Shown: in pieces, positions 1-64,000 of the stretch
Layout of the letters: each line of letters starts with the position of its first letter
Numbering within the stretch: the first letter of the stretch is position 1
Source: Paraburkholderia ginsengiterrae
Lineage (GTDB): Bacteria; Pseudomonadota; Gammaproteobacteria; Burkholderiales; Burkholderiaceae
NCBI RefSeq assembly: GCF_001645125.1
Contig: NZ_LXKA01000110.1
Span: 434,001-498,000, forward strand
DNA length: 64,000 nucleotides
Direction: 5' to 3'
Position numbers and translations under genes: made by a program
Notes under the pieces: model-generated
Database searches by the model: none
What the model was told of the DNA's origin: nothing
What the model saw: the letters and a program-made list of their open reading frames with translations, nothing else

Positions 1-78
1 AGTTTGAATCACCGGATCATTCGACCGGATAAATACCATGCACGCGACGGGGCCAGGTGCATAACAAGACGGACGAGG

Positions 79-99
79 CCGGCCGCCCATGGCGGCCGG
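79..99. terminator. GC-rich hairpin, possible terminator of the gene left of the window
   Basis: A perfect 9-bp stem (CCGGCCGCC, loop CAT, GGCGGCCGG) with no clear U-tract after it. It sits before the ycgR promoter, so it could end the transcript of an upstream gene, probably flagellar. Nothing convincing is coded in bases 1-160; a reading frame from the left edge closes at about base 30 and may be the tail of that gene. Confidence 0.4.
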
Positions 100-160
100 T
101 CCACCCGCACCAGGGATTGCGCCTTTTAACGTTTGCGGCAAATAATTCATTACAACGCCC

Positions 161-187
161 TAAATTTTGACGGGACGCTGCCGCTAA
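161..187 (+). promoter_or_regulatory. sigma-28 (FliA) promoter of ycgR
   Basis: TAAATTTT at 161-168, an 11-base spacer, then GCCGCTAA at 180-187. This matches the flagellar sigma-28 consensus TAAAGTTT-N11-GCCGATAA at 14 of 16 positions with exact spacing. It lies about 100 bases before ycgR, which fits late-class flagellar expression. Confidence 0.8.
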
Positions 188-303
188 TCAGTTACACCTG
201 ATACCGGAAAGCGCAGTAATGTCCGGTTGAAAGCGCGTGCTGCGGCTTCGATGAAGACCGCGCGAAAGCCCCAAAAGGAGCCTTGGCACGCGATCGCAAG
301 AAT

Positions 304-1095
304 ATGCATACCGGCAAGCCCATGGATACTACCCAGTCGAACGGCCAAACCGACACGCACGGCCAGCCTCCCGCTCCGCTAGACGAAAGCGCCAATGATT
401 TTGGCCGTCGCAACCCGCTGGAGATCGGCGTTCAGCTGCGCAATCTCGTCAATCGCGGCGATTTCCTCACTGCTCAATACGCCGGCGGCCAGATCGTGAC
501 GCGGCTGCTCGACGTGGACGTGCGCGGCCGTACGTTCACGTTCGATTGGGGCGCGTTGCCCGAGCAGAACAAAGGGCTGCTCGCCGCGCCGCGCTGCCAG
601 TTCCACGCCCAGCCGGACGGTGTGCGCGTCGAATTCGCCACCGCCACGCCGCGCGAAACCCGTTACGAAGGGCTGCCCGCATTCGAGGCCGACTTCCCCG
701 AGGTGCTGTTTTACGTGCAGCGCCGCGAGTATTTCCGCGTCGACGCGCCGATTCTCGACCCGTACATGTGCACCGGCCGCCTGCCTGAAGGCGATACGTT
801 CCGCTTCGAAGTGCACGACCTGTCGCTCGGCGGCGTCGGCATGCGCACCGCCGACGTGCGCGTGGCCGAGTTGCCGATGGGCACGCGCCTGATGGATTGC
901 GAACTGTCGCTCGGCGGGCTCGGCCGGCTCTCGCTCGATCTGCAGCTCGTGTCGCATCGCTCCACTGCGTTGCCGAACGGCACGCAGCGCTATCAACTCG
1001 GCTTCCGTTTTCTGGCACTGCCGGGCAGCGCGGAGAACACGCTGCAACGTCTGATTACCCAGCTCGAGATGAAGCGCCGCTCACTCGCGCGCTGA
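304..1095 (+). CDS. ycgR: flagellar brake protein YcgR (PilZ domain)
   Basis: A c-di-GMP receptor that slows the flagellar motor when the messenger is high. About 263 residues: an N-terminal YcgR domain, then a PilZ domain. The PilZ c-di-GMP contacts are visible as an RxxxR motif (RREYFR, about two fifths to halfway along) and a DxSxxG motif (DLSLGG). Both signatures being intact suggests a functional receptor. The start is uncertain: a TTG at 283 lies only two bases after a strong AAAGGAG, and ATG at 304 or 322 lacks a good ribosome binding site. The domains begin well after all three, so function is unaffected. The gene stands alone between a sigma-28 promoter and the flgKL promoter. Confidence 0.88.
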   Translation: MHTGKPMDTTQSNGQTDTHGQPPAPLDESANDFGRRNPLEIGVQLRNLVNRGDFLTAQYAGGQIVTRLLDVDVRGRTFTFDWGALPEQNKGLLAAPRCQFHAQPDGVRVEFATATPRETRYEGLPAFEADFPEVLFYVQRREYFRVDAPILDPYMCTGRLPEGDTFRFEVHDLSLGGVGMRTADVRVAELPMGTRLMDCELSLGGLGRLSLDLQLVSHRSTALPNGTQRYQLGFRFLALPGSAENTLQRLITQLEMKRRSLAR

Positions 1096-1199
1096 TCTTC
1101 GCGGCACGATTCGCGGAACGACCCGCGGCATGACCCGGCGCCACGACTGGCAAGGCTCGCAAACGTTGAAACAAAAGCCGGGCATGCAGCGCAATAGCC

Positions 1200-1226
1200 T
1201 CAATTTTTCGTTATTGGGGCCGTTAA
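1200..1226 (+). promoter_or_regulatory. sigma-28 (FliA) promoter of flgKL
   Basis: TCAATTTT at 1200-1207, an 11-base spacer, then GCCGTTAA at 1219-1226. Close to TAAAGTTT-N11-GCCGATAA with exact spacing, 58 bases before the flgK start. This fits late expression of the hook-filament junction proteins. Confidence 0.78.
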
Positions 1227-1283
1227 ACAGACTGTTCAAGTAACGCGGCGGCAAGTGGTCGGTGTCGCCCTTCAGGATGGCGC

Positions 1284-3257
1284 ATGTCCAATCTAATCAA
1301 TCTCGGCCTCAGCGGACTGAACGCAGCCCAGTGGGGACTCACGACGACTGGCCAGAACATCAGCAACGCGTCGACGCCAGGCTACACCATCGAAACGCCG
1401 GTGTATGCGGAAACGGGTGGCCAGTACACGGGTTCCGGCTATCTGCCGCAAGGCGTCTCGACCACCACCGTGACGCGCCAGTACAGCCAGTATCTGACCA
1501 CTGAGCTCAACAATGCACAGTCGTCGGGCAGCTCGTTGTCGACGTACAACTCGCTGATTTCGCAACTGAACAATCTGATCGGCAGCCCGACCGCCGGGAT
1601 TGCAAGCGCGATCACCAGCTATTTCACCGGCTTGCAGAACGTCTCGAACAACGCGTCCAGCCTGGCCACGCGGCAGACCGCGATGAGTGGCGCGCAGACG
1701 CTTGTCAACCAGATCAACGCCGCCGGTCAGCAATACGACGCGCTGCGCCAGAGCGTCAACACGCAGCTCTCGAACACGGTCTCGCAGATCAACAGCTACA
1801 CGCAGCAGATCGCGCAGCTGAACGGCCAGATCTCCCAGGCCAGCTCGCAAGGCCAGCCGCCGAACCAGTTGCTGGATCAGCGCGATCAAGCCGTGTCCCA
1901 GCTCTCGCAGCTGATCGGCGTGCAGGTGGTCAACAGCAACGGCAGCTACAGCGTTTTCATGGGCAACGGCCAGCCGCTCGTGTCCTCCACCAACAGTTAT
2001 AACCTCGGCACGGCGCCCTCCACGGGCGACACGAGCGAACTGTCGGTGCAGTATCTCGGCCAGGCCGGCGCCAATCCGGCGGCCACGCCGCAAAACCTGC
2101 CGGACAGCAAGATCACGGGCGGCACGCTCGGTGGCCTGCTCGCGTTCCGCAGCCAGACGCTCGATCCGGGCGAAGCGCAGCTCGGCGCGATTGCCGTGAG
2201 CTTCGCCTCGCAGGTCAACTCGCAGAACCAGCTCGGCATCACGCTCGCCGGCGCCCAGGGTGGCGCGCTGTTTTCGGTGGGTGGCCCGACGGTTTATGCG
2301 AACACGCAGAACACCGGCAACGCGCAGCTGAACGTATCGTTCGCGAACCCCGCGCAGCCGACCACCGGCGACTACACGCTGGCCTACAACGGCACCACCT
2401 ACACGCTGACCAACAATTCGACGGGTGCGGTGGTGGGTTCGGCGACCACCCTGGCCCAGCCGATCAACGGCCTGAATTTCTCGACCACCGGCACGATGAA
2501 CCCCGGTGACTCGTTCACGGTCGAGCCGACCCGCGGCGCGCTGAACAGCTTCGCGACCGCCACCACCGACCCGTCGGCGCTTGCCGCCGCGGCGCCGGTG
2601 CTCGGCGCGGCCACGGCGAGCAACACCGGCACCGGCACGATCACGCAGGGCACGGTGACGGCCGGCTACACCATGCCGAACGCGACCACCACGCTGACGT
2701 ACAACGGCGCGGGTCTGTCCGGCTTCGCGGCGGGTTCGACGGTGACGGTGGCGGGCACGCCCCCGACCAGCTATCCGATCGCCAGTGCGGCGACCGTGGT
2801 GCCGTATTCGGCGGCCACGGGCGCCGCGCTCACGATCACCAGCGCGACCGCCGGCCAGATGAACAACGTCTCGGTGACGATCAGTGGCGCGCCGGCTGCC
2901 GGCGACACGTTCACCATCGGGCCGAACACCGGCGCCACCAACGACGGCCGCAACGCATTGGCGCTGTCGAATCTGTCCACCGCGAAAGCGCTGGCGGGCG
3001 GCACGGTCACGCTGTCGGGCGCGTACGCGAACTACGTCAACCAGATCGGCAACCAGACCAACCAGGTGCAAACCGCGAGCACGGCGCAGACTTCGCTGGT
3101 GACGCAGATCACCACCGCGCAGCAGTCGGTGTCGGGCGTGAATATCAATGAAGAAGCAGCCAACCTGCTTCAGTATCAGCAGATGTATCAGGCTAACAGC
3201 AAGGTCATCCAGACCGCGCAGACCCTGTTCCAGACGATACTTGGCATCTTCCAGTGA
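1284..3257 (+). CDS. flgK: flagellar hook-associated protein 1 (FlgK)
   Basis: First hook-filament junction protein, exported through the flagellar secretion channel and placed at the hook tip before FlgL. 657 residues, longer than the 547 of Salmonella FlgK. The N-terminus (LGLSGLNAAQWGLTTTGQNISN) has the conserved heptad and ASNTG-type region of axial proteins. The C-terminus (NEEAANLLQYQQMYQANSKV) is the matching coiled-coil half. The extra length is a Ser/Thr/Gly/Ala-rich central region (about residues 330-580) with a repeated motif of the form SxSGxxxxGDxFTVxP. AGGA stands six bases before the ATG. flgL follows after 10 bases. Confidence 0.97.
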   Translation: MSNLINLGLSGLNAAQWGLTTTGQNISNASTPGYTIETPVYAETGGQYTGSGYLPQGVSTTTVTRQYSQYLTTELNNAQSSGSSLSTYNSLISQLNNLIGSPTAGIASAITSYFTGLQNVSNNASSLATRQTAMSGAQTLVNQINAAGQQYDALRQSVNTQLSNTVSQINSYTQQIAQLNGQISQASSQGQPPNQLLDQRDQAVSQLSQLIGVQVVNSNGSYSVFMGNGQPLVSSTNSYNLGTAPSTGDTSELSVQYLGQAGANPAATPQNLPDSKITGGTLGGLLAFRSQTLDPGEAQLGAIAVSFASQVNSQNQLGITLAGAQGGALFSVGGPTVYANTQNTGNAQLNVSFANPAQPTTGDYTLAYNGTTYTLTNNSTGAVVGSATTLAQPINGLNFSTTGTMNPGDSFTVEPTRGALNSFATATTDPSALAAAAPVLGAATASNTGTGTITQGTVTAGYTMPNATTTLTYNGAGLSGFAAGSTVTVAGTPPTSYPIASAATVVPYSAATGAALTITSATAGQMNNVSVTISGAPAAGDTFTIGPNTGATNDGRNALALSNLSTAKALAGGTVTLSGAYANYVNQIGNQTNQVQTASTAQTSLVTQITTAQQSVSGVNINEEAANLLQYQQMYQANSKVIQTAQTLFQTILGIFQ

Positions 3258-3267
3258 GGCGTTGAAC

Positions 3268-4491
3268 ATGCGCATCTCAAGTACGCAGTACTTCACCATG
3301 AACGTGGCGACGATGAGCGATCAGCAAGCTCAGCTGTCGCAGCTGTACCAGGAGATTTCCAGCGGCGTGAGCCTCTCCTCGCCGTCGGACAATCCGCTCG
3401 GCGCGGCGCAGGCCGTGCAGTTGAGCTCGACTGCCACCACCCTGTCGCAATACACCAGCAATCAGGGCACCGCGCTCGCCTCGCTGCAGCAGGAAGACAC
3501 CACGCTCGGCAGCGTCAACACGGTGCTGCAAAGCATCCATACGCTGGTGCTGCGCGCCGGCGACGGCTCGCTGAACGACGGCGACCGCGGTTCGATCGCG
3601 ACGCAACTGCAAAGCCTTCGCAGCCAGCTGATGACGCTCGCCAATGCGACCGACCCGCAGGGCAACTACCTGTTCGCGGGCTATCAAAGCGGCGCGCAAC
3701 CGTACACTACGAACGCGGCCGGCGTCGTGGCCTACTCGGGCGACACTGGCACGCCGACCGTGCAGGTCACCGACTCGCACCTTGTGCAAACCGGCGACAA
3801 CGGCCTCGCGATTTTCGGCAGCGTGGCGCCGATCGGTACCAACGCGGTGCCGGCGGCGACGGCCGGCAACACCGGCACGGGCGTGGTCAGTTCGGTGAGC
3901 CTGACCAACCCGACCAATCCGGCGAACGCGGATAAGTATTCGATCAACTTCACCTCGGCGACCACTTACACGGTGAGTCAGACCAATCCGGCTACCGGCG
4001 TGACGACCACGGGTGGGCCGCAGCCCTTCACGGCCGGTTCGTCCATCACGCTCGGCGGCCAATCGGTGTCGATCAGCGGTGCGCCGAACGCGGGCGACAG
4101 CTTCACGGTGACGCCGGCGACGCAAGGCAGCATGGACGTGTTCGCCAATCTGAGCCAGCTGATCACGACGCTGCAAACGCCGGTGTCGGGCGGTGCCTCG
4201 ACCGCGAGTTTCCAGAGCGCCTTGACCACCAGTATGGCCCAGCTCGAAAACACGATGAACAACGTCGTGACCGCGCAGGCAGCGGTGGGTGGCCGTGAAC
4301 AGGAAGTGCAGGCCTTGCAGACGGTCACGCAAACCAACACGCTGCAGACCTCGAGCAACCTCGCGAATCTGACGCAGACCGACATGGCCAAGACGATCGG
4401 TCAGTACACGATGACGCAGAACGCGCTGCAAGCCGCGCAACAGGCGTTCGTGAAGATTCAGAGCGTCTCGCTGTTCCAGTACCTGAACTGA
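3268..4491 (+). CDS. flgL: flagellar hook-associated protein 3 (FlgL)
   Basis: Second hook-filament junction protein, on which filament assembly starts. 407 residues, against 317 in Salmonella. It opens with MRISSTQYF and has flagellin-like N- and C-terminal coiled-coil regions (the C-terminal part covers roughly the last 100 residues). A central inserted beta-rich domain carries SISGAPNAGDSFTVTP, the same motif seen in the upstream FlgK. An upstream in-frame ATG at 3148 lies inside flgK and is not the start. A strong bidirectional hairpin closes the flgKL transcript. Confidence 0.96.
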   Translation: MRISSTQYFTMNVATMSDQQAQLSQLYQEISSGVSLSSPSDNPLGAAQAVQLSSTATTLSQYTSNQGTALASLQQEDTTLGSVNTVLQSIHTLVLRAGDGSLNDGDRGSIATQLQSLRSQLMTLANATDPQGNYLFAGYQSGAQPYTTNAAGVVAYSGDTGTPTVQVTDSHLVQTGDNGLAIFGSVAPIGTNAVPAATAGNTGTGVVSSVSLTNPTNPANADKYSINFTSATTYTVSQTNPATGVTTTGGPQPFTAGSSITLGGQSVSISGAPNAGDSFTVTPATQGSMDVFANLSQLITTLQTPVSGGASTASFQSALTTSMAQLENTMNNVVTAQAAVGGREQEVQALQTVTQTNTLQTSSNLANLTQTDMAKTIGQYTMTQNALQAAQQAFVKIQSVSLFQYLN

Positions 4492-4512
4492 TCGCACGAG
4501 CGGGTCTGAAAC

Positions 4513-4558
4513 GAAGAAGGGCGGAACCGGTGTGAGCCGGTTCCGCCCTTCTTCTTTT
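4513..4558. terminator. bidirectional terminator between flgL and fliR
   Basis: A perfect 18-bp stem (arms 4513-4530 and 4537-4554, loop TGTGAG) with TTTT after it on the plus strand and a matching A/T-rich flank on the other side. It lies between the convergent flgKL and fliL-R transcripts. Confidence 0.92.
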
Positions 4559-4595
4559 GGAGCGTGTGCCGTGGCGCGGCGCGCGGTGATTTGCG

Positions 4596-5378
4596 CTATC
4601 TGAACCCGGCCGCCACGCGTCCCATCTGGTCGATGCCGATGTCGAACAGGCGCATGAAGAACGGAATCATGTTCGGGATCATCAACTGCAGAAGCAGCAG
4701 GCCGATCAGCGCGGTCAGCGGGAAGCCGATCTGGAACACGCCGATCTGCGGCGCGGCGCGATTCAGAATGCCCAGCGCGAGGTTGGTGATCAGGAGCGCG
4801 GCGACGACCGGCAGCGACAGCAGCAGGCCCGCCGAAAACACCGTGCTGCCAAAGGTTGCCAGCGTGCGCCAGCCGGGCGCGCCGAGAACGTTCGCCGACA
4901 CCGGCACCGACTGGAACGTGGCGAGCAGCGCGCTGATCATCTGCAGATGCCCGTCGATTACGAGAAACACCAGCATGGCGAGCGTGTTCATGTAGCTCGC
5001 CAGCACCTGGCTCGAACTGCTCACCTGCGGATCGAAGAAACTTGCAAAGCCGAGACCCATGCCGAGGCCGACGAAGTCGCCCGTGGCGCTGACCGCCTGA
5101 AACACGAGTTGCATCGTAAAGCCGAGCGCGATGCCGATCAGGAACTGGTTGACGATGATCCACACGCCCGCGGCGGAAAACACCGTGACTTGCGGCAGCG
5201 CGCCGAGCGTGGGTGCGACGATGATCGTGATGAAGGCCGCGAGTCCGATCTTCACTCGGGTGGGCAGCGAGCGGTTGCCGAGCACCGGCGCGGTGGCGAC
5301 CAGCGCGAGAATCCGCACGAACGGCCACAGGAACGCGGTGAGCCAGACGTTCAGCTGTGCGTAGGTGACGGAAAACAT
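4596..5378 (-). CDS. fliR: flagellar export gate protein FliR
   Basis: Inner-membrane component of the FliPQR export gate in the flagellar type III secretion core. 260 residues, the usual length, with about six hydrophobic segments and the family N-terminus (WPFVRILALVATAPVLG). Last gene of the fliLMNOPQR operon on the minus strand; fliQ ends 37 bases before its start. Confidence 0.96.
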   Translation of the reverse strand: MFSVTYAQLNVWLTAFLWPFVRILALVATAPVLGNRSLPTRVKIGLAAFITIIVAPTLGALPQVTVFSAAGVWIIVNQFLIGIALGFTMQLVFQAVSATGDFVGLGMGLGFASFFDPQVSSSSQVLASYMNTLAMLVFLVIDGHLQMISALLATFQSVPVSANVLGAPGWRTLATFGSTVFSAGLLLSLPVVAALLITNLALGILNRAAPQIGVFQIGFPLTALIGLLLLQLMIPNMIPFFMRLFDIGIDQMGRVAAGFR

Positions 5379-5415
5379 CGCGGCAGGGCAGGGAAGGTTG
5401 AGACCGGCGCCGCGC

Positions 5416-5685
5416 TCAGTTGACGAGCGTCGGAATGTTGGTGAGCGTCTGGCGCAGATAGTCGAGGATGGTCGTCAGCATCCACGGACCGGCGATCACC
5501 ATCGTGATGGCAATCGCGAGCAGCTTCGGAATGAACGACAGCGTGCTTTCGTTGATCTGCGTGGCGGCCTGGAACAGGCTCACCACCAGACCGACCACCA
5601 GCGCGACCAGCAGCAGCGGCGCGGCGAGCAGCAGGCCGACATACATGGCCTGGTGCGCGAGCGTCATGACGGATTCTTGATTCAT
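5416..5685 (-). CDS. fliQ: flagellar export gate protein FliQ
   Basis: Small helical-hairpin subunit (89 residues, two transmembrane helices) of the FliPQR export gate. The family N-terminus MNQESVMTLAHQAM and the LVVGLVVSLFQAATQINE turn region are present. It sits between fliP and fliR, as is standard. Confidence 0.96.
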   Translation of the reverse strand: MNQESVMTLAHQAMYVGLLLAAPLLLVALVVGLVVSLFQAATQINESTLSFIPKLLAIAITMVIAGPWMLTTILDYLRQTLTNIPTLVN

Positions 5686-5742
5686 GGAGTCGGAACCGGA
5701 TGCGTAGGGCTTAAAGGGCGTAAGCGGGCGCGCAACGCGCGG

Positions 5743-6600
5743 TTAAACGAAGCTCTGTGCGAGCGAGCCAATCAGCAACTGCCAGCCATCCACCAGCACG
5801 AACAGCATCAGCTTGAACGGCAGCGAAATCGTCGCGGGCGACACCATCATCATACCCATCGACATCAGCACGCTCGCCACCACCATGTCGATGATGAGGA
5901 ACGGAATGAAAATCGTGAAGCCGATCTGGAAGCCGGTTTTCAGCTCGCTGGTCACGAACGAGGGCACCAGCAGCGACAGCGGCACATCTTCAGGGCCTTG
6001 CATCGGCGCGGCGTGCGAGATGCGGGCGAAAAGAGCGAGGTCGGTTTCGCGGGTCTGGCGCAGCATGAAGGTCTTGAACGGCGCGAGGCCGCGGTTGACA
6101 GCGGTTTCCATCGGCAGCGAGCCGTCAGAAAACGGCTTGTAGCCATCGGTGTAGGCCTTGTCGAGCACCGGCGACATCACGAACAGCGTGAGGAACAGCG
6201 CTAGCCCGACCAGCACCTGGTTCGGCGGCGTGGTGCTCGTGCCGAGCGCCTGGCGCAGCAGCGAGAGCACGATGATGATGCGCGTGAAGCTCGTCATCAT
6301 CAGCACCATGGCCGGCAGGAACGACAGCATCGTGAGCAGCAGCATGGTCTGCACGCTCAACGAGTAGGTGGTGCCGCCGTTCGGGCCGGGGCTCGTGTTG
6401 AAGGCCGGCAAGCCGGCGGTTTGCGCGAACGACAGCGTCGGCAGCGCGAGCATCAGCGCCGGCAGCGCGAGCGGGGCGGCGCCGGGCAGCGCGGAACCCA
6501 GCGTGGTGGTGAGTTTCGGAACGGCTTGAGACTTGCGAGCGGATTGCGCTGAATGCGCCGAGTGCGTCGATACCGGCGCGGATTGAACACTGAACTGCAT
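5743..6600 (-). CDS. fliP: flagellar export gate protein FliP
   Basis: Core subunit of the FliPQR export gate. 285 residues with this start, slightly longer than the 245 of E. coli. After an Ala/Ser-rich leader comes a cleavable-looking signal segment ([18 protein letters not shown]), then the FliP membrane region with [15 protein letters not shown] and [16 protein letters not shown]. The chosen ATG overlaps the fliO stop by one base (TAATG), which indicates translational coupling; the open frame continues upstream but would run through fliO. Confidence 0.95.
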
Positions 6601-7184
6601 TACCGAACCTCGCGGCCTTGCCCGTTGAAACGTTTGCCGACTTCGCCTTTCAACGCATCGCGAAAGCGTTGGCCGAAAGAGCCCGGCAAGGCCGCGCCAG
6701 TGGGTGAATTGCCTGCTTGCGTGGCGCCGGCGGGTTCGACCGCGGCCGATCCCGCGGGCATCGTATGAAGCAGGCGCACGTTGCCGGGCGCGGTGCCGAG
6801 CACCAGCCAGGTATCGCCGATCTCGACCACCGCGACGCGCTCCTTGCCGCCGAGCGAGGCGCCGCCCACCGTCTTCACGAGGCCGCCGCGGTTTGCCGGC
6901 TGCAAGCCGAAGCGGCGCGCGAGCCATGCGCAGCCGAACACCAGGCCGATCACGACCAGCAGCCCGACGATGGTCTGCAGCACCGCGCCGACGCCGAGCG
7001 CCGGAACGGCTGTGCCGGCACCGACACCCGAAGCGATATTCGCGGCGTTGTTGACCGCGTTGATATCGGCAGCACGAGCGGCCGACGTGGCGAGCAGCGC
7101 GACGACCGGCGCCGCGAGCTTCGCGGCCAGCGCGGCGCGAGACAGAACAAGGCGCGCCGTGGCGCGGCCGGCAAAGCGTTTCAT
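6600..7184 (-). CDS. fliO: flagellar assembly protein FliO
   Basis: Membrane scaffold that helps FliP assemble into the export gate. 194 residues: an N-terminal signal-like segment ending near ARAAD, a single transmembrane helix ([20 protein letters not shown]), then a cytoplasmic tail with [16 protein letters not shown], typical of FliO. The start overlaps the fliN stop by four bases (ATGA). Confidence 0.93.
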
Positions 7185-7645
7185 CGATTCAGCTTCCGGA
7201 TGCGTTCGGACGGCGTGATGATGTCGGTCAGGCGGATACCGAACTTGTCGTTCACGACCACCACTTCGCCCTGCGCGATCAGGCAGCCGTTCACCAGCAC
7301 GTCCATCGGTTCGCCGGCCATGCCGTCCAGTTCCACCACCGAACCCTGCGCGAGTTGCAGCAGATTGCGGATCGCGATCTTGGTGCGGCCGAGCTCGACG
7401 GTCATCTGGACGGGAATGTCCAGGATCATGTCGATGTCGTTGCGCGTGGAAGTCGCCTCGACTTTCGAGAGCGGCTGGAACACGCCGGCCGAGGCCACGT
7501 TGACTTCCGTGTTGTCGTTCTGCTCGGCCAGCGCGCTGGCCCAGTCGGCCATCGCCGCGTCGTCTTCGGCCGTGGCTGCGTCGGCGGCCAACTGCGCGTC
7601 GATGGCAGCCAGTTCGGCTTCGGGCTTTGCGTTCAGGTCACTCAT
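7181..7645 (-). CDS. fliN: flagellar motor switch protein FliN
   Basis: C-ring protein that, with FliM and FliG, sets motor direction and docks FliH during export. About 154 residues: an acidic Ala-rich N-terminal half, then the SpoA/SurfaceAg domain ([19 protein letters not shown] ... [16 protein letters not shown]). The ATG at 7645 is preferred over the GTG two codons earlier because GGAAGG lies just upstream at the right distance. It overlaps the fliM stop by eight bases. Confidence 0.95.
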
Positions 7646-8636
7646 ATCCACCTTCCTTCATCGTGTCGGCTGCGCTGATCATCTTCTGGACCCGCAACGC
7701 GTACTGACCATTGAAAATTCCGTAACCGCATTCCATCACCGGCACACCGTCGACTTTCGCGGTGATGTGCTCGGGGATGTTGATCGGCAGAACATCGCCT
7801 TTGCGCATGTTCAGGATCTGTTCGAACGTGACCGGCACCTGCGCGAGGTCGGCGGTCAGTTCCACTTCCGCCGCCTGCACCTGCTGCGACAGCACGCGGA
7901 CCCAGCGGCGGTCGACTTCGAGCGCCTCGCCCTGGATCGGCGAAGAGAGGATGTCGCGGATCGGTTCGATCATCGAGTACGGCATGCAGATGTGCAGCGT
8001 GCCGCCCGTCGTGCCGAACTCGATCGAGAACTGCGTGACGATGACGATTTCGTTCGGCGTCGCGACGTTGGCGAACTGCGTGTGCATTTCCGAGCGCACG
8101 AATTCGAACTGCAGCGGACGCACGCTTTTCCACGACGCCGTGTAGTTGTCGAACACCAGGTTCAGCAACTTGTTGATGATGCGCTGCTCGGTCTGCGTGA
8201 AATCGCGCCCTTCGACGCGCGTATGGAAGCGCCCATCGCCGCCGAACAGGTTGTCGACCACGAAGAACACCAGGTTCGGATCGAACACGAACAGCGACGT
8301 GCCGCGCAACGGCTTCACGTGCACCAGGTTCAGGTTGGTCGGGATCGGCAGGTTGCGGGTGAATTCGCTGTACTTCTGCACCTTCACCGGACCGACGGAG
8401 ATTTCCGCCGAGCGCCGCATGAAGTTGAAAATGCCGACGCGCAACAGACGCGCGAAGCGGTCGTTGATGATTTCGAGGCCGGGCATCCGGCCGCGGACGA
8501 TGCGTTCCTGCGTCGCGATGTTGTAGGGCCGTACGCCCGCACGATCGCTTTGCTCGGCTTCCGAGTCGGACTCGCCGGTTACGCCCTTGAGGAGGGCATC
8601 GACCTCCTCCTGGGACATGAACTCTTCGTGGCCCAT
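7638..8636 (-). CDS. fliM: flagellar motor switch protein FliM
   Basis: C-ring protein that binds phospho-CheY and controls rotation direction. 332 residues, normal length. The N-terminal CheY-binding peptide (MSQEEVDALLKGV) is present. The middle CheC-like domain has LFGGDGRF, and a C-terminal SpoA domain follows. It lies between fliL and fliN in the minus-strand operon. Confidence 0.97.
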   Translation of the reverse strand: MGHEEFMSQEEVDALLKGVTGESDSEAEQSDRAGVRPYNIATQERIVRGRMPGLEIINDRFARLLRVGIFNFMRRSAEISVGPVKVQKYSEFTRNLPIPTNLNLVHVKPLRGTSLFVFDPNLVFFVVDNLFGGDGRFHTRVEGRDFTQTEQRIINKLLNLVFDNYTASWKSVRPLQFEFVRSEMHTQFANVATPNEIVIVTQFSIEFGTTGGTLHICMPYSMIEPIRDILSSPIQGEALEVDRRWVRVLSQQVQAAEVELTADLAQVPVTFEQILNMRKGDVLPINIPEHITAKVDGVPVMECGYGIFNGQYALRVQKMISAADTMKEGGYE

Positions 8637-8701
8637 TCCTTATTCCTCGTGCGTCCCTTGGCGGTTGATGATGGCAGCGCTGAATACCGTCACGGCAGAC
8701 G

Positions 8702-9205
8702 TCACTGCACGACGAATTCGGTGAACAGCACGTCCTGGACGTGGATCGGCGCGGCGCCCTTGTCGGTCGGCTGCTCGATCAGCGTTTGCAGTTCCGTGGC
8801 GAGCGCGCGCTTGCCGTCGAGCGGCGCGAGCTCCTCGGGGTGCTTGTTCGACAGCGCGAGCAGGATGCGGCTGCGCACTTCCGGCATGTGGTCGGTGAGT
8901 TCCTGCTGGGTCTTCGCGTCGTTGAGCTTGAGCGTCAGGCCGATGCGCAGGAAATGCTGCTGGCCGTCGTCGGATTGCAGGTTGACGGTCATGGATTCGA
9001 GCGGGAAGAACAGCGGCACCGGCGACGGCGCGGGTTCGGCCGCGGTGGCGGGTGCTACCGGGGCGTGTTGTTTGGACATGAAGAACCACACACCCGCGCC
9101 GGCTGCGCCCGCGGCAATGATCGCAATGAGGGCGATCAGGATGATGCGCTTCAAGGGGCCCGGCGAGGCGGGCGCGGCTTGCTGGTTTGCGGTTGTGGTT
9201 GCCAT
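8702..9205 (-). CDS. fliL: flagellar basal body-associated protein FliL
   Basis: Single-pass inner-membrane protein around the stator that supports torque. 167 residues: a short Ala/Pro/Thr N-terminus, one transmembrane helix (about residues 20-43), a Pro/Ala linker, and a periplasmic FliL domain ending in VQDVLFTEFVVQ, the family C-terminus. First gene of fliLMNOPQR; its upstream ribosome binding site is weak. Confidence 0.95.
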   Translation of the reverse strand: MATTTANQQAAPASPGPLKRIILIALIAIIAAGAAGAGVWFFMSKQHAPVAPATAAEPAPSPVPLFFPLESMTVNLQSDDGQQHFLRIGLTLKLNDAKTQQELTDHMPEVRSRILLALSNKHPEELAPLDGKRALATELQTLIEQPTDKGAAPIHVQDVLFTEFVVQ

Positions 9206-9719
9206 GGGGTTTGCTTTGCTTGCCTTTAGTGCTGGTGAGGGTGATTGTTGTTGATTTGCTCGCGGCGCGATGGGTCGAAAAGAAGGGGGATTGGTGGCTA
9301 TCTCTTGTTTTTGCTTTCTTTGGCCTTTCCTTGCTGTTCTGGTGGTCTTGTTTGTGTTGGGTTGGCCTTTCCTTGCTTTGCTAGTGGTCTATTGGCGTTG
9401 CCCCTGTGCGGGGCGGCACCTACTTTCTTTGCCGCGGCAAAGAAAGTAGGCAAAGAAAGCCGCTTTCCCACCGCTAACCCTTAAGCGGAGCCCCTGGCTT
9501 GGAGGGGGTAGTGGTGCATCTGGAATCAGTGTCGTCGCACACTCCGCGCTCGTGACAAGGCAGTCATTCTTCCGGCGGCGCTGCGCGCGCCCGCACGGTC
9601 GCTCTTCCAACCAGCAGACGCGAATAGGCGCCCGCTGGGGGCGCCGCTTGTCAACCAACTACAAACTCAGGTTTGGTTATTGCCTTTTGCTTACCGCAAA
9701 TGCCGAGCTAAGGCATCTC
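9206..9719. other. non-coding gap between fliL and fliK
   Basis: About 510 bases without a credible gene. The left part is T- and G-rich and holds a 16-base direct repeat (TTGGCCTTTCCTTGCT at 9320-9335 and 9362-9377, spaced 42 bases). A perfect palindrome lies at 9419-9450, with GC-rich sequence beyond. Short open frames here have Arg/Pro/Gly-rich, out-of-phase composition and look spurious. The look of this stretch resembles dispersed intergenic repeats I recall from Paraburkholderia genomes. Confidence 0.6.
9419..9450. repeat. 32-bp perfect palindrome, probable dispersed intergenic repeat
   Basis: Two 16-base arms, CCTACTTTCTTTGCCG and its exact complement, meet with no spacer. A short CCCC..GGGG hairpin (about 9400-9416) precedes it, and a partial third repeat of CAAAGAAAG follows. 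It lies between fliL and fliK, which point the same way, so it may act as a transcript end or processing site. Confidence 0.75.
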
Positions 9720-11246
9720 TCATGCAAACGTGTCGACCAGGCCTACCGTGCGGCGCGTCGGGACGTTGACTGTTGTCGCGACCGCGTCTGAACCGCCACC
9801 GCCGAACGATCCGCTCGTGCCGCTCGCGCGGCCGCCGGAACGGCCGGAGTTGGCGCTCTGCTGCTGGCTGCCCTGACGCGCAAAGCCGTCGCTCACGCTC
9901 GCGCTGCCCAGACCAATGCCGTTTGACTCCATCGCCTCGCGCAACTTCGGCAAGGCCGCCTCGACGGCTTCACGGACCGATTGGTGCTGCGATACAAACA
10001 ACGCATGTGCATGGTTATCGGCAACCTGCAACACAACCTGTAGTGGCCCCAGATCCTTCGGGTTCAACGTCAGCTCGGCACTCTGCGTGTGCGCGTTCGA
10101 CAGGAACACCACCTTCTGGCTCAACGCGTCCTCCCAGTCAGTCGTGCCAACCTGCGGGGACAACGCGTTCACCGCTTCCGCGGCGCCCGCGTTGCCGGTG
10201 GTCTGGATAGCGGTGGTCGTGCTTGCACTGCTCGCCGCAGCCTGCGTTGCCGCCAGCGCTGCCGTGGCCGCGTCGGCGGCGCTCTTGAAGGACGCTGCGT
10301 CGTCAGTCTGCGTGCCGCCGGATGCCGCCGCCGTCAACGTGTCAGCCGCCAATGTTGCCGCCGTCGATGGGTCCGCCACCGTCGTCGCCGTCGTGGTCAA
10401 CGCCGCCCTGGCAGCAGCGGATCCCTTGCTGTCGCCGAAGAGGCCCGCCGCCAAAGTCTTGCCGTTCGATGTCCCGCTCAACCCCGTGTTCGCGTTCGCC
10501 TGGCCGTTGGCCGGCGTCGCGGTGTTGGCCGCCGCGCCGTTCGCCATTGCCATCGTCTGCGCCGGGACCGCACCTTGGCCGCTGGCCAGCGCGGCCAATG
10601 CCGCCTGCAACGCGTCTTGTGCCGCCTTCGGATCGGTGGAGGCGGATTTTTTACCCGACGTGCCGGCGGTCGTGGGGTCGCTCGACGTGCCGGGCAACGC
10701 CGTCGCGGCATCGGTCAAAGTGGTCGCGGGGTCGGCGGTGGTGGGCGTGGTGGCGCTGGTCGCGTCGGTCTGGAGCTGCGCCTGAGCTTGTGCCTGAGCC
10801 TGAGCCACGGCGGCAGCAGCGGCCGTGCCCGCGGCGGTCTGGCTGGACGTCGTGCCGGACTTCGCCGGTGTCGCGGCGGTGTTGTCGTTCGAGGCCGGTT
10901 GCGCGTTGTTCGACGCCGCTGCGGGCGAGCTCGTGCTCGCCGATTGGTCAGTGGTCTTGCTGCTGCTCGCGTCACTCGTGCTGCTCGTGGAGGAATCAGG
11001 CGGCGGCGGAGCGTCGTGCACACTCGACGAAGGCGCCGTGGATCCAGACGCGCTCGATGAGGCTGAAGGTTGCGCCGATGCCTTCTGCTGGCTGGCGCTT
11101 TGCGCCGCCGCGCTGTTTTGCTGATCGATGCTCTGTTGCAAAGTCTGCGAGAACGGCATGGCGTTCGCCGCGGCGTTCATGGCCGCGCTGGCGGACGTGC
11201 TGCTGCCGGTGCCGAGCAGCGAGCCAATCTGTGAAAGAAGCGACAT
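9720..11246 (-). CDS. fliK: flagellar hook-length control protein FliK
   Basis: Secreted molecular ruler that switches export from hook to filament substrates. 508 residues. A long Ala/Ser/Thr/Gln-rich, probably disordered N-terminal part covers about three quarters. A compact C-terminal hook domain follows (LTLNPKDLGPLQVVLQV ... LPKLREAMESNGIGLGSASV), then a Gly/Ser-rich tail. ATG at 11246 is preferred over an upstream TTG because AGGA lies six bases before it. It ends the fliFGHIJK operon. A second FliK-type gene is encoded at 18575-20047. Confidence 0.93.
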   Translation of the reverse strand: MSLLSQIGSLLGTGSSTSASAAMNAAANAMPFSQTLQQSIDQQNSAAAQSASQQKASAQPSASSSASGSTAPSSSVHDAPPPPDSSTSSTSDASSSKTTDQSASTSSPAAASNNAQPASNDNTAATPAKSGTTSSQTAAGTAAAAAVAQAQAQAQAQLQTDATSATTPTTADPATTLTDAATALPGTSSDPTTAGTSGKKSASTDPKAAQDALQAALAALASGQGAVPAQTMAMANGAAANTATPANGQANANTGLSGTSNGKTLAAGLFGDSKGSAAARAALTTTATTVADPSTAATLAADTLTAAASGGTQTDDAASFKSAADAATAALAATQAAASSASTTTAIQTTGNAGAAEAVNALSPQVGTTDWEDALSQKVVFLSNAHTQSAELTLNPKDLGPLQVVLQVADNHAHALFVSQHQSVREAVEAALPKLREAMESNGIGLGSASVSDGFARQGSQQQSANSGRSGGRASGTSGSFGGGGSDAVATTVNVPTRRTVGLVDTFA

Positions 11247-11315
11247 AGGGAATCCTGTCAATCCGTCAAACGGGGTGTTCGGTCAGTCGAGGCATACGCT
11301 TGCGCCTCATGCACG

Positions 11316-11765
11316 TCAGACGCCTTCAGCGCGCATTCTCAAAATACGTGCGGCGTGTTCGTCGGCGTCGCGCTGATCGCGCCGCGCCATGGTTTTCGCT
11401 TCGGCGGCTTCGCCGCGCGCCTGCAACACTTCATATGAGCCCAGCTTCTGCTTCTGCCGCTGCCAGTCGGGCTTGGCGGCCTCGACACGCGCGGTGGCCG
11501 TCGTCAGCAGATTGCGCTGCTGTTCGATGGCCGCGTCGAGCGTGTCGATGAATGCCTGGAAATTGCGCATGTTGCCGGCGGGCATGCCGCTCTGGGCCGT
11601 TGCCGTGAAGCGCGCGTGATATTCGTCGCGATACTGGACGAGCGCGTCGAGCTGCGCTTGAACGTCGTTGCGCTCGCGCTGGGCGCGGCCCAGACGTTGC
11701 GCGGCGGCGTCCACATCGTCCTGAGCGAGGCCGATGAGCGTCTTGATCGGAAAGTGTTTCGCCAT
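11316..11765 (-). CDS. fliJ: flagellar export protein FliJ
   Basis: Small coiled-coil protein that forms the central stalk of the FliI ATPase ring and links it to FlhA. 149 residues, opening MAKHFPIKTLIGLAQ and almost wholly helical with heptad-like Gln/Arg/Ala pattern. The ATG has AGGGG seven bases upstream. It follows fliI after 11 bases. Confidence 0.92.
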   Translation of the reverse strand: MAKHFPIKTLIGLAQDDVDAAAQRLGRAQRERNDVQAQLDALVQYRDEYHARFTATAQSGMPAGNMRNFQAFIDTLDAAIEQQRNLLTTATARVEAAKPDWQRQKQKLGSYEVLQARGEAAEAKTMARRDQRDADEHAARILRMRAEGV

Positions 11766-11776
11766 TGTCAGCCCCT

Positions 11777-13456
11777 TTATGCAAACAACGCGTCCAGCAT
11801 CGCGAGACTCGGTTGGAAGTTCGCGCATTCGCGAAACCCTTGCTGCAAGAACGCTTCCATCCGCGGATACAGCGCGATCGCGCGGTCGAGCAGCGCATCG
11901 CGCCCGCTCGAATAGGCGCCGACGTTGATCAGATCGCGGTTGCGCTGATAGCGCGACAGCATCTGCTTGAACATACGCGTCTTGTCCAGATGGTTATCGT
12001 CGATCAGCGCGGTCATCGCCCGGCTAATCGACGCTTCGATGTCGATCGCCGGATAGTGGCCGGCCTCGGCGAGCGAGCGCGACAGCACGATGTGACCGTC
12101 CAGAATCGCCCGCGCGGAGTCGGCAATCGGATCCTGCTGGTCGTCGCCCTCGGTCAGCACGGTGTAGAACGCGGTGATCGAGCCGCCGCCGGCCGGGCCG
12201 TTGCCGGTGCGCTCGACGAGCGCCGGCAGCTTGGCGAACACCGAAGGCGGATAGCCTTTGGTGGCTGGCGGCTCGCCCACGGCCAGCGCGATCTCGCGTT
12301 GCGCCATCGCGTAACGGGTCAACGAATCCATCAGGAGCAGCACGTGCTTGCCCTGGTCGCGGAAATACTCGGCGAGCGAAGTCGAATACGCGGCGGCCTG
12401 CATCCGCAGCAGCGGCGAGACGTCGGCGGGCGCGGCGACCACCACTGAGCGCGCCAGACCTTCCTCGCCGAGAATCTGTTCGATGAATTCCTTCACTTCG
12501 CGGCCGCGTTCGCCGATCAGCCCGATCACGATCACTTCGGCGCTGGTATAGCGCGCCATCGTGCCGAGCAGCACCGACTTACCGACGCCGGAGCCGGCGA
12601 ACAGCCCCATGCGCTGGCCACGGCCGACGGTCAGCAGCGCGTTGATCGCGCGCACGCCGACGTCGAGAACCTGGTGAATCGGCTCGCGGTTCAGCGGATT
12701 GATGACCGGCGCGGACAGCGGCGCGTCGGCATGCGCGCCGAGCGGCCCGAGTCCGTCGAGCGGGCGGCCGGAGGCATCCAGCACGCGGCCGAGCAATTCC
12801 CAGCCGACCGGCAGGCGCTTGGCGCCCGCCATCGGGTCGGCGATCGGCGCGCTTTCGAGCGGATAGACGCGGGCGCCGGGCAACAGGCCGATCACTTCGG
12901 TGGTCGGCATCAGAAACAGCTTGTCGCCGGAGAAGCCGACCACTTCGGCTTCGGCCATCGGCAGCGAACTGCCCAGCGGCAATTCGATCATCACCTCGGC
13001 GCCGACCGAGAGGCGCAAGCCCACCGCTTCGAGCACCAGACCGGCGGCGCGCGTGAGGCGTCCGCAGGCGCGCATCGGCTTGGCAATCGCGTTGCGTGCG
13101 CGCAGGCTGTCGAGGCGGCCACGCCAGGCCTGCATGTGCGGGTTGCTGTCGAGCGCGGGATCGTAGGGAGTGTGCGGGGCAGGGGGCGTTTTGACGTGTG
13201 TTGCGGTATTGGCAGCAGCAGATTCGCGGCTTGCCGCCGTGCCGCTCGCGCGATGCGCATGCGCCGGATTGCGCAGCGCGGCGTCGATGGCCGCCACGGC
13301 AGCTGCGGCGGGCGATGCCGCGGCGGCCGTGGCGAGCGCCTCTGCCTCCGCTTCCGCCTCCGCGAGCGCCTCGGCGCCGAACGACGCCAGCGCCAGTTCG
13401 CGTTCGAGCGGCGTCAGATCGCTGGCGCGGATCTCTTCGAGCGTCGGCTTCACCAT
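11777..13456 (-). CDS. fliI: flagellum-specific ATP synthase FliI
   Basis: ATPase of the flagellar export apparatus. 559 residues, about 100 more than E. coli FliI (457). Walker A GSGVGKS lies at about 288-294 and Walker [10 protein letters not shown] at 373-381; both are intact. The surplus is an N-terminal extension (about residues 1-105) rich in Ala and Glu, with EAEAEAEA. The ATG overlaps the fliH stop by seven bases, which supports this long start; a shorter form from an internal Met near residue 108 cannot be excluded. Confidence 0.95.
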
Positions 13457-14127
13457 GTGCTTACCTTGCCGAGTGCGGCGGCGACGCGCTCCCAGCGCGT
13501 GTCGATGCCGGCGTCCACTTCACCGGTGGCGGCTTGCGCGCGGCAGCCGCCGCGTTCCACCGCCGGATCGGTACGCACGGTCCAGCCGCGGGTTTGCAGT
13601 TCTTCCAGCAGATAGGCTTCGACCACCGGCAGATCGGCGGGACTCACGATCAGTGCCGGCGCGCCGGTCAGCGCGGGCTCGGCGGCGAGCACCTCACGCG
13701 CGGCTGCGATCAGCGCGGTCGGATCGTGCTGCACGTGCTGCCGCACCACCTGTTGCGCGATGTCGAGCGCCAGCGCGACCAGCGTCTCGGAGATCGCGCT
13801 CTGGGCGCCGTCGAGTGCCGTCCTGAAGGTCTCGGCCAGCGCGGCGAGGCGTGCCGCTTCTTCGCGCGCTTCGCTTTGGCCTTGCGCGAAACCCTGCGCG
13901 TGGCCCTGGTCGTAACCGGCCTGGTAGCCGAGCGCCTGGCCGGCCACGTGACCGGAAGCGACGCCCTGTGCATGAGCAGCGTCGCGCAGGCGTTCGAGTT
14001 CGGCTTCGAATGCGCCGTCGTCGACTTCGGGTTCGGGCGGCGCCGGCGGCACCGGATCGAACGAGGCCATCTCCCAGCGCTGGTAGGCCGAGAGCCTTTC
14101 CTTCGCCGTGGAGTTCTGATCAGACAT
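13450..14127 (-). CDS. fliH: flagellar assembly protein FliH
   Basis: Dimeric peripheral stalk and negative regulator of FliI that tethers it to the C ring. 225 residues. The middle has the family's glycine-repeat helix ([20 protein letters not shown]), and the C-terminal FliH domain includes [16 protein letters not shown]. Coupled to fliG (8-base overlap) upstream and fliI downstream. Confidence 0.93.
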
Positions 14128-15115
14128 ATGCGTCTTCCGCCTTGCCGCCTAGCACGATCTGGCCGCTTTCCGCCAGATTGCGCACGATTTGCAGGATGCG
14201 GCGCTGCTGCGTCTCGACTTCGGAGACGCGCACCGGACCGCGCGCGTCGAGGTCTTCGGCGAGCAGTTCGGCAGCACGCTGCGACATGTTCGACAGGAAC
14301 TTCTGGCGCAGCGCGGGCGGTGCGCCCTTCAGCGAGATGATCAGCGCCTCGGACTCGACTTCCTTCAGCAGTAGCTGGATCGCGCGGTCTTCCAGATCGA
14401 GCAGGTTCTCGAATACAAACATCTGATCAATGATCTTCTGCGCGAGTTCCGCGTCGTACTGGCGAACGTTCTCGATGACGCCTTCTTCATGATTGCTGGA
14501 CATGAAGTTGAGAATTTCGGCCGCCGTGCGGATGCCGCCCATCGGGCTGCGCTTGAGGTTGTCGCTGCCGGACAGCAGCCCCGTCAGCACGTCGTCGAGT
14601 TCGCGCAGCGCGGCCGGCTGAATGCCGTCGAGCGTGGCGATCCGCAGCAGCACGTCGTTGCGCAGGCGCTCGGTGAAGCAGGCGACGATTTCCGAGGCCT
14701 GATCGCGGTCCAGGTGAACTAGGATGGTCGCGATGATCTGCGGGTGCTCGTTCTTGATGAGTTCGGCCACGGCCGCGGAGTCCATCCACTTCAGGCCTTC
14801 GATACCGCTGGTATCGCTGCCCTGCAGAATCCGGTCGATGATCGCGCCGGCCTTGTCGTCGCCGAGCGCCTTGGTCAGCACCGAACGGATGTACTCGTTC
14901 GAATCCAGCGACATGCCGGTGTGCTGTTCCGCTTCGCGCACGAACTCCTGCAGAACCTCATCGACCTGCTCGCGGGTCACGCTCTTCAGCGCGGCCATGG
15001 CGACGCCGATCTTCTGGACTTCGCGCGGCCCGAGGAACTTGAACACCTGCGCGGCTTCTTCCTCGCCGATCGACATCAGCAGGAGCGCGCTCTTCATCAC
15101 GCCTTCAGCGCTCAT
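14120..15115 (-). CDS. fliG: flagellar motor switch protein FliG
   Basis: C-ring protein that contacts the stator and the MS ring. 331 residues, the family length. The conserved EHPQ motif is at about 123-126, and a charged C-terminal torque helix region follows (NLLDLEDRAIQLLLKEVESE). Start overlaps the fliF stop by 11 bases. Confidence 0.97.
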   Translation of the reverse strand: MSAEGVMKSALLLMSIGEEEAAQVFKFLGPREVQKIGVAMAALKSVTREQVDEVLQEFVREAEQHTGMSLDSNEYIRSVLTKALGDDKAGAIIDRILQGSDTSGIEGLKWMDSAAVAELIKNEHPQIIATILVHLDRDQASEIVACFTERLRNDVLLRIATLDGIQPAALRELDDVLTGLLSGSDNLKRSPMGGIRTAAEILNFMSSNHEEGVIENVRQYDAELAQKIIDQMFVFENLLDLEDRAIQLLLKEVESEALIISLKGAPPALRQKFLSNMSQRAAELLAEDLDARGPVRVSEVETQQRRILQIVRNLAESGQIVLGGKAEDAYV

Positions 15116-16898
15116 CGGACACCCAATTTTTCACGACGGTTGCGACAATCTTCGGATCCTGGCGCGCGATGTTGCGCGCGAATTCCAGGTTCCGCTCGTA
15201 TTTGTGCTTCGAGTTTTCGAGCGCGAGCAGTTCGCTGTCGTTCTCCAGTTCGGCGACCGTGCTCAAGCCCGCGCGCTCGGCGGCAGGGATGCCGTCCAGC
15301 AGGACCGGATCGTCCGGCGACGGCAGGGCGGCCGCGAGAGCCGGTTCCGGCGGCGGGAACGCGCGGCGCAGCGCCGGCTTCACCATCACGAAGTAGAGGA
15401 ACAGGGCCACCGCGCCGATGCCGAGGTACGTGGCGATCTGCTTGGCGAGCGCGATCATGTCCGGCGTGCGCCACCACGGCAGGTCGGCGGTCGGGTCGAC
15501 GTCGGCGGTGAACGGGCTGTTGACCACGTTGACCGAGTCGCCGCGCGTCGCGTCGAAACCCATCGCGTCCTTCACCAGCTGATTGACCTGCGCGAGCTTG
15601 TCGGCGGTAACAGGCTGCATCGAGGCGTGGCCCTTGGCGTCGACCACCTTCAGATAGTTGACCACCACCGCCACCGACAGGCGCTTGATGCCGCCCATCG
15701 CGCTTTCGTGGTGGCGCACCGTCTTGTCGAGTTCGTAGTTGGTGGTCGCATCCTTGCGGTCGCTAACCGGCGTGGTCGCCACGCCGCCCGGGCCGTTCGG
15801 CGCGTTAATCGGTGCCGAAGCCGGCTGCGGCGGCTGGTTCGACAGCGCGCCCGGCACGCCCGAGGCGGCGCCTTGCGACATTTCGGTGGCGCTGCTCGAT
15901 TGCTGACTGCGGATCGCCACTTGCTGCGGATTGCCGTTCGGGCCGTAGTTCTCGGAGGTCTGCTCGTTGCGCGAGAAGTCGATGTCGGCGCTGACCTGCG
16001 AATGCGCGTTGCCCGAGCCGAACAGCGGCGCGAGGATCGCGTCGATGCGCTGCTGGGTGTTGCGCTCGATCTGCTGGCGGTACTTCAGTTGCGAGGCGTC
16101 GAGTCCGCTGCCGGTGGACGGCTGGGTCAGCAGGTTGCCGTCCTGGTCGAGGATGGTCACGCCCTTCACCGGCATGTCCGGCACCGCCGACGACACCATA
16201 TGGGTGATCGCCAGCACCTGGCCTTCGTCGAGCGCGCGGCCCGGGTAGAGGTTGACCAGCACGGAGGCGGAGGGCGCTTCCTTGTCGCGCACGAACACGG
16301 ATGGCTTCGGAATCGCCAGATGCACGCGGGCCGACTTCACCGACGAAATCGATTCGACCGTGCGCTCCAGTTCGCCCTCCAGCGCGCGCTGGTAGTTGAC
16401 CTGCTCGGCGAACTGGCTGATGCCGAACTTCTGGTTGTCCATCAGCTCGAAGCCGACCGAGCCGCTCTTGGGCAGGCCCTGCGAGGCAAGGCGCAGACGC
16501 ATTTCATGCACCTGCTCGGACGGCACGAGGATCGCACCACCGGCGTCGGAGAACTTATAGGGAATGTTGGCCTGCTGGAGCGCCGCGATGATGGCGCCGC
16601 CGTCGCGGTCCGACAGGTTGCTGTAGAGCACCTTGTAGTCCGGCGCCCGCGACCACAGGAACAGGCCCGCCACCACGGCGACCAGCAACGCCACCGCGAA
16701 GATCAGCGGGGCGCGCGGGTTGCCGCGCATTTGCGCGAGGCCTGACAGACGTTGACCAAAATTGCCGCCCAGGCCGCCGCCGAGGCCGCCAAGGTCCGCG
16801 GCGCCGCCAGCCTGGCCGGCACCGGCGGTGCCGGGCTGCGCGCCGGCGAGGCCCATACGGGCGTCGGGGTTGATCAAAGAGTTGGCTGACGAATCCAT
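15105..16898 (-). CDS. fliF: flagellar MS-ring protein FliF
   Basis: Forms the membrane-embedded MS ring on which the basal body is built. 597 residues. First transmembrane helix at about 60-80 (LIFAVALLVAVVAGLFLWS), then the YscJ/FliF ring-building domains (LYSNLSDRDGGAIIAALQQ). A Pro/Ala/Asn linker, a second transmembrane helix near 450 and the FliG-binding C-terminus follow. First gene of the minus-strand fliFGHIJK operon, divergent from fliE. Confidence 0.97.
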   Translation of the reverse strand: MDSSANSLINPDARMGLAGAQPGTAGAGQAGGAADLGGLGGGLGGNFGQRLSGLAQMRGNPRAPLIFAVALLVAVVAGLFLWSRAPDYKVLYSNLSDRDGGAIIAALQQANIPYKFSDAGGAILVPSEQVHEMRLRLASQGLPKSGSVGFELMDNQKFGISQFAEQVNYQRALEGELERTVESISSVKSARVHLAIPKPSVFVRDKEAPSASVLVNLYPGRALDEGQVLAITHMVSSAVPDMPVKGVTILDQDGNLLTQPSTGSGLDASQLKYRQQIERNTQQRIDAILAPLFGSGNAHSQVSADIDFSRNEQTSENYGPNGNPQQVAIRSQQSSSATEMSQGAASGVPGALSNQPPQPASAPINAPNGPGGVATTPVSDRKDATTNYELDKTVRHHESAMGGIKRLSVAVVVNYLKVVDAKGHASMQPVTADKLAQVNQLVKDAMGFDATRGDSVNVVNSPFTADVDPTADLPWWRTPDMIALAKQIATYLGIGAVALFLYFVMVKPALRRAFPPPEPALAAALPSPDDPVLLDGIPAAERAGLSTVAELENDSELLALENSKHKYERNLEFARNIARQDPKIVATVVKNWVSDER

Positions 16899-17136
16899 GC
16901 GTCGGGTTTCTCCGGGATGCCTTTGCGTTCTGCCGTCTGCCGCCTCACCGAGGGCCGGCGGACGTACGGACAGATACTTTCACCCTTGAAATTATCCGCA
17001 GCGGCGCTTAACCCGATTGCTTGAATAGAGCCGGGTTTCCCCCCTACTTTCGGGGCTTTCCCGGAGAGCCCGCTGCTATGCTTTCATCCAGATCGGTACG
17101 GTTCCGGCATGCCGGTCGTCATTCCCTGGAGAAAAC

Positions 17137-17472
17137 ATGACTTTCCCCGTGAGCGCGCTTTCGTCGGCGCTGCAACAGATGCAGTCGATGGCGGCGCAAG
17201 CGGCCGGCGGCAGCAATGCCGTGGCCGACCAGTCCGGCGCGGCGACGCCTGGCGGCTTCGCCTCGGCACTGAAAGCGTCGCTCGACAAGATCAGCGGCGA
17301 TCAGACCAAGGCGGTCGGCGAATCGAAGGCGTTCGAACTCGGCGCGTCGAACGTGTCGCTGAACGACGTGATGGTGGATATGCAGAAGGCCAACGTCGGC
17401 TTCCAGTTCGGCCTGCAGGTGCGCAACAAGCTGGTGTCGGCCTATAACGACATCATGCAGATGCAGGTGTAA
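17137..17472 (+). CDS. fliE: flagellar hook-basal body complex protein FliE
   Basis: Adapter between the MS ring and the proximal rod; an early export substrate. 111 residues with the family C-terminus ([20 protein letters not shown]). CTGGAG precedes the ATG. Divergent from fliF with 238 bases between; I saw no clear sigma-28 promoter there, consistent with earlier-class expression. Confidence 0.96.
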
Positions 17473-17576
17473 GCGGCGCTTGGGCGGCCATGCTGTTCCG
17501 CCCGCCCGAACGCGAGCCTGCCGGCTGGCCCTCGCGGGCCGCGCCATGGCGCCCCTTAATCCTCCTTACAACGGAC

Positions 17577-17604
17577 TAAAGCTTTCCTTCTGCCTATCCG
17601 ATAA
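17577..17604 (+). promoter_or_regulatory. sigma-28 (FliA) promoter of fliST
   Basis: TAAAGCTT at 17577-17584 and TCCGATAA at 17597-17604, separated by 12 bases, one more than ideal. The -10 half is nearly perfect. It lies 94 bases before fliS. Confidence 0.7.
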
Positions 17605-17697
17605 CCAGGTACAGGCAGAAATCAGGGTGCGGCAATTGCGGCGCGCACCCGGATGGGGGGCCACGACCAACCGCAGTGCAAGAGAGGAGGAGCGCCG

Positions 17698-18132
17698 ATG
17701 TTTTCCCCAGGACACTCTGGAGCCAACGCATACGCACGCGTCGGCGTCGAGACAGGGGTGATGGGCGCGAGTCCGCATCGTCTGATCGTGATGTTGTATC
17801 AGGGCGCCCGGCAGGCCATCGCGCAAGCTCGGATGCATCTGCAGCAAGGCAATGTGCCGGCTCGTGGAGAGGCGGTCGGCAAGGCGATTCAGATCGTCGA
17901 AAGCGGGCTGCAACAGTCGCTCAACCTGGAGGCGGGCGGCGAGATTGCGGAGCGGTTGAACGCGCTATATGGCTATATGTCGCGCCGGCTGCTCGAAGCC
18001 AACATAAAACAGAGCGAGGCGATGCTGGTCGAGGTCGATGGCCTGCTGGCGACGCTCGAAGAGGCATGGATCGGGATTGCCCCGGAGATCACGCGGATGG
18101 CAGCCCAGCCGGCCGCGGAAAGCATGAGATGA
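17698..18132 (+). CDS. fliS: flagellin export chaperone FliS
   Basis: Binds flagellin in the cytoplasm and delivers it for export. 144 residues, helical-bundle type, with SPHRLIVMLYQGARQAI, the FliS signature. The ATG at 17698 follows a strong AGGAGG; an upstream in-frame ATG at 17653 has none. It overlaps the next gene by four bases (ATGA). fliS here lies next to fliE. Confidence 0.94.
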   Translation: MFSPGHSGANAYARVGVETGVMGASPHRLIVMLYQGARQAIAQARMHLQQGNVPARGEAVGKAIQIVESGLQQSLNLEAGGEIAERLNALYGYMSRRLLEANIKQSEAMLVEVDGLLATLEEAWIGIAPEITRMAAQPAAESMR

Positions 18133-18455
18133 CATCGAACGCAGAATACTTCGCCCGTTATGAGGCAATTGCAGCGATTTCCTGCCGGATGCTGACGGTT
18201 GCCCGGCGCGCACTGTGGAGCGACCTCGTCCACTTGCAGGAGGAATACCGCAAGCTGGTCGACGCGTTGAAGGACGCCGAAACCGGCGTGAAGCTCGACG
18301 AGGCGGAGCGTCTGCGCAAATACGCGTTGATCCGGCAAATCCTCGCCGACGACGCGGCAATCCGGGACCTGGCGAATCCGCGCATGGCCACGCTGTCGGC
18401 GCTGTTCGCCGGGAGGCAGACGCGCGTGCTCAAGGAACTGTACGGGGCGCGCTGA
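18129..18455 (+). CDS. fliT: flagellar protein FliT
   Basis: Likely FliT, the filament-cap (FliD) chaperone, which in enterics also restrains FlhDC. 108 residues, all-helical, no transmembrane segment. The main support is its position: translationally coupled (ATGA) behind fliS and of the right size. Sequence similarity among FliT proteins is low, so the call rests partly on context. Confidence 0.82.
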   Translation: MTSNAEYFARYEAIAAISCRMLTVARRALWSDLVHLQEEYRKLVDALKDAETGVKLDEAERLRKYALIRQILADDAAIRDLANPRMATLSALFAGRQTRVLKELYGAR

Positions 18456-18574
18456 GTTGCGCCGCGCACCGTGAAGCAGGTCCCCTTGGGCGGCGCCGAG
18501 CGCATCTCTATCCAGACATCCGGCTGACAGACTGTAGCTGAGCGCGCTGCCGCCAGTGTGACCAAGGAATCGGC

Positions 18575-20047
18575 ATGAACGGAATCGACACGGCCGTCGC
18601 TTCGCTGCTAGCGAACCGGATCGACAGCCTGCTCAACATCGCACCGGGCAGCGCGGCCGCCTCGCAGACCGGCGCGGCGGACGTCGAGACCGCGCCGGCC
18701 ACCGGGGTGCCTGTTGCGGCTCCCGCGCCGCAGCCGTCCGCACAAACCGCCCTGTCCGCCGTGGCCCTGACGCTCAACGCGATCGTGCGCTCGGGCGGCG
18801 AGGCGACACCCGCGGTGCTCGGGCAGGCGCCAATCTGGCCGGCGGCGCCCGCGCTCGATGTCGAAGGCGGCGCCTTGCCGCTGTTCGATGCAACCGCTGC
18901 CGCCGCTGATGCCGCGGGCTCCAGCGCTTCAACCGCTGCTACCGCCTCAACTAACAATCCCAATGCAACCACGACCGCTTCCACTGCGGCGACCGCCAAC
19001 ATAGCGGCGGCCCAGGTGCCGGTAGCGTCGCTCGCGGCCGCGCTCGAGCAGACGGTCAGCGACAGCGGTCTGTTCTACGAAGCGCATCTGGCGCAATGGC
19101 TGGCGGGCCAGCGCTCGCCGGCGGACCTGGCCGGCGAGGCGCAAAACAAGCTGGTGGCCGCCGCCGCGCAATTGCCGCTCGACTGGGCGAACGACGCAGG
19201 CGAGGCGCTTCCAGCCAATCCGTCGAGCCGGCAGGGCATGGCGTCCAATGGGCCGCAGCCGGGGCCGCAGTCCGGTGCGCCGGACGCGAACGCCGCCGCC
19301 CGCGCGGCGCCATCGATCCAGACCGCGCAGGCCGCGCGCTTCGTGGCCGGGGAAGTGCTGGCCAGTTCGCTGTCCGATCTGAACGGCCAATCCGCGCACG
19401 CCAGCTTGCACAACGCGGCGACGCTGCCGGGTGACGGCGGCGGCTCGCAAAGTTCGCAGTCGATGGCGGCCGCGGTGCATCCCGCCACCGTGCCGCTGGT
19501 GCGCCAGCAGCTCGACCTGCTCGCGACCGGGCAGTTTCGCTGGACCGGCGAAGCGTGGCCGGGCGCCAAGCTCGACTGGACCGTCGAACAGGATGGTGAC
19601 GAATGGGACCGCAGCGGCGGCGGCGCGGCCAGCGAGGACGATCACCCGTGGCGCACGCGCCTGACGCTGTCGCTGCCGACGCTCGGGACGGTCGATGCGG
19701 AATTGACTTTGACCGGCACCCGGCTCATCGCGCGGGTGCAGGCCAGTCCGGGCGGCGCGGCGCGCCTGGCGGTGCAGGGCGAGAGCTTCCGTCAGCGGCT
19801 CGCGGCGGCCGGCATTGAACTGACCGGCTTGACGATCCGCGAGATCGGCGGCGGTGCGCCGGTCACCGGCGCCGATGCCACGGGTGCCGCGGCGGCCGCC
19901 CAGGCAGCGGCTTCGGCGTATGCGCGCTCGGCGTCCACGGCGAGTGCGGCAGGGGCGGCAACGGACCATGCCGCGTCGGTTCGACGGACCGCGCACACTG
20001 GCCGCCCGGCCGCCTCGCCGCCCGACGATTTCGACTGGGACATGTGA
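18575..20047 (+). CDS. second FliK-type hook-length control protein
   Basis: 490 residues with an Ala/Ser/Thr/Gln-rich, low-complexity N-terminal two thirds. The C-terminal domain at about 300-425 resembles the Flg_hook domain: a Trp-rich entry (FRWTGEAWPGAKLDWTVEQD), then LPTLGTVDAELTLTG and LAAAGIELTGLTIREIG. It is distinct from the fliK at 9720-11246. Its stop overlaps the start of an FlhB C-terminal-domain gene (TGATG), so the two are probably made together. FliK acts on the FlhB C-terminal domain in known systems; a shared job for this pair is inference. Confidence 0.8.
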   Translation: MNGIDTAVASLLANRIDSLLNIAPGSAAASQTGAADVETAPATGVPVAAPAPQPSAQTALSAVALTLNAIVRSGGEATPAVLGQAPIWPAAPALDVEGGALPLFDATAAAADAAGSSASTAATASTNNPNATTTASTAATANIAAAQVPVASLAAALEQTVSDSGLFYEAHLAQWLAGQRSPADLAGEAQNKLVAAAAQLPLDWANDAGEALPANPSSRQGMASNGPQPGPQSGAPDANAAARAAPSIQTAQAARFVAGEVLASSLSDLNGQSAHASLHNAATLPGDGGGSQSSQSMAAAVHPATVPLVRQQLDLLATGQFRWTGEAWPGAKLDWTVEQDGDEWDRSGGGAASEDDHPWRTRLTLSLPTLGTVDAELTLTGTRLIARVQASPGGAARLAVQGESFRQRLAAAGIELTGLTIREIGGGAPVTGADATGAAAAAQAAASAYARSASTASAAGAATDHAASVRRTAHTGRPAASPPDDFDWDM

Positions 20048-20421
20048 TGAGCCGCACGAACCGCACACACGGCTACCGCCGCAGCGCGGCCGCGCTCGTC
20101 TATGACACGCAAGGTCGCGATCCCGCGCCGCGCGTGATCGCCAAAGGCTACGGGATGCTGGCCGAGATGATCGTGCAACGGGCCAAGGAAGCCGGCCTGT
20201 ATGTCCACGAGGCGCCCGAAATGGTTTCGCTGCTGATGCAGGTAGACCTCGACGCGCGTATTCCGCCGCAGCTTTATCAGGCGGTGGCGGAGTTGCTCGC
20301 GTGGCTGCATCGGCTGGAAAGCGGGGCTGAGACCGAGCCGGCGCACGGCGCGAATGCCGCCGCGCAGGACGTCACCGATGTGGTGGCCGTCGACGTCGAA
20401 GGCGGGACAGCGGCGCGCTGA
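20047..20421 (+). CDS. free FlhB-like C-terminal cytoplasmic domain protein
   Basis: 124 residues matching only the soluble C-terminal part of FlhB/YscU export-switch proteins (PAPRVIAKGYGMLAEMIVQRAKE ... LLMQVDLDARIPPQLYQAVAELLAW). The transmembrane part is absent, and so is the NPTH autocleavage motif; the protein begins about where cleaved FlhB does. Such free domains are known as FlhX/FlhB2-type proteins. The ATG at 20047 overlaps the preceding stop (TGATG); a GTG one codon earlier is also open. The Ala-rich C-terminal tail is not part of the domain. Confidence 0.85.
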   Translation: MSRTNRTHGYRRSAAALVYDTQGRDPAPRVIAKGYGMLAEMIVQRAKEAGLYVHEAPEMVSLLMQVDLDARIPPQLYQAVAELLAWLHRLESGAETEPAHGANAAAQDVTDVVAVDVEGGTAAR

Positions 20422-20447
20422 ACACGCCGCCGCTGCAAGGCCCTTCG

Positions 20448-21866
20448 TTAAAACCGCATCATCAGCTTCAGCAGCGCGTTCACGCGCTTACCGTACGGCG
20501 GCGAGATCCAGCCACGCGCGTTCAGACGCGCCTGCGTCAGCACCGGCTTCATCTTCGAGAACGTCACGAAGCCTTCGTAGCCGTGATATGCGCCCATGCC
20601 ACTGGCCCCGACTCCGCCGAACGGCAGGCTTTCGCACGCCAGATGCATCAGCGTCTCGTTGATTGCCATGCCCCCGGCGATGGTTTCGTGCGTCACGCGC
20701 TCGATCGTGGCGGCGTCGTCGGCATACAGATACAGTGCGAGCGGACGAGGCCGGGCGTTGATCCACGCGATCGCGTCGTCGAGCGTGTCGTAGGGGACGA
20801 TCGGCAGCAGCGGCCCGAAGATTTCCTCCTGCATCAGCGCGCAGGCGTCCGGCGCATTCGTTACCGCGATCAGCGGATAGCGGCGGCTAGCCGGGTCGGG
20901 CACGCTGTCGGTGAGCCTATGGAGTTGCGCGCCGGCTGCCTCGGCTTCGTCGGCGCGGCGTTCGAGGCGTGCGAAGTGGTGCGCCGAAATGATCGACGTG
21001 TAGTCCGTGTTATCGGCGAAGTTCGGATACATCTTCGCCATCCGCGCGCGCGCCCGTTCGACGAACGCCTGCTCCTGGCCGCGCGGCACCAGCACGTAGT
21101 CGGGCGCGACGCAGGTTTGCCCCGCGTTGAGCGTCTTGCCGGCGATCAGGTTGTCCACCGCGTTGTCGAAGCGCGCGTGCGCGCCGATGATGGCCGGCGA
21201 CTTGCCGCCCAGTTCGAGCGTGACCGGCGTCAGATGCTCGGCGGCGGCGCGCATCACTTCGTGGCCGACCTTGGTCGAACCGGTGAACAGCAGATGGTCG
21301 AACGGTTGCGCGCTGAACGCGGCGGCGAGCGCGGCGTCGCCGTTTACCACCGCGACGTGATCGCGCGCGAAGGTCTGGCCGATCAGCTGCTCGAACAGTG
21401 CCGAGGTGCGCGGCGTCAATTCGGACATCTTGATGATCGCGCGGTTGCCGGCGGTGAGCGCGCTGATCAGCGGCCCAACGGCGAGCAGCACCGGATAGTT
21501 CCACGGCACGATGATGCCGACCACGCCGAGCGGTTGCGGCACGACCTTCGCGCGCGCCGGCATCAGCCATTTGTTGGTGCTGCGGCGCTGCGCTTTCATC
21601 CAGCGCTTGCCGTGCCGGAGTGCGCCGTTGATCTCTTCCTTCACCAGCAGAAATTCGGCGAGCAGCACTTCCTGTTTCGCGCGATTGCCGAAGTCGGCGT
21701 TCGTCGCCTCGGCGAGCGCGTCGCGATTGTCGAGCATGACTTTGCGCAGCGCTTTCAGATGCGTCGCGCGGGTATCCCACGACGGATAGGGCGCTCGCAG
21801 ATAAGCATCGCGTTGATCGCGCAGCAGCGCTTCGAGCGCGGCGACTTCCGGCAAATCGTTCTTCAT
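20448..21866 (-). CDS. calB: coniferyl-aldehyde dehydrogenase-type aldehyde dehydrogenase
   Basis: NAD(P)-dependent aldehyde dehydrogenase, 472 residues. Catalytic Cys252 (NAGQTCVAPDY) and general base Glu218 (LELGGKSP) are in place. The PWNYP motif of the cofactor site is near 121-125, and the C-terminus is extended (GYEGFVTFSKMKPVLTQ) as in the class that includes CalB and FALDH-like enzymes. ATG 21866 has GAGAGG upstream; the open frame runs far beyond but there is no further start signal. Substrate is uncertain: coniferyl aldehyde is the family name, medium-chain aldehydes are also possible. Confidence 0.85.
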   Translation of the reverse strand: MKNDLPEVAALEALLRDQRDAYLRAPYPSWDTRATHLKALRKVMLDNRDALAEATNADFGNRAKQEVLLAEFLLVKEEINGALRHGKRWMKAQRRSTNKWLMPARAKVVPQPLGVVGIIVPWNYPVLLAVGPLISALTAGNRAIIKMSELTPRTSALFEQLIGQTFARDHVAVVNGDAALAAAFSAQPFDHLLFTGSTKVGHEVMRAAAEHLTPVTLELGGKSPAIIGAHARFDNAVDNLIAGKTLNAGQTCVAPDYVLVPRGQEQAFVERARARMAKMYPNFADNTDYTSIISAHHFARLERRADEAEAAGAQLHRLTDSVPDPASRRYPLIAVTNAPDACALMQEEIFGPLLPIVPYDTLDDAIAWINARPRPLALYLYADDAATIERVTHETIAGGMAINETLMHLACESLPFGGVGASGMGAYHGYEGFVTFSKMKPVLTQARLNARGWISPPYGKRVNALLKLMMRF

Positions 21867-21967
21867 AGGTGTCCTCTCCCTGATGGATGACGGTGCGCGT
21901 TGCGTCGCGCTTATAGGTGTGCTGGTGTTGCCCGATGTTGCCTGGTGTATCCGGCGCGTGCTGGACG

Positions 21968-23653
21968 TCAGCCGGGAAAAGCCCGTTCGACAATCGCCGC
22001 GTGATCGAAGGTCGCCGGCAGCGTACCGTAGACGCGGCCGCTTTCGCCGCAGCCATCGGCCAGGCGTGTTGCAATGAACGCTTCGGCGATTTCGGCCGGC
22101 GCGTGCTTGATGAGCAGGGCCGCCTGCGCGATCAGCACGATTTGCTGCGCGATCCGCCGCGCCGAGGCTTCGCGATGCTCGGCCGGCCCGTTGAGTGTGG
22201 CGGCGAGCTTGCCGAGCGCGGCGCGCAATGCCGGATGTGCCTGCGCATCCGCCTGCCACGCGGCGAATAACGCCTGAGCCGCTTCCGGCTCGCGTTCCAT
22301 GGCGCGCAGCACGTCGAGGCACATCACGTTGCCGGAGCCTTCCCAGATCGAATTCACGGGCGCTTCGCGATAGAAGCGCGCCATTGGACCGGTTTCGACA
22401 TAACCGTTGCCGCCCCACACTTCCATTGCCTCGCCGGTGAATTCCAGTGCGCGCTTGCAGACCCAGTACTTCGCTGCCGGCGTGACGATGCGCCGCCACG
22501 CGCGTTCGGCGAACGAGGTGGACGCCGCGTCGGTGGATTCTTCGAAAGCGCGCGCGAGGCGCATGAACAGTACCGTCGCCGCTTCCGACTCCAAAGCCAG
22601 ATCGGCCAGCACATTGCGCATGAGCGGCTGATCGGCCAGATGCCGGCCGAAGGCGCTGCGCTCACGCGCATGGTGGATGGCCTGCACGAGCGCCGCGCGC
22701 ATCAGCGCCGCACTGCCGATCACGCAATCGAGCCGCGTGTAATTCGCCATTTCGATGATGGTGGGCACGCCACGCCCTTCGTCGCCGATCATGATGCCGA
22801 ACGCGTCGAGGAATTCGACTTCGCTGCTCGCATTCGAGCGGTTGCCCAGCTTGTCTTTCAGACGCTGGATCTGCACGGCGTTCTTGCTGCCGTCCGGCGC
22901 GAAGCGCGGCACGAAGAAACACGAGATGCCCTCGTGATCGTCCGTGCGGGCGAGCACCAGATGCGCGTCGCACTGCGGCGCGGAGAAAAACCACTTGTGG
23001 CCGACGAGCCGGTAGGCGGCGCCGCGGCCGCTGCCGGCGGTGGCATAGGCGCGCGTCTGGTTGCTGCGCACATCCGAGCCGCCTTGCTTCTCGGTCATGC
23101 CCATGCCGATCATCGCGGACGTTTTCTGCGTAAGCGGCAGGTCGCGGGAATCGTGCTCGCGCGCGTAGAGCTTGTCGCGCAGCGTGGCGAACAGCGCGGG
23201 TTCGCGCTGCAGCACCGGGATGCTCGCGAAGGTCATCGTCAGCGGGCAAAGCGAGCCGGATTCGATCTGCGCATGCAGAAAGTAGCCTGCGCAGCGCGCG
23301 ACCATCGCGCCGCGCTGCGGATCGGAAAATGGCAGCGCGTGCAGACCTTCGCGGCGCAGCAGCGACAGCAACGTATGCCACGAAGGATGAAACTCCAGCG
23401 CGTCGATGCGCTCGCCGCGCGGACTGTGCGTGACCAGCTCGGGCGTATGGCGGTTGGCCAGTTCCGCGAGCGCGAGCGTGTCCGCCGTGGTGAGCGCCGC
23501 GCCGTGCCGCAGCAGGGCGTCGCGATGCCATGCGGCGCCGTCGCGTTCGAGTGCGGCGGACAACGCGGCGTCGCTGGAAAACAGGTTGTAGTCCGCCAGC
23601 GGAGCAACCTGATTGGTCACCTCGTGGGTCTGGCCGAAACGGTGCCGTTCCAT
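21968..23653 (-). CDS. AidB-like acyl-CoA dehydrogenase
   Basis: Flavoprotein of the acyl-CoA dehydrogenase superfamily, 561 residues, close to E. coli AidB (541). It has the AidB-type N-terminus (HEVTNQVAPLADYNLFSSD), the FAD/acyl region MGMTEKQGGSDVRSNQTRA, and the C-terminal helical domain with VWGGNGYVETGPMARFYREAPVNSIWEGSG. The ATG at 23653 has GGAG seven bases before it. Members are often labelled isovaleryl-CoA dehydrogenase; AidB itself is induced by alkylation stress. No Ada box was recognised upstream. Confidence 0.85.
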   Translation of the reverse strand: MERHRFGQTHEVTNQVAPLADYNLFSSDAALSAALERDGAAWHRDALLRHGAALTTADTLALAELANRHTPELVTHSPRGERIDALEFHPSWHTLLSLLRREGLHALPFSDPQRGAMVARCAGYFLHAQIESGSLCPLTMTFASIPVLQREPALFATLRDKLYAREHDSRDLPLTQKTSAMIGMGMTEKQGGSDVRSNQTRAYATAGSGRGAAYRLVGHKWFFSAPQCDAHLVLARTDDHEGISCFFVPRFAPDGSKNAVQIQRLKDKLGNRSNASSEVEFLDAFGIMIGDEGRGVPTIIEMANYTRLDCVIGSAALMRAALVQAIHHARERSAFGRHLADQPLMRNVLADLALESEAATVLFMRLARAFEESTDAASTSFAERAWRRIVTPAAKYWVCKRALEFTGEAMEVWGGNGYVETGPMARFYREAPVNSIWEGSGNVMCLDVLRAMEREPEAAQALFAAWQADAQAHPALRAALGKLAATLNGPAEHREASARRIAQQIVLIAQAALLIKHAPAEIAEAFIATRLADGCGESGRVYGTLPATFDHAAIVERAFPG

Positions 23654-24064
23654 CTGCTGTCTCCGTCCAACGCGTGCCCGCCGGCGCTCTTCGGCGGTGC
23701 GCTGTTTGATCGCTGAGTGCCGTGCCGCACGGCGGGGGACGGCGCGCGTGGCGCCGTGTTTGAATGCCTTGCGCGGCCGCCCGGCGGGCGTGTGCGCGTC
23801 TTTCATCATAGGGGCGCAGGGGTGTTTCCGTTTAGAGGAATCGCTCTGGCGCGAACCCGCCGCGCGCTTCGAACGCTCCCTACAATGCCGGTAAAACACA
23901 CGTAGACAAGTGTGCACGCAATAAATTGCATGGGACCAGAGTAAGTGCTTTGCATGGGACCGGAGTAAGCGCTAAAGCGCCAACTCCGGTTCGACAGCTA
24001 AAGCGCCAACTCTGGTCGACACGAGACAGGGCTGGCGAGCAAAGCAGCTCATATGGAGGAGCGA
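23654..24064. other. non-coding gap with structured repeat
   Basis: Divergent gap of about 410 bases. The left part is GC-rich with no gene. A TACAAT -10-like hexamer lies near 23881. The right part (23927-24017) holds the nested hairpin element listed separately. The GMC gene's ribosome binding site is at the end. Confidence 0.6.
23927..24017. repeat. nested hairpin element with direct and inverted repeats
   Basis: Two direct copies of a 23-base unit (23927-23949 and 23951-23973, two mismatches) are followed by two copies of a 20-base unit (23971-23990 and 23997-24016, one mismatch). The units pair: ACCAGAGT (23935-23942) with ACTCTGGT (24009-24016), and ACCGGAGT (23959-23966) with ACTCCGGT (23983-23990). 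The differing base in each copy is matched by a compensating change in its partner. The inner loop holds another GCGC-TAAA-GCGC hairpin. Confidence 0.85.
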
Positions 24065-25723
24065 ATGCAATACGACTACATCATCGTCGGTGCAGGCTCG
24101 GGCGGCTGCTCGCTGGCGAGCCGTCTCGCGGATAGCTGCCCGGACGCGACGATCGCCCTGATCGAAGCCGGTCCGCACACGGACCGTAATCTGTTCGTCA
24201 ACATGCCGGTGGGCGTGGCGGCCGTGGTGCCCCACAAGCTCAAGACCAACTACGGCTATCTGACCGCGCCGCAGCCGGGGCTCGGCGGACGGCAGGGCTA
24301 TCAGCCGCGGGGGCGCGGCTTCGGCGGATCGAGTGCGATCAACGCGATGATCTACACGCGCGGCCATCCGCTCGATTACGACGAATGGGCGCAACTCGGC
24401 TGCGAGGGCTGGTCATGGGCGGACGTGCTGCCGTATTTCCGCAAGGCAGAAGGCAATCAGCGCGGCGCCAACGCGTGGCATGGCGATAGCGGTCCGCTCA
24501 CTGTCTCCGATCTGCGCTATCAGAATCCGTTTTCGAAGCGTTTCGTGCAGGCGGCCATGGAGGCCGGCTATAAGGCGAACGGCGATTTCAACGGCGCGGA
24601 TCAGGAAGGGATTGGCTTCTATCAGGTGACGCAGCGCGACGGACGCCGTTGCAGCGTGGCGCGCGCCTATATCTACGACCGCGAACGTCCCAATTTGCAC
24701 AAGATCGCCGACGCGACCGTGCTGCGGGTGACCTTCAGCGACAAACACGCGAGCGGTGTCGAGATCGTTCGCGGCGGCCGCACCGAAACGCTCGAAGCGC
24801 GCGCCGAGGTGGTGCTCGCGGCCGGCGCGTTCAATTCGCCGCAACTGCTGATGTGCTCGGGCATCGGGCCGGCGGCGCATTTGCAGTCGCACGGCATCGC
24901 GGTTTTGCACGACGCGCCCGAGGTCGGCCAGAACCTGATCGACCACGTCGATTTCACGATCAACAAGCGCGTCTCGTCGATCGAGCCGACCGGCTTCTCG
25001 ATCCGCGGGATTGCGCGGATGCTGCCGCAGTTCGTCACCTTCATGCGTCATGGGCGCGGCATGTTGTCGAGCAATGTCGCGGAGGCGGGCGGTTTTCTGA
25101 AGAGCCGCCCGACGCTCGAGCGGCCGGATCTGCAATTGCATTTCTGCGCGGCTATCGTCGACGATCACAATCGCCATATGCATTGGGGCCACGGCTATTC
25201 GCTGCACGTATGCGTCTTGCGGCCGCACAGCCGCGGCACGGTGACGCTGGCCAGCGCCGACGCGCGGACCGCGCCGGTGATCGACCCGCGCTTTTTCAGC
25301 GATTCGCGCGATCTCGACCTGCTGGTGGAAGGCGCACAAATGGCGCGGCGCATTCTCGATGCGCCCTCGCTCGCGCTGCATGGCGGCACCGAGCTGTACA
25401 CGGATGCGGGCCAGACGGAGGCGCAATTGCGGCAGACCATCGCCGAGCATGCGGACACGATCTATCACCCGGTGGCGACTTGCCGGATGGGCGGCGACGC
25501 GTTGTCGGTGGTCGATTCGCAGTTGCGGGTGCGGGGCGTGACGGGGCTGCGAATCGTCGACGCGTCGGTAATGCCGACGCTGATTGGCGGCAACACCAAT
25601 GCGCCGACGGTGATGATCGGTGAGCGCGCGGCTGAGCTGATTGCCTCGGCCCGTCGCGCGTCGCAGATGGCGCCCAAGTCGACGCCGGCAGGCATGCCCG
25701 GCATGACGGCGAGCGCGGCTTGA
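24065..25723 (+). CDS. GMC-family FAD-dependent alcohol/choline dehydrogenase
   Basis: 552 residues. N-terminal FAD-binding GAGSGG at 9-14, the GMC signature 1 region (YQPRGRGFGGSSAINAMIYTRG), signature 2 (GAFNSPQLLMCSGIGP), and the active-site region HPVATCRMG starting at His468. Family members oxidise choline or medium-chain alcohols (AlkJ type) and pass electrons to quinone or oxygen. ATG 24065 is preferred over 24053 because GGAGGAG lies between them. There is no bet operon nearby, which argues against a dedicated choline enzyme. The adjacent aldehyde and acyl-CoA dehydrogenases suggest alcohol breakdown, as inference. Confidence 0.88.
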   Translation: MQYDYIIVGAGSGGCSLASRLADSCPDATIALIEAGPHTDRNLFVNMPVGVAAVVPHKLKTNYGYLTAPQPGLGGRQGYQPRGRGFGGSSAINAMIYTRGHPLDYDEWAQLGCEGWSWADVLPYFRKAEGNQRGANAWHGDSGPLTVSDLRYQNPFSKRFVQAAMEAGYKANGDFNGADQEGIGFYQVTQRDGRRCSVARAYIYDRERPNLHKIADATVLRVTFSDKHASGVEIVRGGRTETLEARAEVVLAAGAFNSPQLLMCSGIGPAAHLQSHGIAVLHDAPEVGQNLIDHVDFTINKRVSSIEPTGFSIRGIARMLPQFVTFMRHGRGMLSSNVAEAGGFLKSRPTLERPDLQLHFCAAIVDDHNRHMHWGHGYSLHVCVLRPHSRGTVTLASADARTAPVIDPRFFSDSRDLDLLVEGAQMARRILDAPSLALHGGTELYTDAGQTEAQLRQTIAEHADTIYHPVATCRMGGDALSVVDSQLRVRGVTGLRIVDASVMPTLIGGNTNAPTVMIGERAAELIASARRASQMAPKSTPAGMPGMTASAA

Positions 25724-25779
25724 GCCGCGTCGATCATCGCTTCAATTGCCGAGTTTGATGCTCAAATATAAGACAACTT

Positions 25780-25803
25780 TGACGAACGTCGTCTAATTCG
25801 TCA
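25780..25803. promoter_or_regulatory. inverted repeat upstream of the OmpA-family gene
   Basis: TGACGAA (25780-25786), ten bases, then TTCGTCA (25797-25803). It lies about 40 bases before a TATAAT -10 element (25842-25847), where an operator or activator site would be expected. The regulator is unknown. Confidence 0.4.
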
Positions 25804-25841
25804 TAAATTGTGCTGTTTCGTTTTTGAGATTTTCCGAAACC

Positions 25842-25847
25842 TATAAT
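25842..25847 (+). promoter_or_regulatory. -10 element of the OmpA-family gene
   Basis: Perfect TATAAT 58 bases before the ATG; the -35 region at the proper distance is weak, which may fit an activated promoter. Confidence 0.5.
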
Positions 25848-25905
25848 CGCGCCGCGAAAAGAAGCGCGTCACGTGGCGCGTTCGGAATCTCAAGGAAACG
25901 AAGCG

Positions 25906-27651
25906 ATGAGCATCAATGTGATTCAACTGATTCAGTCTGCCTTGACGGACAGTGTCGTGGGACAGTTAGCGGGGCGCTTCGGATTGCCGCCGGACGCGAC
26001 GCAAAAGGTGCTGTCCACTATTGCTCCGGCGCTCGTCGCCGGCTTGATGCAGAAGGGCGCGACGCTCGACGGTGCGCGTTCTCTCTACACCACGATCCTC
26101 TCGTCGGCGGTGAATGACCATATTGCCGAGCAACTGCCGAACCTGCTCGGCAGCACGAGCGGCGTGAGCCAACTGGAAATTGGCGGGCGGCAGTTGCTCG
26201 AGCGCGTGTTTGACCGCCGCGTCGATCTCCTCAGCGACGAGGTCGCGCGGCAAACCGGTGCACCGGTCCATGCCACGCATGCCATGACGGGGATTGCCGG
26301 AGCCATCCTGCTCGGCGTGCTCAAACGGTATTTTCTCAACGGGCAGGGCAACGCCGGGCAGTTGCCGACGCTGCTGGGCCATCAATTGCCTTCGATCGCG
26401 CCGCATCTGAGCGACCGCCTGCTGGCCGCGCTCGGCCTGAGCGGTCTCGGTGCTTTTTCCGGCGTCATTCTGTCGCAATTGAAGGCCGTTTCGGCGCATA
26501 TCGACCACCCGACGCCGGCGGTCAAGCCGGTGCCCGAGGCCCTGGCGAACGTTCAAGTGCCCGCGGGGGCGGTGGTGCGCGAAGAGCGCCGCTCGCACAC
26601 GTGGCTCTGGTGGCTGCTCGCGGCCCTGGCAGCGGTGCTGGCCTTTCTGTTTCTGCGTGGCTGCCATCGTGAGGAGAGCACGAGTGACGCTGCCGGGCGC
26701 AGCGCGGCGGGAGCGGCAGTCAGTGCGCAGCCGGCTTCCGCGCCGGCCCCTGCGTCGGTTGTCGTGGCACCGGCCAGCGACGTCGCGGCGTCCACACCTG
26801 CCGCCAGCGCTCCGGCTGGAGCGAGCGCCGTGCCGCAGCCGGCCGCCGCGCCCGCACCGACCAAAGACAGTCAGCTGAGCGTCGTCGTCAGCGCCAGCGG
26901 CAAACCGACCGTGACCGCCACGGTCGGCAGCGAAGCTGAAAAATCGCAGCTGATCGACGAACTGGCCAAGCGCCTCGGCGAATACAATTTCGTGCCGAAC
27001 ATCACGGTCGATGCCGCCACCAAGCCGGCCGACTGGCTGGCCCATCTCGACGGCTTGCTGCCGCTCATGTCGCTGCCGGGCGCGGAAGTGAAAGTGGACG
27101 GCACGCACGTTGAACTCAGCGGCACGGCGGCCGACCCGAAGTTCGGCTGGCTCGACAAACTGAAGTCGCTATTCGGTGCGTCGTACCAGATCGGTTCATT
27201 CGACGTCGCGCACGCGGTCGCCGATGCAACCGCCAATTTCCGCAACGCGGTTAAAGGCCTGCTCGCGCAGGACGGCTCCTGCGCCGCAGCGGACGTAGTC
27301 AAGGTGCTGAACCTGCAAGTGATCAATTTCGCGAGCGCGAGTGCTCGTGTGCCGGCTTCGGCGGTGGCAGACCTGGATCAGTCCGCGCAGGTACTGAATG
27401 CCTGTGTGCGCAACGGCAAGACAGCACGGCTCGAAGTGGCGGGCTATTCGGACAACGTGGGTGGCGAGCAAACCAATCAGCAGTTGTCGAAGCAGCGTGC
27501 CGAAGCGGTGCGTGCGTATCTGGTCAAAACGGGCGTGCCTGCCGATTCGCTGACTGCGCAAGGTTACGGCGAGGCGCGTCCGGTCGCGAGCAATGACACG
27601 GCTAGCGGCCGCTTCGCCAACCGCCGCATTGAGTTCATCGCTCAGCAATAG
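25906..27651 (+). CDS. DUF937 / OmpA-family membrane protein
   Basis: 581 residues with an unusual layout. An N-terminal DUF937-like helical region (about 1-200) is followed by one strong transmembrane helix near 225-245 (TWLWWLLAALAAVLAFLFL) and an Ala/Pro/Ser-rich linker (about 260-320). A BON-like region follows, then a C-terminal OmpA peptidoglycan-binding domain (about 450-581) with GYSDNVG and NRRIEF. There is no signal peptide, so it is probably an inner-membrane protein whose C-terminal domain reaches the cell wall. The BON-plus-OmpA order resembles mycobacterial ArfA. ATG 25906 has AAGGAA upstream. Role unknown; envelope integrity or stress is a guess. Confidence 0.85.
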   Translation: MSINVIQLIQSALTDSVVGQLAGRFGLPPDATQKVLSTIAPALVAGLMQKGATLDGARSLYTTILSSAVNDHIAEQLPNLLGSTSGVSQLEIGGRQLLERVFDRRVDLLSDEVARQTGAPVHATHAMTGIAGAILLGVLKRYFLNGQGNAGQLPTLLGHQLPSIAPHLSDRLLAALGLSGLGAFSGVILSQLKAVSAHIDHPTPAVKPVPEALANVQVPAGAVVREERRSHTWLWWLLAALAAVLAFLFLRGCHREESTSDAAGRSAAGAAVSAQPASAPAPASVVVAPASDVAASTPAASAPAGASAVPQPAAAPAPTKDSQLSVVVSASGKPTVTATVGSEAEKSQLIDELAKRLGEYNFVPNITVDAATKPADWLAHLDGLLPLMSLPGAEVKVDGTHVELSGTAADPKFGWLDKLKSLFGASYQIGSFDVAHAVADATANFRNAVKGLLAQDGSCAAADVVKVLNLQVINFASASARVPASAVADLDQSAQVLNACVRNGKTARLEVAGYSDNVGGEQTNQQLSKQRAEAVRAYLVKTGVPADSLTAQGYGEARPVASNDTASGRFANRRIEFIAQQ

Positions 27652-27719
27652 TCGCCGCGCTCACTTCCCCGCTCAGTCGTCCCCCGGAGATTTCCCGCGG
27701 GGGTTCTATATTTGGAATA

Positions 27720-27749
27720 CACGCCGCCCGGCTCGCGCCGGGCGGCGTG
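27720..27749. terminator. hairpin between convergent OmpA-family and LysR genes
   Basis: Perfect 13-bp GC-rich stem (arms 27720-27732 and 27737-27749, loop TCGC). No long U-tract on either side, but the position between two convergent genes fits a shared terminator. Confidence 0.65.
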
Positions 27750-27751
27750 TG

Positions 27752-28714
27752 TCATTGGTCCGGCGGTGTGTGAAACGTTGCGGCGATGCCGGTCATACCG
27801 ACGGCCGGCCCTAGCATGAAATCGTCGCCGGCCTGGCCCGGCAAGGTTTCTCGCGCGACTTCGAGCCACGCGCGCGCGGCGTGCGACAGATACCCGTCGC
27901 GGCGCCAACCGATAGCCATTTCCCATGGAATCTCCGGCTCCACCACCGGCCGGCAGGTGAACTTGGCCGGATCGAGCCGCCGGCAATACGGCGCGGGCAA
28001 GAGCGCGATGCCCACACCGGCCAGCACCAATGCCGCCATGAAATCCCAGTGCCCGCTGCGGCCGACGATGGTTGGCGCAAAACCGGCGGTACGGCATGCG
28101 TTCAATACGACATCGTTGAGCGCCAGACTCTCGCCGTAGAACACGAACGGCTCGTTCGCGAGCTGGGCAAGCGGCACTTCGGGCTGATCGTCCCAGCGCG
28201 AGCCGGCGCGCGCGACCAGCCATAGCAGCTGGTGCGTCATGGGCAGCACGTCGATATTTTCCGGGTCGACCGGTTGCAGCACGCCGCCTAATTCCAGCTC
28301 GCCGTTGATCAGCGCTGTTTCGATGGCACGCGAACCCTGCTCGAACAGTTTCAGTTCTATCTTTGGATAACGCTGGCGGAACGCGGCGATAGCGGGTGTG
28401 AAGAGCGAACCGCCCATCGGCGGAATACCGATGGTGAGTTCGCCGCGGCCGAGCGTGTCGAGATCGTTCAGTTCGGCCTGCAATTGCGCGTGCGCCGCGA
28501 GCACGTCCTGACCGCGCTGATAGACGATCCGGCCGGCGTCGGTCAGCACCATCTGGCGTCCGTCACGCAGCAAAAGCGGGGAGCCGATTTCGTCCTCCAG
28601 CGACTTGACCATCTTGCTGATGGTCGGCTGCGTGACGAACATCAACTCGGCGGCGACGGTGAAACTCTGCTGACGCACCACTTCGACGAAATACCGCAGC
28701 GCACGTAGTTCCAC
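27752..28714 (-). CDS. LysR-family transcriptional regulator
   Basis: 320 residues. N-terminal winged helix-turn-helix (MELRALRYFVEVVRQQSFT ... QPTISKMVKSLEDEIG, residues 1-60), then a type 2 periplasmic-binding-like effector domain. It resembles the CynR/CidR branch. The divergent neighbour is a glycosyltransferase, with about 170 bases between; neither that nor the OmpA-family gene is an obvious target, so effector and regulon are unknown. Confidence 0.9.
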   Translation of the reverse strand: MELRALRYFVEVVRQQSFTVAAELMFVTQPTISKMVKSLEDEIGSPLLLRDGRQMVLTDAGRIVYQRGQDVLAAHAQLQAELNDLDTLGRGELTIGIPPMGGSLFTPAIAAFRQRYPKIELKLFEQGSRAIETALINGELELGGVLQPVDPENIDVLPMTHQLLWLVARAGSRWDDQPEVPLAQLANEPFVFYGESLALNDVVLNACRTAGFAPTIVGRSGHWDFMAALVLAGVGIALLPAPYCRRLDPAKFTCRPVVEPEIPWEMAIGWRRDGYLSHAARAWLEVARETLPGQAGDDFMLGPAVGMTGIAATFHTPPDQ

Positions 28715-28883
28715 GATCTCAGACTCCAGAATTCCAAATCGGAATGATTTGAGTGATTGTAAGTCATTAAGTTTATGCGGCAGTGCGACTCATGCCGGCG
28801 TTTAATCAAGATGGAATCGGCCGCAGACGGGATAACATCGACGTCTATCCCAGTTGCCCCGTCCTTCGCGACCGCTCAGATCC

Positions 28884-29648
28884 ATGCCGCCCATCTCGAT
28901 CATCATTCCCTGCTACAACGCCGCGGCGACGCTCGCCCGCGCACTGGACAGCTGCCGCATTCAACCGGAAGCGGCGCAGATCATCGTGGTGGACGATGGC
29001 TCGACCGATGCCAGCGCGGAGATCGTCGCGCATTGCGGCAGCCTCGATGCGCGGGTGGGCTTGCTGCGCATGCCGTACAACGGCGGCGCGGCGCGCGCGC
29101 GCAACTGGGGCGCGATGCATGCGTCGCACGATCTGCTCGCGTTTCTCGACGCGGACGACGAGTACGTGCCCGGCGCGCTGGCCGCCGCGAGTGAGTTTCT
29201 CGCGCACAACCCGCAGGCGGTGTCCGTGCGGCTCGACGTCGAGTACACGGATTTTCCGGGCGAGCTCACCGCTCATCCCGACTTTGCCGGGCACGCGGCA
29301 ACGCTGAGCAATACGGTGCCGAGCAGCCTGGTCATTCGCCGCGCGGCGTACGCGGCCCTCGGCGGTTTTCCCATGGACGACGCGTTTCGGCGCATCGGCG
29401 GTGAAGACGGCGCGTTTTCGTGGGCGCTGCGCGAAATTTTCGGCAACCCGCGTCTGGGCGACGTGAAGCGCGTGCGCATGCACTATCACGCGGGCATTCA
29501 CGCCGAACGTTACTTCCGCGTCGCACTCGGACTGCAAACGCCAGATCCCGCCGACGTCGAGGAAGCGTTCCGCGTATCGAAGCAGTTCGTCGAGCATGCG
29601 CGCGCCGGGATCGCGCAATTGCGCTCAGCCAGCGTGGCCGCTGGTTAA
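28884..29648 (+). CDS. glycosyltransferase family 2 protein
   Basis: 254 residues with a GT-A fold: PPISIIIPCYN at the start, VVDDGSTD (Asp37-Asp42) for nucleotide-sugar binding and LDADDE (about 88-92) as the DXD metal site. No transmembrane segment, so a cytoplasmic or peripheral enzyme. The start is uncertain; an in-frame ATG ten codons upstream is possible and neither has a good ribosome binding site. Acceptor and product cannot be inferred: no other sugar genes adjoin. Confidence 0.85.
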   Translation: MPPISIIIPCYNAAATLARALDSCRIQPEAAQIIVVDDGSTDASAEIVAHCGSLDARVGLLRMPYNGGAARARNWGAMHASHDLLAFLDADDEYVPGALAAASEFLAHNPQAVSVRLDVEYTDFPGELTAHPDFAGHAATLSNTVPSSLVIRRAAYAALGGFPMDDAFRRIGGEDGAFSWALREIFGNPRLGDVKRVRMHYHAGIHAERYFRVALGLQTPDPADVEEAFRVSKQFVEHARAGIAQLRSASVAAG

Positions 29649-29713
29649 GCCGTCCTCCGAAAATCCGCTCCCTCGCCCCGAAGCCATCTCGATTTGCTAC
29701 AATCGCCGTTCGT

Positions 29714-29813
29714 CTTCGAGGAGCGTTGCGACGGGTACCGCGAATCCCTATATTCGCCGGCCGCCCGCCAGGCTCGAAGGCTTCAATCGGAGGGGAGAAT
29801 GCGCATAGCGCTT
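29714..29813 (+). promoter_or_regulatory. S-adenosylhomocysteine (SAH) riboswitch
   Basis: Fits the SAH riboswitch class known upstream of ahcY in beta- and gammaproteobacteria. Stem P1 pairs CTTCGAG (29714-29720) with CTCGAAG (29773-29779). The conserved cores GAGGAGCGTTGCGACGGG and CCAGGCTCGAAG are present. The 3' segment AGCGCTT (29807-29813) can pair with GAGCGTT in the core to form the class's pseudoknot. It ends 67 bases before ahcY and should turn expression on when SAH accumulates. Confidence 0.92.
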
Positions 29814-29880
29814 TTCCACCCACCGCATCGAACCGCGCTCACGTCAAATTTCTAGTCAATTTCTTAGAAAGGAGGGCGTG

Positions 29881-31302
29881 ATGAACGCCGCTGTGATCGA
29901 TTCCAAAGCTTCCCAGGATTACATTGTTGCCGACATGTCGCTGGCCGACTGGGGCCGCAAAGAGCTCAACATCGCCGAGACGGAAATGCCCGGCCTCGTG
30001 CAAACGCGCGAAGAATACAAGGCGCAGCAGCCCCTGAAGGGCGCGCGCATTGCCGGTTCGCTGCACATGACCATCCAGACCGGCGTGCTGATCGAGACGC
30101 TGACGGCGCTCGGCGCCGACGTCCGCTGGGCCTCGTGCAACATCTTCTCGACGCAGGATCACGCCGCCGCGGCTATCGCCAAGGCCGGCACGCCGGTGTT
30201 CGCGTTCAAGGGCGAGTCGCTCGACGAATACTGGGAGTTCTCGCACCGCATTTTCGAATGGCCGAATGGCGAATTCGCCAACATGATTCTCGACGACGGC
30301 GGCGATGCCACGTTGCTGCTGATCCTCGGCTCGAAGGCGGAAAAAGACCGTTCGGTGATCGCCAAACCGACCAACGAAGAAGAAGTCGCGCTGTACAAGT
30401 CGATCGCCCGTCATCTGGACGCGGATCCGGTGTGGTACTCCACGCGTCTCGCGCACATCCAGGGCGTGACGGAAGAAACCACCACCGGCGTGCACCGTCT
30501 GTACCAGATGGAAAAGGAAGGCCGTCTGCCCTTCCCGGCCATCAACGTCAACGACTCGGTCACCAAGTCGAAGTTCGACAACCTGTACGGCTGCCGTGAG
30601 TCGCTGGTCGACGGCATCAAGCGCGCGACCGACGTGATGATCGCGGGCAAGATCGCAGTGGTCGCGGGTTACGGCGACGTGGGCAAGGGCTGCGCGCAAT
30701 CGCTGCGTGGCTTGGGCGCAACCGTGTGGGTCACGGAAATCGATCCGATCTGCGCGCTGCAAGCCGCGATGGAAGGCTACCGCGTCGTGACGATGGAATA
30801 CGCCGCCGACAAGGCCGACATTTTCGTGACGGCCACCGGCAATTACCACGTGATCGGCCATGACCACATGAAGGCGATGCGCCACAACGCGATCGTCTGC
30901 AACATCGGTCACTTCGACTCGGAAATCGACGTCGCGTCGACCCGCCAGTACCAGTGGGACAACATCAAGCCGCAAGTCGACCACATCATTTTCCCGGACG
31001 GCAAGCGCGTGATCCTGCTGGCTGAAGGCCGCCTCGTGAACCTGGGTTGCGCAACGGGCCACCCGTCGTTCGTGATGTCGAACTCGTTCACGAATCAGAC
31101 GCTCGCGCAGATCGAACTGTTCACGCAAGGCAAGAAGTACGAGAACAAGGTGTACGTGCTGCCGAAGCATCTGGACGAGAAGGTCGCGCGCCTGCATCTG
31201 GCGCGCATCGGTGCGAACCTGACCGTGCTGTCGGACGAGCAGGCCGGCTACATCGGCGTCGACAAGAACGGTCCGTTCAAGCCGAACCACTACCGCTACT
31301 AA
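29881..31302 (+). CDS. ahcY: adenosylhomocysteinase
   Basis: Splits S-adenosylhomocysteine into adenosine and homocysteine, relieving inhibition of methyltransferases. 473 residues. The NAD-binding loop GYGDVGKG starts at about 263, and the C-terminus KPNHYRY is the family ending that reaches the neighbouring subunit's NAD. AAAGGAGG lies five bases before the ATG. Controlled by the SAH riboswitch just upstream and followed by a holin-like gene and metF. Confidence 0.98.
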
Positions 31303-31340
31303 GCAAGCCGCGGGCGGTTGGAACGCATGACAGTTTGAGG

Positions 31341-31370
31341 ACAAAGCGGCGCATCATGCGCCGCTTTGTT
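31341..31370. terminator. hairpin after ahcY
   Basis: Perfect 13-bp stem (ACAAAGCGGCGCA at 31341-31353 and its complement at 31357-31369, loop TCA) 38 bases after the ahcY stop. The T-tract is short, so it may reduce rather than block read-through into the holin-like gene and metF. Confidence 0.7.
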
Positions 31371-31424
31371 CGCCATGCCCGCCTTATTTCATTCAACGGA
31401 CATCCGGCCTACAAGGAGCTCTAC

Positions 31425-31778
31425 ATGACCGTGCTGCTGACCTGGCTGATCAACGCGCTTGCGCTGCTGATCATCACCTACCTCGTTCCGTCGATCCATA
31501 TCCGCAGTTTCGGCACCGCATTGATCGTCGCGGTGGTGCTCGGATTGATCAACACGATCCTGCGACCGGTGCTGATCCTGTTGACGCTGCCCGTCACGAT
31601 CGTCACGCTCGGACTCTTCATTCTGGTGGTCAATGCGCTGTGCTTCTGGCTGTGCGCGTCGCTGCTGAAGGGCTTCGAAGTGTCGGGTTTCTGGTCGGCG
31701 TTCTTCGGCTCGATTCTGTACAGCATTGTCTCTTGGCTGCTGTCCGCGCTTATTTTCGGCAACCGCAGCATCGGTTGA
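31425..31778 (+). CDS. phage holin family 4-like membrane protein
   Basis: 117 residues, nearly all hydrophobic, about four transmembrane helices; it resembles the YvlD/phage holin 4 superfamily (VLGLINTILRPVLILLTLPV). AAGGAG precedes the ATG by six bases. It lies between ahcY and metF, 11 bases before metF. No lysis genes or prophage are near, so the holin label is only a family name. The fixed company of one-carbon genes suggests a membrane role linked to that unit, as inference. Confidence 0.85.
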   Translation: MTVLLTWLINALALLIITYLVPSIHIRSFGTALIVAVVLGLINTILRPVLILLTLPVTIVTLGLFILVVNALCFWLCASLLKGFEVSGFWSAFFGSILYSIVSWLLSALIFGNRSIG

Positions 31779-31789
31779 ATCACTGAATC

Positions 31790-32620
31790 ATGAACCCGAT
31801 CGAACTTTCATTCGAATTCTTCCCGCCGAAAACGCAGGAAGGCGTCGACAAGCTGCGTGCCACGCGCACGCAGCTCGCATTGCTCAAGCCCAAGTTCGTG
31901 TCCGTCACGTTCGGCGCGGGCGGCTCGACGCAGCAGGGCACGCTCGATACCGTCGTCGATATGGCGAAGGACGGGCTCGAAGCGGCGCCGCACGTGTCGT
32001 GCATCGGCTCGTCCAAAGAGAGCCTGCGCGCGATCCTCAACGAGTACCGCGCGCATGGCATTCGCCATATCGTCGCTTTGCGCGGCGATTTGCCCTCCGG
32101 CATGGGCGAAGTCGGCGAGCTGCGCTATGCGTCGGAGCTGGTGAGCTTCATTCGCGCCGAGTTTGGCGACTGGTTCTGGATCGAAGTGGCCGGCTACCCG
32201 GAATACCACCCGCAGGCGCGCTCGCCGCGTCACGATCTGGAAAACTTTGCCCGCAAGGTGAAGGCCGGCGCGAATTCGGCGATCACGCAGTACTTCTTCA
32301 ACGCGGACGCGTACTTCCATTTCGTCGACGACGTCAGGAAGCTCGGCGTTGAGGTGCCGATCGTGCCGGGCATCATGCCGATCACGAACTTCTCGCAACT
32401 AATGCGCTTTTCGGAGATGTGCGGCGCCGAAGTGCCGCGCTGGATCGCACGCCGGCTGGAAAGCTTCGGCGACGACCGCGAGTCGATCCGCGCGTTCGGG
32501 CTGGATGTGGTGACCGACCTGTGCGGACGTCTCATCGACGCGAAGGTGCCGGGCCTGCACTTCTACACGCTGAACGGCGCTGCGGCGACCAAGGCGATCT
32601 GCGAGCGTCTGGGCGCTTAA
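31790..32620 (+). CDS. metF: 5,10-methylenetetrahydrofolate reductase
   Basis: FAD enzyme that reduces methylene-THF to methyl-THF, the methyl donor for homocysteine to methionine. 276 residues. It opens with the family signature SFEFFPPKT and has FGAGGST and ALRGDLP in the folate/FAD barrel. With ahcY it closes the methyl cycle. A strong terminator follows. Confidence 0.97.
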   Translation: MNPIELSFEFFPPKTQEGVDKLRATRTQLALLKPKFVSVTFGAGGSTQQGTLDTVVDMAKDGLEAAPHVSCIGSSKESLRAILNEYRAHGIRHIVALRGDLPSGMGEVGELRYASELVSFIRAEFGDWFWIEVAGYPEYHPQARSPRHDLENFARKVKAGANSAITQYFFNADAYFHFVDDVRKLGVEVPIVPGIMPITNFSQLMRFSEMCGAEVPRWIARRLESFGDDRESIRAFGLDVVTDLCGRLIDAKVPGLHFYTLNGAAATKAICERLGA

Positions 32621-32645
32621 GGACCGGATGGCGTAGCGAGGACGA

Positions 32646-32680
32646 AACCGCGCGGCTGAATGGGCCGCGCGGTTTTTTTT
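32646..32680 (+). terminator. intrinsic terminator after metF
   Basis: 11-bp stem (AACCGCGCGGC and complement, 7-base loop) followed directly by a run of T. Confidence 0.93.
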
Positions 32681-32817
32681 GCGCCGGAACGGCTGCGCAG
32701 AGAGCGTTGCGACGGCCATCCCGGCGGCGAGCCTGCCACCGAATTTTCGCCCGCCGCTGTTGCTGCGTCGCAACAATGCGCTGCGCTGCGGCAAAGCTTG
32801 CGGCGCGTAAGCCCTCA

Positions 32818-32846
32818 TTGAACCCGATTTTTGTGCTGTCTATGAT
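32818..32846 (+). promoter_or_regulatory. sigma-70 promoter of the dpp-type operon
   Basis: TTGAAC (32818-32823), 17-base spacer, TATGAT (32841-32846); 39 bases before the first binding-protein gene. Confidence 0.7.
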
Positions 32847-32884
32847 CAAAGCGCAGCTGACGTGGCTGCTGTGCGGAGAACGTA

Positions 32885-34525
32885 ATGACGGTATCCAAGT
32901 TGCTGTTTGCGGTTCGCCAAACCTGCTTGCCGGCGCTCGCCACCTGTGCGCTCCTGACTGCCGGATTTTCACCTGCCGCCGGCGCGGCTACGCTGCCCGA
33001 CAAGACCCTCGTGTTCTGCTCCGAGGGCAGTCCGGCCGGCTTCGACACCGCGCAATACACGACCAGCGTCGAATTCAGCGCCGGCTCGTACACGGTGTAC
33101 AACCGCCTGATCGAATTTGCGCACGGCAGCACCGATATCGAACCGGGCCTTGCCGAGAAATGGGATGTGTCGCAGGACGGCCTGACTTACACCTTTCATT
33201 TGCGGCACGGCGTGAAATTCCAGACCACGTCGTTCTTCAAGCCGACGCGCGAGTTCAACGCCGACGACGTCGTCTTCACCTACCAGCGGATGCTCGATCC
33301 GGATCAGCCGTTCCGCAAGGCCTACTCGGTGCCGTTCCCGTATTTCACCGATCTGGGCCTCGCCAAGAACATTGCGAAGATCGAAAAGCTCGATCCGTAC
33401 ACGGTGCGGTTCACGCTGAAGGAAGTCGATGCGCCGTTTTTGCAGCAGATCGCGATGCCGTTCGCGTCGATCCTGTCGGCTGAATATGGCGATCAATTAT
33501 TGAAGGCGGGTAAAGCATCGGATATCAATCAATATCCGGTCGGCACCGGCCCGTTTATTTTCCGCAGCTACACGAAAGACGACACGATTCGCTTCGACGG
33601 TAATCCCGATTACTGGAAGCCGGGCGTCGTGAAAGTCAGCAAGCTGATATTCGCCATTACGGTCGATCCGGCGGTGCGGTTGCAAAAACTGAAGCGCGGC
33701 GAATGCCAAGTCATGGCTTATCCGCGGCCCGCTGATATTCCGGCGGTCAAAACCGACGAGACGCTTAACATGCCGCACGAGGTGGGTTTCAATCTCGGCT
33801 ATATCGCCTACAACACCACCAAAAAGCCGCTCGACAATGTGCTGGTACGCCGCGCGCTCGATATGTCGATCAATAAGAAAGCGATTATCGAATCGGTGTA
33901 TCAAGGGGCGGGCCAAGCGGCGACCAACCCCATGCCGCCGACGCAATGGGGCTACGACAAGAATCTGAAAGACGCCCCGTATGACGTCGACAAAGCCAAA
34001 GCGCTGCTGAAGCAGGCGGGTTATCCGGACGGCTTCGACCTGACCTTGTGGGCCATGCCGGTTCAGCGGCCTTATAACCCCAACGCGCGCCTGATGGCGG
34101 AAATGCTGCAATCCGATTGGGCGAAAATTGGCGTCAAAGTAAAAATCGCCACTTATGAATGGGGCGAATACATTCGCCGCGCACATTCAGGCGAGCATGA
34201 GGCAATGCTGATTGGCTGGACCGGCGATTATGGCGACCCGGATAACTGGCTGGGCGTATTGCTGGGCTGCGATGCGGTGAATGGCAGTAACTTTTCCAAA
34301 TGGTGCTACAAGCCTTACGACGACCTGATCAAGAAGGGCCGCAGTACCACGGATATGACCGACCGAACCAAGGCCTATACGGATGCCCAGGAGATCTTCA
34401 AGGATCAGGTCCCGTTCACGCCGATCGCCCATTCCACGGTCTATCAGCCGATCAGCAAGAACGTCACGGGTTTCAGGATCGACCCGTTTGGCCCGACGCA
34501 ATTCATGAACGTCGGCCTGAAATAG
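32885..34525 (+). CDS. dipeptide ABC transporter substrate-binding protein, copy 1
   Basis: Periplasmic binding protein of solute-binding family 5 (DppA type), 546 residues. Signal peptide to about residue 34 (CALLTAGFSPAAGAA). It carries the family features EPGLAEKWDVSQDGLTYTFHLRHGVKF and GTGPFIFRSY. Very similar along its whole length to the next gene product, so the two arose by tandem duplication. Its middle part uses more A/T-ending codons than its neighbours. GGAG lies six bases before the ATG. Ligand (di- or oligopeptides, or heme-type compounds) cannot be told from sequence. Confidence 0.92.
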   Translation: MTVSKLLFAVRQTCLPALATCALLTAGFSPAAGAATLPDKTLVFCSEGSPAGFDTAQYTTSVEFSAGSYTVYNRLIEFAHGSTDIEPGLAEKWDVSQDGLTYTFHLRHGVKFQTTSFFKPTREFNADDVVFTYQRMLDPDQPFRKAYSVPFPYFTDLGLAKNIAKIEKLDPYTVRFTLKEVDAPFLQQIAMPFASILSAEYGDQLLKAGKASDINQYPVGTGPFIFRSYTKDDTIRFDGNPDYWKPGVVKVSKLIFAITVDPAVRLQKLKRGECQVMAYPRPADIPAVKTDETLNMPHEVGFNLGYIAYNTTKKPLDNVLVRRALDMSINKKAIIESVYQGAGQAATNPMPPTQWGYDKNLKDAPYDVDKAKALLKQAGYPDGFDLTLWAMPVQRPYNPNARLMAEMLQSDWAKIGVKVKIATYEWGEYIRRAHSGEHEAMLIGWTGDYGDPDNWLGVLLGCDAVNGSNFSKWCYKPYDDLIKKGRSTTDMTDRTKAYTDAQEIFKDQVPFTPIAHSTVYQPISKNVTGFRIDPFGPTQFMNVGLK

Positions 34526-34562
34526 TGTTCGTGGGCAGGTTTTTGCCCGGCCTGGCCTCCAG

Positions 34563-34596
34563 CGCCGCACGCTCCGGCCCACGCCGGCGTGCGGCG
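34563..34596. terminator. hairpin between the two binding-protein genes
   Basis: 10-bp stem (CGCCGCACGC at 34563-34572, complement at 34587-34596, 14-base loop with inner pairing), 37 bases after the copy 1 stop and without a T-tract. A possible mRNA 3'-end stabiliser or attenuator. Confidence 0.5.
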
Positions 34597-34718
34597 GGCT
34601 ATATGCCTGATTGGTTTCCGATCGTCAACAGAGGGATTTCGTCCGCTTGGTGCTGTGAGCAAAGCTCAAGTAATATCGCGCTACGCCGGCGGGAGCCGGC
34701 CACGAACCTGGAGGAAAC

Positions 34719-36347
34719 ATGAAGCAAAACAATCTGTTGCGCGCCGCGCGTGTTACGACGCTCGTCGCAGCTGCAGCGGCATCGATGGTGGGCGCAAGTG
34801 TCGCGCGCGCCGAGATTCCGAATAAAACCCTGGTCTACTGCTCAGAAGGCAGCCCCGCGGGTTTCGATCCGGCCCAATACACCACGGGCACCGATTTCAC
34901 GGCTAACACGTTCACTGTCTACAACCGCCTCGTCGAATTCGAGCGCGGCGGCACGAAGGTCGAGCCGGGCCTCGCGGAAAAGTGGGATGTCTCCGCTGAT
35001 GGCAAGACGTACACGTTCCACCTGCGTCATGGCGTGAAGTTCCAGACCACGTCGTTCTTCAAGCCGACGCGCGAATTCAACGCGGACGACGTCGTGTTCA
35101 CGTTCCAGCGCATGCTGGACACGAACCAGCCGTTCCGCAAGGCGTATCCGGTCCAATTCCCTTACTTCACGGACATGGGCCTCGACAAGCTGATCACCAG
35201 CGTCGAGAAGGTCGATCCGTACACGGTCAAGTTCACGCTGAAGGAAGTCAACGCGCCGTTCATCCAGAACATGGCGATGGAATATGCGTCGATCCTGTCG
35301 GCTGAATATGGCGATCAACTGCTGAAGGCCGGCAAGGCGGCCGACATCAACCAGTTCCCGGTCGGCACCGGCCCGTTCATTTTCCGCAGCTACACGAAAG
35401 ACGCGACGATCCGCTTCGACGGCAATCCGGATTACTGGAAGCCGAACGCCGTGAAAATCTCGAAGCTGATTTTCTCGATCACGCCGGATGCCGGCGTGCG
35501 CGTGCAGAAGATCAAGCGCGACGAATGCCAGGTCATGAGCTATCCGCGTCCGGCCGACATCGCGCCGCTGAAGGCTGAAGCGAACATCGACATGCCGTCG
35601 CAGCCGGGCTTCAACCTTGGTTACCTCGCGTACAACGTGTCGCACAAGCCGGTCGACAAGCTCGAAGTGCGTCAGGCGCTCGACATGGCGATCAACAAGA
35701 AGGCGATCATCGACTCGGTGTATCAAGGCGCAGGCCAGGCCGCGACGAATCCGATGCCGCCGACCCAATGGTCGTACGACAAGAACCTGAAGAGCGCCTC
35801 GTACGATACGGACAAGGCCAAGGCTCTGCTGGCCAAGGCCGGTTATCCGAACGGCTTCGACATCACGCTGTGGGCAATGCCGGTGCAACGCGCGTACAAC
35901 CCGAACGCCCGCCTGATGGCGGAAATGATCCAGGCCGACTGGGCCAAGATCGGCGTGAAGGCCAAGATCGTCACGTATGAGTGGGGCGAGTACATCAAGC
36001 GCGCCCACGCAGGTGAAGACGACACGATGCTGATCGGCTGGACCGGCGATAACGGCGATCCGGACAACTGGCTCGGCACGCTGCTCGGCTGCGAAGCGGT
36101 GAACGGCAACAACTTCTCGAAGTGGTGCTACAAGCCGTTCGAGGATCTGGTCCAGAAGGGCCGTGTCTCGTCCGATCAGGGCGCGCGCACGACGGCATAC
36201 ACGCAGGCGCAGCAGATTTTCGCGCAGCAACTGCCGTTCTCGCCGATCGCACACTCGACCGTGTACCAGCCTGTCAGCAAGAAGGTGGTCGACATGCGCA
36301 TCGAACCGCTCGGCTACGCGCGCTTCGACGGCGTCAGCGTCAAGTAA
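34719..36347 (+). CDS. dppA: dipeptide ABC transporter substrate-binding protein, copy 2
   Basis: Second family 5 binding protein, 542 residues, signal peptide to about residue 31 (ends SVARA). It shares long identical stretches with copy 1, including the region around GVKFQTTSFFKPTREFNADD. GGAGG stands before the ATG. It is directly upstream of the permease genes, with a hairpin between, so it is probably the main partner of this transporter. Confidence 0.93.
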   Translation: MKQNNLLRAARVTTLVAAAAASMVGASVARAEIPNKTLVYCSEGSPAGFDPAQYTTGTDFTANTFTVYNRLVEFERGGTKVEPGLAEKWDVSADGKTYTFHLRHGVKFQTTSFFKPTREFNADDVVFTFQRMLDTNQPFRKAYPVQFPYFTDMGLDKLITSVEKVDPYTVKFTLKEVNAPFIQNMAMEYASILSAEYGDQLLKAGKAADINQFPVGTGPFIFRSYTKDATIRFDGNPDYWKPNAVKISKLIFSITPDAGVRVQKIKRDECQVMSYPRPADIAPLKAEANIDMPSQPGFNLGYLAYNVSHKPVDKLEVRQALDMAINKKAIIDSVYQGAGQAATNPMPPTQWSYDKNLKSASYDTDKAKALLAKAGYPNGFDITLWAMPVQRAYNPNARLMAEMIQADWAKIGVKAKIVTYEWGEYIKRAHAGEDDTMLIGWTGDNGDPDNWLGTLLGCEAVNGNNFSKWCYKPFEDLVQKGRVSSDQGARTTAYTQAQQIFAQQLPFSPIAHSTVYQPVSKKVVDMRIEPLGYARFDGVSVK

Positions 36348-36427
36348 CGCGACTGACAAGTCGTCAAGCAAGTCGTAATTTTCGCGCAGTACGCTTTTCG
36401 CACGGTTAGAAAACTGGTCGAAATGGT

Positions 36428-36472
36428 CCGGCGACCGGGGTCACGAGCCCTCGTCGCCGGTTGCGTTTTTTC
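36428..36472 (+). terminator. attenuator-like hairpin between dppA and dppB
   Basis: CCGGCGAC (36428-36435) pairs with GTCGCCGG (36453-36460), with inner pairing in the loop, and a T-run follows at about 36465-36471. Placed between binding-protein and permease genes, it would give more binding protein than permease, a common arrangement. Confidence 0.75.
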
Positions 36473-36498
36473 TTCACCAAGACCATAGGGACAAAACC

Positions 36499-37509
36499 AT
36501 GTTCCGCTTTGTTTTGCGCCGCATTGGCATGGTGATTCCGACCTTCATCGGCATCACGATCCTTGCGTTTGCGCTGATTCACCTGATCCCGGGCGACCCC
36601 ATCGAAGTCATGATGGGCGAGCGCGGCGTCGAGCCCGCCATGCACGCCGCGGCGATGCACCGGCTCGGGCTCGACGAACCTCTGCCGATGCAGTACGTCC
36701 ACTACATCGGTCGCGCGATGCACGGCGACCTCGGCACCTCGATCATCACCAACACCAGCGTGATGGGCGAATTCCTCGCACGTTTCCCCGCTACCGTCGA
36801 ACTGTCGTTCTGCGCGATGCTGTTCGCGCTGATCGTCGGCTTGCCGGCGGGCGTGTTCGCGGCGCTCAGGCGCGGCACGGTGGTCGATCACGGCGTGATG
36901 GGCACGGCCCTGACCGGCTACTCGATGCCGATCTTCTGGTGGGGCTTGATCCTCATCATGGTGTTCTCGGTGAAGCTCGGCTGGACGCCGGTGTCCGGCC
37001 GCATCGCGGTCGAATACGACATTCCGCACGTGACCGGCTTCATGCTGATCGACGCGATGATGTCCACCGACGAAGGCGCGTTCAAGTCCGCGCTGAGCCA
37101 TCTGATCCTGCCGGCCATCGTGCTCGGCACGATTCCGCTGGCGGTCGTCGCGCGCATGACGCGTTCGTCGATGCTCGAAGTGCTGCGTGAGGACTACATC
37201 CGCACCGCGCGCGCGAAGGGCTTGTCGCCGGGGCGCGTGATCGTCGTGCATGCGTTGCGCAATGCGCTGATTCCGGTCGTGACGGTGATCGGCCTGCAGG
37301 TCGGCACGCTGCTCGCCGGCGCGGTGCTGACCGAAACGCTGTTTTCGTGGCCGGGTATCGGCAAATGGCTGATCGACGCGATCGGCCGGCGCGATTATCC
37401 GGTCGTGCAGGGCGGTATCCTGATGATCGCCACCCTGGTGATCGTCGTGAACCTCGTCGTCGATCTGTTGTACGGCGTGCTCAATCCGCGCATTCGCCAT
37501 ACGAGGTAA
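36499..37509 (+). CDS. dppB: dipeptide ABC transporter permease DppB
   Basis: Inner-membrane permease subunit, 336 residues, six transmembrane segments. The family N-terminus (FRFVLRRIGMVIPTFIGITILAF) and the EAA-type loop (REDYIRTARAKGLSPGRVIVVHALRNALIPV) that docks the ATPase are present. Heads dppBCDF. Confidence 0.96.
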   Translation: MFRFVLRRIGMVIPTFIGITILAFALIHLIPGDPIEVMMGERGVEPAMHAAAMHRLGLDEPLPMQYVHYIGRAMHGDLGTSIITNTSVMGEFLARFPATVELSFCAMLFALIVGLPAGVFAALRRGTVVDHGVMGTALTGYSMPIFWWGLILIMVFSVKLGWTPVSGRIAVEYDIPHVTGFMLIDAMMSTDEGAFKSALSHLILPAIVLGTIPLAVVARMTRSSMLEVLREDYIRTARAKGLSPGRVIVVHALRNALIPVVTVIGLQVGTLLAGAVLTETLFSWPGIGKWLIDAIGRRDYPVVQGGILMIATLVIVVNLVVDLLYGVLNPRIRHTR

Positions 37510-37514
37510 TCACG

Positions 37515-38432
37515 ATGGCAGACATCCAAAACACAGTCCCCCAGTCGGTCACGCCTCCCAGCGGCCGCGCTATCGCCGCCCGTGAATTCTGGGCGAATTT
37601 TTCCCGTAACCGTGGCGCGGTCGGTGCCGGCATCATCGTGCTGGTGCTGATTTTCGTCGCGATCTTCGCGCCGTTGATCGCGCCGCACAGCCCGATCGAG
37701 CAGTACCGCGACTCCGTGAAGATTCCGCCGGCATGGCTCGACGGCGGCAACTGGAAGTTCATTCTCGGCACCGACGAAGCGGGCCGCGACATCCTCTCGC
37801 GTCTGATGTACGGCGCGCGCCTGTCGTTCTGGATCGGCTTCGTTTCGGTGGTGCTCGCGCTGATTCCGGGCGTCGTGCTCGGGTTGATCGCGGCATTCTT
37901 CGAGAAGTGGGCCGACACGCCGATCATGCGCATCATGGACGTGCTGCTCGCGCTGCCGTCGCTGCTGCTCGCGGTGGCGGTGGTCGCGATCATCGGTCCG
38001 GGTCTCGTCAACACCATGCTGGCGATCGCGATCGTCGCGTTGCCGGGCTATGTGCGTCTGACGCGCGCGTCGGCACAAGGCGAGTTGCAGAAGGAATACG
38101 TGACGGCTTCGCGCGTGGCGGGCGCCGGCACCTTGCGCCTGATGTTCTCGCAAGTGCTGCCGAACTGCACCGCACCGCTCATCGTGCAGGCTACGCTCGG
38201 TTTTTCGTCGGCGATTCTCGATGCGGCGGCCCTCGGCTTTCTCGGCCTCGGCGTGCAACCGCCGTCGGCGGAGTGGGGTGCGATGCTGGCCTCGGCGCGC
38301 GACTATATCGACAGCGCCTGGTGGATCGTCACCATGCCTGGCTTGTCCATCCTGATCTCGGTGCTCGCCATCAACCTGCTCGGCGACGGGCTGCGCGACG
38401 CACTCGATCCCAAACTGAAAAGGATGGCGTAA
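37515..38432 (+). CDS. dppC: dipeptide ABC transporter permease DppC
   Basis: Second permease subunit, 305 residues. N-terminal cytoplasmic segment and first helix ([24 protein letters not shown]), EAA loop [26 protein letters not shown], and C-terminal [14 protein letters not shown], the family ending. Stop overlaps dppD by one base (TAATG). Confidence 0.96.
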
Positions 38433-39436
38433 TGACCAGCTTATTGACCATCCGCAATCTCGCGGTGAATTTCAGCGGCATGCCCGCTGTCGATCGGATC
38501 AACCTAGATGTCGCGGCGGGCGAAGTCGTCGGCGTGGTCGGCGAATCGGGCTCCGGCAAGAGCGTGACGATGATGGCGCTGATGGGCCTGATCGACGCTC
38601 CGGGCAAAGTGACGGCCGACGAGATCACGTTCAACGGCAAGAATCTGTTGAAGGCATCCGCGAAGGAACGCCGCAAGATCATCGGCAAAGACATCGCGAT
38701 GGTGTTCCAGGACTCGCTCACCAGTCTGAATCCGAGCTACACCGTCGGTTATCAGATCAAGGAAGTGCTGAAGCTGCACGAAGGCTTGCGCGGCAGCGCG
38801 CTGGACAAGCGCGCTCTGGAACTGCTCGATCAGGTCGGCATTCCCGACCCGAAGGGCCGCATCGGCTCGTTCCCGCATCAGATGTCGGGCGGCATGAACC
38901 AGCGCGTGATGATCGCCATGGCGATTGCCTGCAACCCCAAGCTGCTGATCGCCGACGAACCGACCACCGCGCTCGACGTGACGATCCAGGCGCAGATCAT
39001 GGAGTTGCTGATCAAGCTGCAGAAGGAACGCGGCATGGCGCTCGTGCTGATTTCGCACGATCTCGCTGTGGTGTCCGAAGTCGCGCAGCGCGTCGCGGTC
39101 ATGTACGCTGGCGAAGTGATCGAAACCAACCGCGTGCCGGACATCTTCGCGGCTCCGCATCATCCGTACACGGAAGCGTTGCTGGCGGCGATTCCTGAGC
39201 ACAATGTCGGCGCAGTGCGGCTCGCTGCCTTGCCGGGCATGGTGCCGGGGCGCGACGACCGGCCCAAAGGGTGCCTGTTCGCGCCGCGCTGCAAGTACGT
39301 GGTCGACGATTGCATGAAGGCGCGGCCCGATCTCGCGCCGATGCAAGGCCATACCGAGGTGGCGCGCGTGCGCTGCATCAAACCCCTGAACCTGAGCGGC
39401 GACGCCAACGTTCACACCCATGGAGGCGCACGATGA
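38432..39436 (+). CDS. dppD: dipeptide ABC transporter ATP-binding protein DppD
   Basis: Cytoplasmic ATPase subunit, 334 residues. Walker A GESGSGKS at 37-44, ABC signature MSGGMNQR from 151, then Walker [13 protein letters not shown]. The C-terminal oligopeptide/dipeptide transporter extension has [14 protein letters not shown], whose cysteines likely bind an iron-sulfur cluster as in DppD homologues. Overlaps dppF by four bases. Confidence 0.96.
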
Positions 39437-40452
39437 ACGCAGTACTCGAAACGCGGCGCCAGTCGGACCATGCGGGCGATCACGTGCTGGTCGCCGACCA
39501 GCTCGCGCGGTATTACACGGTCAAGCGCGGCATGTTCGCCCAGGGCACGGTGAAGGCGCTCAATGGTGTCTCGTTCGCGCTCGAGCGCGGCAAGACGCTG
39601 GCGGTGGTCGGTGAATCCGGCTGCGGCAAATCGACGCTCGCCCGTCAGTTGACCATGATCGAAGCGCCCAGCGCGGGCCGCCTGCTGATCGACGGCCAGG
39701 ACGTGGCGGGTGCCGATCACGCGAAGATCGCGGCGCTGCGGCGGCGTGTGCAGATGGTGTTTCAGAACCCGTTTGCCTCGCTGAATCCGCGCAAGACCGT
39801 CGAGCAGACGCTCGGCGAGCCGCTGGCGATCAACACGCAACTGAGCGCCTCCGAGCGCGCCGAACGGATCGCGCACATGATGCGCACCGTCGGCCTGCGT
39901 CCGGAACACGCGAAGCGCTATCCGCATATGTTCTCCGGCGGCCAGCGCCAGCGCGTGGCGATTGCGCGCGCGATGATTCTCGATCCGCAGATCGTGGTCG
40001 CCGACGAGCCCGTGTCGGCGCTCGACGTGTCGATCCAGGCGCAGATCCTGAACCTGTTCATGGATCTCCAGGAGCAGTTCAAGACCAGCTACGTGTTCAT
40101 CTCGCACAACCTCTCGGTGGTGGAGCATATCGCCGACGATGTGATGGTGATGTACTTCGGCGGCGTGGCGGAGCTTGGCGACAAGACGCGGATCTTCTCG
40201 AAGCCGCGGCATCCGTACACGCGCGCGCTGATGTCGGCCACGCCGTCCATCTTCGAAGCGGATCGCACCATCAAGATCAAGCTGCAAGGCGAGATGCCGT
40301 CGCCGCTGAATCCGCCGTCGGGTTGCACGTTCCATCAGCGCTGCCCTTACGCGATCGACCGCTGCCGCAGTGAAGAGCCGAAGCTGCGTGAAGTGGATGG
40401 CCGTCAGGTGTCGTGTCACCGCGCTGAGGAGGTGGGGGACATGGATGCCTGA
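39433..40452 (+). CDS. dppF: dipeptide ABC transporter ATP-binding protein DppF
   Basis: Second ATPase subunit, 339 residues. Walker A GESGCGKS at 60-67, signature FSGGQRQR from 167, Walker [12 protein letters not shown], and C-terminal [14 protein letters not shown] cysteine motif. Start overlaps the dppD stop (ATGA) with GGAGG upstream. Pairs with DppD as a heterodimer. Confidence 0.96.
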
Positions 40453-41596
40453 TGTCGTGGCGGCGCGTCGTCTTGCGCGCCGCCCGGGTGATGGCGGCCG
40501 TCGTGCTGCTTTCGCACGGCGCTGGCGGGCGCGCGCACTGACCGGTGCCGCGCTCGTCGTCCTTTGTTCCATGATGTATCCGGGCGCGGGGCCGATCGGC
40601 CTCGCGCACGCCGCCGGCGCGGCCGCGAATGCGCCGGCTCAGGCAGGCCGTCCGGCCTTGCCGGTGCCCAATGTTCCGGCGCCGCCACGCGCCGCCTTGC
40701 CGGGCTTCAAGCCACCAGCCGCCCCGCCGAACACCACGGCGAGCGGTCCGGTGCGCGCGCAACCGGCGCGCATGCCGTTCTATGTCGCGACACGCGGCAC
40801 GACGACCATCTATGTGCTGGGCACACTGCACGTCGGCGACCCCGCCGACTATCCTGCGGGCCAGCCGTTCCGCGCACCGATCCTCGGCGCACTGGCGGCC
40901 TCGCCGACGCTGGCGCTCGAACTTTCACCCGACGAACTGCTCGTCTCACAAGACGATGTCTCGAAGTACGGCGTCTGCCGGCGCGACTGTCTGCCGGGAT
41001 TGCTGCCCGAGCCTTTGTGGCGCAAGCTGGCGCTCCGTCTGCGCGGCAACCCCGCCGCGCTGGATGCCATCAAGAAGATGCGGCCATGGCTCGCTTCGCT
41101 GGTGGTCGAAACCTACGATTCGCTGAGTGCCGGCTTGCAGACCGAGTACGGCACGGAGGCCCAACTCCAGAACGTGTATATCCGCACGCGGGGCAAGATT
41201 GTCGGCCTCGAAACGTTGTCGCAGCAGATGCGGGCGTTCACCGGCCTCACGCTCGCGCAGCAGCGCGAGATGCTGGCGCAGGATCTGGTGCAGACGCCTG
41301 CGGAGAACGTCGAGGATGTGCAGACCTTGCATCGTCTGTGGCGCGTGGGCGACGCCGATGCGATCGACGCCTGGCAGGCTGCGAAAACCGAAAAACTGGC
41401 GCGCGACAAGCGCGTCTCCGATTCGATCGACAACAAGATCGTTTATGAGCGCAACCGGCGCTTCGTGTCGCGGATGCTGCTGATTGCCGCACCGAACAAA
41501 CCCGTGTTCGTGGCAATCGGCGCGTTGCATCTGGGTGGTCCCAAAGGCGTGTTGCAACTCTTGCGGCAGCACGGGTTTGTGGTGGAATCAGGGTGA
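40445..41596 (+). CDS. TraB/GumN-family protein
   Basis: 383 residues. A basic N-terminus, a hydrophobic signal-like segment (about 30-55), an Ala/Pro linker, then the TraB/GumN domain with YVLGTLHVGDPADYP and C-terminal IGALHLGGPKGVLQLLRQHGF; the two spaced His-containing GxLHxG motifs define the family. Relatives are thought to be metal-dependent, TIKI-like proteases, but activity here is unproven. It overlaps dppF by eight bases and has GGGGGA before the ATG, so it is coupled to the transporter. Likely periplasmic or membrane-anchored. Confidence 0.85.
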   Translation: MPDVVAARRLARRPGDGGRRAAFARRWRARALTGAALVVLCSMMYPGAGPIGLAHAAGAAANAPAQAGRPALPVPNVPAPPRAALPGFKPPAAPPNTTASGPVRAQPARMPFYVATRGTTTIYVLGTLHVGDPADYPAGQPFRAPILGALAASPTLALELSPDELLVSQDDVSKYGVCRRDCLPGLLPEPLWRKLALRLRGNPAALDAIKKMRPWLASLVVETYDSLSAGLQTEYGTEAQLQNVYIRTRGKIVGLETLSQQMRAFTGLTLAQQREMLAQDLVQTPAENVEDVQTLHRLWRVGDADAIDAWQAAKTEKLARDKRVSDSIDNKIVYERNRRFVSRMLLIAAPNKPVFVAIGALHLGGPKGVLQLLRQHGFVVESG

Positions 41597-41623
41597 GCCA
41601 CCGGCAGCGGCGCAGCGTTGGGC

Positions 41624-43444
41624 TTATGCCCCGCCGTCTTGTAGTGCTGCGCACAGGCGCTCGACCACCGGCGCCCAATCGCCCAGCACCGTCTGACGGA
41701 ACAGCTTCATTCCCGGATACCAGGGCGAGTCGCTGCGCGCTTCCAGCCAGCGCCAATCGGAGTTAGCCGGTAACAGCAGCCACACCGGCTTGCCCAGCGC
41801 GCCCGCCAGGTGCGCAACGCCGGTGTCCACGGCGATCACCAGGTCGAGATTCATGATCAGCGCGGCCGTCTCTTCGAAACTAGTCAGGTCGCCGGTGAAA
41901 TCGTGGGCACGGAAAGCCGCTGGTGCATCGGCCAGCTGCGCATGCGCTGGCCCTTTCTGCAGCGCGTACCAACGGACATTTGGCAACGTGCCTAGCGCGC
42001 TCAGGTCGGCCAGCGCCATCGACCGGTAGCGGTCGTTGCCGAAGGTCGGACTCCCGGCCCATACCAGACCCGCTTTGCGAGCCGGCTGCCCGGACGCTTC
42101 GCCAAGCCGAACCCGCCACGTTTCGATCTTCGCTTGATCGGCGAACATATACGGCAAGTCCGCGGGCACGCTGGCGAGATCCATGCCGATGCACGATGGC
42201 ACGCTCATCATCGGCACCCAGAAATCGTATGCGTCGCCGGATTGACTGCCGGGTTGCCCACTGAACGCGCGATGCACGCCAGGTATGCGTTCGACCAATG
42301 GCAGCAACGGCGCGCGCACAAGGAGATCAACTGTTGCGCCGCGCTGCGCCAGCACACTAGCAAAACGCAGGAACTGGAAATGGTCGCCGAAACCCTGCTC
42401 GCCGACCACCAGCAGACGGCGCCCTTCGAGTGATTCGCCACGCCATTCCGCCACACCCGGCACGGCGAGCGCGTCATAGTCGCTCTTGCGCCAGCGCAGC
42501 GCGAATTCGGCCCAGCCCTGGGCGTAATCGCCACGCTTGAGCAACAGCCACGCGAGATTCTGATGCGCGTCCGCGTAGTGTGGGTCGAGTGCCAGCGCCT
42601 CACGATAGTAGCCTTCCTCTTCGGCCAGCCGACCTTGCGCGCCGAGGGACCCGCCCAGACACACCAGGTGGGTTGGATTCCGTTTGAGCTCGACCGCGCG
42701 CCGGAAATGCGCTTCGGCGCCGCCATAGTCGCCGCCCTTGCCGATCAGACTTCCCAGATTGACGTGCGCCTGCGCGTAATCCGCGCGCAGCGTGAGAGCG
42801 CTTTCGAAACTGGCGATTGCCGCGTCCCGATCCCCTTGCGCGTTGTGCGCATTGCCCGCATTGAAATGCGCTTCGGCCGATGTCGGTTCGAGCGACAGAA
42901 CCTCGCGATAGCACGCCAGTGCCTCGTCGAAACGATCGAGTTTGCTCAACGCGGTACCGAGGTTCAGATGCGCGTCGGCCAGTGCGGGGTTCGCCGCCAG
43001 CGCCAGCCGGTAGTGTTCGATTGCATCCGGCAACGCGCCTTGCGCTTGCAGTGCGACGCCAAAGTTGTTGTGCGCATCGGCGAAGTCGGGCTGGAGTTGC
43101 AGCGCCTGGTCGTAGCAGATCATCGCTTCGTCGAGATGGCCCAGCGCGGCGGCCACGAGCCCGCGGTTGCTCCAGCAGGCGGCGTTGCGGCGATCGAGTT
43201 TGAGCGCACGGCTCATCAGGCTGGCGGCGATATCGTGAGCGCCGCGCTGATAGTGCAGCACGCCGAAGTAGTGCAGCGCGCCCGTATGAGCGGGATCGAG
43301 TGTGAGGGCTTCGCGGTATAAGGGTTCGGCGGCCGCGTACTGACCGGCCTGATGCGCGGCGAGCGCGGCGTCGATCAGTGTGGTGAGGTGGGAGGAGGAC
43401 GCAGAAGCGGCGTGCGCGCCGCGAGGCTGGGAATGCTGTTCCAT
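41624..43444 (-). CDS. TPR-repeat protein with C-terminal glycosyltransferase domain
   Basis: 606 residues. About nine tetratricopeptide repeats fill residues 20-340 (for example AAEPLYREALTLDPAHTGAL and DEAMICYDQALQLQPDFADA). A C-terminal GT9/GT41-like region follows (LLVVGEQGFGDHFQFLRF ... AVDTGVAHLAGALGKPVWLLLP). This resembles O-GlcNAc-transferase-like proteins and glycosyltransferases that modify flagellin or surface proteins. The flagellar locus is 20 kb away, so a link is only possible. ATG 43444 has a weak GGA upstream. Confidence 0.85.
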   Translation of the reverse strand: MEQHSQPRGAHAASASSSHLTTLIDAALAAHQAGQYAAAEPLYREALTLDPAHTGALHYFGVLHYQRGAHDIAASLMSRALKLDRRNAACWSNRGLVAAALGHLDEAMICYDQALQLQPDFADAHNNFGVALQAQGALPDAIEHYRLALAANPALADAHLNLGTALSKLDRFDEALACYREVLSLEPTSAEAHFNAGNAHNAQGDRDAAIASFESALTLRADYAQAHVNLGSLIGKGGDYGGAEAHFRRAVELKRNPTHLVCLGGSLGAQGRLAEEEGYYREALALDPHYADAHQNLAWLLLKRGDYAQGWAEFALRWRKSDYDALAVPGVAEWRGESLEGRRLLVVGEQGFGDHFQFLRFASVLAQRGATVDLLVRAPLLPLVERIPGVHRAFSGQPGSQSGDAYDFWVPMMSVPSCIGMDLASVPADLPYMFADQAKIETWRVRLGEASGQPARKAGLVWAGSPTFGNDRYRSMALADLSALGTLPNVRWYALQKGPAHAQLADAPAAFRAHDFTGDLTSFEETAALIMNLDLVIAVDTGVAHLAGALGKPVWLLLPANSDWRWLEARSDSPWYPGMKLFRQTVLGDWAPVVERLCAALQDGGA

Positions 43445-43596
43445 GGAGATCCGCGGGAGAGCGTCGGCGGCGCATGCGGCACGCACCGGCGCATGTGGAT
43501 GGGAGACCGTTCAGCATCGTAGGGTCGCCCCCCATTTCCCGACGATCGGACGCATCCTATTTCGGTTGCGTATTCGCCGCGCAGAGAGTCCTTTTC

Positions 43597-43633
43597 ACCG
43601 ACGTATCGCAGAGATTTCTCGCGACACGTCGGT
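43597..43633. repeat. near-palindromic hairpin downstream of DUF979 gene
   Basis: ACCGACGT (43597-43604) and ACGTCGGT (43626-43633) frame further partial pairing; a smaller TGTCG..CGACA hairpin follows at 43637-43650. No T-tract. It lies in the 215-base gap between two minus-strand genes and could end the DUF979 transcript or regulate the TPR gene. Confidence 0.5.
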
Positions 43634-43659
43634 GTCTGTCGACTGCGACAGTAAGAGTC

Positions 43660-44616
43660 CTATAGAAACATAAGAAAATTCAGCAACAAGATGTTCACCA
43701 CCAGCAAGGTCAGGGCAGTGGGTATCTGAACCTTGATCACCGCGTTTTTGTCCGGCAGTTCCAGCAGCGCGGCCGGCACCATGTTGAAGTTCGCGGCCAT
43801 CGGCGTCATCAGCGTGCCGCAGTAGCCGGAGAACATGCCGATCGCGACCATTACCGCCGGGTTGCCGTGAAAGACGCCCACCAGAATCGGCACGCCGACT
43901 CCGCCTGTCATCACCGGGAAGGCGGCGAAACCATTGCCCATCACCATGGTAAAAAGCGCCATGCCGATGCAGTACACGGCCACCGCGATGAACCGGTAGT
44001 CGAGGCTGATGTAAGCCGTGGTGACGTGCGCGACCGCCTTGCCGAAGCCCGCGTCGGAGAATACGAGGCCGAGCATGCCGAGCATCTGCGGCAACACCGC
44101 GGCCCATGACAAGGCATCGACCAGCCGCCGTGCTTCCTTCATCGACTGGCCGACGGTGTCACGCGTCAGCACGCAGGCAATCGCGAGCGCGATCACGCAG
44201 CCGATGCCGAAACCGATCAGCGTGACGTTGGCCTTCTCGATCAGCGGCAGGCCGCCGAAGATCAGGTGACTCGCCGACAGCGTGATGATCACGGTGACGA
44301 CGGGAATCGTCAGCGCGGGCACGAACAGCTTGTTGCGAAGACGCGCGGCGCTGGCTTTGCGCGCTTCCAGCGACAGCACCTTCGGTTTACCGGCGGTCAC
44401 CCCGCCGAAGCCGGCGATCAGCGCCATCACGATCACCAGCACGCCGACCACCGACGGCGGCAGCTTGTCGCCGATCAGGAAGATCAGTGCGTAGAGAATC
44501 CAGAATCCGCCGGCGGTGAAACGGCGCGGGTGGTCCTTGTCCGTAGCAATCATGCCGCCGATGATCAGCAGCACCACGCCCAGCAGCCAGAACAGATAGT
44601 TGATCGTGAACGTCAT
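43660..44616 (-). CDS. DUF979 family subunit of probable 5-oxoproline transporter
   Basis: 318 residues, about nine to ten hydrophobic segments, an integral membrane protein. As I recall, DUF969/DUF979 pairs have been assigned as a two-part 5-oxoproline transporter from mutant fitness data; the position here, last in a pxp operon, supports that. Start overlaps the DUF969 stop by four bases (ATGA). Confidence 0.85.
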   Translation of the reverse strand: MTFTINYLFWLLGVVLLIIGGMIATDKDHPRRFTAGGFWILYALIFLIGDKLPPSVVGVLVIVMALIAGFGGVTAGKPKVLSLEARKASAARLRNKLFVPALTIPVVTVIITLSASHLIFGGLPLIEKANVTLIGFGIGCVIALAIACVLTRDTVGQSMKEARRLVDALSWAAVLPQMLGMLGLVFSDAGFGKAVAHVTTAYISLDYRFIAVAVYCIGMALFTMVMGNGFAAFPVMTGGVGVPILVGVFHGNPAVMVAIGMFSGYCGTLMTPMAANFNMVPAALLELPDKNAVIKVQIPTALTLLVVNILLLNFLMFL

Positions 44617-45362
44617 GCTTTGTCTCCTGCGGCGGATTGCGTGGGCGATACCGCGGCACCGGCGGACGTGGCGTTGCCGCGCAGTTCGCGCTCAAGCTTC
44701 CGGTCGAGCAGATAGAGGCGGAACCCGTGAATGATGAACGCGCTGATCGCAGTCGGAATGCCCCACACGGCCACGTGAATCGGCTCGACGATGATGCCCG
44801 CCTCTTTCAGGAACGTGGTCATCAGTACGATTGCGCCGAACGCGACGAAGATGTCCTCGCCGAAGAAGAGGCCGACGTTATCGGTCGCCGCGGAGAATGC
44901 GCGCAATTTGAAACGCACCGCGTCGCTGATCTTGCCGAAGCGGGTTTCGGTCGCGCCTTCCGCCATCGGCGCAATCAGCGGACGCACCATCTGCGGATGG
45001 CCGCCGAGTCCGGTCAGCCCGACTGCCGCGGTCAGTTCGCGCACCAGCAGATAGACGATCAGCAGGCGTCCGGCGGTCGCGGCCTTGATGCCGGCGATCC
45101 ACGCTTGCGCGCGTTCGCGCAGGCCATGCCGTTCGAGCAGGCCGATCACGGCAAGCGGCAGCAGAATGATCAGCGGGATATTGCGGGTCTTGATGAAGCC
45201 GGTGCCGATTTCGGCAAGAATTTTTTCAGGCGGGAAGTGCGCGGCCAGGCCGGTGACGATCGCGGCGACGGCCACGATCAGCATCGGATTGAACCGCAGT
45301 AAAAAGCCGACGATGATGACGGCCACGCCAATGAGCGGCCATAGACTGACGGTTGTCTGCAT
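44613..45362 (-). CDS. DUF969 family subunit of probable 5-oxoproline transporter
   Basis: 249 residues with several transmembrane helices and a conserved central motif (VGLTGLGGHPQMVRPLIAPM). The ATG at 45362 is preferred over a start eight codons upstream because GGAG lies six bases before it. Pairs with DUF979, 190 bases downstream of pxpA in the same direction. Confidence 0.85.
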   Translation of the reverse strand: MQTTVSLWPLIGVAVIIVGFLLRFNPMLIVAVAAIVTGLAAHFPPEKILAEIGTGFIKTRNIPLIILLPLAVIGLLERHGLRERAQAWIAGIKAATAGRLLIVYLLVRELTAAVGLTGLGGHPQMVRPLIAPMAEGATETRFGKISDAVRFKLRAFSAATDNVGLFFGEDIFVAFGAIVLMTTFLKEAGIIVEPIHVAVWGIPTAISAFIIHGFRLYLLDRKLERELRGNATSAGAAVSPTQSAAGDKA

Positions 45363-45552
45363 CTGGGTCTCCAAACAGGATTTCAACCTTGCCGCTTGTG
45401 GCGGCTAACGTGGGCCGGCGCGTGGTGGTCCATGCGCCGGTTTGCCTTGCTGCCACGGCTCTTGATGGCCGCGTTGCTTCGTCTACTGCTTCAAGCGCTG
45501 ATTCGTGCTTTGCTGCGTGCTTTGCGCTGCGTTTGCCGCCTGGCCGGCCTGC

Positions 45553-46305
45553 TCAGGCTCGCGTCGCACCGGCCGCGTGAACTTCGATGCCGGCGTCCTT
45601 CAGCGCCCCGCGAATGCGCCGCGCGAACGCGAGCGCATGCGGACCGTCGCCGTGTAGGCAGATGGTTTGCGCGTTGAGCGGCACCCATTGACCGTCCACG
45701 GCCTGTACGCGCTGTTCGCGAACCATCGCGAGCGTGCGCCTGAGCACTTCGTCTTCGTCGTCGAGCAGGGCGCCGGGCTCTTTGCGCGGCACCAGCGAAC
45801 CGTCGGCGCGATAGCCGCGATCGGCGAACACTTCCTCGATGGCAATCAGGCCCGCGTTGCGCGCGGCCGTCACGAGACCGCTGTTGGCGAGCGCGAACAC
45901 CGCCACTGAAGGGTCGAAATCGTGGACGGCCGAGACGATGGCGTCGGCGATCTTGCTGTCGCGCGCGGCCTGGTTGTACAGCGCGCCGTGCGGCTTGACG
46001 TGCGCGATACGGCCGCCTTCGGCCTGGGCAATCGCCGACAGCGCGCCAAGCTGGTACAGCACGCCCGCGTAAATTTCATTGACCGGCAGATCCATTTCCT
46101 TGCGGCCGAAATTCTGCGGATCGTTAAAGCTCGGATGCGCGCCGATCGACACGCCTTTCTGCACGGCCCAGCGCACGCAGTCGCGCATTGCGCTGGCGCC
46201 GCCTGCGTGCCAGCCGCACGCGATATTGGCCGAGCTGACGAGGTCGAGCAGCGCTTCGTCGGATCCGCAGCCTTCGCCGAGGTCGGCGTTCAAATCGATT
46301 TCCAT
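45553..46305 (-). CDS. pxpA: 5-oxoprolinase subunit PxpA (LamB/YcsF family)
   Basis: Part of the ATP-dependent PxpABC enzyme that opens 5-oxoproline (pyroglutamate) to glutamate. 250 residues, typical. It starts with [10 protein letters not shown] and has [11 protein letters not shown] and KPHGALYNQ, the family's metal/active-site motifs. AGAGGA lies upstream of the ATG. Follows pxpC after 19 bases. Confidence 0.95.
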
Positions 46306-46324
46306 GGTGTTCCTCTGCTTTGTG

Positions 46325-47377
46325 TTACAGCGCCGCGACGGCCAGTTGGCTCGCGCAGCGTTCTTCATGCATGGCGATCGCGGCGTCGATCTGCCGCAAA
46401 TACGTGCGTTCTTCCAGTAAAGCCTGACGCGCCTCGTAAGGCGTCGTGGGGATAAAGCGGACGGCCGCGTTCAGGCGCACCTGCCCGAGCTTCCAGAGAT
46501 CGGCCTGGATCACGGAGCCGATCTTCGGATAGCCGCCGGTGGTCTGAGCGTCGCTCAGCAGCACGATCGGCTGGCCGTTTGGCGGCACCTGAATCGTGCC
46601 CGGCAGGACCGCGTGCGAGAGCAGGTCGGTTTTCTGGGTGCGTTTGAGCTCTGCGCCGGCAAGGCGGTAGCCCATGCGATTGCTGTTCGGCGTGACGAGC
46701 CATTCGTCTGACCAGAACGACTCGTGGGCCTCCTTGGTGAAGCTTTCGTATTCCGGGCCGGGCAGTACGCGGATCGGCACGGCCCACGGCACCCCGGACG
46801 GATGGCGGCCACGCCGCAGCGGCTCGTGAACCAGCACGAACTTGCACCACGCGGGCGCCTTCACGCCGAACTCCGGCGCCTCGGGCGTAAATCCGGCATG
46901 GCCGCGCTGCGGCGGCGCGCCGACCGGCAGGCGGTCGCCGTCGCGCAGCGCCCGGCCGCCGAGTCCGCCGAAGTGGCCGGCGAGATCGGTGCTGCGCGAG
47001 CCGAGCATCGGCAACACGTCGATGCCGCCTGCCACGCACACATAGCCACGCATGCCGCGTTTGGCCGCATTCAGCACCAGTTCCTGGCCGGCCTGCACCG
47101 GCAGGCTCCACCATGAATAGACGGGTTTGCCGTCGAGCGTCGCGCCAAACTCGGTACCGGTGATGGACACCCGCGTCGCGCGCAGAAAGCGCAGCACCGT
47201 CGGGCCGAAGGTGATTTCCAGACCGGCCGCGTCGGGCCGGTTGCCGACCAGCCGGTTGCCGACTTCGAGCGACAGACGGTCGAGCGCGCCACCCATCGCG
47301 ATACCGAGATGCCGGTAGCCGTGGCGGCCGAGATCCTGAATCGTGGTCAGCAGACCGGCGCGAATCACATCGATCAT
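46325..47377 (-). CDS. pxpC: 5-oxoprolinase subunit PxpC (biotin-dependent carboxyltransferase-like)
   Basis: 350 residues, KipA/AHS2 family. N-terminal [20 protein letters not shown] and [13 protein letters not shown] near the end are the family landmarks. Start overlaps the pxpB stop by four bases. PxpB and PxpC act as the kinase-like half of 5-oxoprolinase. Confidence 0.94.
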
Positions 47378-48027
47378 GCGTGTATCCCCGCGATGGTGAA
47401 GCGCACCCGGTCGCCCGGCTGCAGCAGCGTGGGCGGCCGGCGCGCCGGATCGAAAAGCGGCAGCTCGGTGCGGCCGATCAGTTGCCAGCCGCCCGGCGAG
47501 GTGGCCGGGTAGATGCCGGTCTGCTCGCCGCCGATGCCGACCGATCCCGCCGGCACTTCCAGCCGCGGCGACGCGCGGCGCGGCGTGTGCAGCGCGGTGT
47601 CGAGTCCGCCCATATAGGCGAATCCCGGCTGGAAGCCGAGAAAGAATACGACGTAGTCCCCATTCGAATGGCGCTCGACCACCTCGCGCACGCTCAAGCC
47701 GGTGTGACTGGCGACCGTGTGCAGGTCGGGGCCGAACTCGCCGCCGTACTGCACCGGAATTTCGACTTCGCGATTGGGCGTGGCCACGCCGCTCGCGGCG
47801 TCCCAGGCGGCCTGCAAGTGGCTCACCAGCGCGTCGGGGTCGGCCTGGAGCGGATCGAAAACGAGCGTCAGATTGTTCATGCCCGGCACGACCTCCAGCA
47901 CATGCGGCCAGTCGCGCGCGGCCTCGGCGGTCGCCCACACGCGCCGCTGGCATTCCAGCGTGGCGGGCGGCGGCACTTCGCAGACTAACGCGGTATCGCC
48001 GAACGGAAAGATTCTTGGTTGGCTCAT
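47374..48027 (-). CDS. pxpB: 5-oxoprolinase subunit PxpB (KipI/AHS1 family)
   Basis: 217 residues. FPFGDTALVCEV at the start and FLGFQPGFAYMGGLD with PRRASPRLEVPAGSVGIGG in the C-terminal half are the KipI/AHS1 hallmarks. First gene of the 5-oxoproline operon; divergent from the winged-helix regulator at 48233, with the palindromic operator between. Confidence 0.94.
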   Translation of the reverse strand: MSQPRIFPFGDTALVCEVPPPATLECQRRVWATAEAARDWPHVLEVVPGMNNLTLVFDPLQADPDALVSHLQAAWDAASGVATPNREVEIPVQYGGEFGPDLHTVASHTGLSVREVVERHSNGDYVVFFLGFQPGFAYMGGLDTALHTPRRASPRLEVPAGSVGIGGEQTGIYPATSPGGWQLIGRTELPLFDPARRPPTLLQPGDRVRFTIAGIHA

Positions 48028-48116
48028 GGCTTAACGGCCCAGGTCGAGTCGGAGAAATCGGGCACAGCGGACCTCCGGCTTTGCCGGTCTCCGGTGCACG
48101 ATGCATGAAGCGTACA

Positions 48117-48148
48117 TTGTCAATAAATTATCGGCAATTTATCAATAA
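48117..48148. promoter_or_regulatory. palindromic operator between pxpB and its likely regulator
   Basis: ATAAATT (48123-48129), six bases, AATTTAT (48136-48142) is perfect. Outside it the arms extend with three mismatches to TTGTCA..TCAATAA (48117-48148). It is A/T-rich in a GC-rich genome and sits between divergent genes, as expected for a MarR/winged-helix site. The minus strand also reads TTGACA here, a possible -35 for pxpB. Confidence 0.7.
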
Positions 48149-48232
48149 GCGTTTTTGCCAGGCTCCCCTGGACGGGTTGCTCGTCGTACACTCCTGACAC
48201 CTTCCCAATCTGTTTCCCTGAGAAACTTCATC

Positions 48233-48745
48233 ATGTCGCGCCATCCCACCAAGATCGTCTCCTCGGAACATCTCGTGTCCGATACCAGCGCGGAACTGTC
48301 CGAACTCGAGTACGCGCTCATCATGGCAGGCAATGCATTCAACCGGTGGATGGTGCGCTGCATGTCGGCGGCCGGTGACAAGGACATGACCGCCATCGAA
48401 GTCTCGTTGCTGCATCACGTCAGCCATCGCGAGCGGCGCAAGAAATTGGCCGACATCTGCTTCGTGCTGAATATCGAAGACACGCACGTCGCGACCTACG
48501 CCTTGAAGAAGCTCGTAGCTAGAGGGTATGTAAAAAGCGAAAAGACCGGCAAGGAAGTGTTCTTCTCGGCGACCGATGCGGGCCGCGAACTCTGTCTGAA
48601 GTATCGCGACGTGCGCGAGAGCTGTCTGATCTCGACGTTGAAGGAAAGCGGCCTGACCAACGAGCAGATCGGCGACGCTGCGCAACTGATGCGCAACGCA
48701 TCCGGACTGTACGATACGGCCGCGCGCACGGCGGCGTCTTTATAG
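48233..48745 (+). CDS. winged-helix (MarR-like) transcriptional regulator
   Basis: 170 residues. The central region (about 60-120) reads as a winged helix-turn-helix: VSLLHHVSHRERRKKLADIC, then DTHVATYALKKLVARGYVKSEKTGKEVFFSATDAGR with the recognition helix and wing. N- and C-terminal helices would form the dimer interface. Divergent from the pxp operon; a role as its regulator is inferred from position and the palindrome between them. Upstream in-frame starts exist, but the ATG at 48233 gives the compact form. Confidence 0.85.
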   Translation: MSRHPTKIVSSEHLVSDTSAELSELEYALIMAGNAFNRWMVRCMSAAGDKDMTAIEVSLLHHVSHRERRKKLADICFVLNIEDTHVATYALKKLVARGYVKSEKTGKEVFFSATDAGRELCLKYRDVRESCLISTLKESGLTNEQIGDAAQLMRNASGLYDTAARTAASL

Positions 48746-48803
48746 TGGGGAAAAGTCGTTCTGCGCGGCGGCGGAGCCGGCCCGTGTGGCGCTCGCCGAG
48801 CGC

Positions 48804-49430
48804 TTAATCCGCCGGACGGGGATAGAGACCGGCTTCGGTCACGATCAGGTCGAGCGCGATGTCGTGCGCTTCACGCTGCAATGCCGGCGTGCGGCACGCT
48901 TCATACGCGATGCCGACGGTAACAGGTCCGCTTGAATCCGGCCATGCGGCGAGCGTGCGGTCGTAGTAGCCGCCGCCGTAGCCGAGCCGGTAGCCCTCGG
49001 CGTCGAAACCCACGCATGGCACGAACAGCAATTCCGGAATCACCACGCGCGCGCTAACTGGTTCGGGAATCTTGTGATGGCCGATCTTCATCGGCATGTC
49101 GGGCGTCCACGCATGAAACTCGAGTGGCGCGCCGCGCTCCTTGACCACCGGCAAACTCGCCTCGCGCGATGCAGCTGCCGCGAGCCAGACCGAGATCGCG
49201 GCGCGTGCGTCGAACTCGCCCGCGAGCGGCCAGTAGAACCCCACGCTGTTCACGCCGTAGCGCTTCAACGCGTCGAGCAGATGCCGCCCGAGCGCGGCAT
49301 TGCGCGCCGGCTCCGAAGCCGCTTGCAGCCTTGCTTCCAATAGCATTTTGCGCAGCGCCTTTTTCGATTCTGGGACAGGGTTGCATGCTATGCTTGGGTT
49401 CAATTCGCGCTCCAGAAACAACGATGTCAA
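48804..49430 (-). CDS. 5-formyltetrahydrofolate cyclo-ligase
   Basis: Converts 5-formyl-THF to 5,10-methenyl-THF using ATP. Up to 208 residues. The family motif GYGGGYYDRTL lies near 168-178, preceded by VPCVGFDAEGYRLG. The start is unclear: TTG at 49430 overlaps the divergent slt start, TTG at 49403 has GGAG six bases before it, and ATG at 49346 may cut into the domain (KKALRKMLLEAR). In many bacteria this gene follows the 6S RNA; none was recognised here. Confidence 0.9.
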   Translation of the reverse strand: MTSLFLERELNPSIACNPVPESKKALRKMLLEARLQAASEPARNAALGRHLLDALKRYGVNSVGFYWPLAGEFDARAAISVWLAAAASREASLPVVKERGAPLEFHAWTPDMPMKIGHHKIPEPVSARVVIPELLFVPCVGFDAEGYRLGYGGGYYDRTLAAWPDSSGPVTVGIAYEACRTPALQREAHDIALDLIVTEAGLYPRPAD

Positions 49431-51391
49431 AACGCCTTTACCGAGTATATCGCGCGGCCGGCCTGGCGCTTGCCGCCGCGGCGCTCGTCGCGTGCAGCAC
49501 GGCCTCCGCCGTCAAGCCCATTCCCCTTTCGCAACTCTCGAACGACGACCAGATTTTCGTCCAGTTACGCGAGGCCGCCCGCAATAACGACGCGGCGCGT
49601 GCAGCGCAACTGGCCAGCATGATCCCGAACTATCCGGCGCCTTCGTATCTGGAGTACTTCCAGCTCAAGCCGCAATTGTTCGATTCGAGCGGTCATGCGC
49701 GCATCGACGCGCCGGATGCGCCGGTGCTGGCATTTCTGCAGAAGTACGACGGCCAGGCGATCGCCGACCGCCTGCGCAACGACTACCTCACGGTGCTCGG
49801 CACGCGTCACGACTGGCCCAACTTCGATCAGCAATACGCCCGCTTCGTGCTGAACGACGATACGCAGGTGAAGTGCTACGCGCTCGAATCGCGCGCTTCG
49901 CGCGGCGAAAACGTGGCCGACGCCGCTCGTGCGCTGCTGGTCGATCCGAAGTGGTACGGCGACGGCTGTGTCGATCTGATCACCGCGCTGGGCGTCAACC
50001 GCCAGTTCAGCACCGACGACATCTGGCAGCAGATCCGTCTCGCGTACGAGCAGAACTACACGAATACGGGCAGCAAGCTCGTCGACGCGCTCGGCAACGC
50101 ACCGCCCGATCCGGTGGCGTTCGGTCAGGCCGCGAATACGCCGCCGTTGTTGCTGGCGCGCGGCGTCGGTCCGGACTCGCAATCGCATCAACTGGCGTTG
50201 CTGGCCATCACCCGCATGGCGCGCAACGACCCCGCCATGGCCGCGGCCACGTTCTCTTCTGTGGCGCCTTCGCTGAACTCGCCCGAGCGAGCCATCGGCT
50301 GGGGCACGATTGCCTATCAGGCGGCCCTCAAGCAGATGCCGAGCGCGGTGGACTGGTATCGGCTGTCGGCGAATGCGCCACTGTCGAACCCCGCGTATGA
50401 ATGGCGCACCCGCACCGCGTTGGTCGCGGGCGACTGGACCATGGTGCGCTGGTCGATCGAACAGATGCCGGCGGCGCTGCGCAGCCAGCCGTCGTGGGTG
50501 TACTGGCATGCGCGTGCGCTCAAGCAGGGCGGCGACACGACCACGGCCAACCAGGAATTCGAGTCGATCGCGCAGGGCTTCAACTTCTACGGCCAGCTGG
50601 CTGCCGAAGAATTAGGCCAAAAGATCACCATTCCGCCGAAAACCACCGTGAGCGACGCCGAAGTGCAGCAGGCCGGCAACACGCCCGGCCTCGATCTGGC
50701 GCAACGTTTCTACGCGCTGAATCTGCGGCTCGAAGGCAATCGCGAATGGAACTGGCCGCTGCGCAACATGAGCGATCGGCAGCTGCTCGCCGTCGCCGAA
50801 TACGCGCGCCGCATCGAGTTGTATGACCGCACCGTCAACACGGCGGACCGCACGAAGAGCGAGCACGACTTTTCGTTGCGTTATCTGTCGCCGTTCCGCG
50901 ATATCGTCGAGCGCGATGCGCAGTCGAATGGGCTCGATGTGGAATGGGCCTACGGCCTGATTCGCCAGGAGTCGCGCTTTATCATGAACGCGCGCTCGGA
51001 GGTCGGCGCGAGCGGGTTGATGCAGTTGATGCCGGGCACCGCGCAGCTGGTCGCGAAGAAGATCGGCCTGGGTACGATTTCGCGCGAGCAAATGAACGAC
51101 ATCAACACCAACATTCTGCTCGGAACGAACTATTTGTCGATGATTTACAATCAGTTCGACGACTCGGCCGTGCTGGCCACAGCGGGCTACAACGCCGGCC
51201 CGGGCCGTCCGCGCAACTGGCGGCAATCGTTGCAGCATCCCGTGGAAGGGGCGATCTTCGCCGAGGCGATTCCGTTCCAGGAAACGCGTGACTACGTGAA
51301 GAACGTATTGTCCAACACGGTCTACTACGCGGCATTGTTCGAAGGCCGTCCGCAATCGCTGAAGGCGCGCCTGGGTTTCATCGCACCGTAA
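49424..51391 (+). CDS. slt: soluble-type lytic murein transglycosylase (Slt) lipoprotein
   Basis: 655 residues. A lipobox LVAC with Cys24 suggests outer-membrane anchoring. A long alpha-superhelical region follows (about 60-450). The C-terminal SLT domain has catalytic Glu516 (RQESRF), GASGLMQLMPGTA and AGYNAGPGR. It cleaves glycan strands to anhydromuropeptides. The start lies inside the longest 5' end of the divergent cyclo-ligase gene, so the two promoters must overlap the other gene. Confidence 0.95.
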   Translation: MSKRLYRVYRAAGLALAAAALVACSTASAVKPIPLSQLSNDDQIFVQLREAARNNDAARAAQLASMIPNYPAPSYLEYFQLKPQLFDSSGHARIDAPDAPVLAFLQKYDGQAIADRLRNDYLTVLGTRHDWPNFDQQYARFVLNDDTQVKCYALESRASRGENVADAARALLVDPKWYGDGCVDLITALGVNRQFSTDDIWQQIRLAYEQNYTNTGSKLVDALGNAPPDPVAFGQAANTPPLLLARGVGPDSQSHQLALLAITRMARNDPAMAAATFSSVAPSLNSPERAIGWGTIAYQAALKQMPSAVDWYRLSANAPLSNPAYEWRTRTALVAGDWTMVRWSIEQMPAALRSQPSWVYWHARALKQGGDTTTANQEFESIAQGFNFYGQLAAEELGQKITIPPKTTVSDAEVQQAGNTPGLDLAQRFYALNLRLEGNREWNWPLRNMSDRQLLAVAEYARRIELYDRTVNTADRTKSEHDFSLRYLSPFRDIVERDAQSNGLDVEWAYGLIRQESRFIMNARSEVGASGLMQLMPGTAQLVAKKIGLGTISREQMNDINTNILLGTNYLSMIYNQFDDSAVLATAGYNAGPGRPRNWRQSLQHPVEGAIFAEAIPFQETRDYVKNVLSNTVYYAALFEGRPQSLKARLGFIAP

Positions 51392-51398
51392 GCGCCGA

Positions 51399-51428
51399 GC
51401 CGCCGCCCCCTCTTTTCGAGGCGGCGGC
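51399..51428 (+). terminator. hairpin after slt
   Basis: GCCGCCGCC (51399-51407) and GGCGGCGGC (51420-51428) with a T-rich loop; no T-tract behind it, so a weak or Rho-assisted end. Confidence 0.55.
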
Positions 51429-51472
51429 GGGGCACGTCAGCTGTTGCCGCGGCTTCCACCAGGGAGTCGAAA

Positions 51473-52426
51473 ATGCGACATCAAGCCATTGCGATTATCG
51501 GCGGCTCCGGTTTTATCGGCAGCCATCTCGTCAATGCCCTGGTTGAAATGGGCAAAGACGTGCGCATCGCCACCCGGCGGCGCTACAACGCCCGGCACCT
51601 CACCTTGCTACCCATCGACGTGATCGAAGCGGATGTGTTCGATCCGGTTCAGCTCGCGCGCTTCGTCGAAGGCGCCGACTGCGTGATCAACCTCGTCGCC
51701 ACGTTGCACGGCAAGCGCGGCACGCCGTATGGCGCGGACTTCGCGCGGATCCACGTGGAATTGCCGACCAGAATCGTCGCGGCCTGCGAAGGCAAGGGCG
51801 TGCACCGGCTGCTGCATGTCAGCGCGCTGGGCGCCGACTCGCACGGGCCGAGCATGTATTCGCGTTCGAAAGGCGACGGCGAGAAAGCCGTGCACGCGGC
51901 GAACCTGGCATGGACGATCTTCCGGCCGTCCGTGGTGTTCGGCCCCGAAGATCAGCTTCTCAACAAATTCGCGTTCCTGCAGCGGATGTTTCCCGTGATT
52001 CCGCTCGCCATGCCGGACGCGAAATTCCAGCCGGTGTATGTCGGCGATGTGGCGAAGGCGATCGTCAACGTGCTTGATCTCGACGCCGCCGGCGGCCGCA
52101 CCTATGAACTGGGCGGGCCGACGGTCTATGCGCTCGAGGACCTGGTCGAGTATTGTGGCACCGTGATCGGCAAGCACGCGCGCATCATTCGTCTGCCGGA
52201 GTCGTTGGCGCGCCTGCAGGCGCTGACTTTCGAAATGGCGCCCGGCGAGCCGGTCATCTCGCGAGACAATCTGGATTCGATGAAAGTCGACAACGTGCTG
52301 AGCGGGCCGCTTGCGCCTGAACTCGGCATCGAGCCGGCCAGCATTGAAACGATCGCGCCGATCTATCTGACCGGCGCGTCGACGCGTTCGCGCTTTGATG
52401 CATTCCGCGCCACCGCGGGGCGCTAA
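51473..52426 (+). CDS. NDUFA9-like NAD(P)-binding protein
   Basis: 317 residues of the atypical short-chain dehydrogenase family related to complex I subunit NDUFA9. N-terminal nucleotide-binding GGSGFIGSHLV (about 9-19) and FRPSVVFGPEDQLLNKFA are conserved in the family. The usual SDR catalytic YxxxK is not evident, so it may bind rather than turn over NAD(P)H. AGGGAG precedes the ATG. Bacterial role uncertain. Confidence 0.88.
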   Translation: MRHQAIAIIGGSGFIGSHLVNALVEMGKDVRIATRRRYNARHLTLLPIDVIEADVFDPVQLARFVEGADCVINLVATLHGKRGTPYGADFARIHVELPTRIVAACEGKGVHRLLHVSALGADSHGPSMYSRSKGDGEKAVHAANLAWTIFRPSVVFGPEDQLLNKFAFLQRMFPVIPLAMPDAKFQPVYVGDVAKAIVNVLDLDAAGGRTYELGGPTVYALEDLVEYCGTVIGKHARIIRLPESLARLQALTFEMAPGEPVISRDNLDSMKVDNVLSGPLAPELGIEPASIETIAPIYLTGASTRSRFDAFRATAGR

Positions 52427-52470
52427 ATATTCCGATCAGCCTCTTTCCACCCTTCCCATTGAAACAGCGC

Positions 52471-53124
52471 ATGAAACTGCTCATAGGTGACAAGAACTAT
52501 TCGTCGTGGTCGATGCGTCCGTGGCTGCTGCTGAAGCATTTCGGCATTCCGTTCGACGAAGTATTGATTCAGTTGGGCGAGTCCAGCACCACCCGCGAAA
52601 TCCTCGCGCACGCGCCGAACGGTCCGGGCAAGCTGCCTTGCCTGATCGACGATAAAGGCGTCGTCACATGGGATTCGCTGGCGATTGCCGAGACTCTCGC
52701 CGAGCGCTTTCCGCAGTACGCGTTGTGGCCGCGCGACGCGGCGGCGCGCAATCACGCCCGTTGCGTGAGCGCCGAGATGCATTCGGGTTTCGGTGACCTG
52801 CGCTCGAACATGTGGATGAACATTCGCGCGTCGTTCCCGGGCAAAAACGCGACGCCCGGCACGCTCGCCGACATCGCGCGCATCCAGGCGATCTGGGGAG
52901 AGTGTCTCGACACCTACGGCGGACCTTTCCTGTTCGGTGAGTTCAGCATTGCCGACGCCATGTACGCGCCGGTCGCCATGCGCTTCAACACATGGCAGCC
53001 GGTGTTGTCGGAGGCCGCTTCGGCCTACGTCCGCCGGATCACCGCGACGCCCGCGGTAAAGGCATGGATAGACGACGCGCTGCGCGAAACGCACGCGATT
53101 CCGTATCAAGACGTATGCCCATGA
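52471..53124 (+). CDS. glutathione S-transferase family protein
   Basis: 217 residues: an N-terminal thioredoxin-like domain (KLLIGDKNYSSWSMRPWLLL, with GKLPCLIDD before the glutathione-gamma-glutamyl contact region WDSLAIAETLAE) and a helical C-terminal domain (FLFGEFSIADAMYAPVAMRF). Detoxification substrate unknown. Its stop overlaps the cca start by four bases. Confidence 0.92.
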   Translation: MKLLIGDKNYSSWSMRPWLLLKHFGIPFDEVLIQLGESSTTREILAHAPNGPGKLPCLIDDKGVVTWDSLAIAETLAERFPQYALWPRDAAARNHARCVSAEMHSGFGDLRSNMWMNIRASFPGKNATPGTLADIARIQAIWGECLDTYGGPFLFGEFSIADAMYAPVAMRFNTWQPVLSEAASAYVRRITATPAVKAWIDDALRETHAIPYQDVCP

Positions 53125-54353
53125 ATATCTACGCAGTAGGCGGCGCGATCCGCGACGAATTGCTGGGCGTGCCGGTCCAGGACCGTGACTACGTGGTGGT
53201 CGGTGCGACGCCGGAACAGATGGTGGCGCAAGGCTTCCGTCCGGTGGGCAAGGATTTTCCCGTGTTCCTGCATCCGCAGACGCACGAGGAATACGCGCTC
53301 GCGCGCACGGAGCGCAAGACGGCGGCGGGTTACCACGGCTTCCAGTTTTTTTACGCACCGGACGTGACGCTGGAGGAAGACCTTGCGCGCCGCGACCTGA
53401 CGATCAACGCGATGGCGCGCGAAGTGCGCCCGGACGGGCAGTTGACCGGAGAGGTGGTCGACCCGTTCAACGGCCGGGGCGACTTGCAGGCGCGGTTGTT
53501 CCGTCACGTCAGCGATGCGTTTCTTGAAGACCCCGTGCGGATTTTGCGGATCGCGCGGTTTGCTGCGCGCTTCGTGGATTTCACGGTTGCGCCGGAGACG
53601 CTGGCGCTGATGCGCAAGATGGTGGCGGATGGCGAAGTCGATGCGCTCGTGGCCGAACGCGTGTGGCAGGAAGTGTCGCGCGGCCTGATGGAGAAAAAGC
53701 CTTCACGCATGTTCGAGGTGCTGCGCGAGTGCGGTGCGCTGGCGCGGATTCTGCCGGAGATCGACGCGCTGTTCGGCGTGCCGCAGCGGGCCGACTATCA
53801 CCCGGAGGTGGACACCGGCGTGCACGTAATGATGGTGGTCGACCATGCCGCGCAGCGGGGGTATGCGTTGCCGGTTCGGTTTGCAGCGTTGACGCACGAC
53901 CTCGGCAAGGCGACCACCCCCGAAGACGTGCTGCCACGGCACATCGGCCATGAAGAGCGCAGCGTAAATCTGTTGAAGCCCTTATGCGAGCGGCTGCGAG
54001 TGCCGAACGATTGCCGCGACCTTTCGCTGCTGGTCGCGCGCGAGCACGGCAATATTCATCGCGTGATGGAAATGGGTGCCGCGGCGCTGGTGCGACTGCT
54101 CGAACGCAGCGATGCGATCCGCAAACCGGCACGCTTTGCCGAGGCCTTGCAGGCGTGCGAAGCGGATGCGCGCGGGAGGCTGGAGTTCGAGATGCAGGAT
54201 TATCCGCAGGCTGAGCGGCTGAGGGTTGCGCTCGTCGCCGCGCGCGCGGTGGATGCCGGCGCCGTAGCGAAGCGCTTGGCCAATGCGCCCGCCGGCATCA
54301 AGGACGCCGTGCATCAGGAGCGCGTGCGGGCTGTAGAGGCGGCGATAGTCTGA
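53121..54353 (+). CDS. cca: multifunctional CCA-adding tRNA nucleotidyltransferase
   Basis: Adds and repairs the 3' CCA of tRNA. 410 residues, near E. coli Cca (412). N-terminus MNIYAVGGAIRD with metal-binding Asp21 and Asp23 (DRDYVVVG), and RRDLTINAMA. The C-terminal HD domain (THDLGKATTP) gives phosphohydrolase activity as in gammaproteobacteria. The ATG at 53121 matches the family start; another ATG lies two codons earlier. Confidence 0.97.
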   Translation: MNIYAVGGAIRDELLGVPVQDRDYVVVGATPEQMVAQGFRPVGKDFPVFLHPQTHEEYALARTERKTAAGYHGFQFFYAPDVTLEEDLARRDLTINAMAREVRPDGQLTGEVVDPFNGRGDLQARLFRHVSDAFLEDPVRILRIARFAARFVDFTVAPETLALMRKMVADGEVDALVAERVWQEVSRGLMEKKPSRMFEVLRECGALARILPEIDALFGVPQRADYHPEVDTGVHVMMVVDHAAQRGYALPVRFAALTHDLGKATTPEDVLPRHIGHEERSVNLLKPLCERLRVPNDCRDLSLLVAREHGNIHRVMEMGAAALVRLLERSDAIRKPARFAEALQACEADARGRLEFEMQDYPQAERLRVALVAARAVDAGAVAKRLANAPAGIKDAVHQERVRAVEAAIV

Positions 54354-54372
54354 ACACGACCGCCTGACGTTC

Positions 54373-54414
54373 TGCCTTTGACGCGGTGAACCGTTCGCAT
54401 CGGCGTCAAAGGCA
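54373..54414. terminator. hairpin between convergent cca and DUF2905 gene
   Basis: Perfect 12-bp stem TGCCTTTGACGC and its complement (54403-54414), 18-base loop; no strong T-tract. Confidence 0.6.
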
Positions 54415-54421
54415 AGCGCCC

Positions 54422-54616
54422 CTATAGCAGTCTGGCGATTAGGGAAAGCAGCATCGACAGTATCAGCGTCGACATAAAGGGAAACGGATACTCCCGCCCG
54501 AAGAGCCGCAAGGTCACATCGCCGGGCATGCGCCCGATGCCGATTTTCCTGAGCCACGGCCAGCAACTCGACAACACCGCGACTGCGATAAACGTCGTCA
54601 ATAGCCAGCGGATCAT
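54422..54616 (-). CDS. DUF2905 family small membrane protein
   Basis: 64 residues with a transmembrane helix at each end and the family core (IGRMPGDVTLRLFGREYPFPF). Function unknown. Ten bases behind the MidA-like methyltransferase gene in the same direction. Confidence 0.85.
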   Translation of the reverse strand: MIRWLLTTFIAVAVLSSCWPWLRKIGIGRMPGDVTLRLFGREYPFPFMSTLILSMLLSLIARLL

Positions 54617-54626
54617 CGCCCGTTCC

Positions 54627-55817
54627 TCACAGCGTGTGCGACCGGTCGCCGCTTGAAAATGCTTGCAGCGTGTCGTCCAGTCCGCGTGAAAATGCGATCA
54701 CCTTGAACAGTTCGCCCATCTCCGCCTCGGACAACAGCTTCTGCACGGCATTTGCCGCGGGCAGGAAGCGCATGGTGTCCGCCGGGTCGAGTTCCGACAA
54801 CGCCTCGGTGATCCCGGCATTCAGCAGAAACCGCGCTTGCGACGTAAAGCCCAGCAAATCCGCGCCGGCCTCGACGCCGGCTTCGGCGATGCCGGTGAAT
54901 TCCACGTGCGCGGTGATGTCCTGCAAACCCGGGTAGAGAAAAGGATCGCCGTGTGCCCGGTGCCGATAGTGGCACATCAGCGTGCCTTGCGCGCGCTGCG
55001 CATGGTAATACTCGTGGCGCGGGAAACCATAGTCGATGAAGAAGGCCGCGCCGCGCGCCAGCATCGTACAGATGGTGCGCGTGAATGCGCTCGCTGCTTC
55101 GTGCGTTTCGGTAACGTAGTCGTCGCCGGTTGTTTCGATTTCCGACAACAGCGCAATGTCCGCCGCGTTGGATACGGGACGGTCGTCGAAGGAGAAGGCC
55201 GCGTCGCGCCAAGCCACCCCGCGTTCGTACCAGGCGCCGCCGGTAAAGGCGAAGAGGCGCACCGGCATCGCGTCCAGCACCTCGTTGCCGATCACCACGC
55301 CCTCGAAACGCTCCGGCAACGCGTCCAGCCAGCGTACTTTGGCGGCGAGCGCAGGCGCAGCTGCTTCGATCGTCTCGCGTTGACGTTCGCGCAGTTCGCC
55401 CGACAGGTCCACGATCGAGTAGCTGTCGAATTCCGCGCCCAGCGCGTGAAGTGCGCTCAGGACGCCTGCTGCTAGTTTGCCCGTGCCGGCGCCGAACTCC
55501 ATCAGGTCGCGCGTGCCGCTTGCCTGCAAGGCCTCGGCAAGCGGGCGCGCCAGCGTGGCCGCGAACAGCGGCGAGAGTTCCGGCGCGGTGACGAAGTCGC
55601 TGCCGTCGTCGCCGCGCAACCCGAATTTGCGGGCGCCGCCGCTGTAATAGCCGAGTCCCGGCGCATAAAGCGCGCGCTCCATATAGCGGTCGAACGGCAG
55701 CCAGCCGCCGGCGGCGTCGAGCTCCGAACGGAGCTGCGCAACGAGCGCTTCGGACTGCGCGAGCGCGCTTGGGCCGGGAGCAGGTAAACTATCGGGTTGG
55801 TGAGCTTTCGGATTCAT
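54627..55817 (-). CDS. MidA/NDUFAF7-family SAM-dependent methyltransferase
   Basis: 396 residues. ERALYAPGLGYYSGG and DFVTAPELSPLF at the front and the SAM site EFGAGTGKLAAG are family hallmarks. Mitochondrial NDUFAF7 methylates an arginine of complex I subunit NDUFS2; a bacterial equivalent target is inferred, not shown. Its start is only 13 bases from the divergent folM-like gene. Confidence 0.9.
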   Translation of the reverse strand: MNPKAHQPDSLPAPGPSALAQSEALVAQLRSELDAAGGWLPFDRYMERALYAPGLGYYSGGARKFGLRGDDGSDFVTAPELSPLFAATLARPLAEALQASGTRDLMEFGAGTGKLAAGVLSALHALGAEFDSYSIVDLSGELRERQRETIEAAAPALAAKVRWLDALPERFEGVVIGNEVLDAMPVRLFAFTGGAWYERGVAWRDAAFSFDDRPVSNAADIALLSEIETTGDDYVTETHEAASAFTRTICTMLARGAAFFIDYGFPRHEYYHAQRAQGTLMCHYRHRAHGDPFLYPGLQDITAHVEFTGIAEAGVEAGADLLGFTSQARFLLNAGITEALSELDPADTMRFLPAANAVQKLLSEAEMGELFKVIAFSRGLDDTLQAFSSGDRSHTL

Positions 55818-55830
55818 CCCCGCATTGTAA

Positions 55831-56649
55831 ATGACCGCCTCTCTGGATACCGCCGCCGCCCGCGCGCCCGAAACGCCGCGCGTCGTGCTGATTACCGGTG
55901 CTGCACGCCGGATCGGGCGCTCGCTGGCGCTCGGCTTTGCCGCGCGGGGCTGGGACGTGGCCGTCCATTACGGCGCCTCGGGCGAGGAGGCCGGCGAACT
56001 GGTCGCCGAAATCGCGGCTCTGGGCCGCCGGGCGGTCGCCTTGCAGGCCGAATTGGGCGACGAGGCTCAGGTCGAACGGCTGTTGCCGGCGTGCATCGCC
56101 GCGCTTGGGCGGCCGGTGTGCATCGTCAACAACGCGTCGCGCTTCGAAGAAGATACGGCGCAGACTGTCGGTTACGACCTGCTGCTGAAGCTGACCGCGA
56201 TGAACGTCGGCGCGCCGCTGGTGCTGGCGCGCGGGCTGTACGAGGCGACGCCGGAGGCGGCGCGCACCGACGAAAGCCTGCGCAGCGTCGTCATCAACGT
56301 GCTGGATCAGAAGCTGTACAACATGAATCCGGATTACCTGTCGTACACGCTGACGAAGGCCGCGTTGCAGACAGCCACGGTGGCGCTGGCGCAGGCTTTG
56401 GCGCCGAAAGTGCGGGTGGTCGGGCTCGCGCCCGGGCTGACGATGCAATCCGGCGACCAGACGCCGGACGGTTTTGAAGCAGCTCACCGTACTACGCCTT
56501 TGGGCCGCGCGTCGCGGCCGGAGGATATTGTCGCCGCCGCGCTGTATCTTGCGGATGCAGCGGGCGTGACCGGAACGACGCTGGTGGTCGACGGCGGGCA
56601 GCACCTCGTGCCGCTGCCGCGCGACGTAATGTTTTTGACGGGCGCCTGA
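55831..56649 (+). CDS. FolM/pteridine reductase-type short-chain dehydrogenase
   Basis: 272 residues. The motif TGAARRIG fits the TGxxxRxG cofactor signature that marks pteridine reductases such as PTR1 and FolM, unlike ordinary SDRs (TGxxxGxG). Catalytic YTLTK is present, and the C-terminus shows TGTTLVVDGGQHL. It is followed by folB, which supports a dihydropterin role: reduction of dihydromonapterin or dihydrofolate. Confidence 0.85.
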   Translation: MTASLDTAAARAPETPRVVLITGAARRIGRSLALGFAARGWDVAVHYGASGEEAGELVAEIAALGRRAVALQAELGDEAQVERLLPACIAALGRPVCIVNNASRFEEDTAQTVGYDLLLKLTAMNVGAPLVLARGLYEATPEAARTDESLRSVVINVLDQKLYNMNPDYLSYTLTKAALQTATVALAQALAPKVRVVGLAPGLTMQSGDQTPDGFEAAHRTTPLGRASRPEDIVAAALYLADAAGVTGTTLVVDGGQHLVPLPRDVMFLTGA

Positions 56650-56695
56650 AGCGCCCCTTTGCGTGCTCCGCACGCTTTTTTCGACTGGAACGAAC

Positions 56696-57091
56696 ATGTT
56701 TGCCGCTCTTTCGCATCCCCGGCTCGCCGATTGCCGCCGGCTCTTTCTGCGCAACTACGAAGTGCACATCAATATTGGTGTGCACGACTTCGAAAAGCGC
56801 GGCGAACAGCGCGTCGTGATCAACGTCGAACTGTATGTGCCGCTCGCGCTGTCCACGCCGGTCCAGGACAAGCTGAACGAAGTCGTCGACTACGATTTCA
56901 TGCGTTCGACCATTGCGCGCCGCGTCGAGAAGGGCCACATCCATTTGCAGGAAACGCTGTGCGACGACCTGGTCGCGGCCATGCTCGAGCATCCGCAAGT
57001 GCGGGCCGCGCGCGTGTCGACCGAAAAGCCGGACGTTTATCCCGACTGCGACGCGGTGGGCGTCGAAGTGTTCCGTATCAAAGAGGACTGA
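56696..57091 (+). CDS. folB: dihydroneopterin aldolase
   Basis: 131 residues, FolB/FolX family. NIGVHDFEKRGEQRVVINVEL and the late STEKPDVYPDC segment carry the expected acidic and lysine catalytic positions. Acts in folate (or monapterin) synthesis. 46 bases behind the folM-like gene and three bases before ttcA. Confidence 0.93.
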   Translation: MFAALSHPRLADCRRLFLRNYEVHINIGVHDFEKRGEQRVVINVELYVPLALSTPVQDKLNEVVDYDFMRSTIARRVEKGHIHLQETLCDDLVAAMLEHPQVRAARVSTEKPDVYPDCDAVGVEVFRIKED

Positions 57092-57094
57092 GCC

Positions 57095-58123
57095 ATGAAT
57101 GCTCCGGAAATCCTGAACGGCACCGCCGCGGTCGATGCGGTCGACACCGCCGCCGCGACCGATGCCAAGCAAGCCCACGCTCACGCCGTGCGGGCCAAAT
57201 CACCGCTCACGCGCCGCGAACAGAAGGAAGCGTACGAGAATAACAAGCTCTTCAAGCGGCTCGCGCGCCAGGTCGGCCAGGCGATTGGCGATTTCAACAT
57301 GATCGAGGACGGCGACAAGGTGATGGTCTGCCTGTCGGGCGGCAAAGACAGCTACGCGATGCTCGACGTGCTGATGCGGCTGCGCGAGCGCGCGCCGATC
57401 CACTTCGATATCGTCGCGGTGAATCTCGACCAGAAGCAGCCGGGCTTTCCTGAGCACGTGCTGCCCGAGTATCTGAAGCAGCTCGACATTCCGTTTCACA
57501 TCGAAAACCAGGATACCTACAGCATCGTCAAGCGGCTGGTGCCGGAGGGCAAGACTACCTGCTCGCTGTGCTCGCGGCTGCGGCGCGGCATTCTGTATCG
57601 TGTGGCCGGCGAGCTCGGCGCGACCAAGATCGCGCTTGGCCACCATCGCGACGACATTCTGCAAACGCTGCTGCTCAACCTGTTCTACGGCGGCAAATTG
57701 AAGGGCATGCCGCCCAAGCTGCAATCGGACGACGGCAAGAACATCGTGATCCGCCCGCTCGCCTATGTGAAGGAAACCGATCTGGAGAAGTACGCGGAGC
57801 TGCGCGAATTCCCGATCATTCCGTGCAATCTGTGCGGCAGCCAGCCGAACCTGAAGCGCGCGGAAATGAAGGCGCTGGTGCGCGATTGGGAGAAGCGCTT
57901 CCCGGGCCGCATCGAAAACATGTTCAACGCCTTGTCGAACGTCGTGCCGTCGCATTTGATGGATCACAAGCTGTTCCCGTTCGCGGGCCTGCGCGCAACC
58001 GGCGAGGCCGATCCGCACGGCGATATCGCCTTCGACGAAGAGCCGTGCTCGACCGATTCCGGCGATGCTGGGGCGCTCAACGGGGCCAAGCCGATTTCCA
58101 TCGTCCAGTTCGACGATGTTTGA
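57095..58123 (+). CDS. ttcA: tRNA 2-thiocytidine synthetase TtcA
   Basis: Thiolates C32 of certain tRNAs, with an iron-sulfur cluster. 342 residues. PP-loop SGGKDS at 81-86; two CxxC pairs, Cys156/Cys159 (TCSLC) and Cys244/Cys247 (CNLC), are present. An Ala-rich N-terminal extension of about 35 residues precedes the domain. Confidence 0.97.
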
Positions 58124-58148
58124 CGAGCTTTGACGACTTTGGCGTAAG

Positions 58149-58212
58149 CGCCCGTCATACGGGCGTTTCAGCGCATTCCAGCTTGCCACGGGGCCGCGTC
58201 TGCGGCCTTTTT
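58149..58212 (+). terminator. tandem hairpins and intrinsic terminator after ttcA
   Basis: First hairpin CGCCCGT-CAT-ACGGGCG (58149-58165), then GGCCGC-GTCT-GCGGCC (58192-58207) followed by TTTTT. Confidence 0.85.
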
Positions 58213-58268
58213 CGTCACAGGGTGCGTGATAGAATCGTCGGCTCCAAACTCGTCTGATTTGCCGTGCC

Positions 58269-59630
58269 ATGAACATTGTGATTTTGGCGGCAGGCACGGG
58301 CAAGCGCATGCGGTCCGCGCTTCCCAAAGTGCTTCATCCCCTGGCCGGTCGGCCACTCCTCGCTCACGTTATCGACACGGCTCGCACGCTCAAACCCACG
58401 CGTCTCGTCGTGGTGGTGGGCCATGGCGCCGAAGCCGTGCGCCAGGCCGTGGCGGCGCCGGACGTGCAGTTCGCCGTGCAGGAGCAGCAACTCGGTACGG
58501 GCCACGCGGTGCAGCAGGCGTTGCCGTTGCTCGATGCGTCCGCGCCCACACTGGTGCTCTATGGCGACGTGCCGCTTACGCGCGCCAGCACCCTGCGGGC
58601 GCTGACCGATCGCGCGGGGCAGGGCGGCTACGGCGTGCTTACCGTCACGCTCGCTGACCCGAGCGGCTATGGCCGCATCGTGCGCGATCAGCACGGCAAG
58701 GTCGCGCGCATCGTCGAGCAGAAAGACGCGAGCGCCGAACAGCTCAAGATTGCTGAAATCAACACGGGCATCATCGTTGCGCCGACCGAGCGCCTGGGCG
58801 GCTGGCTTGCCGCGTTGAAGAACGACAACGCGCAGGGCGAGTTCTATCTCACCGACGCGGTCGAGATGGCGATCGAAGCCGGACTCGAAGTCGTCACCAC
58901 GCAGCCGGACGACGAATGGGAAACGCTCGGCGTGAACAGCAAGCAGCAGCTTGCCGAACTGGAGCGGATTCATCAGCACAACGTGGCGGAAGCGCTGCTG
59001 GTTGCGGGCGTGACGCTCGCGGATCCGGCACGTCTCGATGTGCGCGGCACGCTCGAATGCGGCCGCGACGTGTCGATCGACGTGAACTGCGTGTTCGAGG
59101 GCAACGTCACGTTGGCCGACAACGTCACCATCGGGCCGAACTGCGTGATCCGTCACGCGAACATCGGCGCCGGCACGCGTGTCGACGCGTTCACGCATAT
59201 CGAAGGCGCTGAAGTCGGCGCGAACGTCGTGCTTGGACCGTATGCGCGTTTGCGCCCCGGTGCGTCGTTGCACGACGAGTCGCATGTCGGCAACTTCGTC
59301 GAGGTGAAGAACGCGGTGCTCGGCCGCGGCTCGAAAGCGAACCACCTCACGTATATCGGCGACGCGGATATCGGCGCGCGCGTGAATATTGGCGCGGGCA
59401 CCATTACCTGCAACTACGACGGCGCGAATAAATTCCGCACGATTATCGAAGACGACGTATTCGTCGGCTCGGACACGCAACTGGTTGCGCCGGTGCGCGT
59501 GAAGCGCGGCGTGACGATCGCGGCGGGCACGACCGTCTGGAAGGACGTCGAAGAGGGCGCGCTGGTCCTGAACGACAAGACTCAGACTAGCAAGACGGGC
59601 TACGTGCGTCCGACCAAGAAGAAGAGCTGA
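58269..59630 (+). CDS. glmU: bifunctional UDP-GlcNAc pyrophosphorylase / GlcN-1-P acetyltransferase
   Basis: Makes UDP-N-acetylglucosamine for peptidoglycan and lipopolysaccharide. 453 residues. The N-terminal uridylyltransferase has LAAGTGKRM and KVLHPLAG. The C-terminal left-handed beta-helix acetyltransferase shows hexapeptide repeats (from about 245) and NYDGANK. Directly upstream of glmS, which makes its precursor's source. Confidence 0.97.
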
Positions 59631-59678
59631 TCGACATCATGCGCGCACGTGGCGCGCAGCATTGAAAAGGAATGAGCC

Positions 59679-61496
59679 ATGTGTGGCATTGTCGGCGCGG
59701 TAGCGCAACGTAATATCGTTTCCGTCCTGGTTGAAGGACTGCGTCGCCTCGAATATCGCGGCTACGATTCGTGCGGCGTGGCCGTGCTCGGCGACGCCGG
59801 CCCGCGCCGCGCCCGCACTGTGGCGCGCGTGGCCGATCTCGACGATCAGGTGCGCGAGAACCATCTCGACGGCATCACGGGCATCGCGCACACCCGTTGG
59901 GCAACGCACGGCGCGCCGGTGACGGACAACGCGCACCCGATTTTCTCGAAAGATGAACTCGCGTTGGTACACAACGGCATCATCGAGAATTACGAAACAC
60001 TGCGTGAAATGCTGCGTGGCAAGGGTTACGTCTTCGTCTCGCAAACCGACACAGAGGTTATCGCGCACCTGATTCACAGCCTGTATCGCGGCGACCTGTT
60101 CGCCGCGGTGCGCGAAGCCGTCGGGCAGTTGCACGGCGCGTACGCGATCGCCGTGTTGCACAAGGACCAGCCGCATACGGTGGTCGGCGCCCGGCAGGGT
60201 TCGCCGCTGGTGGTCGGCCTCGGCGACGGCGAAAACTTCCTCGCTTCAGACGCGCTCGCGCTTGCGGGCAGCACCGAGCGGTTCATCTTCCTCGAAGAAG
60301 GCGACGTTTGCGAGTTGTCGCTCGGCGGCGTGCGTATCGCCGATCGCGCCGGCAACGAAGCACAGCGCGAAGTGCGCCACGTGGCGGCGTATGGCGGCGC
60401 GGTCGAACTTGGCCCGTATCGTCACTTCATGCAAAAGGAAATTTTCGAGCAGCCGCGCGCGATCACCGACACGATTCCGCCTACGGATTCACTCGACGCG
60501 TCGCTGTTCGGCGAGGGCGCGGACAAGGCCTTCGCGGAGATCGACAGCCTGCTGATTCTGGCGTGCGGCACGAGCTACTACTCGGGGTTGACCGCGAAGT
60601 ACTGGCTCGAATCGATCGCGAAGATTCCGACTCAGGTGGAAATTGCCAGCGAGTACCGGTACCGCGAGTCGGTGCCGAATCCGAAGTCGCTGGTGGTCGT
60701 GATCTCGCAGTCGGGCGAAACCGCGGACACGCTCGCAGCGCTCAAGCATGCGCAGTCGCTTGGGCACAAACATACGCTGTCGGTGTGCAACGTCGGCACC
60801 AGCGCGATGGTGCGCCAAACGGAGTTGTCGTTCCTCACGCACGCCGGCCGCGAAATCGGTGTGGCCTCGACCAAGGCGTTCACCACGCAACTCGTCGCGC
60901 TGTTCGTGCTGGCGGCGACGCTGGCCAAGCTGCGCGGGCAGTTGAGCGAGGAGCAGGAAGCCGGCTATCTGAAGCAGCTGCGTCACTTGCCGGCGGCGCT
61001 GAATAGCGTGCTGGCGCTGGAGCCGCAGATCATCGCGTGGTCGGAAGAGTTTTCGCGCAAGGAACATGCACTGTTCCTCGGGCGCGGCCTGCACTACCCG
61101 ATCGCACTCGAAGGCGCGCTGAAGCTCAAGGAGATTTCCTATATTCATGCCGAGGCCTACCCGGCTGGCGAACTGAAGCACGGGCCGCTCGCGCTCGTGA
61201 CCGAAGCGATGCCGGTGGTGACAGTGGCGCCGAACGACGCGCTGCTGGAAAAGCTGAAGTCGAATATTCAGGAAGTGCGCGCGCGCGGCGGTCAGCTGTA
61301 TGTGTTCGCCGACGCGGATACGAAGATCGTCAATGACGAGGGCTTGCACGTGATCCGGATGCCGGAGCACTACGGCCTGCTGTCGCCGATCCTGCACGTG
61401 GTGCCGCTGCAGTTGCTGGCGTATCACACGGCGTGCGCGCGTGGCACGGATGTGGACAAGCCGCGCAATCTGGCGAAGTCGGTGACGGTGGAGTAA
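59679..61496 (+). CDS. glmS: glutamine-fructose-6-phosphate aminotransferase (isomerizing)
   Basis: Makes glucosamine-6-phosphate from fructose-6-phosphate and glutamine. 605 residues. Nucleophile Cys2 (MCGIVGAV) of the glutaminase domain, two SIS domains ([17 protein letters not shown]), and the C-terminal KSVTVE ending. Starts 48 bases after glmU. Confidence 0.97.
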
Positions 61497-61804
61497 CTGG
61501 CCGCGCTTACAACTCCGGCCGTGCGAAACAGAAATAGAAGCGTTTACAGGTAAACGCTTCTAGCTGTTCCCGCCCAGCTTTTTGTCGACACGACCTTGTT
61601 TGCAAAGCGTAAATGCTTCTAATTGCGAGGTCGAAATTTGGCGGCTTTGGTGGGCAAATTTCTCAAAATACCACTCGGAATGATGCGCAAGTAGGGGCCG
61701 TCGCCGGTTTCGACTGCGGCTCTCCGCGGCCCTTGCGATTTAGTCAGCAATAGGCCAATCGGCTTTCGCCGCTACGTGACGTGCTCGAAATGCTCAAGCG
61801 CAGC
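61497..61804. other. non-coding region after glmS
   Basis: Holds the 12-bp hairpin at 61535-61562, a weaker AGCTG/CAGCT hairpin with five Ts at 61562-61583 that probably ends the glmUS transcript, and a diverged partial copy of the hairpin arm near 61609-61622. No gene seen. From here the sequence has lower GC and poorer coding character. Confidence 0.55.
61535..61583 (+). terminator. hairpins after glmS
   Basis: Perfect stem TAGAAGCGTTTA (61535-61546), loop CAGG, complement (61551-61562); then AGCTG (61562-61566) pairing with CAGCT (61575-61579) and a TTTTT run. Confidence 0.7.
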
Positions 61805-62215
61805 CTAACGCGGTGACAACTGCAATAAGAGCCACTCCACCGCCCCCGCCGGATAATCCTCCGGCCACCCCCTTGTCAGCAAATCCACTGCTCCCCGCAC
61901 GCGCATCCGCATCCGCAGCGCCCCCTCGTCGTCGCTCGCGCCCACGCGTTCGACCTTCATTGTTTCCAGCACCGATTGCACGCAAGCCACCCGGTCCGTC
62001 GCCCGGCGCTGCCGCACGAAACTGGCATCAGAAATCCCCGCGTCTCGTGCCGCAACTTCGATGTCGGTGAGGGTATCTGCCAGCAGAATAGATAACAGTT
62101 CAACGGCTTCGCGTCCAATATAAGTGAGCGCTAACTCACCTTGGCGTGGTGGCAGGTCGAGGGGCGGGGAATTCATTGCCAGTGAAGCAATGCCGTTTAA
62201 ATGCTCATGTCGCAC
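61805..62215 (-). CDS. hypothetical protein, complete member of a locally repeated family
   Basis: Up to 136 residues, soluble, no recognised domain. The middle (GREAVELLSILLADTLTDIE ... SDASFVRQRRATDRVACVQS) looks helical and the C-terminus reads LTRGWPEDYPAGAVEWLLLQ. A related but damaged copy lies at 63200-63679 and a fragment at 63836-63885, all in the same orientation. Start either GTG 62215 or ATG 62176; neither has a clear ribosome binding site. Function unknown. Confidence 0.6.
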   Translation of the reverse strand: MRHEHLNGIASLAMNSPPLDLPPRQGELALTYIGREAVELLSILLADTLTDIEVAARDAGISDASFVRQRRATDRVACVQSVLETMKVERVGASDDEGALRMRMRVRGAVDLLTRGWPEDYPAGAVEWLLLQLSPR

Positions 62216-62331
62216 GTCCGGCGCATCTGCACGCGCGGCTGCCTGTGTTCAGACGCTAGTGCGCGGATTGGTCGGCATGTAAGGTCTTCTCGCGTCGTAG
62301 CGAAAGAGAGGAAGCTACTTTCTTCAAGCCG

Positions 62332-62598
62332 CTATCGCAAAGAATTTCTTGCAGCAGTCAGCCGGCGCTCAAGCTCCGAAAGGACGTCGTCCGCACTGAA
62401 ATATTCGTTGTCGCGACCTGCCTGCTTCGCTGAAGCGAGACCTCTCGAGATAAATCCATTTTGGACGCGGCGGCGCGCAATGCCCTCGCGCAGCGCCGAA
62501 TCCATGAATTCAGGGAGCGATTCGTTTTTGCGGAGCACACCTTCGGCTGCCATCCGAAGTTCCGGGTCGACACGAAGGGTCAGGATGGTCGTCGTCAT
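62332..62598 (-). CDS. YlcI/YnfO-like ribbon-helix-helix antitoxin-type protein
   Basis: 88 residues. N-terminal TTTILTLRVDPELRMAAE fits the strand and first helix of a ribbon-helix-helix DNA-binding domain. FMDSALREGIARRRVQNGFI follows, then a C-terminal segment (YFSADDVLSELERRL) of the kind that wraps a toxin. No RelE/ParE-type toxin follows: only about 115 bases separate it from the next gene. A solitary or relic antitoxin. GTG at 62613 is an alternative start. Confidence 0.7.
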   Translation of the reverse strand: MTTTILTLRVDPELRMAAEGVLRKNESLPEFMDSALREGIARRRVQNGFISRGLASAKQAGRDNEYFSADDVLSELERRLTAARNSLR

Positions 62599-62745
62599 GG
62601 GTCGCCGCCTCACAAATTACGTCGAAGACATTTTGGCCGCAACACTAAGCACTTGCAACGCTCCCGCTCGCGCGGGGCTTGCCACACCTGCAAGTCTGGA
62701 TTCGGCAACGAATGCTATGTAATATCGCGTGTAATACAAACGTAA

Positions 62746-63171
62746 GTGCAGCATGCACAGATAGAGAAATCGGGGGTGAGTTTGAGTGAACTAGACGAAT
62801 TTTACGGTGAGGCAGTCAGGCAGTTCGAAAGCGGTGAGCGACGCGACGACATCTGGGGAAAAGCGTTCTCGCAATGCAAGGGGGACGTGCAGGCGACCAA
62901 TGGGGTCTACGTCAAGTTGCTCGCGTTACAGCTAGCACGCGAGGCGAATGTGTATATTCCGGCCAAGGGTCTCGCGCTGGCCGGAAAGATAGCGGTAACC
63001 GTTCTAGGGCCACTACTTTTCGCTATCCTTATTAGTTTAATTTTGCGTTCAGATGGGGCCTTCGTCGGGGCGCTCGCGCTCGGTGCGTTCCTCGCTTTCT
63101 ATCTGCTCTGGTCGAAAGAGTCGCCGCTGCGCAAGAAGCCCATCACCGTGGAGCAGACTAGCGCTCCCTGA
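62746..63171 (+). CDS. hypothetical small membrane protein
   Basis: Up to 141 residues. A soluble acidic helical N-terminal half (LSELDEFYGEAVRQFESGER), then two closely spaced transmembrane helices (about 80-100 and 105-122), then a short basic/charged tail. Start GTG at 62746, or GTG at 62776 (VSLSELDEF); ribosome binding sites are weak. No family recognised. Low-GC context suggests recent acquisition. Confidence 0.55.
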   Translation: MQHAQIEKSGVSLSELDEFYGEAVRQFESGERRDDIWGKAFSQCKGDVQATNGVYVKLLALQLAREANVYIPAKGLALAGKIAVTVLGPLLFAILISLILRSDGAFVGALALGAFLAFYLLWSKESPLRKKPITVEQTSAP

Positions 63172-63199
63172 CGGGCGCCGCGCTGCGCGCTGCCCCTGC

Positions 63200-63679
63200 T
63201 CAGCCCACGCAACCCAGCGTTGACCCCCTGGGCCAGAGGCTAACCGGCAACTTGGCCCAGCAGGGGGGGCGTTCGTGCTGCCAGGGGTAATTTTTAGGGA
63301 TGGTCGCCCCCGAAAAGCGGACGTCACATCTCGTCGTCCGCTGCGGTTCCGGCACAAGCCACTCCACCGCCCCGGTCGGGTACTCGTCCGGCCACCGCCT
63401 TGCCAGCAACTCCACAGCTTCCCGCGTGGCCGCAGAGATTGCTCTCGATGAATCTCTGGTGTTGCCCTCGACCAAAGACGGCGTCGCACTGCACGCTGCG
63501 CTGCCGGCAATTTCCCTCACTGTTTCCAGTAGCCTTTGCGCGCAAGCAACCCGGCCGCGTGCTCGCCGCAGCCGAAGAAAGCTGGCGTCCGATAGCCTCA
63601 ATTTGCGTGCCAGGACGCTGATATCACTTTGTGCATCGCCCAAAATGAAGCAGAGCAGTTCAATAGAGGCTTGCTGGCA
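63200..63679 (-). pseudogene. damaged copy of the 61805-62215 gene
   Basis: Aligns with the complete copy: SDASFLRLRRARGRVACAQRLLET against SDASFVRQRRATDRVACVQS, and ARRWPDEYPTGAVEWL against TRGWPEDYPAGAVEWL. Upstream homology continues (ASIELLCFILGDAQ) to a stop at 63680-63682, so the N-terminus is missing. At the other end the original stop is lost and the frame runs on into unrelated sequence containing a GC-rich hairpin. A 147-residue product from TTG 63643 is possible but unlikely to be intact. Confidence 0.6.
63224..63267. repeat. GC-rich imperfect hairpin
   Basis: CCCCCTGGGCCA (63224-63235) pairs with TGGCCCA..GGGGG (63253-63267) except for a two-base bulge. Could be a remnant of a mobile element end or an intergenic repeat; not identified. 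Confidence 0.45.
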
Positions 63680-64000
63680 TCAGGGCATGTCTCCGATGCT
63701 GCGGCAGATACCCTAGAGTTTTCGATTGAGCGTTCCATGCGGAATGTAGTCGCCCCATTTATATAGGCTCGTCGTCCATCAGGGAACAGAACTGATTCCA
63801 AAGTGTCGGCTGCTGTAGCGGGTTTGTCCCGTCTCCCGTACGCGCCTCCGCATCCACGGCGCCCGCTCGTCGTCGCTCGCGCCCATCCTCCATCCACCGT
63901 CTGCAGCACTTTGAGCGCAATTTAATCGTCGCCAAAGTGGCATAAGGCTTTGATACTGTATATATATACAGTATCGGCAGCGCTTGTCAGCGACCGGCAA
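63680..64000. other. gene-poor right edge with gene fragment and SOS box
   Basis: No intact gene seen. 63836-63885 is about 90% identical to 61895-61945 inside the complete gene copy, a third fragment of that family. The LexA box is at 63954-63973. The next gene probably begins just beyond the window. Confidence 0.55.
63954..63973. promoter_or_regulatory. LexA (SOS) box
   Basis: TACTGTATATATATACAGTA, which equals the idealised E. coli LexA consensus; the symmetry extends two more bases on each side (63952-63975). Betaproteobacterial LexA uses the same CTGT-N8-ACAG site. With only decayed sequence to its left, the controlled gene is most likely on the plus strand beyond base 64000. Confidence 0.9.

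Follow-up and report, generated by a model that had tools for sequence, protein, structure and literature searches.

We tentatively read the 24-bp perfect palindrome near the right edge of the analysed DNA, a 64,000-nucleotide window of Paraburkholderia ginsengiterrae (C1:434001-498000), as a genuine LexA operator that belongs to an hth-ietAS defence/toxin-antitoxin module and not to a repair gene, and that would couple the module to the SOS response; our confidence in this reading falls just short of an even balance. Reading was continued past the window edge to the end of the contig. Positions there are given on L005, whose numbering is the window position minus 56000, the site being L005:7952-7975 (Table 1).

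Table 1. Features on either side of the LexA-type palindrome, in window positions unless L005 is indicated.
Feature	Position	Strand	Evidence or remark
glmS	59679-61496		TIGR01135
Open copy of small orphan protein family, downstream of glmS	61805-62215	-	136 aa; no LexA box upstream
YlcI/YnfO-family gene	62332-62613		NCBIfam NF041551, 1.8e-8
ORF without assigned family	62746-63171
Second, decayed copy of small orphan protein family	63353-63661	-	tblastn 33-46% identity, E down to 3e-20; blastn pieces
Small-gene paralogue fragment	63835-63885	-	90% identical over 51 bases to the 61805-62215 copy
Possible small-gene leader remnant (weak)	63930-63951	-	TGGCATAA at 63938 common to three relatives with the gene
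24-bp perfect palindrome with LexA (SOS) box	63952-63975	.	0-1 mismatches in ten relatives
XRE-type HTH gene hth, 3' end (stop and last codons)	63987-64000	-	Pfam HTH_3 2.4e-5
ietA	L005:8356-9366	+	336 aa, open; PADLOC IetA 1.1e-70; Pfam AAA
ietS	L005:9450-11999	+	849 aa, open; PADLOC IetS 1.4e-39; full-length Peptidase_S8 match
DUF6602/NucC-like gene	L005:12054-12860		beyond window
PD-T7-1	L005:12947-14062		beyond window
GajA N-terminal fragment	L005:14112-14552		beyond window
ORF without assigned family	L005:14454-15131	-
Diverged PycC	L005:15283-16056	-
PycC	L005:16069-16755	-
PycTIR	L005:16759-17670	-

The sequence GATACTGTATATATATACAGTATC equals its own reverse complement and encloses, at 63954-63973, the 20-base LexA (SOS) box TACTGTATATATATACAGTA, which we take to be the ideal E. 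coli LexA box. The sequence-only reading, which had described an ideal box within a perfect 24-bp palindrome, was right on this point. The box is present in one exact copy in the whole genome (8,533,041 bases), the number of exact copies expected from base composition being about 1e-7 (single-base model, window GC 64%). Nine sites genome-wide, this one included, lie within 3 mismatches of the 20-mer, and none does so for a reversed control pattern. The looser pattern CTGT-N8-ACAG is matched twice in the window against 0.39 expected from shuffles, the second match, at 43636, being devoid of an AT-rich core. Among the other boxes of the genome, one with 3 mismatches stands at the start of the host's own lexA gene (L017; LexA_DNA_bind, Peptidase_S24) and two are found in front of imuA genes (L010 and L014; NCBIfam ImuA 5e-63 and 9.5e-68), which indicates that LexA recognizes this motif in the present genome. 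One more adjoins a uracil-DNA-glycosylase-superfamily gene (L015) and another lies 165 bp from a DUF5131 gene (L016), while no convincing target was seen for the boxes of L011-L013, all within 3 mismatches. In most beta- and gamma-proteobacteria, according to PMC3323433, the LexA box is CTGT-N8-ACAG. The window site resembles the beta-proteobacterial operators covered there in sequence, palindromic form, AT-rich core and, in this genome, presence of the motif at lexA and imuA. What sets it apart is its place, at the 3' end of a regulator gene next to a defence operon and with 381 bp to the nearest start of a rightward gene, together with flanks that lengthen the palindrome.

The gene next to the box on the right, hth, occupies L005:7987-8256 on the minus strand (start codon picked by conservation), runs to C1:498256, 256 bp beyond the window edge, and turns its stop codon to the palindrome at a distance of 11 bp. 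It is divergent from ietA, which with ietS forms the adjacent pair of AAA-ATPase (IetA) and subtilase (IetS) genes by which an ietAS system is recognized. The sequence-only reading had expected the box to drive a gene immediately beyond position 64000, with an ORF beginning within about 100 bases; instead, hth points its 3' end at the box, and the first rightward-reading gene, ietA, starts 381 bp away. A gene start within 300 bases on either side, which the same reading expected, exists only as that of hth, 281 bp away and reading toward the site. Its mention of a mobile-element function is supported in that the neighbors are of a kind often found on mobile DNA, namely a defence island. Judged from sequence, the guess at a target is mostly wrong, and the box itself real and very strong. 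In relatives, the gene that starts near the box lies on its leftward side, where the window holds remnants only.

By its predicted gene content, the region to the right of the box is a defence island. Beyond ietS, the segment L005:12054-17670 is dense in defence genes and includes a Pycsar system with two PycC-like genes, one of them diverged. Inspection by eye of the ORF lists around the locus showed no integrase, and the possibility of a tRNA-borne island was rejected, ARAGORN having found no tRNA in about 26.5 kb. Between hth and ietA, a palindrome with a TATAAT core, TGCTATAATAGCA, is found in 13 of 14 loci, including four loci that have no LexA box, and it is the likely operator of the HTH protein in the hth-ietA divergent promoter region.

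In ten relatives, which belong to three genera, the box is likewise associated with hth. A 222-base query spanning the site gave matches in 27 of 98 genus genomes (own included) and long ones in 6 of the 97 others, and all six of these relatives carry the box beside the 3' end of hth. Searches with hth (399 family genomes, 13 matches, own included) and with IetA (143 genus genomes, 17 matches at 1e-40, own included) added four loci with a box: Caballeronia sordidicola (G325), G239, P. podalyriae (G120) and P. domus (G109). They also yielded four loci, C. arvi (G454), G418, G334 and G287, where hth and ietA are present but both the box and the small gene described below are missing from that place. 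Loci in which the box comes shortly after the hth stop thus number 11, namely the present one, those four and P. mimosarum (G023), P. xenovorans LB400 (G089), G093, G082, G084 and G037; the contig of G082 ends inside hth, so that no ietA is visible there. In the ten relatives, 19-20 of the 20 bases are kept, and the genes on the other side of the box differ. Farther away, nine more distant IetA loci (L127-L135) showed no hth match and no box in their 1.5-kb flanks. A scan of named genomes gave eight IetA loci, and those of Noviherbaspirillum soli (L149) and Bordetella genomosp. 13 (L150), scored for the box only, are without it. Four weak hth matches with no nearby ietA (L115-L118) were left out, and two more genus-wide hth searches (2/58 and 1/65 matches) returned loci known already.

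Comparison of these loci indicates that the box is under selection. Its mean identity is 19.44/20 over 45 pairs of 10 loci, whereas third codon positions of hth agree at 48% on average, and at 30-47% between the present locus, G325, G239 and G120/G109. The third positions have thus drifted while the box stayed; had the box merely drifted since a common ancestor, it would have been lost. Most deep branches of the IetA tree are without resolution, so that the tree gives no number of gains or losses of the box or the small gene.

How LexA might act on the module can be outlined as follows. LexA would bind the box, and damage to DNA, phage replication being one of its causes, would free the box of LexA, while the HTH protein would repress ietAS through the TGCTATAATAGCA palindrome. 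In relatives with the small orphan gene, LexA release would switch that gene on, and its product is guessed to antagonize the HTH repressor. In the present genome, where the small gene is lost, the kept box would most likely act on hth-ietAS itself, either by a transcript that SOS releases and that crosses hth in antisense to reach ietA, or by relief of a roadblock that LexA forms where hth ends; in both cases, SOS would lower hth and raise ietAS. The more specific proposal, in which LexA would govern ietAS from the far end of hth through a damage-fired promoter directed against hth into ietA-ietS, so that SOS triggered by phage or damage arms the system, and with the small protein of the relatives as an antirepressor, is possible, and we hold it to be rather unlikely. 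Promoter scores around the box do not rise above those of shuffled flanks in either direction, at 4.5-7.1 rightward and 4.9-8.3 leftward with 95% of shuffles scoring below 8.4; known SOS promoters score 7.1-10.4 in this test, which therefore has little power.

The ietAS system also goes by the name SgiAT. Systems of this type, found on pTiC58 and SGI1, are described in PMC5006074 as an AAA-ATPase antitoxin with a subtilisin-like protease toxin. The present module, predicted from its genes, shares with them the tandem of IetA and IetS homologues and differs in also having a LexA box, a palindrome that resembles an operator and an XRE-type gene in divergent orientation; neither 'LexA' nor 'repress' occurs in the main text of that paper. 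In PMC10732053, ietAS is named among the systems activated by phage replication proteins. No description of an ietAS-LexA link was found in the open-access literature searched, a scope outside which most subscription-journal papers fall; in the one paper there that contains both terms, ietAS appears only in a list and LexA in relation to another system.

The switching-on of defence systems able to kill their own cell is an open question. CapH/CapP is a DNA-damage-responsive repressor of defence operons. CapK/CapS is presented in PMC13373217 as a DNA-damage-responsive repressor of a defence operon, and the present arrangement resembles it, with an immune operon flanked by a small regulator gene and a possible link to DNA damage. 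Here, in contrast, the link would be LexA itself; 'LexA' and 'SOS' are absent from the main text of PMC13373217. Conservation of a LexA box together with ietAS would connect such a system directly to the SOS response.

The alternative that survives best, possible and on the whole doubtful, is that the box serves the small orphan gene only and that, this gene being truncated here, the box is a leftover with no target that owes its perfect state to recent inheritance. In six relatives, a small gene of up to 135 codons that reads away from hth starts 59 bp left of the 20-base box, a spacing measured directly in five and, in the sixth (L071), by way of the initial 15 residues, which lie in another frame. 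The gene is broken in two of the six, its frame being disrupted in L071 and stopped early, after 91 codons, in L072; in P. mimosarum it is open. The box is present in all six loci with the small gene and in 4/8 hth-ietA relatives that do not have it, and the two thus tend to occur together; that the other four of these eight lack the box favors the small gene as its target. The window itself holds paralogue fragments, in agreement with the decayed region to the left of the box that the sequence-only reading had reported, and perhaps a scrap of leader, in which 12-14 of 24 bases match relatives with the small gene, compared with 7-11 in four that lack it. The box is nevertheless found with no adjoining intact small gene in this window, where the gene is decayed, and in G325, G239, G120 and G109, and these four relatives keep it with 0-1 mismatches although hth third positions are near saturated between them. 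In G239, moreover, the neighbor is of the SMP-30/gluconolactonase family and converges on hth, its frame ending 38 bp from the box, which shows that a leftward SOS gene cannot account for every case.

The small orphan family as a whole is found in 32 of 145 genus genomes, many of the genus copies being fragments or stop-bearing. General SOS control of the family was rejected: the box is upstream in only six of 30 loci examined, and the other 24 have none within 450 bp upstream, their best sites carrying at least 7 mismatches. Copies are located downstream of glmS in the window and, in pieces, in C. sordidicola, and likewise, by eye, in C. arvi. The members scanned matched no family above cut-off in Pfam, NCBIfam or PHROGs, and sub-cut-off Pfam matches (E 0.002-0.06) and one PDB match (E 0.16) were all taken as chance. 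An AlphaFold model from a 3-row alignment is poor (mean pLDDT 52.9, pTM 0.32) and mostly helical.

It appears improbable that the palindrome is mainly an RNA stem-loop at the end of the hth message, acting as a terminator or stabilizer, with its likeness to a LexA site secondary. The flanks outside the box vary between species yet stay complementary: the 11 loci form 3-12 pairs outside the 16-mer, the palindrome of C. sordidicola measures 40 bp, and the predicted hairpins are strong (z -4.2 to -6.9, 3 loci folded). Twenty-nine other boxes have 0-4 such pairs, a contrast with the ietAS boxes (p 3e-5, 9 vs 29 boxes) that fails if 14 longer-palindrome boxes, excluded from the test along with two repeats of ietAS loci and with G093 and G037 (flanks same as those of a listed locus), are kept, and that is tilted because the controls include boxes whose 2-3 mismatches in some cases disrupt the outermost base pairs of the 20-mer. 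These 14 genus boxes (L025-L028, L030-L032, L034-L038, L050, L056) have 12-16 pairs beyond the 16-mer, with covarying arms. A PA0069-family radical SAM gene, recognized by its signature, lies beside all ten that were looked at, and an Lrp/AsnC-type gene, likewise by signature, beside nine of the ten, one assignment of each kind having been checked by profile (L028). This radical SAM gene may be the splB that PMC3323433 counts among the LexA targets predicted for beta-proteobacteria. Extended palindromes thus surround LexA boxes away from hth-ietAS too, and the flank complementarity could stem from selection for a hairpin or from palindrome-perfecting mutation, both being possible. A hairpin by itself, furthermore, would give no reason for the core to stay fixed at the precise LexA consensus. 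An intrinsic terminator was rejected, as no T-run was seen by eye beside the hairpin in either direction, that of hth included; no described RNA family was found over 1.5 kb around the site.

That the site is instead the operator of another dimeric repressor, such as the HTH protein itself, is very unlikely: it does travel with hth, but the hth-ietA gap has its own, different conserved palindrome, also in the four loci where the box is absent, and the box matches the lexA and imuA sites in kind. Control of a repair or mutagenesis gene (imuA-imuB-dnaE2, lexA or recX), the targets first suggested for the box, is refuted by the sequence at this locus, since a scan of ten ORFs over the 10 kb past the edge turned up none of these, even though other near-perfect boxes do serve such genes, as at lexA and the two imuA genes of this genome and in G058 (L075), where the box serves an imuA-like ORF, with an ImpB/MucB-family gene and then one for DNA polymerase III alpha coming after it.

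Two minor observations concern the small orphan family. Like the 61805-62215 copy of the window, another member, at L140:1298-1759, is found downstream of glmS. In G084, a second LexA-like box, with 2 mismatches, lies on the far side of the small gene (L070:6691-6710).
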